The translations under genes were made by a program, and so were the position numbers. A stretch of 64,000 nucleotides of DNA from Nodularia sp. LEGE 06071. Lineage in GTDB: Bacteria; Cyanobacteriota; Cyanobacteriia; Cyanobacteriales; Nostocaceae. The stretch spans positions 186,001-250,000 of the forward strand of contig NZ_JADEWH010000006.1 of NCBI RefSeq assembly GCF_015207755.1, read 5' to 3'. The first letter of the stretch is position 1. Each line of letters begins with the position of its first letter. A model generated the notes under the pieces. The model did no database searches, had not been told where the DNA came from, and saw only the letters and a list, made by a program, of their open reading frames with translations. This document shows, one piece after another, positions 1 through 64,000 of the stretch.

Positions 1-34
1 TGAGCCGACTATCTGTTTTTGCTTCAGCTTTCAT
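1..34 (-). CDS. 5' end of a divergent gene, possibly a regulator of azoR (partial)
   Basis: On the minus strand an ATG at 34-32 opens a frame (MKAEAKTDSRL...) that runs off the left edge without a stop. It lies divergent from the azoreductase gene. Such reductases are often paired with HxlR/YodB-type regulators, so a regulator is a reasonable guess, but only 11 residues are visible. There is no clear Shine-Dalgarno sequence, so even the start is uncertain. Confidence 0.3.
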   Translation of the reverse strand, partial: MKAEAKTDSRL

Positions 35-37
35 AGT

Positions 38-77
38 TACTTTTTAGTAAGTACCGTACTTTTTAGTGCCTACTTTT
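38..77. promoter_or_regulatory. Repeated operator-like motif upstream of azoR
   Basis: The 11-mer TACTTTTTAGT occurs at 38-48 and again at 57-67, a 19-bp period, and a partial third copy (TACTTTT) follows at 71-77. The repeats lie between the azoreductase gene and the divergent partial frame. Phased direct repeats in such a spacer fit the binding site of a dimeric regulator. The motif is seen directly; its function is inferred. Confidence 0.4.
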
Positions 78-182
78 CATATTAACTATAATTGATTTAA
101 AGTCTATTCAGTAAGTTTTTTACACATTCACCTTGAAGCTGTTTTGTACCCATTAGCATAGTTTCTGTGGGCAAGTTTTTCT

Positions 183-806
183 ATGGCAAATATCCTTCAC
201 ATTGATGCTAGTCCCCGTGGTGAACGTTCTATTTCGCGGGCGCTATCCTATGAGTTGATCACTTCTTGGAAAGAGACTCATTTGGGGGTGACAGTTACTT
301 ATCGGGATTTAGGTCGCAGTCCTGTTCCCCATGTAGATGAATCATGGATTGCTGCTGCTTTTACACCACCTGATGCACGCACGCCTGAATTGAATGAAGC
401 AATTAAGCTGTCTGACAGTCTAGTTGATGAGTTCCTCGCAGCTGACCGCTATGTTTTTGGTGTGCCAATGTATAACTTGAGTATACCTTCTACTTTCAAA
501 GCTTATATTGACCAAATTGTCAGGGCTGGTAAGACTTTTGCCGTTACTGAGAATGGTTACCAAGGTTTAGTAGATAGCAGCAAGAAGGTACTAATAATTA
601 CTTCTCGTGGTGGTACTTTTCCGGCAGGAACGCCCTACGAAGCTTATGATCACCAAGTCCCCTATCTTCGCACCATTTTGGGTTTTATGGGACTCACAGA
701 TGTGACTTTTATCCATGCTGATAGTCTGAATTTGGGTGATGAAGCTCGTCAAAATTCTATAGCCGCAGCTAAGGATGCGATCGCTCAAGCCGTAAATAGT
801 TGGTAA
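183..806 (+). CDS. azoR: FMN-dependent NADH-azoreductase
   Basis: This is a 207-aa flavodoxin-like quinone/azo reductase. It transfers two electrons from NADH through bound FMN to quinones or azo compounds, in the cytosol. The N-terminus MANILHIDASPRGERSISR carries the FMN-phosphate loop (SPRGERSIS), and VFGVPMYNLSIPSTFKAYID (about residues 91-110) and TSRGG (about 140) are typical AzoR flavin contacts. The length matches the family. It stands alone, with a repeated operator-like motif upstream, which suggests induction by electrophiles or quinones. The family assignment is firm; the physiological substrate is unknown. Confidence 0.9.
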   Translation: MANILHIDASPRGERSISRALSYELITSWKETHLGVTVTYRDLGRSPVPHVDESWIAAAFTPPDARTPELNEAIKLSDSLVDEFLAADRYVFGVPMYNLSIPSTFKAYIDQIVRAGKTFAVTENGYQGLVDSSKKVLIITSRGGTFPAGTPYEAYDHQVPYLRTILGFMGLTDVTFIHADSLNLGDEARQNSIAAAKDAIAQAVNSW

Positions 807-919
807 ATAACTAATATTTGGCTTTAAGTGCGAATTCGCATATACCTGTGACATACAGTACAATTACTCTCATCACCCAGTATGAATTGTGTGATCGTGT
901 AAATTAGTTTAAGTAATTT

Positions 920-1513
920 ATGAAACTTTTGTTCACTGGTACTTTTCTCGGCACGGCGATCGCACTAACACCCCTAGCAGCTAATGCGGCAGTTTTTTCT
1001 TTCACCAGTACCCTAAATGGTAATCAACAGGTTCCCTCCCCAGTTAGTACAACTGGTTTAGGCACAGCAACAGGTACACTCACTGGTGACCCTGGTAGTT
1101 GGGTTTTTGAATATGAAGTCAGTTACTCGGATTTACAGGGTGTCATAGCTGCACCATATGCACACATCCATAACGCCCCAACCGGTCAAAACGGAGGTGT
1201 TGTTCACGATCTTGATAATGCCAACATTGCTCCCATTGCAGGTAGCAGTTCTGGGACAATTATCGGAGATTGGCGGTTTGATGATGCTAGCGCACCTTTG
1301 ACAGATGTATTAGCTCAAGAATTATTGAACGGTAACGCCTACTTCAATATCCACACAGATACTTTCCCTAGCGGTGAAATTCGTGGACAAATTCTAGCTG
1401 CGCCCGTGTCTGTTCCTGAACCGACATCAATTTTAGGCTTATTGGCTTTTGGTGCTTTGGGTGCAGGTTGGCAATTGAAAAATCAGAAAAATAAGCATCA
1501 ATTAATCGGCTAA
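920..1513 (+). CDS. CHRD domain protein with PEP-CTERM sorting signal
   Basis: This 197-aa exported protein has an N-terminal signal peptide (MKLLFTGTFLGTAIALTPLAANA). A CHRD domain follows at about residues 24-160, recognised by the opening LNGNQQVP, the histidines in AHIHNAP, and the closing NIHTDTFPSGEIRGQI. The C-terminus holds VPEPTSILGLLAFGALGAGW followed by basic residues, a PEP-CTERM tripartite signal of the kind handled by exosortase systems. CHRD domains occur in chordin and in bacterial surface proteins, and their biochemical role is not settled. It is probably a cell-envelope or matrix protein. A good terminator hairpin follows the stop. Confidence 0.85.
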   Translation: MKLLFTGTFLGTAIALTPLAANAAVFSFTSTLNGNQQVPSPVSTTGLGTATGTLTGDPGSWVFEYEVSYSDLQGVIAAPYAHIHNAPTGQNGGVVHDLDNANIAPIAGSSSGTIIGDWRFDDASAPLTDVLAQELLNGNAYFNIHTDTFPSGEIRGQILAAPVSVPEPTSILGLLAFGALGAGWQLKNQKNKHQLIG

Positions 1514-1554
1514 GTTCTCAAAATTAGCGTAAAAGTAAGTTCATAATAGATACT

Positions 1555-1581
1555 GCCTCTAGATATTTTCTAGGGGCTTTT
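1555..1581 (+). terminator. Rho-independent terminator after the CHRD gene
   Basis: A 9-bp stem (GCCTCTAGA at 1555-1563 pairing with TCTAGGGGC at 1569-1577, one G-U pair) with a 5-nt loop is followed by TTTT. It lies 42 bp after the CHRD protein's stop. Confidence 0.75.
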
Positions 1582-1628
1582 ATGAATAAATAGAATGATT
1601 GTGCTGCCAAAACTTCGCTCTCAACTCA

Positions 1629-2132
1629 CTAAATTTGCAATGCCTTAAACCATTTGCTCACAACTGTATTAATGGTTTGTTTGATTTGATGTTTGCGATA
1701 CCATTTTTGAAAAGCCATTTCGTACTCTTCACCTTTAGTTTGAAAGGTATTCCAAACATCTAGCCCTAATGTCAATCCACAAAATACTAAAAAATACAAT
1801 GACCAAGTAAGACCGCCACCACCGACTAAATCCAGCAGCATCACAAAACTGTTAATAATTGCATAATTACCAACACGTTTCTTAAATCTTCCTATACGGT
1901 AGGAACTAAACGCTTGCCTTTGTTGGATTTCGCTATGTTGCGATCGCCAATCGATTTCTGCTAAATTCAGACAATCTGGTGATATATCTAACTCTGTAGC
2001 AATTTCCACCAGTTGCTCATAAGAAAATTCTTTATCTTGGTTATCAGCTTGACGAGCGATCGCTAATTGGAGAATTCGCTGCACATCATCTTGGCTATAA
2101 GAACGAAGGCTCTGAGGTTCAAATGCCGTCAT
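1629..2132 (-). CDS. 2TM domain-containing membrane protein
   Basis: The protein has 167 aa. Residues 1-75 are soluble and helical, starting with a segment (SQDDVQRILQLAIARQ) common in cyanobacterial proteins of this type. A basic stretch (GRFKKRVGNYAIINSF) then leads into two membrane helices at about 95-135, in the pattern of the 2TM family. The C-terminal tail is basic and amphipathic. It is an inner-membrane protein of unknown function, convergent with the CHRD gene, with no operon partner. The related domain occurs fused to histidine kinases in other bacteria, but nothing here proves signalling. Confidence 0.7.
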   Translation of the reverse strand: MTAFEPQSLRSYSQDDVQRILQLAIARQADNQDKEFSYEQLVEIATELDISPDCLNLAEIDWRSQHSEIQQRQAFSSYRIGRFKKRVGNYAIINSFVMLLDLVGGGGLTWSLYFLVFCGLTLGLDVWNTFQTKGEEYEMAFQKWYRKHQIKQTINTVVSKWFKALQI

Positions 2133-2534
2133 AATTATTATCTCTTATTGTGACCTTTACTAACAGTTGGCAACCAGGTAGCTTTTACGCAGCTACATTT
2201 CTCGGAATTTGTTTGTACTATCCTTACATTAGCAAATTTAGCGGAAACAAAAAGAAGCCCCTAGTCTGAAAAGAAGTCCAGCGCGGGATGAATTTTTCGG
2301 CGATATGCCCACCCCACAAAATTTCTCAGATTGTATATGTGACATTTTTTGAGATTTTATGTTTAGCTAGGCTGGTTATGTATAATCGGAAACTGCTAAA
2401 CCGGGTTGTCTCTGATAAATAAACGAGATATGATGCCCCAATTGTCTACACGGTGAGCGCATTGTCAAGTCGATATAGTTTCAAATCGAGAAATTGCCAT
2501 TATTATTTATTATCAGAACTTGGTTTTTCAGCTT
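2133..2534. other. Intergenic, no gene seen
   Basis: This 400-bp spacer separates two divergent genes and holds no convincing ORF or RNA. It should contain both promoters, but I cannot assign -35/-10 boxes with confidence. Confidence 0.5.
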
Positions 2535-3893
2535 ATGCATATCTTATCAACCCAAAAACTCCGCTTTACATTAGGTTTTGCTACTTTATTGCTGGTGAGT
2601 GCAGCTAGTATTCGTTTATATCCGCAGTCAATAAATCAACAACAAATTCCCGAACATCAAGCTGAAAAGCCTTTATTAGTTACTCAGTCCCAAAATTATT
2701 TTTTAACTAAATCACAGATTTCACCTGCTGCAATTCAACCTATTCATAGACTAGGCACAATTGTTCAGAATCCTGTTATTCTTCCCCAGATATCTCCTCA
2801 AACTATCAGTCCAGAAAACACCTTTACATCTGAGCAAGATATAGCATCAATACCTGTAACTTATCCAGTCATCGATGAGTGGCAAAAATATAAATTTAGC
2901 ATTGAAGGTAGTCAGGTTTTAAGTCCGGGAAAACTACCAACGTCTAATATTAATTTTAATCAGAAAGATTTATTTAGCGTTCTTGTTAATACAAGAAAAT
3001 ATTTTCAAGACCACGCTTCCGAAGACCCAAACATTTTTCGTAAAGGGCTACTGGGTACACAAGGAGTAACTGTAGAAGATATTATCAAAACTTTAGATTT
3101 CATGATTACTGTATTAAGTGAGGATATTGCTAACAATCGCACCACCCGATTAGAAAATCCTGAATTTATTAACACCAATTTTCGAGTAATTAAATGGTCT
3201 GCCCATAATCCTCAGAACCAAAAGCAGAATCAAGTGCGAATTACAAAATATGCAGTATTTGAGCATACAGGTTCTCGCACCAAAACTTCTACTTACAATG
3301 TACCAATTTACAGTTTAAAAGAAGACAATATTACTGATAAATTTTACACGAGATATACCAAACAGGATGTTTTATCAGGTATTTATGAGCCTGGTGGTAA
3401 AGAACATGGTAGAGTCGAACCCCTGGCTTATTTAACCCGTGCTGGTTTAGAAGAAGCTTTAATGCAGGGAACAATCCTGATTAATTTTACCGATGGGACT
3501 CAAAGGTTTTTCAATGTGGATAGAAATAATGGTATTTCTTATGTGCAGGGATTAAAACCCACATCACAAAAGCGTTACTGGTACTTTAGACAAGTGGACG
3601 CTATCAAAGGCTATGGACATAATATCGATGCGAAAATTTCCATCAAGCCAGGAGTAACTTTTGCGGGAGATATCCTGAATATTGGATTAGGTAGAGTAGT
3701 CGTGATTGAACATACTAGAAATGGGCGGAAACAGTTGCAAATGGGAGTCATGGCGGATACAGGCGGAGCCTTTTTACCTAATCTGCATCAACTTGATTTC
3801 TTAGCAGGAACTTTTAAGAATCGACAAGAGTTTACGCAGCATATCCGCCAATTACCTGAGTATGCTACAGCTTATTTTCTCGTGAAAAAGTGA
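2535..3893 (+). CDS. Exported protein of unknown function
   Basis: This is 452 aa from the ATG at 2535; a TTG five codons upstream also keeps the frame open, but the ATG places the signal better. Residues 1-30 (MHILSTQKLRFTLGFATLLL...) form a signal peptide or anchor. A Gln/Pro/Ser-rich linker runs to about residue 110, followed by a folded region up to the end. Segments such as EPGGKEHGRVEPLAYLTRAG and VVVIEHTRNGRKQLQMGVMA look like a conserved globular domain, and the sequence near MADTGGAFLPNLHQLDFLAG resembles 3D/MltA-like murein-hydrolase folds with a conserved Asp. That likeness is weak. I do not recognise the family, and the envelope location is the only firm statement. Confidence 0.6.
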   Translation: MHILSTQKLRFTLGFATLLLVSAASIRLYPQSINQQQIPEHQAEKPLLVTQSQNYFLTKSQISPAAIQPIHRLGTIVQNPVILPQISPQTISPENTFTSEQDIASIPVTYPVIDEWQKYKFSIEGSQVLSPGKLPTSNINFNQKDLFSVLVNTRKYFQDHASEDPNIFRKGLLGTQGVTVEDIIKTLDFMITVLSEDIANNRTTRLENPEFINTNFRVIKWSAHNPQNQKQNQVRITKYAVFEHTGSRTKTSTYNVPIYSLKEDNITDKFYTRYTKQDVLSGIYEPGGKEHGRVEPLAYLTRAGLEEALMQGTILINFTDGTQRFFNVDRNNGISYVQGLKPTSQKRYWYFRQVDAIKGYGHNIDAKISIKPGVTFAGDILNIGLGRVVVIEHTRNGRKQLQMGVMADTGGAFLPNLHQLDFLAGTFKNRQEFTQHIRQLPEYATAYFLVKK

Positions 3894-3905
3894 TAACGAA
3901 CCCAA

Positions 3906-3938
3906 AGATCCCCAACTTCTTGAAGAAATCGGGGATCT
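3906..3938. repeat. 33-nt palindromic repeat unit
   Basis: AGATCCCC (3906-3913) and GGGGATCT (3931-3938) flank a core built around TTCTTGAAGAA, giving a near-perfect 33-nt palindrome with two mismatches. It lies just after a stop codon and could act as a terminator. The form is typical of palindromic units dispersed in cyanobacterial genomes. Confidence 0.65.
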
Positions 3939-3991
3939 GAACCTCTCGAATGTACGAAATTATCTGAAGTACAACTCAGGCGATGAATGAT

Positions 3992-4189
3992 TCAGAATGT
4001 ACCTCTAAATGCAGCATACGCCAGGGTAAAAATAATTGGGACTATGATCGGAATAATCACAATCAGTCCCGTTTTACCAAAGCGAATTTTTTGCCCATCT
4101 GCTTTTAAGAGACTAATTACAGATGCGGTAGCCATTGCAATCCAAATGCATCCAAAGATAATAAAAATTGTAAATGTTGAGTCATTCAT
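3992..4189 (-). CDS. Small two-helix membrane protein
   Basis: This is 65 aa from the ATG at 4189 (MNDSTFTIFIIFGCIWIAMA...). Two hydrophobic helices (about residues 6-25 and 41-60) flank a short polar loop (KADGQKIRFGKTG). The opposite strand is also open over the same stretch, but its product has no plausible membrane topology. The hydrophobic pattern supports this strand. The function is unknown. Confidence 0.5.
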   Translation of the reverse strand: MNDSTFTIFIIFGCIWIAMATASVISLLKADGQKIRFGKTGLIVIIPIIVPIIFTLAYAAFRGTF

Positions 4190-4389
4190 ATTCAAATAGT
4201 ACGTTTATACTGTACAATCATGGAGAGTAAGTTAATAACTTGTCAAGAATTGCATAAAAAAACTATGATTAAGCGATAGAAATCTATATAAACTCTGTCA
4301 AAACTTTTTAATAGCAATGATTCTAAATATTTTTATCAATTATATGTTAATTCACATAGACTATTGTATTACAAGCAGAGAGAAGAGGT

Positions 4390-4869
4390 ATGTTGAATAA
4401 ACTGATCAAATATTTTGTCTACGCAACAAAAGGGTATATTACAAAAACACAGCTAATTAAGTTTCTGTATTTAGCTGATCTTTACTCTGTTAAATGGACG
4501 GGAAACCAACTAACTGATCTAGATTGGTGTTATTATCAGTTTGGCCCTTGGAATGAGGGTATAGATGCGGCTTTAAATCAAATGAATGGGAAAGAGATTA
4601 TTCAAGAATCTCAGGAAAATGCAACATACATTAGGCCTGTGAATGAAGCCGCTCAGGTAGATGATTTGCAACTACCTATAAGTCTTAAGTTGGTGCTGGA
4701 TAATATTCGCAGAGAATGGGCTGGCGCAGATAAACTGAATCAGTTACTGGATTACGTGTATACAACTGCTCCCATGCTGGAAGTCAAAAATATGCATCAG
4801 CCAGGAGAAAAAGTTAAACTCAACTTACAGGCAGAAAGAGCAAAATTAGTCAGTGAATTAGGATTGTAA
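4390..4869 (+). CDS. Panacea-domain (PanA/DUF4065) antitoxin
   Basis: The 159-aa protein starts at an ATG with a purine-rich site (AGAGAAGAGG) 1 to 10 bases upstream. The first 75 residues carry the Panacea pattern: LIKYFVYATKGYITKTQLIKFLYLADLY, then YYQFGPWNEGIDAALNQM, where the conserved Y-x-F/Y-GPW turn is plain. Panacea domains act as promiscuous antitoxins in two-gene modules (PanAT), neutralising unrelated toxins. The next gene starts one base after the stop codon and looks like a PemK/MazF-type toxin, so the pair is most likely a toxin-antitoxin operon. The antitoxin comes first, as is usual for type II systems. Confidence 0.8.
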   Translation: MLNKLIKYFVYATKGYITKTQLIKFLYLADLYSVKWTGNQLTDLDWCYYQFGPWNEGIDAALNQMNGKEIIQESQENATYIRPVNEAAQVDDLQLPISLKLVLDNIRREWAGADKLNQLLDYVYTTAPMLEVKNMHQPGEKVKLNLQAERAKLVSELGL

Positions 4870-4870
4870 A

Positions 4871-5473
4871 GTGGCTGGACAAAGACCTCGACAAGGTTGG
4901 ATATATTTGATAAATCCCTATAGGGTGTCTCTTCGTTGCCAATTGGGTCATGTCCATATTTATAATTTAGATGAGCCAAGTGAAGTAGAATGTCAAACTT
5001 GCAGTGAGAATATTAATTCCAGCAGGGTTTTTAGAGGGAAACATCCTTATATCATCTGGACAAGTGATCAATTTCAAGATGAATCAGGATATATAGCAAC
5101 GTTTTCTGTTATTCCTCTGACTTCACAAGTAACATTTAACGGTTTACCAACCACATATCCAATTAACTCTACAAGTAGAAATAGTTTGGATAAAAAATCC
5201 TACGCTTTAGTTCATCAAATTTGTACTGTTGATGCTAATTGCTTTAAAGACACATCAGCCAATTGGTTAGACAGAATTGGACAATTGGATCAAGCTGATA
5301 AAAAAGCAGTAGAAGAACGATTAAAGTATTTTTTAAATATTCAAGACAATCCGAGTGAAGACTGGTTCGCGCAAAATGCATCTCCAGAACTTTTAAAAAA
5401 AGTCTTTGATTATTTACCTGAAGATACAAAAAATTTAGCAATAGAAGAATTAATCAACAATTTAGGCTCATAA
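4871..5473 (+). CDS. PemK/MazF-like toxin with an inserted Cys/His zinc-ribbon-like loop
   Basis: This is 200 aa from a GTG one base after the antitoxin stop. The opening QRPRQGWIYLINP matches the first strand of the MazF/PemK SH3-like barrel. HPYIIWTSDQFQD and FSVIPLTSQ correspond to the 'RPxLVISxD' and 'ViPiTS' strands, and SYALVHQICTVDANCF plus WLDRIGQLDQADKKAVEERL to the closing 'QirtvD...rl G.l' segment. Between strands one and two is an insertion of about 35 residues with Cys23, His27/His29, Cys41 and Cys44, a plausible metal site. The canonical RP pair reads HP. A further 40-residue acidic tail follows. The predicted activity is ribosome-independent mRNA cleavage; this is inference from the fold. 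Confidence 0.7.
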   Translation: MAGQRPRQGWIYLINPYRVSLRCQLGHVHIYNLDEPSEVECQTCSENINSSRVFRGKHPYIIWTSDQFQDESGYIATFSVIPLTSQVTFNGLPTTYPINSTSRNSLDKKSYALVHQICTVDANCFKDTSANWLDRIGQLDQADKKAVEERLKYFLNIQDNPSEDWFAQNASPELLKKVFDYLPEDTKNLAIEELINNLGS

Positions 5474-5666
5474 TACATAGCTATTTATCACTGATAAATT
5501 TATCGCACCACTTGTTTAATTACTCTATTCTTGTGGTGATTGAGCAGAGTTGAAGTGTTGCTTCCCTCTCAGGTCTAAATACACGCTAGTTTCCCGAATA
5601 CCGAAAATTTATATTTCGGACATGAATTTGTCAACAGTGATAAATAATCAGTTAATGTATAAAAAA

Positions 5667-5739
5667 CGAGCGCGGAGGGATTTGAACCCCCGACCCACAG
5701 AACCGGAATCTGTTGCTCTATCCACTGAGCTACGCGCCC
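5667..5739 (-). tRNA. tRNA-Arg (anticodon CCG)
   Basis: Read on the minus strand, a full cloverleaf folds. The acceptor stem GGGCGCG pairs with CGCGCTC (one G-U). The D-arm reads GCTCAGTGGATAGAGC. The anticodon stem ACAGA/TCTGT encloses the loop TTCCGGT, giving anticodon CCG (codon CGG, Arg). The T-arm is CGGGGGTTCAAATCCCTCCG-like with the TTCAAAT loop. CCA is not encoded. It sits downstream of the M23 gene on the same strand. Confidence 0.95.
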
Positions 5740-5765
5740 TAACATTACCCAATTATAGCACGACT

Positions 5766-6950
5766 TTAGAAATAATCAGCAGGGTTAACGGGTGTACCAT
5801 TGCGACGCACTTCAAAATGCAGGTGAGGCCCAGTAGATAAACCGGTGGAACCCACAGCCGCGATCGCTTGTCCTCGTTCTACAGATTGTCCTTCCCCAAC
5901 ATACAAGTCGCTGGCGTGTGCATACAATGTAGCCATATCTTGACCGTGATCGATAATTACAGTTCTGCCATAACCGCCGTACCAACCCGCAAAAATCACG
6001 TTTCCGGAATCGGCGGCTCTAATTTTACTACCATGACTAGCGGCAAAATCTAACCCGGAATGAAAGCGACGATATCCCAAAATCGGATGTATCCGCCAAC
6101 CAAAGGCGCTGCTAGTACCGGCGTTGCTAGGAAAAGCTAATATCCCAGTTCCCCGAATCAGAATGTTTCTCTGACTGTTGGCTTTGGCTTGAGCTTCTGC
6201 CACTTTGTTTTGAATCAAGACTTCTAAATTTTGAGAATCTCGATCAAGCTGGTTTTGTGCGGCTTCTAAAGCCAGGCGATCGCCATTTAAACGGAGAATT
6301 AATTCTGATTGGGATTCCGCCTGAATTTGATAATCGGTTTTTTGTACCAATAACTGCTGACGAATCAAAGCAATTTCGTTTTTTTGCTGTTCTACTGCCG
6401 TTTTTTGCTGATTAATCAGGTTTGCTTGGAGGTTCAGTTTCGCTAAAATCTTTTGGTCAGCTTGATAGACTAACTTTAGTTGACGACGACGGCTGATAAA
6501 GTCGCTGATATTTTGGCTTTGTAGCAACACAGCCCATCCTTGCGAAGCAGGCGATCGCTGAAGATATCGCAACCTAGCCACCGTTGCTGTGCGACTTTTG
6601 GCATAATCACTTTCTGTAACAACTAAATCTGCTTCTAATTCTTGGAGGTTTTCCGTAGCCTGCCGTAATCGTAACTCACTATCTTGAATATAAGTATTTG
6701 TAGTTTCTAAGTTTTGCTTTAAACCAGTCAGTCGTTTTTCTGCTGCTTCTTGCAAATTAGTTAGGCGATCGCGCTGCTGAATTGTCTTTTCGCGCTCTTG
6801 ATTAATTTGTTGCTGCTGTTGTTTAAGAGTATCAATTGATGTGGCGGTAGTTGCAGATCCTGGGAGCCATGCAAAGGTAATGCACACAATACAGCATAAT
6901 GCCAGACATAACTGAAATAATCGGGTGTTTGGGAAAAATAGCGATCTCAT
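5766..6950 (-). CDS. Murein hydrolase activator / M23 metallopeptidase with coiled coil (EnvC-like)
   Basis: The protein has 394 aa. The signal peptide (MRSLFFPNTRLFQLCLALCC...) is followed by a long coiled coil at about residues 40-260, rich in Gln, Glu and Leu. A C-terminal LytM/M23 domain lies at about 285-394. Its zinc ligands are present: HSGLDFA (H-x(3)-D), and HLHFEV near the end (H-x-H), with a further His in LYAHAS. It could therefore be an active endopeptidase rather than a degenerate activator. Proteins of this layout work in the periplasm on septal peptidoglycan, alongside amidases needed for cell-cell communication in filamentous strains. The specific partner is not known here. 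Confidence 0.85.
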   Translation of the reverse strand: MRSLFFPNTRLFQLCLALCCIVCITFAWLPGSATTATSIDTLKQQQQQINQEREKTIQQRDRLTNLQEAAEKRLTGLKQNLETTNTYIQDSELRLRQATENLQELEADLVVTESDYAKSRTATVARLRYLQRSPASQGWAVLLQSQNISDFISRRRQLKLVYQADQKILAKLNLQANLINQQKTAVEQQKNEIALIRQQLLVQKTDYQIQAESQSELILRLNGDRLALEAAQNQLDRDSQNLEVLIQNKVAEAQAKANSQRNILIRGTGILAFPSNAGTSSAFGWRIHPILGYRRFHSGLDFAASHGSKIRAADSGNVIFAGWYGGYGRTVIIDHGQDMATLYAHASDLYVGEGQSVERGQAIAAVGSTGLSTGPHLHFEVRRNGTPVNPADYF

Positions 6951-7277
6951 GCTGTTGATTTAGGCAATTGCAGGCATCAACAGCATTATTCCCCAAACTT
7001 GGCAAATTCTAACACGATCAAATTTCCCTCCTCGCTGGCTTGCAGTGTACACTCAGCGAAGAACCTCACCCTGGTTTGGCGATAAAAAACCTGTCCCTCC
7101 CCTTAGCAACTATCCATTACCCACAAAATTCTTAACCATCTTGAAACCTTTATTTTGTAGAGAATTGAAAACGTAGGTTTAAGCCTTTGCGATTTGGTGA
7201 GCTATAACTCTCGCAAATTTTCAGAAAGATCCCGGTAATGGATAGCAAGGGAGGAAGGGAGACAAGCCTTTAGTAGT
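6951..7277. other. Intergenic, nothing assigned
   Basis: This spacer lies between two genes on the minus strand, downstream of clpB and upstream of the M23 gene. No ORF, RNA or clear terminator was found. Confidence 0.4.
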
Positions 7278-9896
7278 TCAGGTAGTAAAGACCTCCACAG
7301 GTAAGCGACTGAAGGAAAGGCGCTCATTCTGCACATCAACAAAAATGGTGTCGCCGTCGTTGAAGTCACCGCGCAAGATACCTTTGGCAATTTGAGTTTC
7401 TAACTCTCTCTGAATTGCTCGTTTGAGTGGACGCGCTCCATACACAGGGTCATATCCTACTTCGGCTAAAAAGTCAAGGGCAGAATCTGAAAGTCTCAGA
7501 GACATCTTGCGATCGCTCAATCTTCCTCTTAATCTCTCTACTTGTAACAGGACAATTTGCCGCAGTTCTGTTTTATCCAAACCGTGGAAGATGATGATTT
7601 CATCAATTCGGTTAAGAAACTCTGGACGGAAGCTATTTCGCATTGCTTCCATGACTCGGCGGCGCATTTCGTCGTAATGTGCGGGTTCCCCAGCGACATC
7701 GAGAATATACTGCGAACCGATGTTACTGGTCATGATAATAATTGCATTTTTGAAGTCCACTGTCCGACCTTGGGCATCAGTGACACGACCATCATCGAGA
7801 ATTTGCAGTAAGATATTGAACACATCAGGGTGTGCTTTTTCGATTTCGTCGAAGAGAATCACGGCATAAGGACGACGACGAATTGCTTCAGTTAATTGCC
7901 CACCTTCTTCGTAGCCGACATATCCTGGAGGCGCACCGATTAACCGCGCAACTGCGTGTTTTTCCATATACTCAGACATATCAATTCGCACCAAAGATTC
8001 TTCGGTGTCGAACATATATGCTGCTAACGCTTTGGCTAGTTCGGTTTTACCTACACCCGTGGGACCGAGGAAAATAAAGCTAGCAATGGGACGATTCGGA
8101 TCAGCCAGTCCCGCACGCGATCGCTGAATTGCATCGGCTACAGCTGTGACGGCTTCGGCTTGTCCAATGACTCGGTTGTGCAGTTCATCTTCTAAATGCA
8201 GCAGTTTTTCTTTCTCAGATTCCACCAACTTGCTGATGGGGATTCTCGTCCACTTAGAAATAATTTCCGCAATGTCAGCTTCTGTAACTTCCTCACGCAA
8301 TAGAGATTTGCCGGTTCTTTGGACGTTGGCTAATTCACCTTCTGCGGTTTCTAATTGGCGGTGTAAATTAGTTAACTTGCCATATTTCAACTCGGCGGCG
8401 CGATTCAGGTCATAATTTCTTTCTGATTGCTGCACCTCTAAGTTCACCCGGTCAATTTCTTCTTTAATTGACTGAATTTTGTTGATAATATCTTTTTCAG
8501 ACTGCCATTGCGCTGTGAGAGTTCTTTGTTCTTCTTTGAGATCCGCCAGTTCCTTTTCAATTCTTTCTAAACGTTCTCGCGAAGCTGCATCTGTTTCTTT
8601 TTGCAAAGACAGCTTTTCCATTTCCAACTGCAAAATCTTGCGGTCGATTTCGTCCAGTTCCTCTGGTTTAGAGGTAATTTCCATTTTCAATCGGGCGGCG
8701 GCTTCGTCTACCAAGTCAATGGCTTTATCTGGGAGGAAGCGATCGCTAATATACCGACTGGATAATGTAGCGGCTGCAACCAAAGCACTATCAGAAATTC
8801 TCACCCCGTGGTGGACTTCATAGCGTTCTTTCAAACCGCGTAAAATCGAAATTGTATCTGTGACGCTGGGCTGGTCTACATAAACCTGCTGGAAGCGTCT
8901 TTCTAGAGCCGCATCTTTTTCGATATACTTGCGATACTCATCTAAAGTTGTCGCTCCAATACACCGTAATTCACCCCGCGCTAACATCGGTTTTAACAAA
9001 TTACCGGCATCCATCGCCCCTTGAGTCGCACCCGCGCCGACCACAGTATGAATTTCATCAATAAATAAAACTATATTCCCGCCGGATTCCGTAACTTCTT
9101 TTAATACTGCTTTGAGGCGTTCTTCAAATTCGCCCCGGAATTTTGCCCCGGCGATTAAAGCCCCCATATCTAAAGAGATCAACTTGCGGTCTTTGAGGGA
9201 TTGGGGGACATCACCAGCAATAATCCGTTGGGCTAGACCTTCCGCGATCGCAGTTTTACCCACACCCGGTTCACCAATTAACACAGGGTTATTCTTGGTA
9301 CGCCGCGAGAGAATCTGCACAGTGCGGCGAATTTCATCATCCCGCCCAATGACTGGATCAAGTTGACCTTTACGTGCGGCTTCTGTGAGGTCACGTCCAT
9401 ATTTTTCCAGTGCTTCATATTTGCCTTCTGGATTTTGGTCGGTCACTTTTTGACTCCCACGAATTTGCTTAATGATTTTCTTTAACTTGCCTTCGTCTAA
9501 ACCGAATTCTTGAAATAAACTTTTACCAAAGCGGTCATCTTTGGCATAACCCAGCAATAAATGCTCAATTGAGATATATTCGTCTTTGAATTCCTGACGA
9601 TAGACATCGGCTCTATCTAATAGTGTATCTAAACTCCGTCCCAAAAATACGGACGTGCTGCTACCAGATACTTTCGGCTGACGTTGGAAGAATTGTTCAG
9701 TGCGATCGCGGATTTTTTGCAAATCAACACCCGCCTTCGTTAAAATGCTGCTGGCTAGACCTTCTTGTTCCAGCAGGGCTTTCATCAGGTGTTCACTTTC
9801 GATTTGCTGTTGCTGATATTGTTTAGCAATATCTGGGGTATGAGCGATCGCTTCCCAGGCTTTTTCGGTAAATTGGTTAGGATTAGTGGGTTGCAT
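7278..9896 (-). CDS. clpB: ATP-dependent disaggregase ClpB
   Basis: This is 872 aa from the ATG at 9896 ([17 protein letters not shown]); an ATG eight codons further up gives an unlikely N-terminus. The layout is standard ClpB. The Clp-N repeats lie at about 6-145. NBD1 carries Walker A GEPGVGKT and Walker [15 protein letters not shown]. The long middle coiled coil that sets ClpB apart from ClpA/C lies at about 400-530. NBD2 carries GPTGVGKT and the sensor-containing C-terminal domain. ClpB works with DnaK to dissolve protein aggregates in the cytosol after heat stress; a dnaK gene lies 20 kb away. The ClpP-binding IGF/L loop was not seen, consistent with ClpB. Many Nostocales carry two clpB genes. 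Confidence 0.95.
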
Positions 9897-10172
9897 AGGC
9901 TTTTCGATAAACCACTCCAAATATGAGGCGCACAGAGAACAAGAGCCAGTTTTGTTTTTATATGGTTATTGTAGGAACACAGACACAACTACTAGGATCG
10001 GTCTTCACGTCTTTAGAGAGTAGTATTATCGCCCGTTTTGGTGGAGAGTGTCAGGGCAGAGCTTTCCTTGCCCACCATGTCACAATATTTAGAGATTTTC
10101 CGGAAATTGTCACCTACTTCATATTTCATGCGGTAGTGAGAGATAGGCTCTCAAACCCACCTCTCCAAACCA

Positions 10173-10331
10173 TTATTTCTTGGCAATGATCCACACGGCG
10201 TGAATTATTCCGGGGATATAACCCAAACACGTCAACAGGATATTGATCCAAAAATCCATACCAAAACCTACTTGTAAAAATACTCCCAGAGGTGGAAGTA
10301 AAACAGCACATACAATCCGAACTAAATCCAT
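10173..10331 (-). CDS. YqaE/Pmp3 family small membrane protein
   Basis: This 52-aa gene is easily missed by size cut-offs. The minus-strand frame reads MDLVRIVCAVLLPPLGVFLQ, continues through VGFGMDFWINILLTCLGYIPG and ends IIHAVWIIAKK. This is the Pmp3/YqaE proteolipid signature: LLPPLGVFL, then a G-x-DFWINILLT turn, then LGYIPGIIHAvWII. It forms two membrane helices. An excellent Shine-Dalgarno sequence (AGGAGGT) lies 5 nt upstream of the ATG. Members are stress-induced (salt, cold) proteins that affect membrane potential in yeast and plants; the bacterial role is unclear. Longer ORFs across the site on both strands are shadows. Confidence 0.9.
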   Translation of the reverse strand: MDLVRIVCAVLLPPLGVFLQVGFGMDFWINILLTCLGYIPGIIHAVWIIAKK

Positions 10332-10510
10332 CTCAACCTCCTATAAAATTCACAAAAATCTTCATTTAATTTATTACTTCACCACGACCAGACAGGATTC
10401 CAAAATTGCTTGTGAAAACTTTACCTTTTTGGTCTTAGCGGTTCGTAATTTTCACAATAACATCAACTTTTTCACTTAATAACCCTTTCAAGTGTGGGTT
10501 CCCACACCCA

Positions 10511-10852
10511 TCAACCACCGCTAATTTTGGCTTTGTAACCTAATTTAGTCAAAATATCCAGAATTTTCTGTTTATGCTCGCCCTGAATTTCAATTTCGTT
10601 ATCTTTCACAGTTCCACCGGAACCGCATTGGCTTTTCAACTGTTTAACTAAATCAGCCAAAGTTTCAGGTTTGGTTTGAAAACCGCTAATCACTGTCACA
10701 GTTTTACCCTTGCGTCCTTTGCGGGAAGCCTCCACCTTCAGGTTTTGTTGCTGCGGAGGTAATTCCGGAACCCCTCTTTCTGTAGCCGCAGATTTATCAT
10801 TACCAAATTCACGGTAGACAAAGCGTTTGTTGGAAGATTTATCAGAAGACAT
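10511..10852 (-). CDS. Sui1/YciH family translation initiation factor
   Basis: The protein has 113 aa. The N-terminal half is polar and probably unstructured. The C-terminal 75 residues are the SUI1 (eIF1) fold, with KGRKGKTVTVISGF at the basic RNA-binding loop, LVKQLKSQCGSGGTVKD, and IEIQGEHKQKILDILTKLGYKAK. In bacteria YciH-type proteins affect initiation fidelity and are not essential. It is monocistronic and preceded (higher coordinates) by a repeat-rich spacer. Confidence 0.9.
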   Translation of the reverse strand: MSSDKSSNKRFVYREFGNDKSAATERGVPELPPQQQNLKVEASRKGRKGKTVTVISGFQTKPETLADLVKQLKSQCGSGGTVKDNEIEIQGEHKQKILDILTKLGYKAKISGG

Positions 10853-10914
10853 AAAACGTTTGATTAAGAAAAAATTCCAGGTACTGGGTGTCTTAGTGGT
10901 TCATACAACTGATT

Positions 10915-11025
10915 GTTTCACCACGAACGCACAAAGGAGACAGCCTTGATGAATCAGCGTATGAAATGCCACAATTACCTTTATTTTTCTTTATACCTTT
11001 GCGCCTTTGCGCCTTTGCGTGAAAT
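10915..11025. repeat. Degenerate copies of a dispersed ACGAACC/AAAGG repeat
   Basis: CACCACGAACGCACAAAGGA (10919-10938) and, in the opposite orientation, a run of three CTTTGCGC-type units near 10996-11020, belong to the repeat family seen many times from 37 to 61 kb. The rest of the Sui1-trpB spacer holds no gene. Confidence 0.5.
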
Positions 11026-11128
11026 AAATTCATATTTGAAATCAGCAACGCCAAGAAGATGATCGGGATCTTGCACTCCTCACATCCTTTTATAATAATG
11101 ACATCTATCCTGTCATCAAAAACTTTCC

Positions 11129-12370
11129 GTGACTACTACACCCCTCTCTCCCAGTTCCCCATCAAACACTCAGGTTCCCGACATCCTTGGACGCTTTGGA
11201 CGCTTTGGCGGTAAGTACGTCCCGGAAACACTGATGCCAGCTTTAGCTGAATTAGAAACAGCTTATCAGCAATACCGCCACGACCCAAGTTTTCAAGCAG
11301 AATTACAAGATTTACTGCGAGATTATGTCGGACGCGCCACACCTTTGTATTTTGCCGAACGCCTCACTGCTCATTATGCCCGTCCAGATGGTACAGGAGC
11401 GCAAATTTACTTAAAGCGTGAAGACTTAAATCACACAGGCGCGCACAAAATTAATAATGCCTTGGGTCAGGTATTGTTGGCGCGGCGCATGGGTAAGCAA
11501 CGAGTAATTGCCGAAACAGGCGCAGGACAGCATGGAGTTGCAACAGCAACGGTTTGCGCTCGGTTTGGGCTGGAATGTGTGATCTACATGGGCGTTCACG
11601 ACATGGAACGTCAAGCTTTAAATGTCTTCAGAATGCGACTCATGGGGGCGGAAGTGCGTCCGGTAGAAGCGGGAACCGGAACCCTCAAGGATGCGACTTC
11701 TGAGGCTATCCGGGATTGGGTGACGAATGTGGAAACAACGCATTACATTTTGGGTTCAGTAGCTGGCCCCCATCCTTACCCAATGATGGTACGCGATTTT
11801 CATGCTGTGATTGGTGTAGAAACTCGCGCCCAAGCAATGGAAAAATGGGGCGGTTTACCTGATATTCTCATAGCTTGTGTGGGTGGTGGTTCCAACGCGA
11901 TGGGATTATTCCACGAGTTTGTCAATGAGTCTTCAATCCGGTTAATTGGGGTGGAAGCAGCCGGCGAAGGTGTAGATACAGAAAAACACGCTGCTACCTT
12001 GACAAAAGGACAGATTGGTGTATTGCACGGAGCAATGAGCTATTTGTTGCAAGATGAAGAAGGACAAATAATTGAGGCGCACTCCATTAGTGCAGGTTTA
12101 GATTATCCTGGGGTGGGGCCAGAACATAGCTATTTGAAAGATATGGGAAGGGCTGAATATTATAGTGTGACTGATGCAGAGGCTTTAGAAGCGTTCCAGC
12201 GACTATCTCGCCTAGAGGGAATTATACCTGCTTTGGAAACTGCTCATGCGATCGCTTATCTAGAAACCCTCTGTCCTCAGCTGAGTGGTAGTCCGCGAAT
12301 TGTACTCAACTGTTCTGGACGCGGTGATAAGGATGTACAAACGGTAGCCAAGTTTTTAATCCACGAATAA
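11129..12370 (+). CDS. trpB: Tryptophan synthase beta chain
   Basis: This is 413 aa from a GTG at 11129. It catalyses the PLP-dependent condensation of indole with L-serine in the cytosol, together with TrpA. The signatures are clear: [16 protein letters not shown] at the start, [16 protein letters not shown] with the PLP lysine (HK), the catalytic Glu in [11 protein letters not shown], and the phosphate loop GGGSNAMG. The C-terminus [18 protein letters not shown] is complete. The 14 or so leading residues are poorly conserved, so a later start is possible. A second, degenerate copy of its last segment lies 2.4 kb downstream, beyond the RloAB pair. Confidence 0.95.
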
Positions 12371-12403
12371 CTCTGATATTTTGCACCATTCTCCATAAGC
12401 GTA

Positions 12404-12424
12404 GGGTGGGCATCTTGCCCGCCT
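12404..12424 (+). repeat. Hairpin repeat after trpB
   Basis: GGTGGGC and GCCCGCC around the loop ATCTT form a 7-8 bp stem with one G-U pair. There is no U-run, so it is a weak terminator at best. A related hairpin lies between coxA and coxC. Confidence 0.55.
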
Positions 12425-12547
12425 AATATCAATGCTAGTTAAGATACCTGATCCATAAGAAGGAAGAAGTAACATTGATAAATTTTTTAAACTTTAGAAG
12501 TTTTTTATAAGTATTATAGAAGGAATTGATTAGATACTTCAATAATT

Positions 12548-13888
12548 ATGTTAATCAGATTTACAGTAGAAAACTTCTTATCCTTTAACCAGAGGATAGA
12601 CTTTAACATGATTGCTTCAGATGATACCCATCATAGTCATCATGTAGTAAGAGATGATTCTCAGGAGTCAATAAAATTACTAAGAACATCTATAATTTAT
12701 GGTGCTAATGCTTCTGGCAAATCTAACTTAATTAAAGCCATGAAATTTGCCAGAGATTTTATTGTAGATGGTGTTAAAAAAAATACAAATATAAATATTG
12801 CTAATTTCAAACTAGATAAAACCTGTTATACGAAGCCATCTAGATTTGAGTTTGAGTTTAGAACTAATGATAAACAGTATGCTTATGGCTTTTTAGTTGA
12901 TAAACACAAAATTCATGAAGAATGGTTATTTGAAATTGGTGTAAATATGGAAATACCAATTTATGAAAGAATGGGAGAAAATATTAATTTTCATGATTTT
13001 AAACACGAATTTTTCTTGAATATTTCTGAAGACGAAAAAAATAGAATTCGTTATGAATCGACGAGTACAAGAGAAAATTTACTGTTTTTGACTAATTCAC
13101 AAGAACGGAAAATAAAAGAGTTAAAACCTATATTTGAATGGTTCAGTGATGTTTTAAAAATTGTTTTTCCTAATTCCAAGCCTACACTACCTTTTTTTAC
13201 AGTACAAGATTCTCTGAGTAACTTTTTAGAATCATTAGATTTAGGGATTCAAAAGATTACTACTAAAACAATTGATTTAGATCACTATAAGGAAATACCC
13301 TCAGAAATTAAAGATGAAATTAAGAAAGGGTTTCCTTATGAAGAAGGTCAAAACAATGCAATATTTATACCTAGATTACAATGTATTATCTCTAAAGCAA
13401 AAGACGAAACCGACAAATTGACAGTTCTTAATTTATCACCAGTCAGATTTGATAAAGAAAATAGCGAAGTAGAGTTTGAAATATCAGAAGAGTCAGATGG
13501 AACGCAAAGATTAATCGATTTATTCCCTATGTTAATGCATTTAGCACGGGGAAATGCTGTTTATGTAATAGATGAAATTGAAAGAAGTCTACATTCTTTA
13601 CTGATGAAGAAACTTTTTGATTATTTTCTGAATAATCCTGAAAATACAAGTTTAAATAGTCAATTAATTGCTACCACGCATGAAGTTTATTTACTAGATA
13701 TAAAAGATATCTTTAGAAAAGATGAAGTTTGGTTTGTAGAAAAAGATAAGCATGGACAATCTGTAATTTATTCTTTAGCTAATACAGACGTTGACAATCT
13801 CGATTTAGCTGCTGGATATCTTAATGGAAGATTTGGAGCAATACCTTTTATTAAAGACTTAAAAACATTGGGATGGAGCCAGGATTAA
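12548..13888 (+). CDS. AAA/ABC-type ATPase, RloA/AbiLi-like (putative phage defence)
   Basis: The protein has 446 aa. The N-terminus MLIRFTVENFLSFNQRIDF is typical of OLD/RloA-type ATPases. Walker A is IIYGANASGKSNLIKAM (about 49-65), the signature-like segment is SDGTQRLIDLFPML (about 315), Walker B is AVYVIDEIERSLH and the His switch is LIATTHE. All catalytic elements are intact. The next gene starts 4 bp later and encodes a RloB-like protein. Such ATPase/RloB pairs occur in defence islands and correspond to the AbiL two-gene abortive-infection type. The pair is visibly more AT-rich than trpB and psaB on either side, which suggests transfer. Its antiviral role is inferred from family and context. 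Confidence 0.8.
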   Translation: MLIRFTVENFLSFNQRIDFNMIASDDTHHSHHVVRDDSQESIKLLRTSIIYGANASGKSNLIKAMKFARDFIVDGVKKNTNINIANFKLDKTCYTKPSRFEFEFRTNDKQYAYGFLVDKHKIHEEWLFEIGVNMEIPIYERMGENINFHDFKHEFFLNISEDEKNRIRYESTSTRENLLFLTNSQERKIKELKPIFEWFSDVLKIVFPNSKPTLPFFTVQDSLSNFLESLDLGIQKITTKTIDLDHYKEIPSEIKDEIKKGFPYEEGQNNAIFIPRLQCIISKAKDETDKLTVLNLSPVRFDKENSEVEFEISEESDGTQRLIDLFPMLMHLARGNAVYVIDEIERSLHSLLMKKLFDYFLNNPENTSLNSQLIATTHEVYLLDIKDIFRKDEVWFVEKDKHGQSVIYSLANTDVDNLDLAAGYLNGRFGAIPFIKDLKTLGWSQD

Positions 13889-13892
13889 TAAG

Positions 13893-14651
13893 ATGGGAAG
13901 AGAAAGGAATACAGATTATCAAGGTAGATCCAGTTATATTGCCAGTAAATGTGGTGAAGATAGAAAATGGAAACTATATATAATAGCTGCGGAAGGTGAT
14001 AAAACTGAATATCAATATTTTAATGCCTTAACAATAAAATATGAAGAAGATTTTCGGCTCAGTAATATTCATGTGGAGTTTATAGATAGAACAGAAGAAG
14101 AAGCTGGAAATTCAGATCCTCAATATGTATATAAAACATTACTTAAATTCTATGAGGAATTAAAGGAAAATTACGATCTTCAAGAATCTGATGAATTATG
14201 GATGATAATAGATACTGACGACCATGATAATCGTAAACTCACTATTTCTTATTTAGCTCAAAAATGTTGTGAGAATCCTCTGTATAAATTATGTATTAGT
14301 AATCCCTGCTTTGAAATTTGGTTAATACTCCACTTCTTTGATTTAGAAATAAGTTTACAAGATTCTATTCCAGGAAATTTAGAAGTTACTAGCTTGAAAG
14401 ATTATATTCAAAATCAATATATTAAAAAAAGACCAGGAATTTGTAAAAAGTTATGGAATAGGATTCATCAAACTAAGAAGCAACCATCTTATGCACAACT
14501 AATACAATATATTCCAGAAGCAATTACCAGAGCAAAAATACTTGGTGAATGTAACCCCAATGATCCAGACTATCCAGAAAATAAAATTGCTACAGGAGTT
14601 TACAAGTTGCTAGAAAAATTAACACAACTTTCTATGAATCTAGAGAGTTAA
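13893..14651 (+). CDS. RloB-like (AbiLii-type) TOPRIM-fold effector
   Basis: This is 252 aa, 4 bp after the ATPase. Features of RloB proteins are present: the basic start (MGRERNTDYQGRSSY), IIAAEGDKTEYQYFNAL with the conserved Glu/Thr-Glu of a TOPRIM-like first strand (about 30-46), the acidic cluster LWMIIDTDDHDNRKL (about 105-120), and SNPCFEIWLILHF (about 143-155). These acidic motifs suggest a metal-dependent nuclease that the ATPase may control, but no activity can be proven from sequence. The AT-rich composition matches its partner. Confidence 0.8.
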   Translation: MGRERNTDYQGRSSYIASKCGEDRKWKLYIIAAEGDKTEYQYFNALTIKYEEDFRLSNIHVEFIDRTEEEAGNSDPQYVYKTLLKFYEELKENYDLQESDELWMIIDTDDHDNRKLTISYLAQKCCENPLYKLCISNPCFEIWLILHFFDLEISLQDSIPGNLEVTSLKDYIQNQYIKKRPGICKKLWNRIHQTKKQPSYAQLIQYIPEAITRAKILGECNPNDPDYPENKIATGVYKLLEKLTQLSMNLES

Positions 14652-14733
14652 GAGATTTTTAAATTAGCTGCTACCTTGTTTAAAAATGATGAATTTATAT
14701 TTATGGTTAGTATTATTTATTTCCTCAGCACAG

Positions 14734-14799
14734 ACTTGTTGCCAAATGAATGGTAGTCCTCTAATTGTGCTTAATTGTTCTGGACGCGGTGATATTTAA
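14734..14799 (+). pseudogene. Degenerate second copy of the trpB 3' end
   Basis: In one frame this reads [21 protein letters not shown] followed by a stop. It aligns with the TrpB C-terminal segment [21 protein letters not shown] (bases about 12268-12333). The 11-mer TTCTGGACGCG and more are shared, while other codons differ at third positions. There is no matching reading frame upstream. It lies right after the RloAB genes, so the island is bracketed by trpB sequence. This could be the scar of a recombination or insertion at the trpB 3' end. The divergence means that it is not a fresh duplication. Confidence 0.7.
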
Positions 14800-14845
14800 A
14801 TTACATTAAACTTTTGTGGGAAGGGCAAAGAAAGATGCACGCCCA

Positions 14846-14884
14846 TGAAAAAATCCCCCACCTTACGGCAGGGGACTTTTATTA
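14846..14884 (-). terminator. Terminator after psaB (probably bidirectional)
   Basis: TCCCC and GGGGA, with an inner CC/GG pairing, form a stem about 25 bp past the psaB stop. Transcribed from the minus strand it is followed by TTTTTT (complement of 14848-14853); in the other direction it is followed by TTTT. It can therefore stop psaB and plus-strand transcripts alike. Confidence 0.65.
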
Positions 14885-14906
14885 ACCTACAAAACTAGTA
14901 GCGGAA

Positions 14907-17138
14907 TTAACCGAACTTACCAGCAGTGGAGGCAATCAAGAACGCCGCGTAGGTCACGACGTAGCCGACAGTGAAGTGGGCTAGACCTACCAAACGAGCT
15001 TGAACAATGGACAAAGCAACGGGCTTGTCTTTCCAGCGAACCAAGTTAGCTAGAGGAGTACGCTCGTGCGCCCAAACAAGGGTTTCAATCAACTCTTGCC
15101 AGTAACCTCTCCAAGAAATCAGGAACATGAAACCAGTTGCCCAAACAAGGTGTCCAAATAGGAACATCCAAGCCCAAACAGACAGGTTATTCACGCCGTA
15201 AGGATTGTATCCGTTAATCAACTGAGCCGAGTTAGCCCAGAGATAGTCACGGAACCAGCCCATGAGATATGTAGAGTTTTCGTTAAACTGAGCAACGTTA
15301 CCTTGCCAAATACCTAGATGTTTCCAGTGCCAGTAGAAGGTTACCCAACCAATGGTGTTCAACATCCAGAACATCGCTAGGTAGAAAGAGTCCCAAGCTG
15401 AGATGTCGCAAGTACCGCCACGGCCTGGACCGTCGCAAGGGAACGCATAGCCGAAGTCCTTTTTATCGGGCATCAACTTGGAACCACGAGCGTCCAAAGC
15501 ACCTTTAACAAGTACCAAGGTGGTGGTGTGAATAGCCAAAGCGAATGCGTGGTGAACCAAGAAGTCGCCAGGGCCAATTGTTAAGAATAGGGAGTTGGTG
15601 CCAGAGTTGATGGCATCCAACCAGCCACCCAACCAAACGTTGCCGTAGTTAGGATACGCTGTGTAGGCGATGCTGTCGGGGTTAGACAGCAATGTGTCTA
15701 AACCGTAAAGTACTTTACCGTGAGCAGCTTGAATGAATTGTGCGAACACAGGCTCAATCAAGATTTGCTTTTCAGGAGTACCGAAAGCTACTACTACGTC
15801 GTTGTGTACATACAAACCGAGGGTATGGAAGCCCAAGAATAGCGATACCCAGCTGAGGTGAGAGATGATCGCTTCTTTGTGCTGTAATATCCGGTCGAGT
15901 ACGTTGCCTTTGTTTTGTTCGGGGTCGTAGTCACGTACCCAGAAGATGGCGGCGTGGGCAAAAGCACCAACCATCAAGAAGCCAGCAATATACTGGTGGT
16001 GTGTGTACAGCGCTGCTTGAGTTGTGTAGTCCTTAGCAATGAATGCGTAAGGAGGCAGAGCGTACATATGCTGCGCTACCAACGAAGTGATAGTTCCTAG
16101 TGCCGCTAAAGCTAGTGACAACTGGAAGTGCAGCGAGTTGTTAATGGTGTCGTACAGACCTTGGTGAGGCAGGTTGAATTGACCTTCACTCTTGCTACCA
16201 GGTACTAAACCGGATTTGGAGTTCAGCATTTCTTTGATGCTGTGACCAATTCCGAAGTTAGTCCGGTACATATGACCAGCAATAATGAAGATAACTGCGA
16301 TCGCCAAATGGTGGTGAGCCATATCGGTCAACCACAAGGATTCTGTCTGAGGATGGAAACCACCCAAGAAAGTCAGAATCGCTGTACCTGAACCTTGAGA
16401 TGTACTAAAAACATGGCTAGCAGTATCAGGGTCAGCAGCGTAAACTCCCCAGTTACCTGTGAAGAACGGTGTCAAACCTGCTGGGTGGGGCAGTGTGGTG
16501 AGGAAGTTATCCCAACCAACGTGCTGTCCGCGAGATTCGGGGATAGCAACGTGAATCAAGTGACCAGCCCAAGCCAAAGAACTGACACCAAACAAACCAG
16601 CCAAGTGGTGGTTCAGGCGGGGTTCAGCACTCTTAAACCAAGAGAGGCTAGGACGGAACTTGGGTTGTAAGTGCAACCAACCAGCAAATAAGAATAATGC
16701 TGACAACAAGAGGAGGAACACAGAACCGGTATATAGTTCGCTGTTCGTCCGCATCCCGATGGTATACCACCAGTGGTAAACACCAGAGTAAGCAATGTTT
16801 ACAGGATTGCTAGCGCCACCTTGGGTAAATGCTTCAATTGCAGGTTGACCAAAGTGGGGGTCCCAAATCGCATGGGCGATGGGACGGACATGAAGGGGAT
16901 CTTTAATCCACTGTTCAAAGTTACCTTGCCAGGCTACGTGGAACAGGAGGCTGGAAGCCCACAGGAAAATGATTGCCAAGTGACCGAAGTGAGTGGCGAA
17001 AATCTTTTGGTAAAGATTCTCTTCAGTCATGCCATCGTGGCTTTCAAAGTCGTTTCCTGTAGCGATCGCATACCATATCCGACGGGTAGTCGGGTCCTGT
17101 GCGAGATCCTGGCTAAATTTTGGAAATTTCGTTGCCAT
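14907..17138 (-). CDS. psaB: Photosystem I P700 chlorophyll a apoprotein A2
   Basis: The 743-aa thylakoid membrane protein has 11 helices. With PsaA it binds P700, the primary acceptors and the shared Fx [4Fe-4S] cluster. The start [20 protein letters not shown] is standard PsaB. The Fx loop [18 protein letters not shown] supplies two of the four cysteine ligands. The C-terminus ends ...[15 protein letters not shown]. It lies 131 bp after psaA and is doubtless cotranscribed. The spacer between them carries heptamer repeats. Confidence 0.98.
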
Positions 17139-17224
17139 AGGTTTGAGAAATCCTCTGACTTTTAGCCATCAGGTGTCATCTTTTGAAGTTCTGAGCTTTG
17201 AGTCCTAGGTTTTGAGCTTTGATC

Positions 17225-17252
17225 ACTCAGCACCCAGCACTCAGCCCTCAGC
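17225..17252. repeat. Heptamer tandem repeat (ACTCAGC) in the psaA-psaB spacer
   Basis: Four tandem 7-mers read ACTCAGC, ACCCAGC, ACTCAGC and CCTCAGC. This is the short tandemly repeated heptamer type known from Nostocales. It lies inside the psaAB transcription unit. A related run sits at 53044-53064. Confidence 0.75.
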
Positions 17253-17269
17253 ACTTCTGAAGTGAATTG

Positions 17270-19528
17270 CTACCCTACTGAAAGGATGTGTGCGTGGAAG
17301 AATGCCCAGGTGGTCACAATTCCTCCTAAGAGGTAGTGAGCTACACCTACAGCTCGTCCCTGAATGATGCTCAGAGCGCGAGGCTGAATTGCTGGTGCTA
17401 CTTTCAGCTTATTGTGCGCCCAAACAATGGACTCAATTAGTTCTTGCCAGTAGCCGCGACCGCTGAACAGGAACATTAAGCTGAATGCCCATACAAAGTG
17501 AGCGCCTAAGAAGAGTAGACCATAAGCAGATAAAGCACTGCCGTAGGAGTTGATTACTTGTGAAGCTTGCGCCCACAGGAAGTCACGCAACCAGCCGTTG
17601 ATGGTGATGGCACTTTGGGCAAAGTTACCACCAGTAATGTGAGACACATTACCTGCTGCATCTACTGTTCCCCAGACATCTGATTGCATTTTCCAACTGA
17701 AGTGGAAGATCACAATCGATAGGGAGTTGTACATCCAAAATAATCCGAGGAACACGTGGTCCCAACCAGATACTTGGCAAGTACCGCCACGGCCTGGACC
17801 GTCGCAAGGGAAGCGGAAGCCTAAGTTTGCCTTGTCTGGAATCAGACGAGAACTACGGGCGTATAACACACCCTTGAGCAGAATCAGAACGGTGACGTGA
17901 ATGGTGAAGGCGTGGATGTGGTGAACTAAAAAGTCCGCTGTACCCAAAGCAATAGGCATCATTGCCACTTTGCCGCCGACAGCCAAAATACCGCCGCCAA
18001 AAGCATAACTAACTGGCTCTATGGCATTAGGAGCAGTACCACCAGGTGCTAGAGTGTGCAGATTTTGCACCCACTGAGCAAATACTGGCTGCAACTGAAT
18101 TGCCGAGTCAGAGAACATATCTTGAGGACGACCCAAGGCACGCATTGTATCGTTGTGGATGTACAGTCCAAAGCTGTGGAAGCCCAAGAAAATACACACC
18201 CAATTCAGATGGGAAATGATAGCATCCCGGTGACGAATCACACGATCTAGCACGTTGTTTTGGTTCACCACAGGATCGTAATCCCGCACCATAAATATGG
18301 CTGCGTGAGCCGCACCACCAACAATCAAGAAGCCACCTATCCACATATGATGTGTGAATATACACAATTGCGTCGCGTAATCCGTTGCCAAGTAAGGATA
18401 CGGAGGCATTGCGTACATATGGTGAGCAATGATGATGGTCAGTGAACCCAAGAAAGCAAGGTTAGTTGCCAACTGAGCGTGCCAGGATGTGGTCAGGTTT
18501 TCATACAAACCTTTATGACCTTCTCCTGTGAAGGGACCTTTATGGTTTTCCAGGATTTCTTTAATACTGTGACCGATACCCCAGTTGGTACGGTACATAT
18601 GACCAGCAATGATGAACAGAACCGCGATCGCCAAATGGTGATGGGCAATATCGGTCATCCACAAGCCGCCTGTTACAGGGTTCAAACCGCCCTTGAAGGT
18701 AAGGAAGTCAGCATACTGACCCCAATTCAAGGTGAAGAATGGTGTTAACCCACTAGCAAAGCTGGGATACAAATCTGTCAACAAGTCTTTGTTCAGAATG
18801 AACTCGTGGGGCAAAGGTATATCTTTAACAGCTACACCCGCATCCATGAGTTTGTTGATTGGTGCTGACACATGGATTAGGTGTCCAGTCCATCCCAAGG
18901 AACCACAACCCAGCAATACTGCCAAGTGATGATTCAGCATTGACTCAACATTCTGGAACCATTCCAGTTTGGGAGCGCGCTTGTGGTAATGGAACCAACC
19001 AGCAAATAAGAACAATGCTGCTAGTACCAAGCCGCCAATAGCTGTGACATAAAGCTGGAATGAGCTTGTGATCCCCCAGCCGCGCCATACTTGGAACAAG
19101 CCAGAGGTGATCTGAATACCGCGGAATCCACCGCCGACATCACCATTTAAAATGTCTTGTCCAACAATGGGCCAAACTACTTGAGCGCTGGGACTCACAT
19201 TGAGTGGGTCGCTTAACCAAGCTTCGTAATTCGAGAATTTAGCGCCGTGGAATAACATCCCGCTCAACCAAATCGCTACTACGGACAAATGTCCGAAGTG
19301 TGCCGCGAAGATTTTACGAGAAATGTCTTCTAAATCGCTTGTATGTGTATCAAAGTCATGGGCGAGGGCATGAAGATTCCAAATCCAGGTGGTGGTTTTG
19401 GGACCTTTGGCTAAGGATCTGTCGAAGTGTCCTGGCTTTGCCCATCTTTCAAATGAGGTAGGAACCGGATCTTTATCAACTATGACTCTTGCCTTCTTTT
19501 CCTCTCGCTCCGGAGGACTAATCGTCAT
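17270..19528 (-). CDS. psaA: Photosystem I P700 chlorophyll a apoprotein A1
   Basis: The protein has 752 aa. The start [20 protein letters not shown] is standard PsaA. The Fx-binding loop [19 protein letters not shown] supplies the other two cysteine ligands. The C-terminus [22 protein letters not shown] is complete. It is the first gene of the psaAB operon, transcribed from a candidate promoter about 120 bp upstream that overlaps a palindrome. Confidence 0.98.
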
Positions 19529-19649
19529 TCGACCTCCTCTCTTAGTAAGGAATGAGGAATCATAAATACCACAAAGTTAAACCTAGTCGCAAACTACAGA
19601 ATTCCTGGAGCAGTGATGAAGACTCTATGTGGAAGTTTGTTTCTGTTGA

Positions 19650-19694
19650 ATTATAGAGTCATTACAGGTGCATTGTTAAATACATTTTAACAAT
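19650..19694 (-). promoter_or_regulatory. Candidate psaA promoter with overlapping palindrome
   Basis: On the minus strand TATAAT (19655-19650) is preceded by TTAACA (19679-19674) with an 18-bp spacer. The -35 lies inside a perfect inverted repeat, ATTGTTAAA-TACAT-TTTAACAAT (19672-19694). The arrangement suggests a regulator that blocks or recruits polymerase at -35. The -10 lies about 122 bp before the psaA start. The boxes are seen directly; use in the cell is inferred. The rest of the 19529-20043 spacer shows no gene. Confidence 0.55.
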
Positions 19695-20043
19695 AATTCA
19701 AATTAGCCCAAATAATTGCTCTACAAGCTTTTTATCTCCCAACTTTTTAGCGAAAAGTCAAGGGTTTATTCATTTAATTTACAAAGGATAACAATTCGTA
19801 TAACTTATGGTTTAACCTTATGTAGCGGGTGTTACAGCTATATATTCCTGAAAATTTTGTGCCTGTTTCAATTGCTACGATAAAAAACTGGAAAAAATTA
19901 TTAATTATTTTAAACTTAGCTGAGAAAATCAAAATAAAATGTTATGCGGTTTGGAAAACATTTCACCTTTTGGGTTATGGTGTCCGATGGACAGTTTAAG
20001 CAAAAATAACTTAATCAGTTACCGACGACCAACCATCACTAGG

Positions 20044-21600
20044 ATGAAATGCATGAAATCGTGGCAGCCAGGGGTGTTAAACCAGATATTTTCTCTGAGA
20101 TTTACTATTTTGCAGTGGCTGATGACATTGGTGCTGGTATTGAGTTTAACCAGTTGTGGTGAAAAAGCGGGTAGCCAAGAAGTGCCTATTCAGAGAAATA
20201 ACCCGCCCAAAATTTCTCAGATTTCTCAGCAATTTTCCGAAGTTTCCCCACCAGAGGTAATTCAAGAACTACGCCTCAGTTTGGAAAATTATCGACCCCA
20301 GGTCACAATCGTGTCTCCCCAACCTGATGAAGTTCTCCAAGACAATACAGTTACAGTCAGCTTTCAGGTAAAAGATATACCAATATTTAAAGATCCTGAT
20401 TTGGAATTAGGCCCGCATCTACACGTAATCCTGGATAACCAACCTTATATAGCTGTTTACGATGTAAACAAGCCTCTAGTTTTACCAGAAGTTTCCCCAG
20501 GTACACATACCCTGCGTGTCTTTGCTTCTCGTCCTTGGCACGAAAGCTTTAAAAATGAAGGTGCTTACGCCCAGACAACATTTCATATTTTCACAAAAAC
20601 TGAGGATAATAACCCTGATCCGACTCTGCCAGTGTTAACCTACAGTCGTCCTAAAGGCAGTTATGGGGCAGAACCAATCCTACTAGACTTTTATTTAACT
20701 AACGCGCCTCTGCGCCTTGTCGCTGAGAACAACCCCAACGATACAATCAGCGATTGGCGCATTCGTTGCACAATTAATAATGAAAGCTTCATTTTGGATC
20801 GTTGGCAAGCTATTTACCTCAAGGGCTTCAAACCTGGGAATAACTGGGTAAAATTAGAATTCCTCGATAATCAGGGAAATCCTGTAAAAAATGCGTTTAA
20901 TACCACAGCCAGACTGATTAATTATCAGCCCAAGGGTAAAGACACACTGTCGAGAATTGTCAGAGGAGAATTAAAAGCGGATCAGGCGCGTAGCATTGTA
21001 GACCCGAATTACACTGCTAAGAAACCAGTGACTGAACCCATACCTACTCCCACTGTTGAAAAAACACCGTCACCACAGCCCCAGATTATTCCGGAAACGG
21101 AAGTTCCAGAAACACCCCCAACCGAATCACAACCACCTGAGCTAAAAGTTACACCTGAAGAACTGGAAGAAAAAGTAGCTGAACCAGAAAAACCCAAGTC
21201 AGAGGGATTTTTCAAACGTCGTTCAGTCCGGACAATGGAACCGTCACCGAGTTTACCCCCGACACTACCAGAGGTTATTGAGTCACCACAACCTGAGATA
21301 ACTCCCAAGCCTCTAGTTGAAGAACTGGAAAAAGTAACTCAACCAGAAACACCAAAATCTAGTGAGTCAACTGCATCTGAACAACAGCCAGAGGTAATGC
21401 CAACAGGTGAATCAACACCGTTACCTACAAAAATTGCTCCCGATCCTGAAAAACTGGGATTAAAAAGATATTTCCAACGGCGACAGATCCCAAATGTTAA
21501 ACCATCACCTGGTGTGCCTCCAGTAGTTCCAGAAACTACGCCTATACCAGAACCAGAGGAAAAGGCTGGGGAATATAAAGTCACCAGTATGGAGGAATAA
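20044..21600 (+). CDS. Lipoprotein with Pro/Glu-rich C-terminal region
   Basis: This is 518 aa from the ATG at 20044; an upstream ATG at 19939 would add 35 residues that hide the signal, and an ATG at 20053 is also possible. A hydrophobic segment (LQWLMTLVLVLSLTSCG) ends in a lipobox with the cysteine at LTSC. An Ig-like region follows (about 80-175: VTIVSPQPDEVLQDNTVTVS...). About residues 175-310 form a second conserved domain (LTYSRPKGSYGAEPILLDFY). The last 200 residues are low-complexity and rich in Pro, Glu and Thr, with two related blocks (EGFFKRRSVRTMEPSPSLPP and LKRYFQRRQIPNVKPSPGVPP). It is probably anchored in a membrane facing the periplasm. I cannot name a function. Confidence 0.7.
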   Translation: MKCMKSWQPGVLNQIFSLRFTILQWLMTLVLVLSLTSCGEKAGSQEVPIQRNNPPKISQISQQFSEVSPPEVIQELRLSLENYRPQVTIVSPQPDEVLQDNTVTVSFQVKDIPIFKDPDLELGPHLHVILDNQPYIAVYDVNKPLVLPEVSPGTHTLRVFASRPWHESFKNEGAYAQTTFHIFTKTEDNNPDPTLPVLTYSRPKGSYGAEPILLDFYLTNAPLRLVAENNPNDTISDWRIRCTINNESFILDRWQAIYLKGFKPGNNWVKLEFLDNQGNPVKNAFNTTARLINYQPKGKDTLSRIVRGELKADQARSIVDPNYTAKKPVTEPIPTPTVEKTPSPQPQIIPETEVPETPPTESQPPELKVTPEELEEKVAEPEKPKSEGFFKRRSVRTMEPSPSLPPTLPEVIESPQPEITPKPLVEELEKVTQPETPKSSESTASEQQPEVMPTGESTPLPTKIAPDPEKLGLKRYFQRRQIPNVKPSPGVPPVVPETTPIPEPEEKAGEYKVTSMEE

Positions 21601-21659
21601 CAGCAACGCTGAGTCGCGATCGCACTTTCTAAATTTTCTACCAAATATCAGGCGGGATT

Positions 21660-21710
21660 TTGGGAAGCGATCGCCTTCGGCGGGCGGTTACGCCATCGCA
21701 CTCTCATTGG
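21660..21710. repeat. GC-rich repeat fragment
   Basis: GCGATCGCCTTCGGCGGGCGGTTACGCCATCGCACTC-type sequence contains a HIP1 octamer and a compact GC-rich inverted motif. It resembles other small palindromic repeats in the window. Confidence 0.35.
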
Positions 21711-21753
21711 GTACTATTATTTACATCCTCATACTAATACCAAAGGATACTCC

Positions 21754-23274
21754 ATGTCTCCCCGTGTCAGAGCGCCGCAACTACCACAAAATTACACTTG
21801 GCTCAACACTGATAAACCCTTGTCTCTCAAAGAACTCAAAGGTAGAGTCGTAATTTTGGACTTTTGGACATACTGTTGTATTAATTGTCTGCATATTCTG
21901 CCAGATTTGAAATATTTAGAACAAAAATATCAAGATAGCCTCACCGTCATCGGCGTACACTCAGCCAAATTTGACAACGAAAAAGAAATTGAGAATATTC
22001 GCCAAGCCATCCTGCGCTACGACATCGAACATCCAGTGTTAGTTGACCGTGATTTTCGGGTGTGGGAAGAGTATGCTGTACGTGCTTGGCCTACCTTCAT
22101 GATCATTGATCCAGAAGGTTACGTAATTGGTGATCTTTCAGGTGAAGGCAAGCGTGACACTTTAGACAAGTTAATTCAGCAGTTAATTAGTCAACACCAA
22201 GCAAAAGGTACGATTAATTTCCAGGAACTCAGCTTAACTTTAGAAAAACAGCGTCAACCATTAACTACACCATTGGCTTTTCCTGGTAAAGTTCTCGCCA
22301 CTCCCGCTGGCTTATTCATCGCTGATTCTGGACATCATCGTCTGGTGATGAGTAACTACGAAGGAAAAATTCTACACATAATTGGAACAGGAAAATCTGG
22401 CTTAACCGATGGTGCATTTAACGAAGCGCAGTTTTTCGCACCCCAGGGAATGGCATTTGATCAAGAAAATCAAATTCTCTACGTTGCTGATACAGAAAAT
22501 CATAGCCTGCGGCAAGTTGACCTCAAACTTCAAGTAGTCACAACCATCGCCGGAACTGGTAAACAAAGCCACAATATCCGTCCTCATGGTGGTAATGGAT
22601 TAGAAACGTCTTTAAATTCCCCTTGGGATCTCGTGCAATTAGGACAAACCCTATTTATTGCAATGGCCGGGTCACATCAAATTTGGCAAATGAACTTAGA
22701 GAGCGGCATCGTTAAAACCTATGCTGGTACTGGTGCAGAAGCTTGTATAGACGGTTTAATTACCGAATCAGTTTTTGCCCAACCCAGTGGAATCACTACC
22801 AATGGACAAGAATTATATATTGCTGATAGTGAAGTAAGTTCAATTCGTGGCGTGGGACTGAAAGAACCGCAGCAAGTCAGAACCATTTGTGGTAGTGGAC
22901 AGTTATTTGGTTTTGGTGATGTTGATGGACAAGGTGAAAATGTCCGGTTGCAGCATTGCTTAGGAGTTGAATATGCCCAGAATTATCTGTGGGTAGCAGA
23001 TACCTACAACCACAAAATTAAATTAGTTAGTCCCAGTACAGGTAATTGTCAAACAGTTTTGGGAGATGGTTCTGCGGGTTTACAAAACGGTCAAGGTCAG
23101 AATACACGTTTCTTTGAACCTTCGGGGCTGAGTGTTATGGGTGACCATCTATATATTAGTGATACGAATAACCACGCTATCCGTCGGGTAGATTTGAATA
23201 GCTTTGAAGTGACAACTTTAGAATTTTCTGGTTTGTGTGCGCCTGATGTGTGTATTCCAGATGAACACAGATAA
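21754..23274 (+). CDS. Thioredoxin-like fold fused to NHL repeats (NHLRC2-type)
   Basis: The protein has 506 aa. Residues 1-145 are a TlpA/thioredoxin-like domain with the redox motif in WTYCCINCLHILPDL (C-x-x-C) and the cis-Pro segment RAWPTFMIIDPEG. Residues 165-490 form an NHL beta-propeller, with repeated units such as LFIADSGHHRLVMSN, LYVADTENHSLRQVDL, LWVADTYNHKIKLVSP and LYISDTNNHAIRRVDL. No signal peptide is visible, so it is probably cytosolic. The same fusion is found from bacteria to human NHLRC2. The substrate is unknown; a thiol-disulphide or peroxide-related role is plausible. Confidence 0.9.
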   Translation: MSPRVRAPQLPQNYTWLNTDKPLSLKELKGRVVILDFWTYCCINCLHILPDLKYLEQKYQDSLTVIGVHSAKFDNEKEIENIRQAILRYDIEHPVLVDRDFRVWEEYAVRAWPTFMIIDPEGYVIGDLSGEGKRDTLDKLIQQLISQHQAKGTINFQELSLTLEKQRQPLTTPLAFPGKVLATPAGLFIADSGHHRLVMSNYEGKILHIIGTGKSGLTDGAFNEAQFFAPQGMAFDQENQILYVADTENHSLRQVDLKLQVVTTIAGTGKQSHNIRPHGGNGLETSLNSPWDLVQLGQTLFIAMAGSHQIWQMNLESGIVKTYAGTGAEACIDGLITESVFAQPSGITTNGQELYIADSEVSSIRGVGLKEPQQVRTICGSGQLFGFGDVDGQGENVRLQHCLGVEYAQNYLWVADTYNHKIKLVSPSTGNCQTVLGDGSAGLQNGQGQNTRFFEPSGLSVMGDHLYISDTNNHAIRRVDLNSFEVTTLEFSGLCAPDVCIPDEHR

Positions 23275-23597
23275 ATACAAAAACCTCTGCGTATCTCCGC
23301 GCCCCTCTGAGTTGAAAAAATCATAAAATTAATTTATACAAATTTCTTATACGACACTTACTTTAATCAAATAGAAAATTTACTGAAAAATTAAAACTAA
23401 TAATCAGCAAATATTACAATACAAGCTTATTACTTCAGCAATGTACTCTCACAGAATCATGTCCTTGATTGATCACCGATGTATTTACAAGTACGATGTA
23501 AAAAAAATATCATTGAACTGTCGTAATCTCTTCCATAAAAAATCAGCGAATGCATGGTAAGTTTTAAATCCATCGTATTCCGTTCAAGGGTCGCCCC
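23275..23597. other. Intergenic spacer upstream of the CyRepA1-like gene
   Basis: It begins with a degenerate copy of the dispersed repeat (CCTCTGCGTATCTCCGCG near 23284). I looked for iterons near the replication gene and saw none, apart from two GATGTA copies at about 23478 and 23495. Confidence 0.4.
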
Positions 23598-26500
23598 ATG
23601 TATCTGCACAATTTACACACCCAACACCTTGAGGAATTAGTCAAGAGTAGTAGTATTGATTTACACCTAGCAAAACTTAATTTTCAATCTCTCCAAGACG
23701 CATCAGCCTATGAGTATCTGTTAATTTCTGAGCATCTTCCCCGTACAAACACTGGTATGGTAAAAAATGCTTGGTTACAGCGCTATAATCATGTCACAGC
23801 AGGCGGTTGGTGGTGTTCTGGTCTAGATCCTCTAAATAATTGGCAATCAATGGAATGGGGCTGTTTTAAACCAAACCAACCCAGAATTAATCACAATGGC
23901 AAATCCATCAAGTACGAACATCCACCCAGCACACCCACAAGAGTATTTTGTCTGCGGGTAACACTAAAAATTTGGCAGCAAGTCTCTCAACGGTATAATC
24001 TAGCCATGCCCAGCAGTATCAATGTTGATTCTCATGGAGCTGCTGAAGGGTTTTGGCAATGGGTAATGAAACAAAATATACCCGTAATTATTTGCGAAGG
24101 TGTCAAAAAAGCAGCAGCACTATTAACACAAGGATACGCTGCGATCGCCATTCCGGGAATTACCAGTGGTTATCGGGTTGTCAAAGATATATTTGGTAAA
24201 GTCACAAGTCGCCAACTGATTCCCGACTTAGCAGCATTCGCAATCACAAAACGCCCCTTTTATATTTGCTTTGACTTTGAAACTCAACCGAGAAAAATTG
24301 CTGCTATCAATAACGCCATTTCCCAACTAGGTTGTTTATTCCAAGAAAAAAAATGCCCAGTCAAAGTTATCGAACTTCCAGGAATAGAAAAAGGTGTTGA
24401 TGAGTTAATTGTTGCTAAAGGCGCAAGTGCTTTCGATAAAGTTTATCGCCAAAGTGCTGATTTAGAGATTTATTTAGCCCAAAGCAAACCCCATACTCAG
24501 TTAACGATTCCGGCTGCACTCACAGTCAACTGTCCTTACTTAGAAGAAGTATCTTATCCCACGGCGGGATTAGTGGGAGTAAAATCAGCCAAAGGCACAG
24601 GAAAAACTACAGCACTGCAAACTATTGTTAATCAAGCCAAAGCTATCAATCGACCTATATTATTAATTACACACAGAATTCAATTAGGTCGGTTTTTGTG
24701 TAAAAAAATTGGTATTGAATGGGGATTTAATTATAGTGAGCTTTTAATGCTAGCAGATAAAGCTTTACCTATGAGCAGCGACCTATTACAAAAAACTAAA
24801 TCTTTCGGTTTATGTGTTGATTCTATTTGGAAACTCAACCCCCAAGATTGGCAAGGGGCAATATTAATTCTAGATGAAGTTGAACAATCTTTGTGGCATC
24901 TACTCAACAGTAATACTTGTAAACATAAACGAGTCAAAATTCTCAAATTATTTCAACAACTAATTTCCACAGTTTTGACAACAGGGGGGTTAGTAATTGC
25001 CCAAGATGCTGACTTATCAGATGTGTCTTTAGAATATTTACAAAGATTATCAGGAATTAAAATAACGCCTTGGGTGCTGTTAAATCAATGGAAACCGCAG
25101 AAAGGCTGGAACGTGACTTTCTATGATTCTCCTAACCCCACACCGTTGATTCATAAACTAGAATTAGATTTAATAGCAGGGCTTAAATGTTACGTTACTA
25201 CAGATAGCCGATCTGGGCGTTATAGTTGCGAAACAATTGAAGGCTACCTCAAAGAGCGTTTAAAAAAATTACGGCAGCAATTTCCCAAATCATTGGTTAT
25301 TAGTAGTCGCACAACCAGCACACCTGGTCATCCAGCCGTTGATTTTGTTGGAGATATTAATCAAAAAATTCCTGAATATGATACAGTTTTTGTTACTCCT
25401 AGCCTTGGTACAGGAATTAGTATTGATGTCCAACACTTCGACCGAGTTTATGGAATTTTTCAAGGAGTAATTCCTGACTCAGAAGCACGACAAGCATTAG
25501 CCAGAGTCCGAGATGATGTCCCTCGGATTGTTTGGTGTGCCAAGCGAGGAATAGGCTTAATTGGGAGTGGGAGTACAAATTATCGATTACTATCTGATTG
25601 GTATCAAGAAAATCAAAAAGAAAACTTAGCCTTGCTGAGTCCGTTACATAAAATAGATGTAGATTTGCCGTTAGTTTATGACCCAATACATTTGCGGACT
25701 TGGGCAAAGTTATCTGCTAGGGTAAATGCTTCGATTCGTCTATATCGCCAATCAATGCAAGATGGTTTAATAGCAGATGGACATCAAATTTGGTTGCGAA
25801 GTAATGCTGTCCACAATAATATTGTGAGAGATTTACGCCTAGCATTTTTGGCAACAGATTCCGAGGATGTAGCCAACCGCAAAAGATTAGTTGTAGAAAT
25901 CGTGAAAGTGCAAAGAGATTGGGCAGAGAAGCGTCAAAAAGCTAAAGATATTAAATGCCAAATTAGAGAGATTAAGCAGCAACATCAATTATCAGCCGCG
26001 ACTGCTGTAACCACAGCGCGAGATATTAATTATGTAGAATATGAGCAACTATTAAAGAAACATTCTCTTTCAGAAACAGAACGTCACCAAATTGATAAAT
26101 ATACCCTCAGACAAAGATATGGTATTCCAGTCACTCCTGGATTAAAGTTGCGGGATGATAAAGGGTACTATTTTCAATTACTGATTCACTATTATCTCAC
26201 ACATGAAAGCGAGTATTTTCATGTCAGAGATCAGCAAGAATGGCATCAACAATTATTGTGGGGTGATGGAAAAGTTTTTCTACCAGATTTAAAAACTTAT
26301 ACCTGCAAGGTTGAAGCTATGAGAGCATTGGGAATGCTGCATTTATTAGAACCAGAAAGGAAATTTACAGAACATCATCCTGATTTACTTTTGCTTAAAG
26401 ATGTTGCTTCTCAACATAGTAAACATATTAAAAGAGTGCTAGGTATTGATTTAGTCAGAGGAAAAGAAAGTATTTCAGCAATAAAAATACTCAGCCGATT

Positions 26501-26720
26501 ATTAAATTTATTAGGTTTGAAATTAAAACGAGAGGATGAAACATATCAAATAGATTCAGAGACATTCTATGATGGTAGGGAAAAAATATTTACAATTTGG
26601 CATCAACGAGATGAATTAATGTTGGCTGGTATCAATAATTTTGACCGTAAAACGGCTAATCATTATCCCAAATTAAAGGTTGAGTCTGGGAAGAATCAAT
26701 ATGTCGCGGTAAACAATTAA
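23598..26720 (+). CDS. CyRepA1-family plasmid replication protein (DUF3854 plus helicase-like)
   Basis: The protein has 1040 aa. Residues about 60-290 form the DUF3854/TOPRIM-like region (IPVIICEGVKKAAALLTQGY; then RPFYICFDFETQPRK, the acidic strand). A P-loop ATPase follows: Walker A GVKSAKGTGKTTALQTIVN (about 325-345) and Walker B ILILDEVEQSLWHL (about 420), then FVTPSLGTGISIDVQHFDRV and EARQALARVRDD, helicase-like motifs. The C-terminal 350 residues are helical and basic. This primase/helicase-like layout defines the cyanobacterial CyRepA1 initiators of large plasmids. Here it lies among housekeeping genes with no parAB seen, so it is more likely a remnant of an integrated plasmid or a domesticated copy than an active origin. 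Confidence 0.8.
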   Translation: MYLHNLHTQHLEELVKSSSIDLHLAKLNFQSLQDASAYEYLLISEHLPRTNTGMVKNAWLQRYNHVTAGGWWCSGLDPLNNWQSMEWGCFKPNQPRINHNGKSIKYEHPPSTPTRVFCLRVTLKIWQQVSQRYNLAMPSSINVDSHGAAEGFWQWVMKQNIPVIICEGVKKAAALLTQGYAAIAIPGITSGYRVVKDIFGKVTSRQLIPDLAAFAITKRPFYICFDFETQPRKIAAINNAISQLGCLFQEKKCPVKVIELPGIEKGVDELIVAKGASAFDKVYRQSADLEIYLAQSKPHTQLTIPAALTVNCPYLEEVSYPTAGLVGVKSAKGTGKTTALQTIVNQAKAINRPILLITHRIQLGRFLCKKIGIEWGFNYSELLMLADKALPMSSDLLQKTKSFGLCVDSIWKLNPQDWQGAILILDEVEQSLWHLLNSNTCKHKRVKILKLFQQLISTVLTTGGLVIAQDADLSDVSLEYLQRLSGIKITPWVLLNQWKPQKGWNVTFYDSPNPTPLIHKLELDLIAGLKCYVTTDSRSGRYSCETIEGYLKERLKKLRQQFPKSLVISSRTTSTPGHPAVDFVGDINQKIPEYDTVFVTPSLGTGISIDVQHFDRVYGIFQGVIPDSEARQALARVRDDVPRIVWCAKRGIGLIGSGSTNYRLLSDWYQENQKENLALLSPLHKIDVDLPLVYDPIHLRTWAKLSARVNASIRLYRQSMQDGLIADGHQIWLRSNAVHNNIVRDLRLAFLATDSEDVANRKRLVVEIVKVQRDWAEKRQKAKDIKCQIREIKQQHQLSAATAVTTARDINYVEYEQLLKKHSLSETERHQIDKYTLRQRYGIPVTPGLKLRDDKGYYFQLLIHYYLTHESEYFHVRDQQEWHQQLLWGDGKVFLPDLKTYTCKVEAMRALGMLHLLEPERKFTEHHPDLLLLKDVASQHSKHIKRVLGIDLVRGKESISAIKILSRLLNLLGLKLKREDETYQIDSETFYDGREKIFTIWHQRDELMLAGINNFDRKTANHYPKLKVESGKNQYVAVNN

Positions 26721-26820
26721 AGAACCTCACCCCAACCCTCTCCTTCTCCCTTGGCGCTAGCCTCTCCCTTTGGGAGAAGAGGGAGACGCTACGCGAAAGT
26801 AAGGAGAGGGAGCAAGAATC
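26721..26820. repeat. CTCTCCC/GGGAGAG palindromic repeat
   Basis: A CCTCTCCC-type stretch and its complement (around TTTGGGAGAAGAGGGAGA), with GCTACGCG beside it, make an imperfect hairpin. A related unit (TTAGCGTAGCGTCTCCCC...TTGGGAGAAG) lies at 51443-51475 upstream of hypE. Confidence 0.55.
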
Positions 26821-26854
26821 TGCTTTCTGCTTAATAAATGGGGGTCGATTTAGA

Positions 26855-27907
26855 TTAAGCAACTTGAAAATTCGTTGCTTCTTCCATTGGTTCATAACTA
26901 TAATTTAGCTGTTCAATTCCCCGGTCAATTAAATCTAAACCTTGCTGCACTGTTTCAATTAAACTTAGCTTTCCCCGCAACTCAGCCGCACCGACAAAAC
27001 CTTTCGCGTACCAAGTCATGTGCTTACGGGCTTGACGGACACCGCGATCGCCTTTATATTCCCATAATGCCTGTAAATGATCCTTGGCACATTCCAAAAG
27101 CTGAATTGAGTTTGGTGGCGGTAACATTTCCCCGGTTTTCAAGAAATGGTCGATTTCTCCCACCAAAAATGGATAACCCAAAGTCCCACGAGAACACATT
27201 ACCCCATCAGCACCAGTTTCTTCCAAACATCTCACAGCCGCTTCCACTGAGAAAATATCCCCATTCCCAATCACCGGAATAGAAAGTATTTCTTTCACAC
27301 GGGTAATCCACTCCCATCGAGCATTACCATTGTACCCTTGAGCGCGGGTGCGTCCATGCACTGTAATCATTTGCGCCCCAGCATCTTCCATCCGCTTGGC
27401 AAAATCAAGAATCGTGATTTCCTGATCATTCCAGCCAATGCGGGTTTTTACCGTAACTGGGACATTAACGGCTTTCACTACCTCTCGCACAATCGCTTCA
27501 GCAACTTCTGGTTGACGTAATAAAGATGAACCGCCACCATTTTTAGTAATTTTATTGACCGGACACCCCATATTAATATCAATAGTGTCAGCACCCTCGG
27601 CAACAGCCTTAATTGCGGCTTCTGCCAAAAAATCCGGGCGACAATCAAATAGCTGAATACTGATTGGTCGTTCCCTGGGGTCTACCTCCATAATTTTGGG
27701 TAACTCTTTCACATAGTGCAACCCCGTAGCATTTACCATTTCTGTATACAACATCGAATCTGGCGCATAGCGACGCACCAGACGACGAAACACCATATCT
27801 GTCACCCCAGATAAAGGCGACTGAAGCACTCGACTTTTGACCTCAAAGGAGCCGATTTTCAGGGGTTCCGAGAGTTTAGCTTTTAAAGTAGGAGATAGTG
27901 TAAGCAT
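26855..27907 (-). CDS. dusB: tRNA-dihydrouridine synthase (DusB-type)
   Basis: This 350-aa FMN enzyme reduces specific uridines in tRNA D-loops using NADPH. The motifs are canonical: VLQSPLSGVTDMVFR at the start of the TIM barrel, NMGCPVNKITKNGGGSSLL with the active-site Cys, TVKTRIGW, TVHGRTRAQGY, IPVIGNGDIFS and MCSRGTLGYPFLV. The C-terminal helical domain is complete. It is monocistronic. Confidence 0.93.
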   Translation of the reverse strand: MLTLSPTLKAKLSEPLKIGSFEVKSRVLQSPLSGVTDMVFRRLVRRYAPDSMLYTEMVNATGLHYVKELPKIMEVDPRERPISIQLFDCRPDFLAEAAIKAVAEGADTIDINMGCPVNKITKNGGGSSLLRQPEVAEAIVREVVKAVNVPVTVKTRIGWNDQEITILDFAKRMEDAGAQMITVHGRTRAQGYNGNARWEWITRVKEILSIPVIGNGDIFSVEAAVRCLEETGADGVMCSRGTLGYPFLVGEIDHFLKTGEMLPPPNSIQLLECAKDHLQALWEYKGDRGVRQARKHMTWYAKGFVGAAELRGKLSLIETVQQGLDLIDRGIEQLNYSYEPMEEATNFQVA

Positions 27908-27965
27908 AGAATTTAAACTGTGAAAATTAAAGATGCTGATGGTATTTAGGATTATTTACGCGCCT

Positions 27966-28793
27966 TTAATCCCCTTGTGCAGCTTGCCTAACTTGTTCTA
28001 AATTTAAATCTAACGCCTGGGCAATTTGCTCAACTGTCAAACCCAACGCCAATAATCGAGATACTGCTGCTAATTTAGCTTTCAAACTACCTTCTTGCAA
28101 GCCTTCTTGTAAGCCTTCTTGCAAGCCTTCTTGTAAGCCTTCTTGTTTAGCTTCTTGATAAACTCGTGTTTTTTTCAAATCGCTCAACCCAAACATTTCT
28201 TCAATCTCCTTTCGACTCATTGTGGGAAACTTATAAACCAAGATTGTCTCTATTAATTGTAGTAACTGCTGCCGTTTTGGTTCAGCGTTAATCTCTTGCT
28301 GGCTTCTGTCTATTAATTCCCTAGCAGTGATAATTGCTGTATTTTTATTCTCAACTATTAATTTAATAGTAGCAATCCCAATCGGCAATGATACTGTTTC
28401 CCCTAATTCATCTAGATAAATGCGGGTAACACGCTGGCTGGTGAAAAATTCGCTGTAATTATTGATATCTGAAGTATCAAGGCTGCGCGTGGGATAAATT
28501 ACTACTCCTCGCCATGAGTTTTTAGGTTGATTTTGCCGCAAATATAAATATATTTCCGAAAATAGGCGCGAATAAATTTCTGTGTCATTTTGGAACTGAA
28601 CCTCAACAAAGTAGATGGGGTTGTGTTCGTCTTGTGTCGGCAGAAAAACGCCATCTATACGAAATGCCGTTTGCTTAATTTCTATTGAAGCGAATGTGTA
28701 AGTTTCAGCAAGCTGGGGTGAATTACCAATTAATTCAAAAAAAATACTGGGCAATTCTTGAAAAAGGCGATAAAAAATACTGTCGGTTTTCAC
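27966..28793 (-). CDS. Rpn family (DUF2887) putative recombination-promoting nuclease
   Basis: This is 275 aa from a GTG. The PD-(D/E)XK-type core is visible: TDSIFYRLFQELPSIFFELIG, then FRIDGVFLP with the Asp, then PIYFVEVQFQND (E-x-Q). The C-terminal part holds five tandem Gln-Glu-Gly-Leu units followed by a short helix (AAVSRLLALGLTVEQIAQAL), as in many cyanobacterial relatives. Rpn proteins cut DNA and promote RecA-independent recombination; the copy number in Nostocales genomes is high. The in-frame 12-bp repeats can change length by slippage. Confidence 0.85.
   Translation of the reverse strand: MKTDSIFYRLFQELPSIFFELIGNSPQLAETYTFASIEIKQTAFRIDGVFLPTQDEHNPIYFVEVQFQNDTEIYSRLFSEIYLYLRQNQPKNSWRGVVIYPTRSLDTSDINNYSEFFTSQRVTRIYLDELGETVSLPIGIATIKLIVENKNTAIITARELIDRSQQEINAEPKRQQLLQLIETILVYKFPTMSRKEIEEMFGLSDLKKTRVYQEAKQEGLQEGLQEGLQEGLQEGSLKAKLAAVSRLLALGLTVEQIAQALDLNLEQVRQAAQGD
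28091..28145 (-). repeat. 12-bp coding tandem repeat in the Rpn-family gene
   Basis: Nearly five units of CCTTCTTGYAAG (plus strand) encode the QEGL repeats. Alternate units differ by C or T at one third-codon position, so the array probably arose by duplication of a 24-bp pair. Confidence 0.85.
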
Positions 28794-29335
28794 TCTTGAT
28801 GTAGTACTGAAATTTGCGTTCTTGCGATTTTACCTCTGATGGGTGAGCATTATCTATTCATTCAGCATAGTAGTACTTATGTACTAACTAAATTTAGTTT
28901 GTAGAGGATAAGTGTGATTTGACCGTGTTATTGGCTATATAGAGCCTTTTTTTGACTATTTATCCTGAGTAAATCTAGGGTTTATTACACCTAAAGACGG
29001 CAAACACCACTTTGAGATTACGGTTCACCCTAATTGCTGAAAGTATTAATTCTCATACATTAGACAGAGTGAAAGTAAATTTCTCAATGAACCCACTAAA
29101 TACATCCTTTAAAATTAACCGTCCCGTCCAAGGTTCGGGAAACCCTCCTTCATGGACTGGCTATAACTGAAGTTCTCAGTATATATATCAGGATAACTTG
29201 AGGTTTTAACCCCAGGAAAGCCGAATTAAAGGTTGTTAATGCTGAACTGACTGTCTTTTGAAACCAATTGGTTCAAGATTTAGTCCCTTATATTCCCATT
29301 CATTCATTTGTAGTTATACGGAGCCAATACTTAAA
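28794..29335. other. Intergenic spacer upstream of dnaK
   Basis: This 540-bp spacer lies between divergent genes. No CIRCE-type inverted repeat (TTAGCACTC-N9-GAGTGCTAA) is visible, so HrcA control of this dnaK is not supported. A 27-codon ATG frame at 29087 has no Shine-Dalgarno sequence and was not called. Confidence 0.45.
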
Positions 29336-31237
29336 ATGGCAAAAGTTGTTGGAATTGACTTAGGTACCACAAACTCTTGCGTAGCAGTTATGGAAGGTGG
29401 TAAACCCACTGTTATTGCTAACGCGGAAGGTTTTCGGACTACACCATCAGTAGTGGCATTTGCCAAAAATGGCGATAACTTAGTTGGTCAAATCGCTAAA
29501 CGCCAGGGTGTGATGAACCCTGAAAATACGTTTTACTCTGTTAAACGCTTTCTGGGACGACGCTACGACGAAGTTGGTAACGAGTCTACGGAAGTTTCTT
29601 ACAAAGTCCTGAGCAGCAACGGCAATGTCAAGTTAGATTGTCCGATTGTTGGTAAACCGTTTGCCCCTGAAGAAATTTCTGCAAAAGTTCTTCGCAAGCT
29701 TGTCGAAGATGCCAGCAAATATTTGGGTGAAACTGTAACCCAAGCTGTAATCACTGTTCCAGCATACTTTAATGATTCTCAGCGACAAGCGACCAAAGAC
29801 GCTGGTAAGATAGCAGGCATTGAAGTTCTGCGGATTATCAACGAACCTACCGCCGCTTCTCTAGCTTATGGTTTTGATAAGAAGAGCAACGAAACTATCT
29901 TGGTATTTGACCTTGGTGGTGGTACTTTCGACGTATCCATCCTAGAAGTAGGTGATGGTGTATTTGAAGTGCTAGCTACTTCTGGTGATACTCACCTGGG
30001 TGGTGACGACTTCGATAAGAAAATCGTTGATTTCTTGGCTGAACAATTCAGAAAAGCAGAAGGAATTGACCTGCGTCAAGATAAACAAGCTTTACAACGT
30101 TTGACTGAAGCGGCAGAAAAAGCTAAAATTGAGCTTTCTAGCGTTTCTCAAGCGGAAATCAACTTGCCATTTATAACGGCTACCCAGGATGGACCCAAGC
30201 ACCTGGATACAACTTTAACCCGTGCTAAGTTTGAAGAACTCTGCTCGGACTTAATCGACCGTTGCCGCATTCCTGTGGAAAACGCAATTCGGGATGCTAA
30301 ATTAAGCAGAGCCGATATTAATGAAGTTGTACTAGTTGGTGGTTCTACCCGGATTCCCGCCGTGCAACAGGTGGTGAAGCAGGTACTAGGTAAAGACCCC
30401 AACCAAAGCGTTAACCCTGATGAAGTTGTGGCAGTTGGCGCGGCTATTCAAGCAGGTGTGTTAGCGGGTGATGTCACAGGCATCTTACTATTAGATGTAT
30501 CTCCACTGTCTTTGGGTGTAGAAACCTTGGGCGGTGTGATGACTAAGATTATCCCCCGGAATACTACAATCCCCACAAAGAAATCGGAAGTCTTCTCTAC
30601 AGCTGTGGATGGACAAACCAATGTGGAAATTCACGTGCTTCAAGGTGAGCGTGAGTTCTCAAATGATAACAAGAGCTTAGGAACCTTCAGACTTGATGGT
30701 ATTCCTCCCGCACCACGTGGTGTACCACAAATTGAAGTTACCTTTGATATTGATGCCAACGGTATTCTCAATGTTACCGCTAAGGACAAAGGCACTGGTA
30801 AGGAACAGTCCATCAGCATTACTGGCGCTTCGACTTTGGATAAATCCGACGTTGACCGCATGGTGCAAGAAGCTGAACGAAATGCTTCTTCTGATAAAGA
30901 ACGTCGGGAAAGAATTGAACGCAAGAACCAAGCCGATTCTTTGGCGTACCAAGCCGAGAAGCAGCTGCAAGAATTAGGTGATAAAGTTCCTGAAGCTGAC
31001 AAGACGAAGGTGGAAGGTTTGGTGAAAGATGTACGTGAAGCCGTTGCCAAAGAAGACGACGAGCAAATCAAGAAGCTGACACCAGAATTACAACAAGCAT
31101 TGTTTGCGGTTGGTAGTAACATCTATCAGCAAGCAGGTGGTGATGCGGCTCCTGGTGCTGAACCTCAAGATGGTGGCCCTACTCCTCCTGGTAGCGGTGA
31201 TGATGTGATTGACGCTGATTTCACTGAAAGCAAGTAG
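29336..31237 (+). CDS. dnaK: Molecular chaperone DnaK (Hsp70)
   Basis: This is 633 aa from the ATG at 29336 ([22 protein letters not shown]); an in-frame ATG 26 codons earlier is unlikely. The ATPase domain has [22 protein letters not shown] and [13 protein letters not shown]. The peptide-binding domain starts near [17 protein letters not shown]. The C-terminal lid is followed by a Gly/Pro-rich tail ending [12 protein letters not shown], close to the usual EEVxDADF terminus. It works with DnaJ, GrpE and ClpB in folding and disaggregation. Nostocales carry several dnaK paralogues; no dnaJ or grpE is adjacent. Confidence 0.96.
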
Positions 31238-31267
31238 TTTTCAATATTGCCCCCTGTTAATATTTTT

Positions 31268-31301
31268 CCCATCCAAGCTGATGCCTGGGTGGGATTTTTT
31301 T
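31268..31301 (+). terminator. Rho-independent terminator after dnaK
   Basis: CCCATCCA (31268-31275) pairs with TGGGTGGG (31286-31293) with one G-U pair and a 10-nt loop. The stem is followed by A and seven T residues. It is 30 bp past the dnaK stop. Confidence 0.9.
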
Positions 31302-31464
31302 ATCTATCTCTAGATTTTTTGATCTATATCTATAAGAGTAAGTATGGCTAGGCCACCCCAGCTATTATTAATCAAATCATGTTTTTACGCCAAGGAGAAA
31401 ATAAATAAAATACTAACCCATCCTCAATATCTCTGTAGTTAAGTTTTCCATTCAGGAAATCGAT

Positions 31465-32097
31465 ATGTCTTACCCTTCAGCACCTTGGATTCTTAAAGGT
31501 GATGCTATTCAAACTCTGCATTTGGTGAATATTGACCAAGTGCGATCGCTTGTTCCGCCAGAGTTAAATATTATTTCTGTATGGCCTGGTAAAACTTTCG
31601 GTGGTCTGTATTTATCCAAATATGGCTCAGGTTCGGTGCTGGAGTACAGTGAGTTAATTTTTGCCCCTGCTGTGGTAATTTATCAAGGTAAAATCGGCGT
31701 TTGGGTATCCCACATTTATGTAGATCATGGGGATTCTGTCGCTGGTGGTCGGGAGATTTGGGGACTACCCAAGGAACTAGCTAATTTTAGCTGGAAAGGA
31801 AAAGGTGTTATTGTCCGTCAAGGCGATAGCCTGCTGTGTACTCTCAACTATGATCAGCAAAATCTAGCATGGCGGCAACGGTTAGGCGCTGCTAGTTTCA
31901 GTAAAATCGGGACTAATTTGCTCATATTTAACTTTAAATTTGAGGGTCGTTTGGGTTTGGTGGGTTCCAAGTTAGAAATTGCTGCTGAAAGTCCTTTTGC
32001 TGGCTTAGGTTTAACTCAGCCTTTGGTAACTGTGGGTTGTGAACAGATGACTTTACGGGTGGATGCGCCCAAAGTTGTAGGACAGAGGACAGCTTAA
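31465..32097 (+). CDS. Acetoacetate decarboxylase family protein
   Basis: The protein has 210 aa. The opening APWILKGDAIQTLHLVNIDQ and the segments YGSGSVLEYSELIFAPAVV and HIYVDHGDSVAGGREIWGLPKELA fit the ADC-like fold (PF06314); the last one spans the strand with conserved Gly-Arg-Glu-x-Trp-Gly. The lysine that forms the Schiff base in true acetoacetate decarboxylase cannot be assigned confidently, so the reaction is uncertain. It stands alone, between dnaK and a methyltransferase-like gene. Confidence 0.8.
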   Translation: MSYPSAPWILKGDAIQTLHLVNIDQVRSLVPPELNIISVWPGKTFGGLYLSKYGSGSVLEYSELIFAPAVVIYQGKIGVWVSHIYVDHGDSVAGGREIWGLPKELANFSWKGKGVIVRQGDSLLCTLNYDQQNLAWRQRLGAASFSKIGTNLLIFNFKFEGRLGLVGSKLEIAAESPFAGLGLTQPLVTVGCEQMTLRVDAPKVVGQRTA

Positions 32098-32248
32098 TTT
32101 ATCGGGGAAAGCAGCAGAGAAAGCAGTGCGATTTTGTTAGGGGCTAAAAATTAGGGGTATAAATCACAGCTTCAAGAGTGCGATCGCATCGCAGTGAAAT
32201 AGCTTCGTGATTTTACGCAAAACCGACTATAGCAACCCATCAAAAATA

Positions 32249-33166
32249 ATGAAAAATTTAGTGACTGGCATTCTGAATGAAAATACAAAATTGCTGATCA
32301 AATCATCTCCAATATATCGAGTTTTCTATAACAAAACTCATGCAAATAAGCTAGCTGTTGAAGGCAAAAGACTTGATATTTGTGCGAATGAATTTGCTAT
32401 TTATTTGCTTCATTCTGGGAGGAAAAAATATGTCCTGCGGGATAAAGTATGCTTAGAAATTGGCAGTGGATGGTTACTGACTCACTCATTGCTTTTTTAC
32501 CTTCTGGGAGCTAAAAAAATTTATGCCACGGATTTAGAACCTTTATTACAGAGCGACTATATTTCAAATGCTGTGTGTAGGTCGGTAGAGTGGAGTATCA
32601 TAGACAGCTTATCTACATTTGAAGATCGTGAACTCATACAATATCGTCTCAACAAATTGCTGTCAGTAAAAAAGTTCACTGTCGAAAAATTACAAGAATT
32701 CGGCATTGAATACATTGCTCCTATCGATTTATGTCAAAGAATGCCTAATGAAGAAAAATTAGATTTTATCTTTTCTAAATCGGTGTTAGAACACGTACCA
32801 ATTGATGATATAGTACCACTTTTCCAAAGTCTTGTAAGTGGAATGTCTGAAGATGGTTTTATGTTTCATCTCATTCATTTGTCTGATCACAGGGATTTAT
32901 CCAATAAACCATTTGATTTTTTAATTTATTCACAAGAGGAATATCCTAGATCCTTACAAACAAGGTGGGGAAATCGAATTCGACGCAGCCAATGGCGACA
33001 GCTATTTTATAAGTTCACAGAGTTAGACTTTAAATTTGTGTTTGAATGGTCATGCAATGATAAAAAGTTACCAGACAAAATTGACTCTTGTATTCAATAT
33101 ATAGATGAAGAAGACCTGAGAGTTTCTCACATCGGTGTCTATATGACTCGTAAAAATAAAAAATAA
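32249..33166 (+). CDS. SAM-dependent methyltransferase-like protein
   Basis: This is 305 aa from the ATG at 32249 (MKNLVTGILNENTKLLIK); a GTG 14 codons upstream is less likely. Motif I is VCLEIGSGWLLTHSLLFYLLGA (about residues 69-90), followed by KKIYATDLEPL for motif II, and KLDFIFSKSVLEHVPIDD fits the post-motif IV region. These mark a class I methyltransferase. The substrate is unknown. The gene is AT-rich with no operon partner, and relatives often lie in glycan or secondary-metabolite loci, although no such genes are nearby. Confidence 0.7.
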   Translation: MKNLVTGILNENTKLLIKSSPIYRVFYNKTHANKLAVEGKRLDICANEFAIYLLHSGRKKYVLRDKVCLEIGSGWLLTHSLLFYLLGAKKIYATDLEPLLQSDYISNAVCRSVEWSIIDSLSTFEDRELIQYRLNKLLSVKKFTVEKLQEFGIEYIAPIDLCQRMPNEEKLDFIFSKSVLEHVPIDDIVPLFQSLVSGMSEDGFMFHLIHLSDHRDLSNKPFDFLIYSQEEYPRSLQTRWGNRIRRSQWRQLFYKFTELDFKFVFEWSCNDKKLPDKIDSCIQYIDEEDLRVSHIGVYMTRKNKK

Positions 33167-33199
33167 TTACGATCGCGATCGCAGCGCCAGTTTTCCGAA

Positions 33200-34801
33200 T
33201 TAAGTTATATTTAGCACTTTCCGTAACAGTGCCTGATCTTCTACTTTAACTTTCAACCGACCATTTTCTACATCGCGAATCCAGCTTTGGCTTTTACCTG
33301 TTAGCTTTGCTAACTCCCGCTGGGATAGCTGCAAATTTTTTCGCGCCTCTAAAATCTGTTCTCCAGGTAAATCGCTGTTGATTTTGGTCTTTCTTCTGCT
33401 CTTCACAGTTCGCCGTGGTTTTTTGTGCGATTCCGAAATGCACTGTTCCCATTCTGACGGTAGTTCAAAAGACAAAATTCGCGCATTCATCAGCAGATTC
33501 CACTTACCACGGGGGCCTGAATCTGTGAGGCGATTGTTACCACCACCATCATTAATCCAAAATTCTAAAGCTTCTTCTGGATCTTCGGGAATACCCATCA
33601 ACTTCGCCCACAAGGGTTGAATTTCTAAAGGGTAAGTTACTGGATCAAAAATGGGTTTAATGCCATGATGATTGAGAATTTCTAAATCACTTTCAAAAGT
33701 GCGTAGTAAACGCTTACGTTCTTCCCGTTGTCTAGAGGCAATGGTAACTTTTGCTTCACCATAAGCAATGCGGAGTAATGTAGGAATAGTAATGCGTTGT
33801 TCTTTACCCATTTTGGTTTTAAACAGCAACCACAGCATCAATCGTACTGCTCCTTCATGCTGCTGCCAAATGCTCATAACAGTTGTTAATAGCGTTTTGG
33901 GTAAACTGCCATATTGATAAAATGCAGTTCGCTCTTTACACGCTTGTTTGTTTAAGAAATACTGCGCCCATACTCCGGCTTTTACTTTAAAAGTTAATCC
34001 GACTAAATATTTGCACCCCAAATCATCTTCTTGAAAGTGATGCTGAATATTGATTAAGTGCCACAAACGGCTCCCGGTCACCGAAAATCCTTGCAGACGA
34101 CCTTGCTGAGGCCAATCAATGGAAATCATCAAGGAACAAGCTTGCTGGACAATATTTTTCATTAAGGCTAGCTTGGCATTTTTACTTAAGTCCTTGCGCT
34201 TTTCTAAGCCTAAATATTTCTCAATTTGGCGTTCGTCAATGGCAAATTCTTGTTCCCAAGGTTGCTCTAAGGATGTAGCATAGGCAGCAAACATGAGATG
34301 AATGCAAGTAGCTCTAATATCAAGTGCGGCAATTGCAGCTAATTCAGTTATACTGTTGCTGGTGTGAGCGTTGACTGGAAATGGGTCTTGGAGATGAAAG
34401 GCGATCGCACCCCGTCCTTGTTTAACTTTTCTGGCATAAGACAGGTAACCTTCTTGATTGATTTCCCAATTTAGGGATGTACGTTGTGCCAAGACGTTGC
34501 AAGCTTCCCAAATCACAATCGCTGAAGCAAAGGGATTATTCTGACCATTGGCAAATAAATCTGGGCTAGCTGCATCTCTCGGCTCAACTTTGCATCTGCC
34601 TTTTTTGGCTTGCCAAGGGATGGGCGAATTAGTTGGACAAACTATAACACATTGCGGTTCAGGATAATAGCCTTCACAGTTATTACAAAGAACAGGGTCG
34701 ATCCAGTATTCATCGTTCTCTATTTTGATTGCACCCGTAGGACATTGGGGGCGGCAGTTGTCACATCCAACGCAATTGTTGTTAGGAATTGTATAAGGCA
34801 T
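33200..34801 (-). CDS. patB: PatB/CnfR: ferredoxin-HTH activator of nitrogen fixation genes
   Basis: The protein has 533 aa. An N-terminal bacterial ferredoxin domain (NCVGCDNCRPQCPTGAI, then CNNCEGYYPEPQCVIVCPT) carries two Cys clusters for [4Fe-4S] binding. A long helical middle part is followed by a C-terminal Xre-type HTH (ILEARKNLQLSQRELAKLTGKSQSWIRDVENGRL). This layout is that of PatB of Anabaena and CnfR of Leptolyngbya, which switch on nif genes under micro-oxic conditions. The Fe-S domain is thought to sense oxygen or redox state. The neighbours (nif-type ferredoxin and a second cox operon) match the known Anabaena arrangement, which supports orthology. Confidence 0.92.
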   Translation of the reverse strand: MPYTIPNNNCVGCDNCRPQCPTGAIKIENDEYWIDPVLCNNCEGYYPEPQCVIVCPTNSPIPWQAKKGRCKVEPRDAASPDLFANGQNNPFASAIVIWEACNVLAQRTSLNWEINQEGYLSYARKVKQGRGAIAFHLQDPFPVNAHTSNSITELAAIAALDIRATCIHLMFAAYATSLEQPWEQEFAIDERQIEKYLGLEKRKDLSKNAKLALMKNIVQQACSLMISIDWPQQGRLQGFSVTGSRLWHLINIQHHFQEDDLGCKYLVGLTFKVKAGVWAQYFLNKQACKERTAFYQYGSLPKTLLTTVMSIWQQHEGAVRLMLWLLFKTKMGKEQRITIPTLLRIAYGEAKVTIASRQREERKRLLRTFESDLEILNHHGIKPIFDPVTYPLEIQPLWAKLMGIPEDPEEALEFWINDGGGNNRLTDSGPRGKWNLLMNARILSFELPSEWEQCISESHKKPRRTVKSRRKTKINSDLPGEQILEARKNLQLSQRELAKLTGKSQSWIRDVENGRLKVKVEDQALLRKVLNIT

Positions 34802-35909
34802 ACGGATATCGGGCTTCTTCCCACTCTAATTGTTGAGATGTTTGGCTTAAGTCTCCCCTGGATGTTTCTTGGCTATTTATCACTGGCCACCAAATTATTT
34901 TTTCAGCAAAAATAATCTCTATTTGCTCTAATAATTCCCCACATCCATATTTTAATTACACATCTAATTGCCAGATATTTCCGGCTTTTAATGATAGCTT
35001 TAGATTACTTCGTTATAGAATTTTCTAGTTTATAGAAGTCCGAATTTATCTGTGTAGTCTACGGCAAGCCACGACCTGTCTACATTTCTGGTCAATTAAT
35101 TATTGCTGTACTTCATTGAGGAGGAAATTGCTATATTAACTATACATTTCATAAATAATTAGCAGAGTTTGTTCATAATGAGCTAGGAAAGTTTTTTTAA
35201 GGCTTTACTTAAAGATTTGCTTCCAAACTGTTTCTGCTAACCTTAAAGCATTACCCAAAGTGTTTTTGGAGAACATAGATGTATTTGCCTAGGAGAATTC
35301 ATTTCCTTTATTAATAATTTTAATATTTATTATGGTCAAAATTTCTGTTACTAACTATACATTTATATGAATGTATGAAGAAAGGAAGAAGATGGTTTTT
35401 AAATTCCCAAAATTAAGGCGTTAAAATTAAGTCGAAAACAGGTATTTTTATTTTATAAATGACAAAACTAAAATTCACCAATGTAATTAATGAACATATA
35501 AAATGTATCGTAAAATACTGTTAGGGATATATTTCTTATTCCTATGAAAGAAAAAATCTCATTATTTTGATCAATAATTTAATTTGCCACATAAATAATC
35601 GGTATTGATTTATATTTTTCCACACACAGATTTATTGTTGCTGGAACATAAAATAGCTAGCCAGAGAGGATTATTGGGATTTAACAGGATGTAATTTATA
35701 TAAAATAAATAATTTATTCTTGAATTTATTCCGAAAATTATTGATAATAAGTTTCATCTAATAGCTAGATTAGCTAAATTCACAGAAGTATTTATCATAA
35801 GTCATGAAATTTTAATTCGAGAAAAAATAATTGTTTAACAGTAAAACAAGACAATAATATTGAGTTAGGATGATGATTAAAGTACAAACAAATTGGCAGG
35901 CGTTTATTC
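34802..35909. other. Long AT-rich intergenic region between patB and the ferredoxin gene
   Basis: This 1.1-kb spacer is very AT-rich and has no ORF worth calling on either strand. It lies between divergent patB and the ferredoxin gene, so it must hold both promoters. A GTA-N8-TAC site is described separately. A long untranslated leader or an unannotated RNA could be hidden here. Confidence 0.5.
35505..35518 (+). promoter_or_regulatory. NtcA-type site (GTA-N8-TAC)
   Basis: The sequence GTATCGTAAAATAC fits the palindromic NtcA consensus GTA-N8-TAC. It lies 391 bp before the ferredoxin start. A TATATT box (35528-35533) lies only 9 bp downstream of the site, closer than the usual 22 bp, so activation in the standard class II geometry is not supported. 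Confidence 0.35.
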
Positions 35910-36203
35910 ATGGCACAACTAACAGGATTGACATTTGGAGGTAATCCCTGGACACCTAAATTTGCCCAGGAAATTGACTACGAAAAATGTATCGGCTGTG
36001 GCAGATGCTTTAAAATATGTGGTCACAATGTATTATCATTAAAAGCTCTCAACGAAGAGGGAGAATTTGTAGAAGATGAGGAAGATGATGAAATTGAGCG
36101 CAAAGTAATGGTTGTGGCTCACCCAGAAAACTGTATTGGTTGTGAGGCTTGTTCACGGATATGTCCCAAGAATTGCTACAGCCATACTGTAGTTGACAAT
36201 TAA
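35910..36203 (+). CDS. fdxB: Ferredoxin III, nif-type (FdxB family)
   Basis: The 97-aa protein has two Cys clusters: [16 protein letters not shown] (about 28-43) and [15 protein letters not shown] (about 76-90). They are separated by an acidic loop ([17 protein letters not shown]). The opening [15 protein letters not shown] is the mark of nif-specific ferredoxin III. It should donate electrons in nitrogenase metabolism or cofactor assembly. It stands alone between patB and coxB. Confidence 0.88.
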
Positions 36204-36837
36204 GGATTTGGGAATTTGCTTCAGGTTTTTCTGGTGACAAAGGGTACTCTGAAAATCAAGCATGAAGGCACAAAGCAAGGTAATTAGAGGGGAATTATAG
36301 CTACTTACTGTAACTAGCAAAGAGTTCACAGTAAACAGAATTGTAAATCTTAAGTTGTTATTTATTAACAAATTCATACTTGCGGCTAAACTAGTCTGAT
36401 CAATATTAAGGCTAGTGGTGTCATCTTGGAGTACCTAATTTTTTTTCATTAGCAGCAGCGTTACAGGAATTTAAATATATTCTTAAGTTTTGGGGGGGAA
36501 AGATATGAAATCATCTGGAAAATTCCCCCAAATTTTGTCAGAGTGAGATAGAAAGTTAATAAGTGAAGACAAAAAACGCTGACCTGTGAAAATGTAAAAA
36601 CCAGTAGCCACGAATATGGTGAAAATCATAAAAATACAAGATAAAAAGTAAAGCATTATCTTGTTTGGCTAGGGTGATACATCAAAAGTGCAGGATGCGA
36701 TCAACTGGGAGTGGGGAGTAGGGAGTAGGGAAATTATTTTCTAACACCTAATACTTGATACATACTCAATCACAATCTTCCACATTTACCCCAGAAAATC
36801 ACACCTTTCATGACCGCTTAAAGAGCAGGTAGCATAT
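36204..36837. other. Intergenic spacer upstream of coxB
   Basis: No gene is visible. It contains a heptamer run (listed separately) 107 bp before coxB. The leader of the heterocyst-type cox operon should lie here, but I see no unambiguous promoter. Confidence 0.45.
36707..36730. repeat. Heptamer tandem repeat (GGGAGTA)
   Basis: GGGAGTG, GGGAGTA, GGGAGTA and a final GGG form a short tandem heptamer run of the type dispersed in Nostocales. Confidence 0.8.
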
Positions 36838-37809
36838 ATGCAAAAAGTTCCTGTTTCACTATGGACTCTGGTCGCTGGAGTTGTAGTCACAGCAATTAGT
36901 ATTTGGCTCGGACAAAATCACAATCTATTGCCAGAACAAGCATCTCAACAAGCGCCTTTGGTAGACGCATTTTTCAATGTCATGTTTACCATTGCGATCG
37001 CACTGTTTCTGATTGTAGAAGGAACGATTGTCGTATTTTTGGTTCAATACCGTCGCCGTCGGGGTGATGATACCGATGGTGTCCCCGTAGAAGGTAACGT
37101 TCCCTTAGAAATCTTTTGGACAGCAATCCCCACAGTGATTGTAGTCGCTTTGGGTATCTACAGCGTCGATGTTTACAACCAAATGGGCGGATTTGAGCCT
37201 GGAAGTCATCCCCATGCTGCTGCTCATGTTTCCCATGCAAGTGGAACTGCGATCGCAGCTACCCTTAATGACACTTCAGTATCTGGAAGTACCGCGAATA
37301 TTGGTATTGGTGCGTCTCCCAAAACACAGGGTAAACAAGCTGACTTGATTGTGGATGTCCAAGGAATGCAGTACGCCTGGATATTTAACTATCCCAATAG
37401 TGGGATTACCACTGGCGAGTTACACGTTCCCGTTGGTGCGGATGTGCAGTTGAATCTTTCCGCCATTGATGTGATTCACTCCTTTTGGGTTCCACAATTC
37501 CGGTTGAAACAAGACGCGCTTCCCGGTATCTCTACTCAACTGCGATTTGTCGCTACTAAACCAGGTACATATCCTGTAGTTTGTGCGGAATTGTGCGGTG
37601 GTTATCACGGTTCTATGCGATCGCAAGTAATTGTCCACACACCAGAAGAGTTTGATAGCTGGTTAGCAGAGAGCCAGATTGCAGCAAAGCAAGACCTTAA
37701 CCAAGCCGTTGCGGTTAATCCGGCTGAGTTATCAACTTCAGAATTTCTCGCTCCCCATGTTCATGATTTGGGGATGAGTGCAGCAACTCTCGCTCAACTT
37801 CAAAAGTAG
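36838..37809 (+). CDS. coxB: Cytochrome c oxidase subunit II (Cox2-type operon)
   Basis: The protein has 323 aa. Two N-terminal membrane helices (about 8-24 and 45-70) precede the periplasmic or lumenal CuA domain. The CuA ligands are intact: His in DVIHSFWVPQF and the motif CAELCGGYHGSM (two Cys, Glu, His, Met). A linker of about 50 residues (HPHAAAHVSHASGTAIAAT...) is longer and more His/Ala-rich than usual. CuA presence makes this a cytochrome c oxidase, not a quinol oxidase. It is the first gene of coxBAC. In Anabaena the operon beside patB is expressed in heterocysts, where it removes oxygen. Confidence 0.95.
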   Translation: MQKVPVSLWTLVAGVVVTAISIWLGQNHNLLPEQASQQAPLVDAFFNVMFTIAIALFLIVEGTIVVFLVQYRRRRGDDTDGVPVEGNVPLEIFWTAIPTVIVVALGIYSVDVYNQMGGFEPGSHPHAAAHVSHASGTAIAATLNDTSVSGSTANIGIGASPKTQGKQADLIVDVQGMQYAWIFNYPNSGITTGELHVPVGADVQLNLSAIDVIHSFWVPQFRLKQDALPGISTQLRFVATKPGTYPVVCAELCGGYHGSMRSQVIVHTPEEFDSWLAESQIAAKQDLNQAVAVNPAELSTSEFLAPHVHDLGMSAATLAQLQK

Positions 37810-37844
37810 TCGTTGTTCATTGGTCAGGACTTACCCAAAATTAT

Positions 37845-37895
37845 GAATAAACGAACCGCAAAGGACACAAAGGACACAAAGAAAGAAGAGTTTCA
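37845..37895 (+). repeat. Dispersed ACGAACC repeat, coxB-coxA spacer
   Basis: AACGAACCGCAAAGGACACA followed by another AAGGACACAAAG unit. It is one of about sixteen degenerate copies in the window and lies inside the cox operon. Confidence 0.7.
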
Positions 37896-37982
37896 CTAGA
37901 GTTCTTGCGTAAGTCTTTTATTTATTGGTTATTGGTGATGACGACTGACTGAGGACAAAAATAAATTGTCGCAAAATAGCTT

Positions 37983-39650
37983 ATGACACAAGTAAAATTC
38001 CCAGGGAACACGCCACCCGAAGGAAATCAATTGACTGGGGGAAATCATCCCCAGGCGTGGAAATGGCAGGACTATTTTACATTTAATGTTGACCACAAGG
38101 TGATTGGGATTCAATACCTGGTGACAGCATTTGTGTTTTATTTGATTGGTGGATTGATGGCGGTGGCTTTGCGTGTGGAATTAGCAACGCCAGAATCAGA
38201 CTTCCTCGACCCCAATCTGTATAACGCTTTCATGACTAACCACGGGACGATCATGATCTTCCTGTGGATTGTCCCCAGTGCTATTGGGGGATTTGGTAAT
38301 TATCTCATCCCTTTGATGCTCGGTGCTAGGGATATGGCCTTTCCGAAGCTAAATGCGATCGCCTTTTGGTTGAACCCAGTCGCCGGATTCCTAGTTTTAG
38401 CTAGTTTTATCTTCGGTGGTTCCCAATCTGGTTGGACAGCTTACCCACCATTGAGTTTGGTAACAGCGCCAAACGCTCAAACTCTGTGGATATTAGCGAT
38501 CGTTTTAGTCGGAACTTCTTCAATTTTGGGTTCGGTGAACTTTGTCATCACCATCCTAATGATGAAGGTTCCTAGCATGAAATGGGATCAATTACCCTTG
38601 TTTTGCTGGGCAATTTTAGCAACTTCTGTCCTCGCCTTGCTTTCTACACCTGTATTAGCTGCGGGTTTGGTGCTGTTGTTATTTGACCTCAACTTTGGCA
38701 CATCCTTCTTTAAACCAGATGCTGGCGGTAACGTTGTTATTTACCAACATTTGTTCTGGTTCTATTCCCACCCGGCAGTATATTTAATGATTCTGCCCAT
38801 TTTCGGCATTATGTCGGAAGTAGTTCCAGTTCACGCCCGTAAACCGATTTTTGGTTATAAAGCGATCGCCTATTCTAGTGTAGCTATCTGCGTCGTCGGT
38901 TTATTCGTCTGGGTACACCATATGTTTACCAGTGGAACACCCGGTTGGATGCGGATGTTCTTCACCATCTCCACCCTCATCGTCGCCGTGCCGACTGGCG
39001 TAAAGATTTTTGCCTGGGTTGCTACCCTTTGGGGTGGTAAAATTCGCTTCACCAGCGCCATGCTATTCGCCATTGGCTTATTGTCGATGTTTGTCATGGG
39101 TGGTTTAAGCGGCGTAACAATGGGAACTGCTCCCTTTGATATTCACGTCCACGATACCTATTATGTAGTCGGACATTTCCACTACGTTCTCTTTGGTGGT
39201 TCTGTGTTTGGCATCTATGCCGGTATTTATCACTGGTTCCCCAAAATGACCGGACGGATGCTGAATGAAACTTGGGGACGGGTTCACTTTGTCCTCACCT
39301 TCATCGGTACTAACTTGACTTTCTTACCCATGCACAAGTTAGGTTTGCAAGGAATGCCCCGCAGAGTGGCTATGTATGACCCCCAATTTGTTGACCTGAA
39401 TCTACTTTGTACCGTTGGTGCATTTGTTTTGGGGATATCAGTAATTCCCTTCACCATCAATATTATTCAAAGTTGGCGTAAAGGAGAATTGGCGGGTGAT
39501 AATCCTTGGCAAGCTTTGAGCTTAGAGTGGACAACCAGTTCCCCACCGATAATTGAAAACTGGGAAGTCCTACCTGTTGTAACTCATGGCCCTTACGACT
39601 ACGGTCATAGTGAAACAGAAGCATCTGGTACAGCAGAAATTAGCGCTTAA
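37983..39650 (+). CDS. coxA: Cytochrome c oxidase subunit I (A2-type heme-copper oxidase)
   Basis: The 555-aa protein has 12 membrane helices. Heme and CuB ligands are present: NHGTIMIF (first heme His), WFYSHPAVY (CuB His and Tyr), VWVHHMFTSG (two CuB His) and VVGHFHYVLFGG (heme ligands). In the proton-channel position the motif is YSHPAV rather than GHPEV; this tyrosine-serine motif defines A2-type oxidases. It forms the catalytic core with CoxB and CoxC. The start ATG 173 bp after coxB is preceded by a weak ribosome site. The heterocyst role is inferred from the patB linkage. Confidence 0.96.
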   Translation: MTQVKFPGNTPPEGNQLTGGNHPQAWKWQDYFTFNVDHKVIGIQYLVTAFVFYLIGGLMAVALRVELATPESDFLDPNLYNAFMTNHGTIMIFLWIVPSAIGGFGNYLIPLMLGARDMAFPKLNAIAFWLNPVAGFLVLASFIFGGSQSGWTAYPPLSLVTAPNAQTLWILAIVLVGTSSILGSVNFVITILMMKVPSMKWDQLPLFCWAILATSVLALLSTPVLAAGLVLLLFDLNFGTSFFKPDAGGNVVIYQHLFWFYSHPAVYLMILPIFGIMSEVVPVHARKPIFGYKAIAYSSVAICVVGLFVWVHHMFTSGTPGWMRMFFTISTLIVAVPTGVKIFAWVATLWGGKIRFTSAMLFAIGLLSMFVMGGLSGVTMGTAPFDIHVHDTYYVVGHFHYVLFGGSVFGIYAGIYHWFPKMTGRMLNETWGRVHFVLTFIGTNLTFLPMHKLGLQGMPRRVAMYDPQFVDLNLLCTVGAFVLGISVIPFTINIIQSWRKGELAGDNPWQALSLEWTTSSPPIIENWEVLPVVTHGPYDYGHSETEASGTAEISA

Positions 39651-39677
39651 GTATTGGCGTGACCAGACTAAATTGTG

Positions 39678-39719
39678 GGGTGGGCTTCTAGCCCGCCCAA
39701 AACAGGCAAGATGCCTGTT
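39678..39719 (+). repeat. Two hairpins in the coxA-coxC spacer
   Basis: The first stem (39678-39698) pairs GGGTGGGC with GCCCGCCC around TTCTA. The second (39701-39719) pairs AACAGGCA with TGCCTGTT around a 3-nt loop. Neither has a U-run. They resemble the hairpin after trpB and may stabilise or process the cox mRNA. Confidence 0.65.
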
Positions 39720-39783
39720 CCACAAGAAAATCATCATTCTAAACAATAACTCACCCTTATTGGACATTTAGAGGGTAAATAAT

Positions 39784-40371
39784 ATGACTGTAGCTACGAC
39801 GATTGAACATCACGAAGAACATCATCCAGATTTACGCATTTGGGGACTTTTGACGTTTCTCTGTTCTGAATCATTGATGTTTGGGGGCTTTTTTGCGACT
39901 TATTTGTTCTTTAGAGGCATTACAGAAGTTTGGCCTCCAGAAGGAACAGAAGTAGAATTATTTTTGCCTGCGATTAACACCGTTATTCTGGTATCGAGTA
40001 GTTTCGTCATTCACTTAGGTGACGTGGCGATTAAAAAGAATAATGTCATGGGTATGCGGTTTTGGTATCTTGTCACCGCACTCATGGGGGCAATTTTCTT
40101 GGTTGGTCAGGTTTATGAGTACATGAATCTAGGCTATGGCCTGACTACTAACGTTTTCTCCAACTGCTTTTATATCATGACGGCGTTCCACGGTTTACAC
40201 GTATTTGTGGGACTGTTATTGATTTTAGGTGTAGTTTGGCGATCGCGTCGTCCCGGTCATTATTCTGCTACCAAACATACTGGTATCGAAATGGCAGAAA
40301 TGTATTGGCACTTCGTAGATATTATCTGGATTGTGCTATTCACCTTGGTGTACATTCTCACGCTGTTTTAA
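39784..40371 (+). CDS. coxC: Cytochrome c oxidase subunit III
   Basis: The 195-aa protein has five predicted membrane helices. Typical segments are WGLLTFLCSESLMFGGFFATY, FYIMTAFHGLHVFVGLLLIL (with the HGLHV motif) and MYWHFVDIIWIVLFTLVYIL (the WHFVDxxW motif). It completes the coxBAC operon 133 bp after coxA, with a purine-rich site (GAGGGTA) before the ATG. Confidence 0.95.
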   Translation: MTVATTIEHHEEHHPDLRIWGLLTFLCSESLMFGGFFATYLFFRGITEVWPPEGTEVELFLPAINTVILVSSSFVIHLGDVAIKKNNVMGMRFWYLVTALMGAIFLVGQVYEYMNLGYGLTTNVFSNCFYIMTAFHGLHVFVGLLLILGVVWRSRRPGHYSATKHTGIEMAEMYWHFVDIIWIVLFTLVYILTLF

Positions 40372-40423
40372 CAGTTTATTTGTGGTTAATTCGTTCTTCG
40401 CTTTTATCTTGTCTGTTATTTAA

Positions 40424-40475
40424 GAGGAACGAACCACGAAGGACGCAAAGGACACAAAGGAAGAAGGAAGAAGGA
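40424..40475 (+). repeat. Dispersed ACGAACC repeat after coxC
   Basis: AACGAACCACGAAGGACGCA then AAGGACACAAAGGAAGAAGG. It is a further copy of the family. Confidence 0.7.
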
Positions 40476-40558
40476 AATTCAGCGCACATTGACAAAGAAA
40501 TAGTATCAGTAGGGAGTGGTAAATTATTACTCCCTGTTCCCCATCAAAGGAGATGATT

Positions 40559-41044
40559 ATGCAACTTGATGCAAATCGATTTTCATGGTTTCAGGTTCCG
40601 GAAGATGTCAAAAAGTTATTAGTATTGGCAGCACAAACTTGGGAAAATACTTCGGAGTCCGAAAAGTATATTCATCAAGCCTTGGCTAAGGCTGGGGATA
40701 ATACAGAAATTTTAGTATCAGCATATAGATTTTTTTATTATAAGAATAATTATCCCCTAGCGCTACAAACTGCAATTAAAGTTTTAGATAAAATTAAAGA
40801 ACTAGAAAACTTTCCTGATGATTGGGAAGAACTCAAGCCTATATTAATTAAACGGCAAGAGGAACCCCAAATCAGATTGTACTTGAATGCTTATGCCGCT
40901 TCTGGAATGGTATTAGCAAATTTAGGGGAAATTGAGCAGGCTAAAAAAATCAGTAATCGAGTCAAGCAAATTGACGAAAATAATGATTTTGGAGCCGGAA
41001 TCCTTCTGGATATTTTGACACGTCCACCAGATGAAGACGATTAG
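40559..41044 (+). CDS. TPR-like protein of the cox/nif neighbourhood
   Basis: This is 161 aa from the ATG at 40559, which lies 6 nt after a strong AAAGGAG; an ATG at 40553 overlaps the end of that site and is less likely. The protein is helical, with pairs of amphipathic helices (VKKLLVLAAQTWENTSESEKYIHQAL; NTEILVSAYRFFYYKNNYPLAL; YAASGMVLANLGEIEQAKKI) of the TPR kind and a short acidic tail. It lies between coxC and a nif-linked cupin. It may serve as a scaffold, but the function is unknown. Confidence 0.75.
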   Translation: MQLDANRFSWFQVPEDVKKLLVLAAQTWENTSESEKYIHQALAKAGDNTEILVSAYRFFYYKNNYPLALQTAIKVLDKIKELENFPDDWEELKPILIKRQEEPQIRLYLNAYAASGMVLANLGEIEQAKKISNRVKQIDENNDFGAGILLDILTRPPDEDD

Positions 41045-41067
41045 TTAACCAAAAAGAATAGACAACC

Positions 41068-41235
41068 ATGAATAGTTTTTCCATCTACCAACCCATTTCA
41101 TTATCTGAAACTGAAACTTCTAGCCCTCTTCTACCTGTGGTTATCATCAATCCTTTACCTCCGCGCCCTGGTATTCCTAGTAATTTTACTCCTCCCATGT
41201 TGGTATTGTCCCAGTCTTCTCCATTGATGATTTAA
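41068..41235 (+). CDS. Hidden 55-aa proline-rich peptide coupled to the next gene
   Basis: An ATG at 41068 opens MNSFSIYQPISLSETETSSP and a Pro-rich second half (INPLPPRPGIPSNFTPPMLV) that ends at TAA 41233-41235. The last A of this stop is the first base of the next gene's ATG. This stop-start overlap is the usual sign of translational coupling. The peptide lies 23 bp after the TPR-like gene. It is too short for standard gene cut-offs. No ribosome site better than weak purines (GACAACC) is present. The function is unknown; the low complexity means that homology support is needed. Confidence 0.55.
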   Translation: MNSFSIYQPISLSETETSSPLLPVVIINPLPPRPGIPSNFTPPMLVLSQSSPLMI

Positions 41236-41852
41236 TGATGATCAAAGGTAAGGATTGGCTGGTAACTGGAGATGGTGAATATCAGGCTTGTAAATCCGTG
41301 AGAGCATGGGATTTATTGAGGGAGAATTATCGCCTCTATCGGTTTTTAACTGAAGTGGAAGATGTTCTCAATGGGGTAGAAGACGAATCGAATTGTCTGC
41401 CAGAAATCCGAATGCTTGTGAGGCGCTTGATTGTAAATTCCTACTGGGTACAAAGTCAATATTCAGAACCAGATCCTAAAACGGGAAACTCTGTTTTACT
41501 CCTGTACGATGAATTGGGTTTTCCCTTGACTGTGCAAACAGTCACATTTGCACCGGGGACTCGTTCAACTATTCATAATCATGGGACGTGGGGAGTTGTC
41601 GCTGTATTAAAAGGTCAAGAAAAAAACACTTCTTGGCAACGTATCCACAGCCCTGATTCTGCCGAAAAAATTGCACCTACGGGAGAAATAACTTTATTTC
41701 CCGGAGATATTGTCAGCTTGACTCCCGATGCAATTCACAGTGTGGAAGCAGTGGGTGAGGAACCAACTGTGACTTTTAATGTTTATGGAGAAACTGATCC
41801 GCAAGAGAGGTTTGAGTTTGATTCAGTTACCCATACAGCTAGGAAGTTTTGA
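41235..41852 (+). CDS. Cysteine dioxygenase-like cupin
   Basis: The protein has 205 aa. The cupin core is plain: TVQTVTFAPGTRSTIHNHGTWG carries the metal-binding H-x-H, and ITLFPGDIVSLTPDAIHSVEA carries the third His. The pattern fits the cysteine dioxygenase/PCO-type family, which adds O2 to thiols at an Fe(II) site. It lies between nif-associated genes and near cysK, so a role in cysteine or thiol metabolism in heterocysts is plausible. The substrate is not proven. Translation is probably coupled to the 55-aa ORF. Confidence 0.8.
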   Translation: MMIKGKDWLVTGDGEYQACKSVRAWDLLRENYRLYRFLTEVEDVLNGVEDESNCLPEIRMLVRRLIVNSYWVQSQYSEPDPKTGNSVLLLYDELGFPLTVQTVTFAPGTRSTIHNHGTWGVVAVLKGQEKNTSWQRIHSPDSAEKIAPTGEITLFPGDIVSLTPDAIHSVEAVGEEPTVTFNVYGETDPQERFEFDSVTHTARKF

Positions 41853-41899
41853 TCAGAGGAATCAATCATATTTAGGGACAGCCAAATAAAACAAAATCC

Positions 41900-41955
41900 A
41901 ACAAACCTCTCTGTTCCTTCTTCCTCTGTGTTCTCTGCGCCTCTGTGGTTGGTTT
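41900..41955 (-). repeat. Dispersed ACGAACC repeat, reverse orientation
   Basis: TTCCTCTGTGTTCTCTGCGC then CTCTGTGGTTGG: the complement of the family unit, just upstream of the nitrogenase-associated gene. Confidence 0.7.
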
Positions 41956-41994
41956 ATTCCTGAAAAATCCCTTAGTAAATTGGGAGTAAGTGCA

Positions 41995-42486
41995 ATGGCT
42001 AGAGTAATTTTCTATGAAAAGCCAGGTTGTAAAGGTGGTATCAAGCAAAAAGTTTTGCTCACCGCTGCTGGTCATGAGGTTGTCGTGTGTAATCTGCTGA
42101 AAGAACCTTGGACAGTTCAGCGCTTGCGGTCATTTTTTGGCGATCGCCCCGTAGTTGAATGGTTTAATCGTTCTGCTCCCAAGATCAAATCTGGGGAGGT
42201 GGTTCCGGAAAAAATCGATGCTCAAAAAGCTTTAGAACTAATGCTGGAAGACCCTTTGTTAATTCGCCGTCCTTTATTAGAAGTAGACGATACCTCCGGT
42301 GGGCAAAGCCTACGCCGTGAGGTAGGTTTCGATGTGGAAGCAATCGATGCTTGGATTGGCTTAAAGCCTGTGGATGAGTCTTTACGCGCAGTCAGCGAAG
42401 GTCTTACGAGCCAGAATTTACAAGGTTGCTCCCACGGTCATGGTCATAGTCATGATCATCATCATGAAGGTGGCTGTAAGCATTAA
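41995..42486 (+). CDS. Nitrogenase-associated protein, ArsC/Spx-like
   Basis: This is 163 aa from the ATG at 41995, with GGGAG 8 nt upstream; a TTG at 41980 is less likely. The thioredoxin-like ArsC fold is seen in MARVIFYEKPGCKGGIKQK (a single N-terminal Cys), KEPWTVQRLRSFFGDRPV and LLIRRPLLEV. This is the 'nitrogenase-associated' branch of the family, found in nif clusters. Between LEVDD and VGFDVEAIDAWIGL is an extra stretch, TSGGQSLRRE, encoded by a DNA palindromic repeat. The C-terminus is a His-rich tail (HGHGHSHDHHHEGGCKH) that may bind metal. Confidence 0.85.
   Translation: MARVIFYEKPGCKGGIKQKVLLTAAGHEVVVCNLLKEPWTVQRLRSFFGDRPVVEWFNRSAPKIKSGEVVPEKIDAQKALELMLEDPLLIRRPLLEVDDTSGGQSLRREVGFDVEAIDAWIGLKPVDESLRAVSEGLTSQNLQGCSHGHGHSHDHHHEGGCKH
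42296..42331 (+). repeat. Palindromic repeat inside the nitrogenase-associated gene
   Basis: CCGGTGGGCAAAGCCTACGC followed by CGTGAGGTAGG resembles small palindromic units that are normally intergenic. Here it is in frame and adds about 10 residues. Confidence 0.5.
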
Positions 42487-42537
42487 GTTATCTAGGCTGT
42501 AGGGACTTTGAATGTCTCTACAGCTGAATTAGGAGTT

Positions 42538-42576
42538 AGTGTCACGCAGAGGCGCAGAGGCGCGGAGAGTTAGAGA
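42538..42576 (+). repeat. Dispersed repeat copy at the cysK 3' side
   Basis: GTCACGCAGAGGCGCAGAGG then CGCGGAGAGTTAGAGAG. It lies between two convergent genes. Confidence 0.65.
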
Positions 42577-42579
42577 GTT

Positions 42580-43533
42580 TTATTTTTTCATGTCTACAGG
42601 TAGGTCTTGAAACATGGGTGTGCTGAGGTAACGTTCTCCAAAGGAAGGTTGAATCATCACAATTAATTTCCCGGCGTTTTCTGGGCGTTGACCGGCTTGA
42701 ACTGCTGCACATAAGGCTGCGCCGGAGGAAATTCCTGATAGTAGTCCTTCTTCTTTGGCTAAACGTCGTCCGTATGCGATCGCTTGTTCGTCACTAACTC
42801 TGATGACTTCATCAATTAGTTCTAGGCGTAGGACATCGGGGACGAATCCTGCACCGATACCTTGAATTTTGTGCGGCCCGGCTGCACCACCAGAGAGGAT
42901 AGGGCTATTGCTGGGTTCAACTGCGATCGCTTGCACACTCGGTTTATATTGTTTTAGGACTTCTGCAATCCCTGTAATTGTCCCACCCGTCCCGACTCCA
43001 GCAATTACGATATCTACCTCTCCATCGGTATCTGCCCAAATTTCTTCGGCGGTAGTTTCTCTGTGAATTTTGGGGTTGGCTGGGTTGCGAAACTGTTGCA
43101 GCATGAAAGCATTGGGAGTATTTGCCACAATTGCTTCAGCTTTATTAATTGCCCCTCGCATTCCTTCAGCGCCTGGTGTTAATTCTAAAGTTGCACCGTA
43201 GGCTTTGAGCATAGAGCGTCGTTCTTGGCTCATTGTCTCTGGCATTGTCAAAATTAAACTATAGCCACGCGCTGCTGCTACCATCGCTAAAGCAATGCCT
43301 GTATTTCCGGAAGTTGGTTCGACTAAAATGGTTTTCCCAGGTTCAATTAAACCCTCTGCTTCTGCCGCCAGTACCATACTAATGCCAATCCGGTCTTTGA
43401 CTGAAGCGGCTGGATTCATGCTTTCGAGTTTGACCACAATCCTGGCTCCCACTCCCTCAGCTTGAGGAATTTTATTCAGTTGAACTAAAGGAGTTCTACC
43501 AATCAGTTCTGTAATATCTTTAGCAATTCTCAT
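42580..43533 (-). CDS. cysK: Cysteine synthase A (O-acetylserine sulfhydrylase)
   Basis: The 317-aa PLP enzyme makes cysteine from O-acetylserine and sulfide. The PLP lysine is in [14 protein letters not shown], the substrate loop is [13 protein letters not shown], and the phosphate loop is [17 protein letters not shown]. The length is normal. It is convergent with the nif-linked genes. Cysteine supply for Fe-S assembly would fit the neighbourhood, but the enzyme is also a housekeeping one. Confidence 0.95.
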
Positions 43534-44515
43534 AAATTATCTCCTATGATCTTAAGTTTAGGGAAAATTATTTACCGATGAAAATCAACGTGTATGTATT
43601 TAATATATATTCGGTGTGAATAAATGTGTAGAATCTCTACTCTTCCCCAAGTACACAATTGATCGGCTGAAGCATCAATTTAATGTAATTTTCTCATTTA
43701 TCCTTGACCCGTAATGTTTTTTAGTTACCATAATCAACTTGAATAGCTTAATTTCACAGTTTTTATCTTGGCGAAACTTATTTATCTGTTGTTTACTCAA
43801 TCAGGATATCAGAAAGTTGTTCATTTAACTTTTGATAATTTATATTTAGTATATGAGGTTGCATTTACAGTAAAAACTCAATGGATTTTTCTGCAAATTT
43901 AGTGTACACTCACCACATAATCTCTTCACTTGAGTACAAACTTTCAGCGTCAAAAACCAGAACAAAAACTGTCTTCTACAAGCGCCCCATATAGCTTTGA
44001 GCTTGAGTGCAGAAAGACTAGTACCCCACCTCAGAAAGACTAGTACCTCACCTGAGAAATACTCGTACCCATCCCCCAAATAATTTATCTAAGTCTTATG
44101 AGATAGAAGTTATGGGCTTTGAGTACAACTTTAATAAATTTAATAATCTTAATTCAGCTAGGTGAAACTCGGCTGAAGAGGGATGACTGTTATAAATTAT
44201 GTAGGATTTACGCAGAGATTCCCCTCTACCCCCCGAAGTTCCTAGGGTTTTACCCAACGAATTAGGGGGGACTTCTTAACTCTTCTGTTGCCCAACGTTG
44301 TAACTTTTCAGTGAGGAAGATATTAGTCCTCAGTTGCAATTATAGCTTTTGTGAAAAAATTGGTAGATTTTCAGTAGCCAGTGAACAAACTGCACGCTGA
44401 TAAATGGTTAAACTTTAGTATCAGAAATGTGAGAAAAGTGGAAAGCAAAAACTGGTTAGGTAAACAGCAACAGAAATTTGTCTGGATGCATACTATCTAA
44501 CACAGGAGAGCAAAT
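43534..44515. other. Repeat-bearing intergenic region
   Basis: This 980-bp region lies between divergent genes. It contains three tandem 22-mers (listed separately). A minus-strand frame of 77 codons at 43846-44079 covers the repeats but shows no recognised domain and was not called. No RNA gene is recognised. Confidence 0.5.
44010..44075. repeat. Three tandem 22-bp repeats
   Basis: Units start at 44010 (CAGAAAGACTAGTACCCCAC then CT), 44032 (one base different) and 44054 (more diverged). 22 bp is two helical turns and not a multiple of three, so a DNA or RNA role is more likely than a coding one. Confidence 0.85.
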
Positions 44516-44941
44516 ATGAAAGTCAAACTTCTAAATGTTCTCACAGTTTGTTTAGTTACCTTAGTAGTGCTTTCTCCAGGGTTAGTAGTATTTAGCATAG
44601 TTTGGGGACGACATATTGAGTTCGTTAAGATGCAGAATTTAACCTGTGAAATCAACAAAAATCCTCCAGATAATTCTGCCTTATTTTCCCCAGCAGTAGG
44701 TACAAGTTTATCTCAATATCAGACAAAGAAAGAAATCTCTGATCGCAATTTTGTGAACCGATTATTAATTGCTGCCGAGCAATATAGACTTGCTAGCATC
44801 TTACAATGGTTTGTCATAATCACCCCTATTTTTGTAGGATTAGGGATTATTATTTATGATAGATATCTTGTTTATCGTGCTGCTATCTTAAAACAACAAG
44901 TTGAAATGTTGGAAAGGCTTTGGCAGCAAAGGATCGAGTAA
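44516..44941 (+). CDS. Two-helix membrane protein of unknown function
   Basis: This is 141 aa with an AGGAG site 7 nt before the ATG. Helix one is about residues 7-28 (VLTVCLVTLVVLSPGLVVFSI) and helix two about 96-120 (LQWFVIITPIFVGLGIIIY). A polar domain of about 65 residues lies between them, and a short charged helix (LKQQVEMLERLWQQRIE) closes the protein. No family is recognised. Confidence 0.6.
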   Translation: MKVKLLNVLTVCLVTLVVLSPGLVVFSIVWGRHIEFVKMQNLTCEINKNPPDNSALFSPAVGTSLSQYQTKKEISDRNFVNRLLIAAEQYRLASILQWFVIITPIFVGLGIIIYDRYLVYRAAILKQQVEMLERLWQQRIE

Positions 44942-44982
44942 TCGTCTCTGCAAATTTTACTCATTAAACAAACAAAATTACC

Positions 44983-45249
44983 ATGACAGAAGAACGCCAA
45001 ATCCAATATTTTGATCTCATTGACCAGTTACTTAAATGTCCCAATGGTCAAGAACCAGAAGTTTTAGAAGCTCAACCAGAATTAATTGATGCTGCTTTTG
45101 TGGAAACAATGCTACAAGTAGCAGCTAGTTTTGCCCACGGAGATAATCAAGAAGGCGCTCAGTTTTTATTCTTTGTCGCTCGTGAATTAGCAAAGCAACT
45201 GGGCTTATATCCTGAAGTCCCAAATTCTGAAGTTGCAAGTAAGGAGTGA
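44983..45249 (+). CDS. Small helical acidic protein
   Basis: The 88-aa protein reads MTEERQIQYFDLIDQLLKCP and continues NGQEPEVLEAQPELIDAAFV. The start resembles the N-terminal module found in many cyanobacterial TPR/CHAT proteins, here standing alone. It lies 41 bp after the membrane-protein gene and 2 bp before the next start, so the three probably form an operon. The function is unknown. Confidence 0.6.
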   Translation: MTEERQIQYFDLIDQLLKCPNGQEPEVLEAQPELIDAAFVETMLQVAASFAHGDNQEGAQFLFFVARELAKQLGLYPEVPNSEVASKE

Positions 45250-45251
45250 AT

Positions 45252-45563
45252 ATGCTGCTGACTGAAACCGACGCTGGACAAATTGCGTTAGAGTTCCTCA
45301 TGGCAGATTGGAATATCTCAGAAGATCATCGAGAGTGGTTTGTCATGTTTGGCTCTCGGCTAATTGGCGAGAGTTGGTACATTGTCGAATTGGGTGTGGA
45401 AGGATTTCCGGATCGTTGGTTTATTGAAGTCTATGATACGGGAATGTGTGACCCCAACTATACATTTTTATCACCGATTCCGGCTTCAGAAGGATTTTCT
45501 GATTTTGTAGATGTTCCAGAAATGTTAGCTGAAGTTTTAGTAGCGGAGCGTAAAGCTCGTTAA
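45252..45563 (+). CDS. Small acidic protein, partner of the preceding gene
   Basis: This is 103 aa from the ATG at 45252, preceded by AAGGAG with 5-nt spacing; the GTG at 45246 overlaps the site and is less likely. The sequence (WNISEDHREWFVMFGSRLIG, ESWYIVELGVEGFPDRWFIE) looks like a compact alpha/beta domain. The family is not recognised. Confidence 0.6.
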   Translation: MLLTETDAGQIALEFLMADWNISEDHREWFVMFGSRLIGESWYIVELGVEGFPDRWFIEVYDTGMCDPNYTFLSPIPASEGFSDFVDVPEMLAEVLVAERKAR

Positions 45564-45886
45564 TCATCATTAAGATGCAAAATTCAGAATGTACATTCAT
45601 TAAAAATGAAGATTTTGAGTTTGCTATTTAAAAGTTTTTAGCGAGCCGAGCCACCGGATTTCTGAAGTTTGTCACAATTCCATAGGATGACTAGATGAGG
45701 TGATGCTAAACTAAAGCACACCTTATTTTTTTATAAACATCGACTGAATAATGAAAATATACCTTTTGCAAATTAATTGTATGCAACGGCGCTACATTTT
45801 TTGAGAGATATCTAATCACAAAAAAGAAAGAAATCGTGTAATTTGTCATGCTTAATTGACAAAAATATGTTATATTAAATAGCGTG
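45564..45886. other. Intergenic, nothing assigned
   Basis: No supported gene. A minus-strand frame that crosses the start of the next gene (45706-45960) is probably spurious. The sequence TTAATTGACAAAAATATGTTATATT at 45852-45876 could hold a promoter: TTGACA followed 15 bp later by TATATT-like sequence. Confidence 0.35.
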
Positions 45887-46270
45887 ATGAGCGCTACAGA
45901 AATATTAGTTGATATGATTGCTGAACATATCCTAGCTAAAGAATTCACAAGAGTCGTCACTGACTATTACCCAACACTTGGGGAACTACTAGACGGGTGT
46001 CATGTGAAAGTCATCACCTGTTTTTGGGGACGACCAGCTAGACGTTTGCAATATATAGGGATTTACTGCTCGGAAAAAATGCTTCCCTATGTGCAAGCTC
46101 AAAAAGATGTACTCAGAGAACTAGCAGATAATATGGGGCTAATTCAAGTGGTGTGTATGAACGGGTCGCGATTGCTACGCGACCCCATGTCGAAGCTCAA
46201 GCATACCAATCCCGGCCTATGGTTGGAATTGCAATGGGTGACAACTGAAAATAGCGATCGCCTACAATGA
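45887..46270 (+). CDS. Unknown protein, first gene of an overlapping operon
   Basis: This is 127 aa from the ATG at 45887 (GTG at 45884 is an alternative). Its sequence (EILVDMIAEHILAKEFTRVVTDYYPTLGELLDGC) is helical, followed by mixed alpha/beta (VKVITCFWGRPARRLQYIGIYC; IQVVCMNGSRLLRDPM). Several cysteines occur. The stop overlaps the flavin oxidoreductase start by 4 bp (ATGA). No family is recognised. Confidence 0.6.
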   Translation: MSATEILVDMIAEHILAKEFTRVVTDYYPTLGELLDGCHVKVITCFWGRPARRLQYIGIYCSEKMLPYVQAQKDVLRELADNMGLIQVVCMNGSRLLRDPMSKLKHTNPGLWLELQWVTTENSDRLQ

Positions 46271-47271
46271 AAACTGGAATTTTTTGCAATTACGAAAATC
46301 ATCATCAAAATAGCCGCCGCACAATCTTTGAACAAGTCGCGCTGGTACAGCAGGCGGAAAGCTTAGGTTTTGAGTCAGCCTGGGTAAGTGAACATCATTT
46401 TAATGAATTCAATCTCAGCTCGTCGATGTTGCTGTTAATGGCACACCTAGCGGGGCTTACCTCAACGATTCAATTAGCGACGGCGGCGGTATTATTGCCA
46501 TTTCATAATCCCATTCGGGTAGCAGAGGATATTGCCACCCTGGACAATTTGTGTAATGGCCGATTGTTATTTGGGGTGGCTAAGGGTGGGCCTTTCCCCC
46601 AGCACAATAAGCATTTTGGCACACCAATGGGTGAATCTCGCGCCAAGATGTTAGAGGCGATCGCCTTAATTCAAAAGCTGCTGTATGATACCGATGTGTC
46701 ATTTAACGGACAGTATTATCAATGCGATCGCCTGACAATTTCCCCCAAACCATTACAGTCTCAGATTCCAGTTTACATAGCCACTGGTGATGATCAAGGC
46801 ATAGAATTTGCCGCTCAAAATTCCTTCGGCTTAATGGGGGGACCGCCATTTTCCTTAGAGAGATTGAAAAATACAGTGGCTAAATATCGAGCCTGCAATC
46901 ATAGTGGTTCCGAAAAATTTGTATTGGCGCGCTTTTTTTATGTTGGTAAAACATTCGATGAAGCAGTGAGTGAAGCCTTACCATTCATTCGCAAATTCAG
47001 CCAAAAGATGCAAGCCAACTCGGCTGAAATCATCCAGAAAAGCGCGAATCCCAATCAGAAACCATTTGATCGAACAAATATTTGTTTCGATGAAGACTAT
47101 TTGATTGAAAATTCGATTATTGGTGATGTGAGGACTTGTCGTGACAAAATCAAAACATTTCAAGACGAGTTAAATCTCGGTACATTAGCGCTCAAACCCT
47201 CCTCTTTGGATTTGCAAAAAAACTTAGAAAGTTTAGAGCGCTACAACCAAGAGGTTCGGAATTATGTCTAA
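46267..47271 (+). CDS. LLM-class (luciferase-like) flavin-dependent oxidoreductase
   Basis: The 334-aa protein has a bacterial-luciferase TIM barrel: the opening MKTGIFCNYENHHQNSRRTI, AESLGFESAWVSEHHFNEFNL (typical E-H-H), LATAAVLLPFHNPIRVAED, and LCNGRLLFGVAKGG. It should use FMNH2 or F420 to oxidise or reduce a small substrate. It is tied to two unknown genes by overlaps of 4 and 8 bp. The triad is followed, convergently, by a Coq4-like gene and the hyp cluster. The substrate is unknown. Confidence 0.85.
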   Translation: MKTGIFCNYENHHQNSRRTIFEQVALVQQAESLGFESAWVSEHHFNEFNLSSSMLLLMAHLAGLTSTIQLATAAVLLPFHNPIRVAEDIATLDNLCNGRLLFGVAKGGPFPQHNKHFGTPMGESRAKMLEAIALIQKLLYDTDVSFNGQYYQCDRLTISPKPLQSQIPVYIATGDDQGIEFAAQNSFGLMGGPPFSLERLKNTVAKYRACNHSGSEKFVLARFFYVGKTFDEAVSEALPFIRKFSQKMQANSAEIIQKSANPNQKPFDRTNICFDEDYLIENSIIGDVRTCRDKIKTFQDELNLGTLALKPSSLDLQKNLESLERYNQEVRNYV

Positions 47272-47635
47272 ACTACACCTGCTTCCTCCTGATGATTTAC
47301 CACCTACCAAGGTAACGAAACAGGATGGAATGCTGCATATGGAGTTCGAGCGGTCTACTGGCAGATGCTTTTTCCACGCTTGCGATCGCATTACGCAAGT
47401 CCTCTTATCTAACTGTCAGTGGTATCTCACCAAGAATAGCACAACCCTGATGCTAATTATTGACTGCCCTGACATAGTATCTTACTGGCATATAGTCAGT
47501 AACATTCCCCAGTTAGGGAATCGGCTAGAGCGGTTTACCAGTAACGCCAAAATCCGCGTTTATCCTCCATTTGGTAAAGGCACGCCATTTGAAATCAGCG
47601 TCAATGAAATTTCGGCTTATCGAGATTGGCTGTAA
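47264..47635 (+). CDS. Unknown protein, last gene of the overlapping operon
   Basis: The 123-aa start overlaps the flavin enzyme by 8 bp. Segments LHMEFERSTGRCFFHACDRI, LLSNCQWYLTKNSTTLMLII and LGNRLERFTSNAKIRVYPPFG suggest a small alpha/beta fold with several Cys and His. No family is recognised. The tight overlap suggests it acts with the oxidoreductase. Confidence 0.6.
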   Translation: MSKLHLLPPDDLPPTKVTKQDGMLHMEFERSTGRCFFHACDRITQVLLSNCQWYLTKNSTTLMLIIDCPDIVSYWHIVSNIPQLGNRLERFTSNAKIRVYPPFGKGTPFEISVNEISAYRDWL

Positions 47636-47753
47636 TAGCAAACTCCTCGAATTGCCTAATCTCATCTTACTCTTCCCCGCCTTCGGGGAGAGAATTAAAA
47701 CAGACATAACTCTAGGACATTTGTAGCTAAATCCTAGCTGCTAAGAATCAGTT

Positions 47754-48428
47754 TTACAAAATAGCCTTCATTCCCAGATTTGCCCGAATATCGCTCACCT
47801 GGACATCCCAATATTGATCCCATTTTTGAGCAATAAACTTACCTGGCGTTTGGGAACCGAGATTATAACCACGGGAAATTTCAGACATTAAATATTTGAA
47901 ATTATGTGGTTGATAAAGACTAATCATCACCAGACCAAAACTTACAATCATAGCGCTGATAGGAATCGGTGTTTGAGCGATAAAAAAAGCTTGTAGTCCA
48001 ATTTCACCAATTTCATCAGTATCAAATCCACCAACCACATGATAAATATCATGGGTAGTTCTCCAGAGCATTTTGAGATAAGAGATATCATCAACTACAG
48101 GAACCGTCTTATAGAAATAGGGATTAAATTTTTGGGACTTAATTTTATGAGCATAAACATGACCCAAAGTACCCTCTGGAAGCTGGATTAACTCATCGAG
48201 ATTGACAGGAGCAGGAAGCCAGCGTTCCTTAAATAAGATATTAACTTCAGGACTTTTTTTCAACTCATTAACGGCTAGCTGTGCCATTTCCGTTTGATCA
48301 AGTGCGTCTTCAAAGTCAAATACTGCATCAGTGCGACCATCGTCAGTTTTTAGGGTACTAGATGCTAGGAATTGAATAATGTAAGTTAAAAGTCCTTTGT
48401 CAGTGTCACGAGCAATTACATTGACCAT
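47754..48428 (-). CDS. Coq4 family protein
   Basis: The 224-aa protein carries the Coq4 hallmark HDIYHVVGGFDTDEIGEIGLQAFFIAQ, with the H-D-x(2)-H...E metal-binding pattern. LPEGTLGHVYAHKI also fits. Eukaryotic Coq4 organises ubiquinone synthesis and takes part in ring decarboxylation. Cyanobacteria use plastoquinone, so the substrate here is open. It lies between the LLM operon (convergent) and hypB (same strand, 343 bp away). Confidence 0.85.
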   Translation of the reverse strand: MVNVIARDTDKGLLTYIIQFLASSTLKTDDGRTDAVFDFEDALDQTEMAQLAVNELKKSPEVNILFKERWLPAPVNLDELIQLPEGTLGHVYAHKIKSQKFNPYFYKTVPVVDDISYLKMLWRTTHDIYHVVGGFDTDEIGEIGLQAFFIAQTPIPISAMIVSFGLVMISLYQPHNFKYLMSEISRGYNLGSQTPGKFIAQKWDQYWDVQVSDIRANLGMKAIL

Positions 48429-48771
48429 AGTGATTCTCTGCGTTGCAATATAGCTTTGCTACTTAAAACCCGAAGTGCATTATTTAAAATTTATGCATTA
48501 CCAGTAAAAAAGAATATGCACTATTTATTTTTGATAAAAATAGGTGATTTTTTCATGGATCTTCAGAGGGATTGCATAAATCCGTAAATTGTTGTTTATT
48601 AAAAGGTTAAATCAGAATATAAAGACTTAAAGCATGAACTTAACGCGTGAATTAGATACTGCATAAATTAGTAAAAACACGAACGAAAAAACACAGATAT
48701 CTTTTCTTCTCTGTGTTCATTTGTGGATTAATTTAATTACAGATATTATTGATCAAGCTACGGTAAAAAAT
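48429..48771. other. Intergenic, repeat remnant only
   Basis: The spacer between hypB and the Coq4 gene holds a remnant of the dispersed repeat (TTTTCTTCTCTGTGTTCATT, about 48702-48721) and no gene. It should contain the hypB terminator and Coq4 promoter. Confidence 0.4.
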
Positions 48772-49623
48772 TTAAACAGAAACAGAAATCGAAAAATTCG
48801 CCACTCTTGCAGATAACCAAGCATACCAACTTTCTAAACCAACACTAGTAGTAGCAGAAACCTGAAAAATCTGAATTTGGGGATTAACTTGTAGGGCATA
48901 ATCGATACATTTCTGCACATCAAACTGCACGTAAGGCAGTAAATCAATCTTAGTCAGAATCAGGATGTCACTAGCACGAAACATATGGGGATACTTGATA
49001 GGCTTATCTTCTCCCTCAGTCACCGAGAGAATCACCACCTTAGCTTGTTCTCCCAAATCAAACAAAGCCGGACAAACCAAATTTCCCACATTTTCAATCA
49101 TCACCACTGAATTGAGAGGCGGATTCAATTGTTGTAAACCCCTATCAATCATAGAAGCTTCTAAATGACAACCAGTACCCGTATTAATTTGCACAACATT
49201 ACAGCCCGTTTCCCTAATCTTTTGGGCATCATTAGCTGTTTCTTGGTCGCCTTCAATCACATTAATCGGTAACTGATGCTTTAAATCATGAATAGTCCGA
49301 GTTAACAGAGTAGTTTTACCCGAACCAGGAGAACTCATTAAATTTAAAGCTAAAATATTGCGTCCTTTAAACCATCCCCGATTTTGGGCGGCTATCAGAT
49401 TATTTTTCGCTAAAATATCCTGTTCTAAAGATATTGTTGTATTATGTATTTTGGCATGAACTTGAGACGCTTCATGCTGAGTATCATGATTATGGGAATG
49501 AGTGATTATAGTTCCATCAGGTAAAGTGTGAGTATGATCATGGTGCTTGTGTTCAACCTCACCAGTTTGTAAATTAGTAATTGTGCTTTCAGCATCATCA
49601 GAACAACCGCAAGTTACACACAT
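48772..49623 (-). CDS. hypB: Hydrogenase nickel incorporation GTPase HypB
   Basis: The 283-aa G3E GTPase delivers Ni to the hydrogenase large subunit with HypA. The N-terminus MCVTCGCSDD carries the CxxCGC metal site. A His-rich region follows (HKHHDHTHTLPDGTIITHSH), which can store nickel. Walker A is LMSSPGSGKTTLL and the Mg/base motifs are intact (VIEGDQET; ILTKIDLLPY). It starts 2 bp after the hypA stop and is the last gene of the hyp operon. Confidence 0.96.
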   Translation of the reverse strand: MCVTCGCSDDAESTITNLQTGEVEHKHHDHTHTLPDGTIITHSHNHDTQHEASQVHAKIHNTTISLEQDILAKNNLIAAQNRGWFKGRNILALNLMSSPGSGKTTLLTRTIHDLKHQLPINVIEGDQETANDAQKIRETGCNVVQINTGTGCHLEASMIDRGLQQLNPPLNSVVMIENVGNLVCPALFDLGEQAKVVILSVTEGEDKPIKYPHMFRASDILILTKIDLLPYVQFDVQKCIDYALQVNPQIQIFQVSATTSVGLESWYAWLSARVANFSISVSV

Positions 49624-49625
49624 AA

Positions 49626-49955
49626 TTACTCTATTTCGATTTCCTTAATTTTCAATTCTTCACCAGTTATTAAATCTAACTGCACGCTACCACAGCTACA
49701 TACACCAAAAGGTTTATTTAAATGTATTTCTGCACCACATTCACGACATCGTGCTAAACCTGGAATTTCTCTAATTTCTAATATCGCCCCGACTAAAACC
49801 GTACCTTGAGTACAGACATCAAAACAGAACTCAATAGCATCAGGTAAAATCGCCGAAAGTTGCCCAATTTCTAACACCACACGTTGAACCTTTGCACCTT
49901 GGGCGTGTTCACTAACAATAGCCACAATATTTTGCGTAATTCCTAGTTCGTGCAT
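49626..49955 (-). CDS. hypA: Hydrogenase nickel incorporation protein HypA
   Basis: This is 109 aa from the ATG at 49955, so that the Ni-binding His2 is in place (MHELGITQN); an earlier TTG start would destroy the site. The zinc site has CRECG and, in place of the usual CPxCGS, CSCGS (C-x-C), as in other cyanobacteria as far as I recall. HypA and HypB are adjacent and act together. Confidence 0.95.
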   Translation of the reverse strand: MHELGITQNIVAIVSEHAQGAKVQRVVLEIGQLSAILPDAIEFCFDVCTQGTVLVGAILEIREIPGLARCRECGAEIHLNKPFGVCSCGSVQLDLITGEELKIKEIEIE

Positions 49956-49997
49956 ATAAATCAATACGCTTCACTTAAAGTCAGGTTTATTTTTTTT

Positions 49998-50186
49998 ACG
50001 AACGACAGAGGCGCAGAGGACACAGAGATAATAGAAGAGAAGAAAGAGAGGAAAAAAATCTTTAACTAAACTGTATTGGTATATATCTTATCTAAAATAG
50101 ATAGACCAACTTAGCAAAAAGTAACTCACAAAAATAACCTCTTGAACTCTCTTTCTCCGTGTACTCTGTGTCCTCTGCGGTTCGTT
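49998..50186. repeat. Inverted pair of dispersed repeats between hypE and hypA
   Basis: ACGAACGACAGAGGCGCAGA... at 49998-50052 faces its complement at about 50150-50186 (TCTGTGTCCTCTGCGGTTCG...). The ends can pair over about 40 nt with mismatches, making a 189-bp element like a MITE. It splits the hyp operon by 353 bp and contains no gene. Confidence 0.6.
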
Positions 50187-50308
50187 CTTTCTCATTTATT
50201 CATAAATCTTACCAAAGAACCTTTTAAACCCTCTTAACTTGGCGTACTACAGCCCTTGCGGGCATCGCTGCGCGCGGGCGACTTGGCGGTTCGTTACTCC
50301 AAAAAAAA

Positions 50309-51406
50309 TCAACAAATCCTGGGTAATTGTTCCCCCACCAACATATCTACAATTCTTTCAGTCCCAAAAGCCGTTCTTAACAACACAATACCCGGAGGCG
50401 AAGCAATAACCTCACCAATAACACAAGCATCCTTCCCGGCTGAATGTGATCTCATAGCCGCTAAAACAGTTTTAGCATTCTCACCAGCTACCACCACCAC
50501 TAACTTACCTTCATTAGCCAAATACAAAGGATCTAAACCTAGTATTTCACAAACTCCTTTAACTTCTTCCCGCACAGGAATAGATTCTTCATCAAGGCGA
50601 ATACCTACACCAGAACTCACAGAAAATTCATTTAAAACTGTAGCTAAACCGCCCCGTGTAGCATCACGCATAGCATGAATTTCAGGACAAACACTCAGGA
50701 TATCTGCTACTAAACTGTGTAAAGGTTGACAGTCACTTTCGACATTAGTTTCTAAGGCTAATTCCCCACGGGCGATTAAAATTGCTGCACCATGATTTCC
50801 CAATTCGCCATTAATAATTACCACATCTCCCACTTGGATATTATGGGCAGAAATGTTAATTCCTTGAGGAATCACCCCAATACCTGTAGTATTAATAAAC
50901 AGTTTATCCGCAGCACCACGTTGGACAACTTTTGTGTCACCTGTGACAATTTGCACGCCAGCTTTTTGGGCGGCTACTTTCATACTAGCAACAACACGCC
51001 GCAAAGTTTCTACTGGTAATCCTTCTTCTATAATAACGCTACAAGTAAGATATAAAGGTTTAGCACCACTGACTGCTAAATCATTAATCGTGCCATTAAT
51101 TGCTAATTCACCAATATCACTACCGGGAAAGAATAAAGGATCTACAACGTAAGAATCTGTGGTAAATGCTAGTCTATCTCCCTGTTGGGCGAGACTAGCT
51201 AAGTTTAAACTGGCTTGGTCTTCTAATTGGGAGAGAATTGGATTATCAAAGCTACTAACAAAGATATCCTCGATTAAATCGCGCATGGCTTTACCGCCGC
51301 TACCGTGGGCGAGGGTAATATGAGTCTCTCTCACCTTACTTTTTTGGGGTTTGCCGATTTTTTGCAGGAGAGGATTTTGGGTTTTGTGTTTGGGGGAAAA
51401 ATTCAT
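50309..51406 (-). CDS. hypE: Hydrogenase maturation protein HypE
   Basis: The 365-aa PurM-like enzyme dehydrates the thiocarbamoyl group on its C-terminal Cys to thiocyanate, giving the CN ligand of the NiFe site. The C-terminus ends PRIC, the modified cysteine. AHGSGGKAMRDLIEDIFV and TTDSYVVDPLFFPGSDIGEL are ATP-binding hallmarks. The first 25 residues (SPKHKTQNPLLQKIGKPQKS) are variable, and the true start may be later. Confidence 0.95.
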   Translation of the reverse strand: MNFSPKHKTQNPLLQKIGKPQKSKVRETHITLAHGSGGKAMRDLIEDIFVSSFDNPILSQLEDQASLNLASLAQQGDRLAFTTDSYVVDPLFFPGSDIGELAINGTINDLAVSGAKPLYLTCSVIIEEGLPVETLRRVVASMKVAAQKAGVQIVTGDTKVVQRGAADKLFINTTGIGVIPQGINISAHNIQVGDVVIINGELGNHGAAILIARGELALETNVESDCQPLHSLVADILSVCPEIHAMRDATRGGLATVLNEFSVSSGVGIRLDEESIPVREEVKGVCEILGLDPLYLANEGKLVVVVAGENAKTVLAAMRSHSAGKDACVIGEVIASPPGIVLLRTAFGTERIVDMLVGEQLPRIC

Positions 51407-51480
51407 GTTTAAAAACGAACCACTAAGGACACAAAGTACGCGTTAGCGTAGCGTCTCCCCTTGGGAGAAGAAGGAGAGGA
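51405..51480. repeat. Repeat cluster between the tautomerase gene and hypE
   Basis: AACGAACCACTAAGGACACA (51411 on) abuts GCGTTAGCGTAGCGTCTCCC and TTGGGAGAAGAAGGAG. Two different repeat families join here. The second matches 26757-26800. Confidence 0.6.
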
Positions 51481-51490
51481 AGGAGAAAGT

Positions 51491-51706
51491 TTAGATACCT
51501 TTTTCTTTATGTCTACCACTATGTTTATCTATATGTAATTGACCACCCACAGCCCAATTTTCTCTCTCAAATTCATCAATATGTATAGTTATCCATTCTG
51601 GTTTAGCACCCAAGGTTTCAATTAGTGTTTCGGTTAGTGCTTTGACTAATTGGCGCTTTTTTTCGACGGAGTGACCTTTGGCTATTTGTATTGTGATGAA
51701 TGGCAT
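51491..51706 (-). CDS. 4-oxalocrotonate tautomerase family protein
   Basis: The 71-aa protein has the catalytic Pro after the initiator Met (MPFITIQIAKGHSVEKKRQLV) and IHIDEFERENWAVGGQ at the end of the fold. It lies between hypD and hypE. The Nostoc hyp operon carries a small gene in the same place (asr0697, from memory), so linkage to hydrogenase maturation is conserved. Its role there is unknown. Confidence 0.85.
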   Translation of the reverse strand: MPFITIQIAKGHSVEKKRQLVKALTETLIETLGAKPEWITIHIDEFERENWAVGGQLHIDKHSGRHKEKGI

Positions 51707-51773
51707 ATACTTTTTCTCCTATTTTGTGTAATGAACCCCACCCCCAGCCCCTCCCCGCAAGCGAGGAGGGGAG

Positions 51774-52925
51774 TTAGAGTATAGCTAATTTAGATAAAGC
51801 TACTTTTTCAGCTTTTTTACTAATTGCAGAAAGTCGTCCATATTTGTAGTAGGCTGCACACGCACCTTCTGAGGAAACCATGCAGCTTCCAATGGGTGTT
51901 TCTGGTGTGCAAGCTGTACCAAATACTTTACATTCCCAAGGTTTTAAAACTCCTTTGAGGATTTCTCCACATTTACAGGCTTTGTGGTCAGCTACTTTTA
52001 AGTTAGGAATAATAAATTTTTCTTCTGCATCAAATTGGGCATATTCATTCCGGATTTTTAAGCCTGATTCAGGTATTTCGCCTAAGCCTCGCCAATCAAA
52101 GTTTTCTCGCACTGCAAATACTTGGTTCATTGCTTGCAATGCAACTAGATTTCCGGCTGGTTCTACTAATCTGTTATATTGGTTTTCTACTTCACAACGG
52201 TTTTCTACTAACTGCTGTAATATCATCCAAATTGATTGGAGTATATCTAAGGGTTCAAAGCCGGAAATTACTATGGGTTTATGATATTTTTGGGCAATAA
52301 ATTGATATGCTTCTGTTCCAATTACCATGCTGACATGACCAGGCCCAATAAATCCATCTAGTTGTAAGTCGGGGTTATCTAGTAGGGCTTGAAGGGCGGG
52401 TATAACGAGAACATGGTTGGAAAACATACTAAAGTTGGTGATGTTTTCGGCTGCTGCTTGCAAGATGGTGAGGGCGGTACTGGGGGCGGTGGTTTCAAAG
52501 CCGAGGGCGAAAAAGACAATTTCTTTGTCTGGGTTGTCTCTAGCGATTTGCAGGCTATCGAGGGGGGAGTAAACCATGCGGATATCTGCGCCTGTGGCTT
52601 TGGCTTGGAGTAGGTTGGTGGTGGAACCGGGAACTCTCATGGTGTCGCCAAATGTGGCGAGAATAACGTTATGATTTTGGGATATGGCGATCGCATCGTC
52701 TAATCTCCCTTTTGGCATGACGCATACTGGACAACCAGGCCCGTGGATGAGTTCTAGGTTGGGGGGAAGGATGTCTTCTATACCGTATTTAAATATGGAG
52801 TGGGTATGTCCACCACATACTTCCATTAGTTTGAGGGGTTTGTTTAGTTGGTTGCATAGTTGGGTTATTTGCTTGCTTAGGGCTGCTGCTTTTTCTGGTT
52901 CTCGAAATTCGTTGACGTATTTCAT
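51774..52925 (-). CDS. hypD: Hydrogenase maturation protein HypD
   Basis: The 383-aa [4Fe-4S] protein works with HypC as the scaffold for building Fe(CN)2CO. Motifs are MEVCGGHTHSIFKYG, HGPGCPVCVMP and FFALGFETTAPSTA, and the C-terminal Cys set is in ADHKACKCGEILKGVLKPWECKVFGTACTPETPIGSCMVS. It lies in the hyp operon downstream of hypC. Confidence 0.96.
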   Translation of the reverse strand: MKYVNEFREPEKAAALSKQITQLCNQLNKPLKLMEVCGGHTHSIFKYGIEDILPPNLELIHGPGCPVCVMPKGRLDDAIAISQNHNVILATFGDTMRVPGSTTNLLQAKATGADIRMVYSPLDSLQIARDNPDKEIVFFALGFETTAPSTALTILQAAAENITNFSMFSNHVLVIPALQALLDNPDLQLDGFIGPGHVSMVIGTEAYQFIAQKYHKPIVISGFEPLDILQSIWMILQQLVENRCEVENQYNRLVEPAGNLVALQAMNQVFAVRENFDWRGLGEIPESGLKIRNEYAQFDAEEKFIIPNLKVADHKACKCGEILKGVLKPWECKVFGTACTPETPIGSCMVSSEGACAAYYKYGRLSAISKKAEKVALSKLAIL

Positions 52926-52954
52926 GGGGGATTTTAGCTTTTTTTTGGGGGGTT

Positions 52955-53064
52955 TTTAACGAACCGCCAAGTCGCCAAGGTCGCCAAGGAAGAGAAGAGA
53001 AAATGGTGTTGGTTGCTTAAATTTTTGAAGCAAGTGGATTTCTACTCAGCACTCAGCAGTCGGC
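52955..53064. repeat. Repeats in the hypC-hypD spacer
   Basis: AACGAACCGCCAAGTCGCCA (52959 on) followed by AGGTCGCCAAGG is a dispersed-repeat copy. ACTCAGC, ACTCAGC, AGTCGGC at 53044-53064 is a heptamer run like that between psaA and psaB. Confidence 0.65.
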
Positions 53065-53070
53065 ACTTTC

Positions 53071-53325
53071 CTATATTTGGGCTTGGGCTGTTGCTAGTTC
53101 TTCTAATAGTTTTAATGTTTCTGCTGCTTCTTGTTCGTTGATGCGATTCATGGCGAAGCCTACGTGAACTAATACCCAATCTCCTATACATTTTTCGGGG
53201 GGATGTTGTTCGTTGATTATGCAGGCTATGTTTATTTGGCGTTTGACTCCAGCTATGTTAACTATGGCTAGTTTATGGTTAATGTCGCTGATTTCTATTA
53301 TTTGACCTGGGATTCCTAAGCACAT
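53071..53325 (-). CDS. hypC: Hydrogenase maturation chaperone HypC
   Basis: This is 84 aa from the ATG at 53325, because the functional Cys2 must follow the Met (MCLGIPGQIIEI). An upstream frame of 11 codons is not used. DWVLVHVGFAMNRI fits the OB-fold core. It binds HypD and the precursor of the large subunit. Confidence 0.95.
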   Translation of the reverse strand: MCLGIPGQIIEISDINHKLAIVNIAGVKRQINIACIINEQHPPEKCIGDWVLVHVGFAMNRINEQEAAETLKLLEELATAQAQI

Positions 53326-53339
53326 TTTTGTTTTCCTGG

Positions 53340-53385
53340 AATTTATGAAACGAACCACAGAGGCGCAGAGAACGCAGAGGAAAGA
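53340..53385. repeat. Dispersed repeat in the hypF-hypC spacer
   Basis: AAACGAACCACAGAGGCGCA then GAGAACGCAGAGGAAAG: the clearest copy of the family. Confidence 0.75.
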
Positions 53386-55728
53386 TTAAGAGTTGGGGAT
53401 TAATTGGGCGGCTGTAATTACTGCTTGTCCTAGTGATATGTTGCCGTCGTTGGAGGGGAGTAAACTGTGAGTTATTACGTTTATTCCTAAAGTTTGTAAA
53501 CCTTGGGTAACTTGTGTTAATAAAATGCAGTTCTGAAATACTCCTCCGGTTAATACGACTTGATTAATCAGGTTTTTTTGAGAAAGATGTTTAACTACAT
53601 CAACAATAATTTGAGCTAAACTTTTATGAAATTTTGTGGCTATCTCTGATTGACTAATCTGTTTTTGCAAGTCTTGAAGCAGGGCTTGCCACATTGGTTT
53701 TGAGTCTATATAATAAATGCTATCGGAAAAGTTAAGGTGAAAAGGATAATTTAGGGTTTCTTCATGATTATTTAAGTTGATAGGATTGACTAAGGCTTCC
53801 ATTGCGATCGCAGCTTGTCCTTCATAGCTACATTCTTCTGGATAAATGCCGATAGCCGCAGCTACTGCATCAAACAACCTCCCTACGGATGAGGCTGGAG
53901 GTGAGTTAATTCCTTGTTCTACAGCTTTTTTAAGTAGCTTTAAGGGCTGTTGCTGTAAAAATTTGATAATTTCCAAGTCAGGATATTTTTGTTGACTTTC
54001 ATCCCAAATATCGGCACTGAGTAAGTGGGCGTAGGTGTTACGCCAAGGCTGATAAATTGCTTTTTCACCGCCAATCATCGCCACTGGTTTAAATGTTGCG
54101 AGTCGCTGAAATTGACGATAATCTGCTAAGAGAAATTCTCCTCCCCAAAATTTGCCGTCTTCGTCATAACCTAATCCATCTAAAGCAATCCCTAAAACTG
54201 GGGCTGAATTTAAAGGAATCCCATTTTCTGCCATACAAGCAGCAATATGGGCGTGATGATGTTGGATAGGGTGAAGTTTAAGTTTATTAACAGATGCGAG
54301 TTCTTTACCGAGTTTTGTGGAAAGATATTCGGGGTGTTTATCGATAGCGATCACTTCTGGTTGATGTTCAAATAAATTTAAATATAGATTGAGTGTATCT
54401 TGATAAGCATGAAAAGCCGCAGCGGTTTCTAAATCGCCCAAATGTTGAGAAAGAATTGCTTCACCTTCGCGTAATAAACAAAAGGTATTTTTTAACTCAC
54501 TACCCATCGCTAAAATTGGCGTTACCTTCTCAAATCCCGGTGGTAAAATCATCGGTGCTGGTGCATATCCCCTAGCCCGGCGAATAATTTTTACTTGATT
54601 ATCAATCACCCTAGCAACAGAATCATCTACTCGGTTGACAATATCCCGATTATGTAAAAGAAAATAATCCGCAATGTGACTTAAGTTTTCTCTAGCTTCT
54701 TCATTATCAATACATTGAGGTTCATCAGCAATATTCCCACTGGTTAACACAATAGGGCGATTCATCCGCCGCAAAATTAAATGATGTAAAGGCGTGTAAG
54801 GTAACATAAAACCGAGATAATTTAGTCCCGGTGAAACTGAAGGCGCAATTAGACATTCAGGATTTTTTTGTAACAATACAATAGGCGCAGCAGCACTTAC
54901 TAATAATTCCTTTTCTGTATCGTTAATAGTACAATAATCGGCAATTACTGCCATATCCCGCGCCATTAAAGCCAAAGGTTTGTGATAACGTCGTTTACGC
55001 TGACGCAATTTTTGTACAGCAGCTTCTTGAGTTGCGTCACAAGCTAGATGAATACCACCCAACCCTTTAATAGCCACAATCTCACCTTTTTGCAACAAAG
55101 TACAAACAGCATCAACATCATCCATCATCGAAAACATCGAAGCCGTCACAGGTTGACCATCAGCCCGTTCTAGCCAAGCTTTCGGTCCGCAAGTATGACA
55201 AGCTACAGGTTGGGCGTGAAAACGACGATTTTCCACATTTTCATACTCCCGTTCACATTCAGCACACATAGCAAACGCAGACATACTGGTATTGCATCTA
55301 TCGTAAGGAATCCCACGAATAATACTGAAGCGAGGACCGCAATGAGTACAATTAGTAAAAGGGTAACGATAAAAACGGCTAAAAGGGTCAAAAATTTCCT
55401 GTTGACATTGGGGACAAATCGCCGCATCAGGAGTAACTTCTGTATTTTTAGAACTACTCACACTATGAGAAATCACAAAATCAGTAAAATCCCCATCACC
55501 TTCATAACTAACTCTTGTCAACTCCTGAATTTTCCCCAAAGGAGGACATTCAATATATAGTTTATTGATAAACTCAGTAATAGCCACCTCACTCCCAGAA
55601 ACCCGAATTAAAACACCCTCCCCATCATTACAAACATCACCCAACAACCCACAAACCGTAGCCAGACGATAAACAGTAGGACGAAATCCCACACCTTGAA
55701 CAGTCCCCCGAACCCTAATCTCTTCCAT
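53386..55728 (-). CDS. hypF: Carbamoyltransferase HypF
   Basis: This is 780 aa from the ATG at 55728 (MEEIRVRGTVQGVGFRP). The frame stays open for 17 codons more, but that part is translated repeat DNA (VSRRGAEAQRR), so it is rejected. An acylphosphatase domain (1-90) precedes two zinc fingers (CPQCQQEIFDP...NCTHCG; CAMCAECEREY...CHTCGP). A YrdC-like domain (about 200-380) and a Kae1-like carbamoyl-transfer domain follow (IQHHHAHIAACMAEN; ALDGLGYDEDGKFWGGEF; GVFQN). It makes the carbamoyl-thioester on HypE from carbamoyl phosphate. Confidence 0.96.
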   Translation of the reverse strand: MEEIRVRGTVQGVGFRPTVYRLATVCGLLGDVCNDGEGVLIRVSGSEVAITEFINKLYIECPPLGKIQELTRVSYEGDGDFTDFVISHSVSSSKNTEVTPDAAICPQCQQEIFDPFSRFYRYPFTNCTHCGPRFSIIRGIPYDRCNTSMSAFAMCAECEREYENVENRRFHAQPVACHTCGPKAWLERADGQPVTASMFSMMDDVDAVCTLLQKGEIVAIKGLGGIHLACDATQEAAVQKLRQRKRRYHKPLALMARDMAVIADYCTINDTEKELLVSAAAPIVLLQKNPECLIAPSVSPGLNYLGFMLPYTPLHHLILRRMNRPIVLTSGNIADEPQCIDNEEARENLSHIADYFLLHNRDIVNRVDDSVARVIDNQVKIIRRARGYAPAPMILPPGFEKVTPILAMGSELKNTFCLLREGEAILSQHLGDLETAAAFHAYQDTLNLYLNLFEHQPEVIAIDKHPEYLSTKLGKELASVNKLKLHPIQHHHAHIAACMAENGIPLNSAPVLGIALDGLGYDEDGKFWGGEFLLADYRQFQRLATFKPVAMIGGEKAIYQPWRNTYAHLLSADIWDESQQKYPDLEIIKFLQQQPLKLLKKAVEQGINSPPASSVGRLFDAVAAAIGIYPEECSYEGQAAIAMEALVNPINLNNHEETLNYPFHLNFSDSIYYIDSKPMWQALLQDLQKQISQSEIATKFHKSLAQIIVDVVKHLSQKNLINQVVLTGGVFQNCILLTQVTQGLQTLGINVITHSLLPSNDGNISLGQAVITAAQLIPNS

Positions 55729-55762
55729 TCTTCTCTGCGCCTCTGCGCCTCTGCGTGAAACT
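55726..55762 (-). repeat. Dispersed repeat overlapping the hypF start
   Basis: TTCTTCTCTGCGCCTCTGCG then CCTCTGCGTGAAAC, reverse orientation. It supplies the DNA directly 5' of the hypF ATG. Confidence 0.75.
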
Positions 55763-55763
55763 T

Positions 55764-56969
55764 TTACGCCAACCGCCACAACAACACCCGATTATTCCCA
55801 GAATCAGCAATTACCGCCACATTCCCACAAACCTTCACCCCATAACACCAATTCAAAGTATCACGCTGGGGTAAACCAAAATCCCGATTTTCACCCTTAG
55901 ATTTAAAATTAACTTGTCCCGCCAAACCATCAGCAACCGCCCCAGATAATAATTGAAACTCCGGCTTTCTCCATCCTAACAAACGGGAATTTGCAGTATC
56001 AGCAACCAGCAACCAATCATTACCAACCGCTACACCATAAGGCATACTTAAACTACTAGCACTAGGAAAATAAATACCTTGATTCATTTCCACAGAATCA
56101 AAACTTTTTTGTCCTAAAACTACCGCACAAGGGGCATTATTTTCTGTAGGTATACCCTCCCAAATCATCACTCGGTGATTACCTGCATCAGCAACCACTA
56201 AATTGTCTTCCCAAACAGTAATATCATGACACCAACGCATACTCGCCGCCGTAGGAGAACTTCCCCCATTTTCATTGCGAGATGTCAGATCTGGTTGTCC
56301 CAAAACTAAATCAGCAGGTTGACCATTCTCTGTAGGTAATTGCTGCCAAATTAATAATCTGCGATTTCCCGTATCAGCAACAAATAGCTTACCTTGATGA
56401 TAGAAAACACCATAAGGCCAGTGCATAGTATTAGCAGCAGCTTGATGAGTTCCCCTATTTGGTTCATTTTGGCTAAAATCAGCTTGTCCTAACACCAAAT
56501 CTGCTGGAACATGACTATCTTCTGGGACATTTTTCCAAATCAATACCCGATGATTCCAAGCATCAGCTACCGCTAAACCTGTACCACAAGCACAAATTCC
56601 CGTGGGGACACTAAAAGTATTTCTTCCCGGTGTACCTTTAGCATTTTGACCTTCATGATAAAAATCCGGTTGTCCAATTACCCAGTCAGCCGGTTGACTA
56701 TCTTCGGTAGGTACATTTCGCCATCCCAATAACCGATGATGTCCTGTATCTGATACCCACAAAGAACCAGTTTTAGATAACAAACAAGCACCGCGCGGAC
56801 CAAACATATTTATCGGACTAGGTGCTATGGGTATAGCTAATATTTCTGGTTCAATAATATTACCTAAAATTACCTCTGTACCTTCCGGTGATAAAGGGAA
56901 TAATTGGAAAATTACTGTGGCTTCTGGCGGCAATTGTGACGCAGGATTAATATTAATGGGTATATCCAT
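55764..56969 (-). CDS. NHL-repeat protein of the extended hyp operon
   Basis: The 401-aa beta-propeller protein has about six NHL units, for example LWVSDTGHHRLLGWRNVPTE, LAVADAWNHRVLIWKNVPE, LFVADTGNRRLLIWQQLPTE and VVADAGNHRVMIWEGIPTE. No signal peptide is seen. It sits between the NifU-Rieske gene and hypF. In Nostoc the matching gene (alr0693, from memory) belongs to the extended hyp transcript, proposed to help mature the hydrogenase small subunit. That role is not proven. Confidence 0.88.
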   Translation of the reverse strand: MDIPININPASQLPPEATVIFQLFPLSPEGTEVILGNIIEPEILAIPIAPSPINMFGPRGACLLSKTGSLWVSDTGHHRLLGWRNVPTEDSQPADWVIGQPDFYHEGQNAKGTPGRNTFSVPTGICACGTGLAVADAWNHRVLIWKNVPEDSHVPADLVLGQADFSQNEPNRGTHQAAANTMHWPYGVFYHQGKLFVADTGNRRLLIWQQLPTENGQPADLVLGQPDLTSRNENGGSSPTAASMRWCHDITVWEDNLVVADAGNHRVMIWEGIPTENNAPCAVVLGQKSFDSVEMNQGIYFPSASSLSMPYGVAVGNDWLLVADTANSRLLGWRKPEFQLLSGAVADGLAGQVNFKSKGENRDFGLPQRDTLNWCYGVKVCGNVAVIADSGNNRVLLWRLA

Positions 56970-57046
56970 GAACCGCAGATGAAGACTGATAGCTATTTAA
57001 ACTCATCGACGGATATTGGAATGTATCGCCTGTGGCAATTTTCTTG

Positions 57047-57880
57047 TTAAATTGAATATTTGGGCAGTTTTACAAAAACTTTCTCACCTTTAATTTGTAC
57101 TGGATAAGACTGTAATGGAACATCAGCAACAGTTAAACATTCCCCAGTTTCTAAATTATACTGAAACCCATGAGATTTACAAGTGAGAATTTCATGATCT
57201 AATTTGCCCATATCCAAAGGAGTGGCTAAATGTGGACAAGCATTTAAGTAACAGATAACATTTTCACCTTGGCGATATAAAATTAGTGAATTCTTCCCAA
57301 CTTTACCTGTCAATATCCCAGATTCAGGAATTTGATCAATTGTTGTTAATTTCACCCAAGTAGAGGTATCTTCTGGAGTAAATGCATTGTTGACAGTGGA
57401 AGTATGATTGACTGCTACAACTTTAGTAATTTCAGGACAATGATTTTTTATTGCCTGTTCTACACTTTGAGTTAAAGTTAAGGTTGAAGTGGGACAACTG
57501 CTACAGCTTCCAATTAATTTGACTTCTACTGTATCAGGTGGTTTGATTGCGACAAATTCTACATCGCCATCATGACTTTTTAAACCTGGGCGAACTTCTT
57601 CTAGGGCTGCTTGAATTCTTTCTATTAGTGGCGGTTGCTGTGGCTTGACTAGTTCGTGATAAAGCAAAACTGAATATACTATTTCATCGTCTACAGCTTG
57701 ACGCAAAGCTGAAATTGATTCTTTCTTCAGGCTTTTAATTAAATGCGTTAATGCTGCTTTGTGTAAATCTTCTATCGCTCTTTTTATTCCTACAGCTACA
57801 CACCTTTGGCTTTCGTCCCATTGGGATATAATTGCTTCAAAGCGATTGATTTCTTGAACTAGTTCTTCTAGTTTTGTCAT
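57047..57880 (-). CDS. NifU C-terminal-like and Rieske domain fusion protein
   Basis: The protein has 277 aa. An N-terminal helical part (1-85) precedes a NifU C-terminal/Nfu domain at about 88-155 with GSCSSCPTSTLTL, the C-x-x-C site for a transient [4Fe-4S] cluster. The C-terminal 100 residues are a Rieske ferredoxin with ACPHLATPLDMG (C-x-H) and LTCKSHGFQYN (C-x-x-H), a [2Fe-2S] site. The combination suits Fe-S assembly or electron delivery. The uptake hydrogenase small subunit needs three Fe-S clusters, so its place in this operon is suggestive. Confidence 0.9.
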   Translation of the reverse strand: MTKLEELVQEINRFEAIISQWDESQRCVAVGIKRAIEDLHKAALTHLIKSLKKESISALRQAVDDEIVYSVLLYHELVKPQQPPLIERIQAALEEVRPGLKSHDGDVEFVAIKPPDTVEVKLIGSCSSCPTSTLTLTQSVEQAIKNHCPEITKVVAVNHTSTVNNAFTPEDTSTWVKLTTIDQIPESGILTGKVGKNSLILYRQGENVICYLNACPHLATPLDMGKLDHEILTCKSHGFQYNLETGECLTVADVPLQSYPVQIKGEKVFVKLPKYSI

Positions 57881-57957
57881 TATATTTAGTCGTTAGTCGT
57901 TATTAATTAGCAGTCGTCCACTGGTTCTGTTATGGATTTACCAGAAATAAATTCGGA

Positions 57958-58002
57958 ATGAAACGAACCACAGAGACGCAAAGGACACAGAGGAATAAAG
58001 AG
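57958..58002. repeat. Dispersed repeat in the extended hyp operon
   Basis: AAACGAACCACAGAGACGCA then AAGGACACAGAGGAATAAAG. It lies between the NifU-Rieske gene and the small membrane-protein genes. Confidence 0.7.
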
Positions 58003-58042
58003 GAGAAAGCTTTTCTATTGGAGGTTCTCTATGCAAAGCTAT

Positions 58043-58267
58043 CTATTTCATTTTGAAATCTTTGAGGAGAAATGGCATGACTGTACTTGCAAATAAACTA
58101 GCTAATATTAGTGGTAGCCAAAAGGGTAATTTTGTTTGCGATAATGAGAGGAGAATTACCAAGCTTATACTGTTTGCAATGACAATTTGTTTGAAGAAAT
58201 ATTCGGGGTCACGCAGTAGTTTTCCTTTGAAAAATAATTTAGCTGAAAGCCATCCAATTTCTAACAT
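58043..58267 (-). CDS. Small membrane protein of the extended hyp operon (second)
   Basis: The 74-aa protein has two membrane helices (about 29-43 and 47-66) after a polar amphipathic N-terminus (MLEIGWLSAKLFFKGKLLRD). It begins 8 bp after the partner gene's stop. It probably matches asr0690 of Nostoc in position. The function is unknown. A plus-strand frame over the same DNA is a shadow. Confidence 0.7.
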   Translation of the reverse strand: MLEIGWLSAKLFFKGKLLRDPEYFFKQIVIANSISLVILLSLSQTKLPFWLPLILASLFASTVMPFLLKDFKMK

Positions 58268-58275
58268 AATTCCTC

Positions 58276-58515
58276 CTAATAATTTGTGAATAAGTTTAGT
58301 AAGGCAAAACCTATGAATAATCCTGGAATTACACCAGCGGGTCCAAATAATGCTCCCAATGTGGCTGAAAACTGATAACCAATATCTTTTCCAGCTAATA
58401 GCATTGCACCAACAGCACCACCAACCATAGATAAGGCTGTTGCTATTAATATCCAGGCGAATTCTGTTGCTATGTTTAGTTCACCAGTTGCTAAGGTTGT
58501 AAGAAATTCTTTCAT
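58276..58515 (-). CDS. Small membrane protein of the extended hyp operon (first)
   Basis: The 79-aa protein has two Gly/Ala-rich helices (AWILIATALSMVGGAVGAMLL and AGVIPGLFIGFALLNL). It is glycine-rich like a small membrane anchor. It is adjacent to a second small membrane protein, which suggests a heteromeric unit, perhaps a membrane tether for hydrogenase maturation or the hydrogenase itself, since HupS lacks a Tat signal. This is inference. Confidence 0.7.
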   Translation of the reverse strand: MKEFLTTLATGELNIATEFAWILIATALSMVGGAVGAMLLAGKDIGYQFSATLGALFGPAGVIPGLFIGFALLNLFTNY

Positions 58516-58563
58516 GTCGGTGTTAGTCTAGATATGGTGATAGGAGTAGTAAAAAGTTTAAGG

Positions 58564-59541
58564 TTAATCCATCCCTACGCGCATTTCTACTTCTACATCT
58601 TGTATGGCTTGAGCGACGGCTTCTGCTTGTGCTGTTTGCTGATTTTGGGTGAATATTCCCCAAGCTTCTTGATAGTAGGTATATGCTTTGAGGAGATTTT
58701 TAGGATTACCCGATTCTGGCTTCTCGATGTCGTCTGGTAAGTTGAATAAGGCGTTGGCTTTGTTAGATATGGTGTTAGCATATTCTAAAGGTGTGTCTCT
58801 GGCGTAACGCACTTTTAAGGCTTCGTCATAAGCTGCGATCGCACGTAAGTTATTATCGACAGGATGGGAACTGACTAAATATTGCAACGCATTACCCAAA
58901 TTGTTCTGTAACATTGCATATTCCCTGGGATGGTCAATTAAGTTAATATGCTTTAATGCCACTTCAAAGGATTGCACTGCTAAACCTTGACGCAAGTATT
59001 CCCGTTCTGATGACATGGGCATGGAAAGGTAGGCGATCGCAATATTATTGTATAAAATCGCGTATTCTTGTGGGTAATCCTCCCAGGTAAATACCTGCAA
59101 AGCCTCGTGATAAGCTTTGATGCTGTCCGTCATCCGTGCCTGATTGAATGCTACCAGCGATTGCAACGCCAACCCAAAATTCATCTGTGCTTCGGCAACT
59201 TCTTCTGGCAAGGCTAATTGTTGTAAAATGGGTAAAGCCTCTTCATAGCCTGCTTTCGCTTGCAGCAACAGTTGCGACCCTTGATCAGGAATACTCTGTA
59301 ACGTCCCTGACATCCCCACCAAGGCGCGAGCTTTCAATAAGGCGTACTCCTCACCACACATCTGATATGCTCGGTAATATAGCCCCACTGCGTTCCGCAA
59401 ATCTTGAGCGGTTTTAGGTTGCTTATGAAAGCCTTGTGCCATTTCGATCAGCATCTCGATTTTTTCTGCTGCTGTCGCTGACTCTGATTTGATAGCTGCG
59501 ATCGCCGCCTGAATTGCTGAATCTGTAATGCTGGGGTTCAT
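58564..59541 (-). CDS. TPR protein, first gene of the extended hyp operon
   Basis: This is 325 aa from the ATG at 59541 (MNPSITDSAIQAAIAAI), with AAGG upstream; an ATG at 59568 is possible. It is built from helical repeats (YYRAYQMCGEEYALLKARAL; EEVAEAQMNFGLALQSLVAF; YAMLQNNLGNALQYLVSSHP; YANTISNKANALFNLPDD) of the tetratricopeptide type. It heads the minus-strand hyp operon and diverges from hupS. In Nostoc the equivalent is alr0691 (memory), part of the proposed small-subunit maturation set. Confidence 0.85.
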   Translation of the reverse strand: MNPSITDSAIQAAIAAIKSESATAAEKIEMLIEMAQGFHKQPKTAQDLRNAVGLYYRAYQMCGEEYALLKARALVGMSGTLQSIPDQGSQLLLQAKAGYEEALPILQQLALPEEVAEAQMNFGLALQSLVAFNQARMTDSIKAYHEALQVFTWEDYPQEYAILYNNIAIAYLSMPMSSEREYLRQGLAVQSFEVALKHINLIDHPREYAMLQNNLGNALQYLVSSHPVDNNLRAIAAYDEALKVRYARDTPLEYANTISNKANALFNLPDDIEKPESGNPKNLLKAYTYYQEAWGIFTQNQQTAQAEAVAQAIQDVEVEMRVGMD

Positions 59542-59901
59542 AACTGCCTTGAGTTGGTCAACACCCATCAAGTGGGTTTATTAACTAAGCGGATTTACGC
59601 AGATTTTGAATCCCATAGCCATTCTTCTATGTTCCCTGATAGAAACTAGGAAACATCATTCCCCATACTCTGGCAATAGAGTAAATCAATTTTTTTACTA
59701 TAGAACAATCTATTTCTCAAATCCTAGAGGGAAATTGCCAATATTAATGTCAGCTTTAAACACATGAAATATTGAATAGCTATTTTGGCGTTGCTGATTG
59801 TGAGTATTAATTGGGTTTCGGACAACTTACTTAAATAATTAATTTTTATTTAATGAAAAATAATTATCTAAAAACTTAGATTATATTAATGAATAAGTAT
59901 T

Positions 59902-60011
59902 AGACATCTCCGACCAAAAATGTAGAGACTCCCACAAAAAATGTAGAGACGTTCCATGGAACGTCTCTACAAGGGTTTTGAAAGAAGCATAATTATTTTC
60001 TGGAGATGTCT
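59902..60011. mobile_element. MITE-like element upstream of hupS
   Basis: TAGACATCTCC (59901-59911) and its complement GGAGATGTCTA (60002-60012) bound a 110-bp element with no ORF. The TA at each end could be a TA target duplication, as in IS630/Tc1-type elements. Inside lies a perfect 28-bp palindrome (59943-59970, centre CCATGG). It ends 75 bp before the hupS start, within the hup-hyp divergent promoter region. The rest of the spacer (59542-60086) shows no gene. Confidence 0.75.
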
Positions 60012-60086
60012 ATTGAAAAACAGGTGATACTCTACAATCCTGATCACCTAGTTTGGCATGATCAACAATAGATAAGCGTGTAGCTA

Positions 60087-61049
60087 ATGACTAACGTACT
60101 ATGGCTGCAAGGTGGTGCGTGTTCAGGCAACACCATGTCATTTCTCAACGCCGAAGAACCGACAGTCTGCGATCTGATTGCCGACTTTGGCATCAAGGTA
60201 CTTTGGCATCCATCCTTGGGACTGGAAATGGGTAACGACTTGCAAACCCTCCTCTGGGATTGCGTTTCGGGCAAAATACCCCTAGATATCTTAGTCTTTG
60301 AAGGCAGCGTTGTAAATGCCCCCAACGGCACTGGGGAATGGAATCGCTTTGCCGATCGCACAATGAAAGATTGGTTAACTGATTTGTCCCAAGCGGCTAA
60401 ATTCATTGTCGCCGTGGGAGACTGTGCCACATGGGGCGGAATCCCAGCAATGTCACCCAATCCCAGCGAATCACAAGGGTTACAATTTCTCAAGCGTCAA
60501 GAAGGCGGCTTCTTAGGCAAAGACTTTGTTTCCAAAGCCGGCTTACCTGTGATCAACATTCCCGGATGTCCCGCCCATCCCGATTGGATTACGCAGATAT
60601 TAGTAGCGATCGCCACTGGACGCATAGCCGACATCGCCCTAGATGAATTGCATCGTCCTCAAACCTTCTTCAACACCTACACCCAAACAGGTTGTACTCG
60701 TAACGTTCACTTTGCTTACAAAGCATCAACCGGGGAATTTGGTCAACGCAAAGGTTGCCTATTTTATGATTTAGGTTGTCGTGGTCCCATGACACATTCA
60801 TCCTGCAACCGCATTTTGTGGAACCGTGTTTCCTCCAAAACTCGTGTCGGGATGCCTTGTTTAGGTTGTACAGAACCAGAATTTCCCTTCTTTGACCTCC
60901 AGCCAGGAACCGTATTTAAAACCCAAACAGTCATGGGGGTTCCCAAGGAATTACCGCCAGGTGTCAAACAGAAAGACTATGCCGTATTGACAATGGTAGC
61001 CAAAGACGCAGCACCAGCTTGGGCAGAAGAAGACTTTTTCACGGTTTAG
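60087..61049 (+). CDS. hupS: Uptake [NiFe] hydrogenase small subunit
   Basis: The 320-aa protein carries three Fe-S clusters and passes electrons from the active site to the membrane. The N-terminus MTNVLWLQGGACSGNTMSFL holds the proximal-cluster Cys, with no Tat signal peptide, as usual for cyanobacterial HupS. Further Cys motifs are GDCATWGG, NIPGCPAHPDW, QTGCTRN, YDLGCRGPMTHSSCN and GMPCLGCTEP. It recycles H2 from nitrogenase in heterocysts. It diverges from the hyp operon and is followed by hupL after 250 bp. Confidence 0.97.
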   Translation: MTNVLWLQGGACSGNTMSFLNAEEPTVCDLIADFGIKVLWHPSLGLEMGNDLQTLLWDCVSGKIPLDILVFEGSVVNAPNGTGEWNRFADRTMKDWLTDLSQAAKFIVAVGDCATWGGIPAMSPNPSESQGLQFLKRQEGGFLGKDFVSKAGLPVINIPGCPAHPDWITQILVAIATGRIADIALDELHRPQTFFNTYTQTGCTRNVHFAYKASTGEFGQRKGCLFYDLGCRGPMTHSSCNRILWNRVSSKTRVGMPCLGCTEPEFPFFDLQPGTVFKTQTVMGVPKELPPGVKQKDYAVLTMVAKDAAPAWAEEDFFTV

Positions 61050-61299
61050 AAGTCAGGAAGAAACGAACCACAGAGGCGCAGAGTACACAGAGTTATGAGA
61101 ATTTGAGAGGCTTCGCCGTGAGCATCAGCCCTTAGCGAAGCTTCCCGAAGAGTACGGTTTTTTGCGTAAGTCTGATTATGCCGTTCTGTACAGGTAGGGT
61201 GTGTTATCGCGTAGCGTAACGCCCCAATTCTGATTTTAGGTGCATGAGGAGAAATGTCTGTAACGCACCCTACTAATTACTTAAAAGAGAGGAGAGAGA
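61050..61299 (+). repeat. hupS-hupL spacer with repeats and a second MITE-like element
   Basis: Three structures are seen. A dispersed ACGAACC copy lies at 61062-61093. A stem of GCTTCGC with GCGAAGC spans 61110-61141. An 80-bp element bounded by GTAGGGTGTGTTA (61194-61206) and TAACGCACCCTAC (61261-61273) matches at 12 of 13 terminal positions. The last ends 26 bp before the hupL ATG. No ORF is present. The hairpins could set the ratio of the two cistrons. Confidence 0.7.
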
Positions 61300-62895
61300 A
61301 TGACAATTAAAACACTAGATATTTCGCCTGTTGGTAGAGTCGAGGGCGATTTAGATGTGCGCGTAGATATTGAAGATGGGCGGGTAGTTAACGCCTGGAC
61401 TCATGCGGAACTGTTTCGAGGATTTGAAATTATTCTCCGAGGTAAAGACCCCCAAGCCGGATTAATTGTCACACCCCGGATTTGCGGTATCTGCGGTGGT
61501 TCCCATTTAACTAGTGCATCTTGGGCATTAGATACGCTCTGGGGTACAGAAGTGCCTCGCAATGCAATTTTGGCGAGAAATTTGGGTCAAATTGTCGAAA
61601 CCATCCAAAGTATTCCCCGCTATTTTTATGGACTGTTCGCTATTGACTTAACTAATAAAAAATACCGTCGCAGTCGCCACTATGAAGAAGCTTGTCGCAG
61701 GTTTGCGGCTTACACTGGCAAGTCTTATGAAATTGGTGTGACAATTTCTGCCAAACCTGTAGAAATCTATGCTTTATTAGGGGGACAATGGCCTCACAGC
61801 AGTTATATGGTTCCTGGTGGTGTGATGTGTGCCCCGACTCTGACAGACATTACCCGCGCTTGGGCAATTCTGGAATATTTCCGGACTAATTGGTTAGAAC
61901 CAGTGTGGCTGGGTTGTTCATTGGAACGTTACGAACAAATCCACACTTATGATGATTTCATGGACTGGTTGGATGAAGACCGCAATCATCGTGAGTCAGA
62001 CTTGGGTTTTTATTGGCGCATGGGTTTAGATATCGGTTTGGATAGATATGGCGCTGGTGTTGGTAAATATGTGACTTGGGGATATTTAGCCCATGAGGAT
62101 AAATACCAAAAGCCGACTATGGAAGGGCGAAATGCGGCGATGATTATGAAGGGTGGCGTGTATGACAGCTTCAGTGATACTCACTCTTTGATGGATCAGT
62201 CTTTTCTGCGGGAGAATACTACACATTCCTGGTACGATGAGGGAACAGCAGATATTCATCCAAGCGATCGCACTACTAAACCCACTGCGAACAATACCAA
62301 AGACTTTGAAAATGCCTATTCTTGGTCGAGTGCTGTCCTACACAAAGACTTCGGACGTTTGGAAGCGGGACCTTTAGCCCGACAGTTAGTAGCTGGTGGT
62401 AATCACGGCGAATCCTGGCAACACCACGACGGGTTTATTTTGGATGTCTTCAAACAAATGGGCGGTGCTAGTGTTCATGTGCGTCAGCTAGCACGAGTTC
62501 ACGAACTTGTCAAGTTATATCGCCAAGCGGAACACTGCTTACGCGAGTTTAAATTAAATGACCCTTGGTATATTAAGCCTACAGAAAGAGATGGTAAGGG
62601 TTGGGGTGCAACGGAAGCGGCGCGGGGTGCTTTGTCTCATTGGGTTGAGGTGGAGGGCGGTAAGATTAAAAATTACCAAGTGATTGCTCCTGGGACTTGG
62701 AATATTGGACCCCGTGACGGTGAGGGTAAACGCGGTCCCATTGAGGAGGCTTTAATCGGGACACCTATTTACGATTCTAGCGACCCTGTGGAAGTTGGTC
62801 ACGTGGCGCGCGCTTTTGATTCTTGTTTGGTGTGTACTGTTCACGCCCATGATGCGAAGACTGGTGAGGAGTTGGCGCGTTTTCGGACTGCTTAA
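61300..62895 (+). CDS. hupL: Uptake [NiFe] hydrogenase large subunit
   Basis: The 531-aa catalytic subunit holds the Ni-Fe(CN)2CO site. N-terminal ligands lie in RICGICGGSHL, and the C-terminal ligands in DSCLVCTVHAHDAKTGEELARFRTA, where a maturation protease (HupW) would cut after VH. The usual DPC reads DSC here, as in cyanobacterial HupL. GAGAGAGG is a strong ribosome site before the ATG. The frame is continuous from start to stop; in several Nostocales hupL is split by an excision element in vegetative cells, but not here. The metal centre is made by the hyp genes next door. Confidence 0.97.
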   Translation: MTIKTLDISPVGRVEGDLDVRVDIEDGRVVNAWTHAELFRGFEIILRGKDPQAGLIVTPRICGICGGSHLTSASWALDTLWGTEVPRNAILARNLGQIVETIQSIPRYFYGLFAIDLTNKKYRRSRHYEEACRRFAAYTGKSYEIGVTISAKPVEIYALLGGQWPHSSYMVPGGVMCAPTLTDITRAWAILEYFRTNWLEPVWLGCSLERYEQIHTYDDFMDWLDEDRNHRESDLGFYWRMGLDIGLDRYGAGVGKYVTWGYLAHEDKYQKPTMEGRNAAMIMKGGVYDSFSDTHSLMDQSFLRENTTHSWYDEGTADIHPSDRTTKPTANNTKDFENAYSWSSAVLHKDFGRLEAGPLARQLVAGGNHGESWQHHDGFILDVFKQMGGASVHVRQLARVHELVKLYRQAEHCLREFKLNDPWYIKPTERDGKGWGATEAARGALSHWVEVEGGKIKNYQVIAPGTWNIGPRDGEGKRGPIEEALIGTPIYDSSDPVEVGHVARAFDSCLVCTVHAHDAKTGEELARFRTA

Positions 62896-63028
62896 AAAAT
62901 GCTGACATCTTGATAGCAGCAATTGGTGATAGTTGCTATCAAGAATTCTTGATTTCAGTTTGTTTAGTACAACACACATTGAGTTACAATAGTTCTACAA
63001 GTGGTTACAATTTTACTAGATATACTTT

Positions 63029-63238
63029 GTGCCTAAAGTCATTGAAATACCTATTGATTTAACTCACTTTGAGCTTCCTCAAGCTGTCCAAGAACGTCTT
63101 CAATCTCTATTGGATCGCCAAGAAGCAGGCAAAGTGCTTACCCAAGCAGAACGACGGGAAGCAGAAGGGTTGGTTGAGCTAGCAGAATTTTTATCTCTGT
63201 TGCACTTGCGATCGCAGCGTATGATAGAGCAGGAATAA
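63029..63238 (+). CDS. Small helical protein paired with an HNH nuclease
   Basis: This is 69 aa from a GTG, ending directly before the next ATG. MPKVIEIPIDLTHFELPQAV is followed by a helical, charged part (QERLQSLLDRQEAGKVLTQA and EAEGLVELAEFLSLL). The size and the immediate link suggest a partner or antitoxin-like protein for the nuclease. No family name can be given. Confidence 0.65.
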   Translation: MPKVIEIPIDLTHFELPQAVQERLQSLLDRQEAGKVLTQAERREAEGLVELAEFLSLLHLRSQRMIEQE

Positions 63239-63658
63239 ATGGTAACTATTCCAATTGCTTTACGTCGATTAGTCATTAAAAGAGCATCTGATCACTGTGA
63301 GTATTGCAGTTTATCCCAAGTAGGTCAAGCAGCAACATTCCATATTGATCACATTACTCCTGTAGTAGCAGGAGGTACAACAACAGCAAATAATTTGGCA
63401 CTGGCGTGTGTGTCCTGTTCATTACGTAAAGCTGCTCGACAAATGGTTGAAGACCCGGAAACAGGTGAAAAAGTCCTAATTTTTAACCCTCGTCAACAAG
63501 TATGGAAAGAACACTTTCACTGGGATGGTGTAAAAGTTGTGGGATTAACAGCTATAGGACGAGCAACCATTAATACACTCAAAATGAATCGTGAAATTAT
63601 GCTGGCCATTCGGGCAGAAGAGGAATTCCTGGGTCGTCATCCGCCGTCATTCCCTTAG
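63239..63658 (+). CDS. HNH endonuclease
   Basis: The 139-aa protein starts right after the stop of the 69-aa gene. The HNH motif is complete: CEYCSLSQVGQAATFHIDHI, then GGTTTANNLALACVSCSLRK, giving the zinc Cys pairs, H-I-D-H and the N-N pair. Such small HNH proteins are frequent in Nostocales genomes. The target is unknown. Confidence 0.85.
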   Translation: MVTIPIALRRLVIKRASDHCEYCSLSQVGQAATFHIDHITPVVAGGTTTANNLALACVSCSLRKAARQMVEDPETGEKVLIFNPRQQVWKEHFHWDGVKVVGLTAIGRATINTLKMNREIMLAIRAEEEFLGRHPPSFP

Positions 63659-63797
63659 AAGTTAGCAACGATGCATTTTCTGGTTGAGATCATGACAGGA
63701 TTTTTATCTTTCGTATAGTGAAACACGATTTTCGTAGACACCAGCGCCCAGTTGACTAGCATTGTTCTTCCTTCAGAGATTGCTTGGACTGACTCAA

Positions 63798-64000
63798 TTA
63801 CCCTCCAGAAACAATACCAAGAAACAGATTTATTAATGTTTTATTAAAAAGTAGCCAAACCAACCAAAATACAAGATGAAGAATTACTATCATCCAAAAC
63901 TCAACTTGATAGGAAGCTTTGCTACTTTTGTGATGTAATTGGCGTTGGGCAATAAACGCACCTAACCAACCACCCATAAATTCGCATAGATGTAAAGTCT
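63798..64000 (-). CDS. DUF1294 family membrane protein (partial, 3' end)
   Basis: The minus-strand frame runs from the right edge and ends at TAA (63798-63800). Its 67 visible codons include LCEFMGGWLGAFIAQRQLHH, then KSSKASYQVEFWMIVILHLV, the conserved C-terminus of DUF1294 proteins (GGxxGAxxAQ, H-K, F). Members often carry an N-terminal cold-shock domain; here the 5' part is outside the window. Confidence 0.75.
   Translation of the reverse strand, partial: TLHLCEFMGGWLGAFIAQRQLHHKSSKASYQVEFWMIVILHLVFWLVWLLFNKTLINLFLGIVSGG

Follow-up and report, generated by a model that had tools for sequence, protein, structure and literature searches.

A Panacea–PemK/MazF gene pair of Nodularia with a putative Cys3His metal finger in the toxin

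The window, which is the whole analysed stretch of 64,000 nucleotides from Nodularia sp. LEGE 06071, carries two adjacent genes that probably form a mobile type II toxin-antitoxin (TA) module, with a MazF-fold toxin, most likely an RNase blocking translation, that displays a Cys3His finger, and a Panacea protein that would neutralise it. The analysis establishes the pairing of the genes, the fold class of the toxin and the conservation of its ligands; it also shows that selection is purifying, that decay is one-sided and that the pair is mobile. Mobility is read from a patchy presence, from copies on four plasmids and from the different genes found in the same tRNA-Arg interval of related genomes.

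Organization of the gene pair

Two co-directional open reading frames with a 1-bp spacer, an arrangement described in an earlier note on this DNA, were confirmed at the following positions:

4390..4869, + strand: Panacea (SocA-like) antitoxin gene, 159 aa, ATG start; Pfam PF13274 at E=1.2e-8
4871..5473, + strand: PemK/MazF-fold toxin gene, 200 aa, GTG start
4860..4863, + strand: AGGA, possible Shine-Dalgarno of the toxin gene, 7 nt 5' of the GTG (judged by eye)

The AGGA overlaps the final codons of the antitoxin gene. When 16 loci were aligned and inspected by eye, no clear palindrome was seen as a conserved upstream operator, and promoter and terminator scans of the region gave scores no better than those of shuffles.

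The first protein had been assigned a clear Panacea domain and the assignment held, with a score of 36.3 bits against the Pfam SocA_Panacea family (PF13274) for a cut-off of 25.7. Its AlphaFold model (pLDDT 93.2) is a single compact domain, and this stand-alone Panacea domain displays neither a recognised DNA-binding domain nor, in the model, a disordered arm. PADLOC returned weak matches to PDC-M19A (E=1.1e-4) and to DarG (E=0.0021), NCBIfam no match close to its cut-offs for either gene of the pair, and a PDB search with the antitoxin profile no match up to E 1. The antitoxin alignment has 33 rows; one locus with Ns (L034) was excluded from the antitoxin columns and from the antitoxin tree. 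GPV is described as the signature motif of Panacea antitoxins (PMC8832971); at this site the antitoxin of the window has GPW, the V being replaced by W, and across 53 antitoxins G occurs in 39, P in 49 and W in 50.

Fold of the toxin

The second protein had been read as a PemK/MazF fold, which is borne out by a match of residues 55-154 to Pfam PemK_toxin (PF02452; 41.7 bits, cut-off 23.1) and by an hhalign probability of 97.5 against 24 ordinary MazFs. Its top PHROG match is a "MazF-like growth inhibitor" (E=3.8e-8), while PADLOC gave no match for the toxin. Against solved MazFs nothing significant was obtained by sequence, the best E values being 0.58 with the single sequence and 0.34 with the profile. 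The structure prediction that had been proposed as a check yielded the SH3-like MazF barrel, in a best model that reaches only a moderate pLDDT of 78, with the other four ranging from 62 to 43. A mis-called toxin gene was ruled out by near-full-length open frames in many genomes and by dN < dS. The MazF alignments stop near toxin residue 159, and beyond the MazF domain lies a helical tail:

5348..5470, + strand: C-terminal helical extension, residues ~160-200, with model helices at 164-169, 172-181 and 184-198

A conserved Cys/His cluster in the gating loop

The toxin had also been credited with an insertion of about 35 residues holding four potential metal ligands. All four are present, together with the HP at residues 58-59, and the insert amounts to ~30 extra residues relative to MazF:

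4922..5023, + strand: insert in the MazF beta1-beta2 loop, residues ~18-51, with model strands at 18-22 and 28-32
4937..4939, + strand: Cys23 codon, putative metal ligand (53/54 distinct toxins)
4949..4951, + strand: His27 codon, putative metal ligand (53/54)
4991..4993, + strand: Cys41 codon, putative metal ligand (53/54)
5000..5002, + strand: Cys44 codon, putative metal ligand (53/54)

The insert is absent from all 24 ordinary MazFs compared. Its motif reads C-x3-H-x13/14-C-x2/4-C, and the four ligands are identical in 53 of the 54 distinct intact toxins, the one from the window included, so that two Cys/His ligand pairs are conserved together as in a zinc ribbon or knuckle; the single exception, L016, misses the whole insert. 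A chance Cys/His cluster was ruled out by this conservation. The middle spacer between H27 and C41 is of 13 residues in 51/53 and of 14 in 2/53, while the two last cysteines are separated by x4 in 41/53 and by x2 in 12/53. In zinc knuckles C-x4-C is less usual than C-x2-C. Within residues 18-51 zero entropy is reached only by the four ligands and Y31 (53 sequences, L016 excluded), several of their neighbours varying widely. Insert dN was lower than dS in 11 of the 12 pairs in which the window toxin was compared with other toxins, the twelfth pair being saturated.

The joint conservation of the ligands and their joint loss in L016 are what a metal site predicts, and together with the predicted hairpin the ligand conservation suggests that the C3H cluster most likely holds one structural Zn. 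The cluster could instead be a redox or metal-sensing switch, in which oxidation or metal loss would unfold the lid and free or arm the toxin. Three cysteines and a histidine in the gating loop of a MazF, with a variable C-x2/x4-C spacing, would suit such a switch, as would hosts that are presumably oxygen-evolving phototrophs; against it, the four ligands and Y31 are all invariant, as a structural site predicts, and we regard a switch as quite improbable.

The insert-less locus L016:1381-1929, from the same genome as L156, encodes a 39 percent identical toxin, with a Panacea gene of its own, and represents a natural finger-minus control. Judged from its sequence, this toxin keeps the C-terminal helical tail. 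If L016 is functional, the module can do without the insert. The antitoxin tree favours neither gain nor loss of the insert, since L016 has a very long branch and attaches close to a midpoint root that is arbitrary.

The active site departs from canonical MazF

For MazF, Arg25 has been proposed as the general acid/base and Thr48 as the residue that stabilises charge, and the beta1-beta2 loop is the presumed gate for RNA and antitoxin (PMC11394972, PMC7354611). Three toxin residues were considered with respect to this site:

5042..5044, + strand: His58 codon, at the position of the catalytic Arg of MazF (Arg25, B. subtilis MazF; hhalign GKHP / KTRP)
5120..5122, + strand: Thr84 codon, aligned with MazF Thr48 (hhalign PLTSQ / AITSQ)
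5213..5215, + strand: His115 codon, candidate acid/base, after strand 110-113 and before a Gln shared with MazF

None of the 54 rows has the canonical Arg, and with its loss catalysis or substrate choice probably differs. Position 58 is His in 49/54 and otherwise Q, N, S or G; the HP noticed earlier in place of the usual RP is correct for the window toxin and frequent among its relatives (Pro59 in 45/54), but not invariant. Thr84 is found in the window toxin and in 48/54, with S, N or I in the remaining 6/54; its register with Thr48 was repeated in the EndoA/MazF alignments, which at E 0.34 and above are not significant alone. His115 is His in 52/54; of the 54 toxins, 47 carry H58 together with H115 and none lacks both. 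The segment H115-Q116-T119-D121 is conserved in most rows. The Gly/Glu motif of the beta1-beta2 loop, invariant in the 24 ordinary MazFs, falls outside the part that aligns with the toxin.

The site is thus not that of a canonical MazF, and cleavage of RNA by the toxin is putative. The CcdB fold is related to MazF and binds gyrase. In a comparable manner the toxin might use a MazF fold to bind RNA or another target and inhibit growth without cleavage, as could be suggested by the replacement of the Arg throughout, by a Thr84 that is not invariant, by the loop motif lying beyond the aligned part, and by two Calothrix loci (L044:5001-5612 and L045:5001-5612) that combine Q58 with N84 or I84 while their ligands and open frames are kept. 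We nevertheless hold this rather unlikely, since Thr84 and the H115-Q116-T119-D121 segment are retained in most rows, the MazF-like Panacea partners that have been tested specifically inhibit protein synthesis, with a weak membrane depolarisation in addition, according to PMC8832971, and MazF4 is described with a Lys at the place of the catalytic Arg (PMC7354611). The two Calothrix proteins are possibly inactive toxins or toxins with a shifted active site; their open frames without H58 and T84 sit badly with a strict dependence on both residues.

A bolder version of the RNase reading is that H58 and H115 serve as an RNase A-like acid/base pair under a metal-held lid, which would reshape RNA recognition and act as a trigger, Zn loss or Cys oxidation opening the lid and placing the sensor in the toxin rather than in a labile antitoxin. 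We consider this version very doubtful.

Pairing and one-sided decay across genomes

A lack of co-occurrence of the two genes in other genomes would, according to the earlier note, have spoken against the idea; the antitoxin gene lies directly upstream of 32/32 near-full-length toxin copies in the 340 genomes of the order (tables compared by hand). These copies come from 31/340 genomes, and two of the copies contain an internal stop. The toxin profile matches 41 of the 340 genomes and the antitoxin profile 40; among the 41, one (G510) has an ordinary MazF and several have only fragments. A set of 386 genomes sampled from the phylum gave 15 matches; 14 belong to the same order or to closer relatives, and the remaining one is weak. 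As in type II TA systems, the window pair and its relatives are two short co-directional adjacent genes, found together wherever a near-full-length toxin copy occurs in the 340 genomes.

The states of both genes were counted in 74 distinct loci, after removal of exact or contained duplicates. Relatives were gathered by similarity to the window toxin, so that insert-less forms at a greater distance may have escaped, and a gene was called intact when at least 90 percent of its length lay in one frame, by which two 185-aa proteins are included. Both genes are intact in 53 loci. A broken toxin accompanies an intact antitoxin in 7, which are distinct sequences and not necessarily independent events, and in 1 the antitoxin is intact and the toxin missing. 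Both genes are broken in 4 loci, while 2 have a broken antitoxin and a missing toxin, 4 a broken toxin and, over the DNA covered, no antitoxin (one of them, L149, with a weak antitoxin piece at E 0.009 near the contig end), 2 a toxin fragment at the contig edge without antitoxin, and 1 an intact toxin with an antitoxin masked by Ns. The toxin is thus broken or missing in 8 of the 61 loci with an intact antitoxin; reciprocally, among the 54 loci with an intact toxin, the antitoxin is intact in 53, has Ns in 1 and is demonstrably broken or missing in 0. The antitoxin is retained wherever the toxin is intact, and such one-sided decay is the signature expected when one product is harmful and the other neutralises it.

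We also observed a toxin-less Panacea relative (L145:2670-3155) flanked by large type I restriction-modification-like ORFs and by a small PIN-domain-like TA pair, all named by eye; this arrangement would suit a loss or replacement of the toxin.

Genomic setting and mobility

The pair sits in an interval that extends from a gene at 2520-3893 to a tRNA gene:

5667..5739, - strand: tRNA-Arg (CCG), its 3' end facing the toxin gene, bounding a variable interval with the pair

The toxin is missing from 4/4 sister species, and the interval holds other genes in all four, which from their translations were named as a phytochrome-like kinase with response regulators, IS630-like pieces with a pentapeptide-repeat protein, a PAS kinase and a DUF29-like ORF; the conserved flank starts at 5650-5658 in the four sister genomes. 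Together, window positions 3950-5667 and the corresponding loci L093, L094, L095 and L096 outline a small variable hotspot at the 3' end of tRNA-Arg(CCG), with different genes in five congeneric genomes. No integrase was seen by eye in this interval, and no convincing att repeat from the tRNA was found within 3880-5760. A neighbour survey of 56/84 ORFs from 18/22 loci, which had no control set, gave, among the matches listed, many different Pfam families and some defence-type PADLOC models.

Among 72,556 plasmid records, four carry homologues with 88.5-90 percent identity, and two of these four records are typed as conjugative. All four homologues are annotated as PemK/MazF toxins, and in both plasmids inspected the preceding gene is annotated as a SocA-domain antitoxin, so that the pair is already recognised by automatic annotation. 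ParA genes lie near the pair in both of these plasmids, accompanied by ParM and ParB in one. Phage origin was set aside: no match was obtained among 50,697 phage records, and none of 21 pattern matches in viral contigs was confirmed.

In a one-protein scan of genome contigs, which covered close relatives only, intact copies were also found on chromosomes of several strains, for instance CP019636, AP018290 and AP018227. Such chromosomal copies would fit an ordinary two-gene regulatory or RNA-handling operon with no TA function; an operon of this kind is nonetheless extremely improbable in view of the strict pairing, the one-sided toxin decay, the patchy presence, the plasmid copies near partition genes and the known TA domains in both proteins.

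Discussion

Our favoured reading remains that of a mobile TA module, and its working can be sketched as follows. Once freed, the toxin with its SH3-like PemK/MazF barrel would cleave RNA and thereby block translation. The Cys3His finger may replace the flexible gating loop by a rigid, Zn-held lid over the groove, with His58 and His115 as candidate replacements for the lost Arg and a Thr84 that most toxins keep. Panacea would most likely neutralise the toxin by direct binding, for which the C-terminal helices of the toxin appear to be the likeliest constant docking surface, as the insert-less L016 keeps the helices and its Panacea. Since L016 has the Panacea partner, the barrel and the helices but no finger, the finger is unlikely to be needed by Panacea, and its role would more likely lie in how RNA gains access or is chosen, or in the stability of the toxin.

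MazF toxins serve both as tools for cutting RNA and as models for how toxins are activated. With a metal finger as gating loop and the canonical Arg missing, the family would test to what extent the parts of the MazF mechanism can be replaced, and whether RNA specificity or triggering can be set by a metal site. Besides, the stand-alone Panacea domain and the insert-less L016 offer a clean comparison for how Panacea recognises many unrelated toxins.

The earlier note had regarded the pairing of Panacea with a MazF carrying an internal finger as unusual and had suggested a new toxin subclass with altered RNA recognition, an interpretation that is partly supported. The pairing itself was published in 2022, in a description of Panacea beside MazF-like PanT toxins, which act as inhibitors of protein synthesis (Kurata et al. 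2022, PMC8832971), but the toxin variant appears undescribed in the open-licence PMC papers searched; no description of a MazF with such a finger was found in these. Cyanobacterial PemK partners are possibly listed in Dataset S1 of PMC8832971. The toxin is a variant within two known kinds, the MazF fold and PanAT, and it is its finger form that appears undescribed in the papers searched.

Among known systems, the closest are the PanAT pairs with MazF-like PanT of Pseudomonas moraviensis and Bifidobacterium ruminantium, in which Panacea likewise adjoins an EndoA/PemK/MazF-like toxin; the P. moraviensis pair is reported to form a stable complex, and PemK is also among the domain matches named for PanAT partners (PMC8832971). 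Those two PanTs are described as having no CDD match and only HHpred similarity, whereas the toxin of the window has a Pfam match; compared by description, they come without mention of a metal-finger insert, the word zinc being absent from the main text (PMC8832971). Compared with the MazF/PemK/Kid mRNA interferases, such as Bacillus subtilis EndoA/MazF (4MDX), Mycobacterium tuberculosis MazF-mt1/mt3 and Kid (1M1F), our toxin has the catalytic Arg replaced, a Cys3His finger in the beta1-beta2 loop, a 40-residue helical C-terminal extension and a partner that is Panacea, not MazE-like. SocA, the ClpXP adaptor of SocAB, shares the Pfam antitoxin domain with the Panacea protein described here, but SocB, a replication toxin, is delivered to ClpXP (PMC8832971), while the present toxin has a MazF fold. 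Finally, in DarTG, DarG (C-terminal domain in 7yk3 chain D) also reverses the DNA modification made by its toxin (PMC8832971), whereas here Panacea stands alone and the toxin fold is unrelated.
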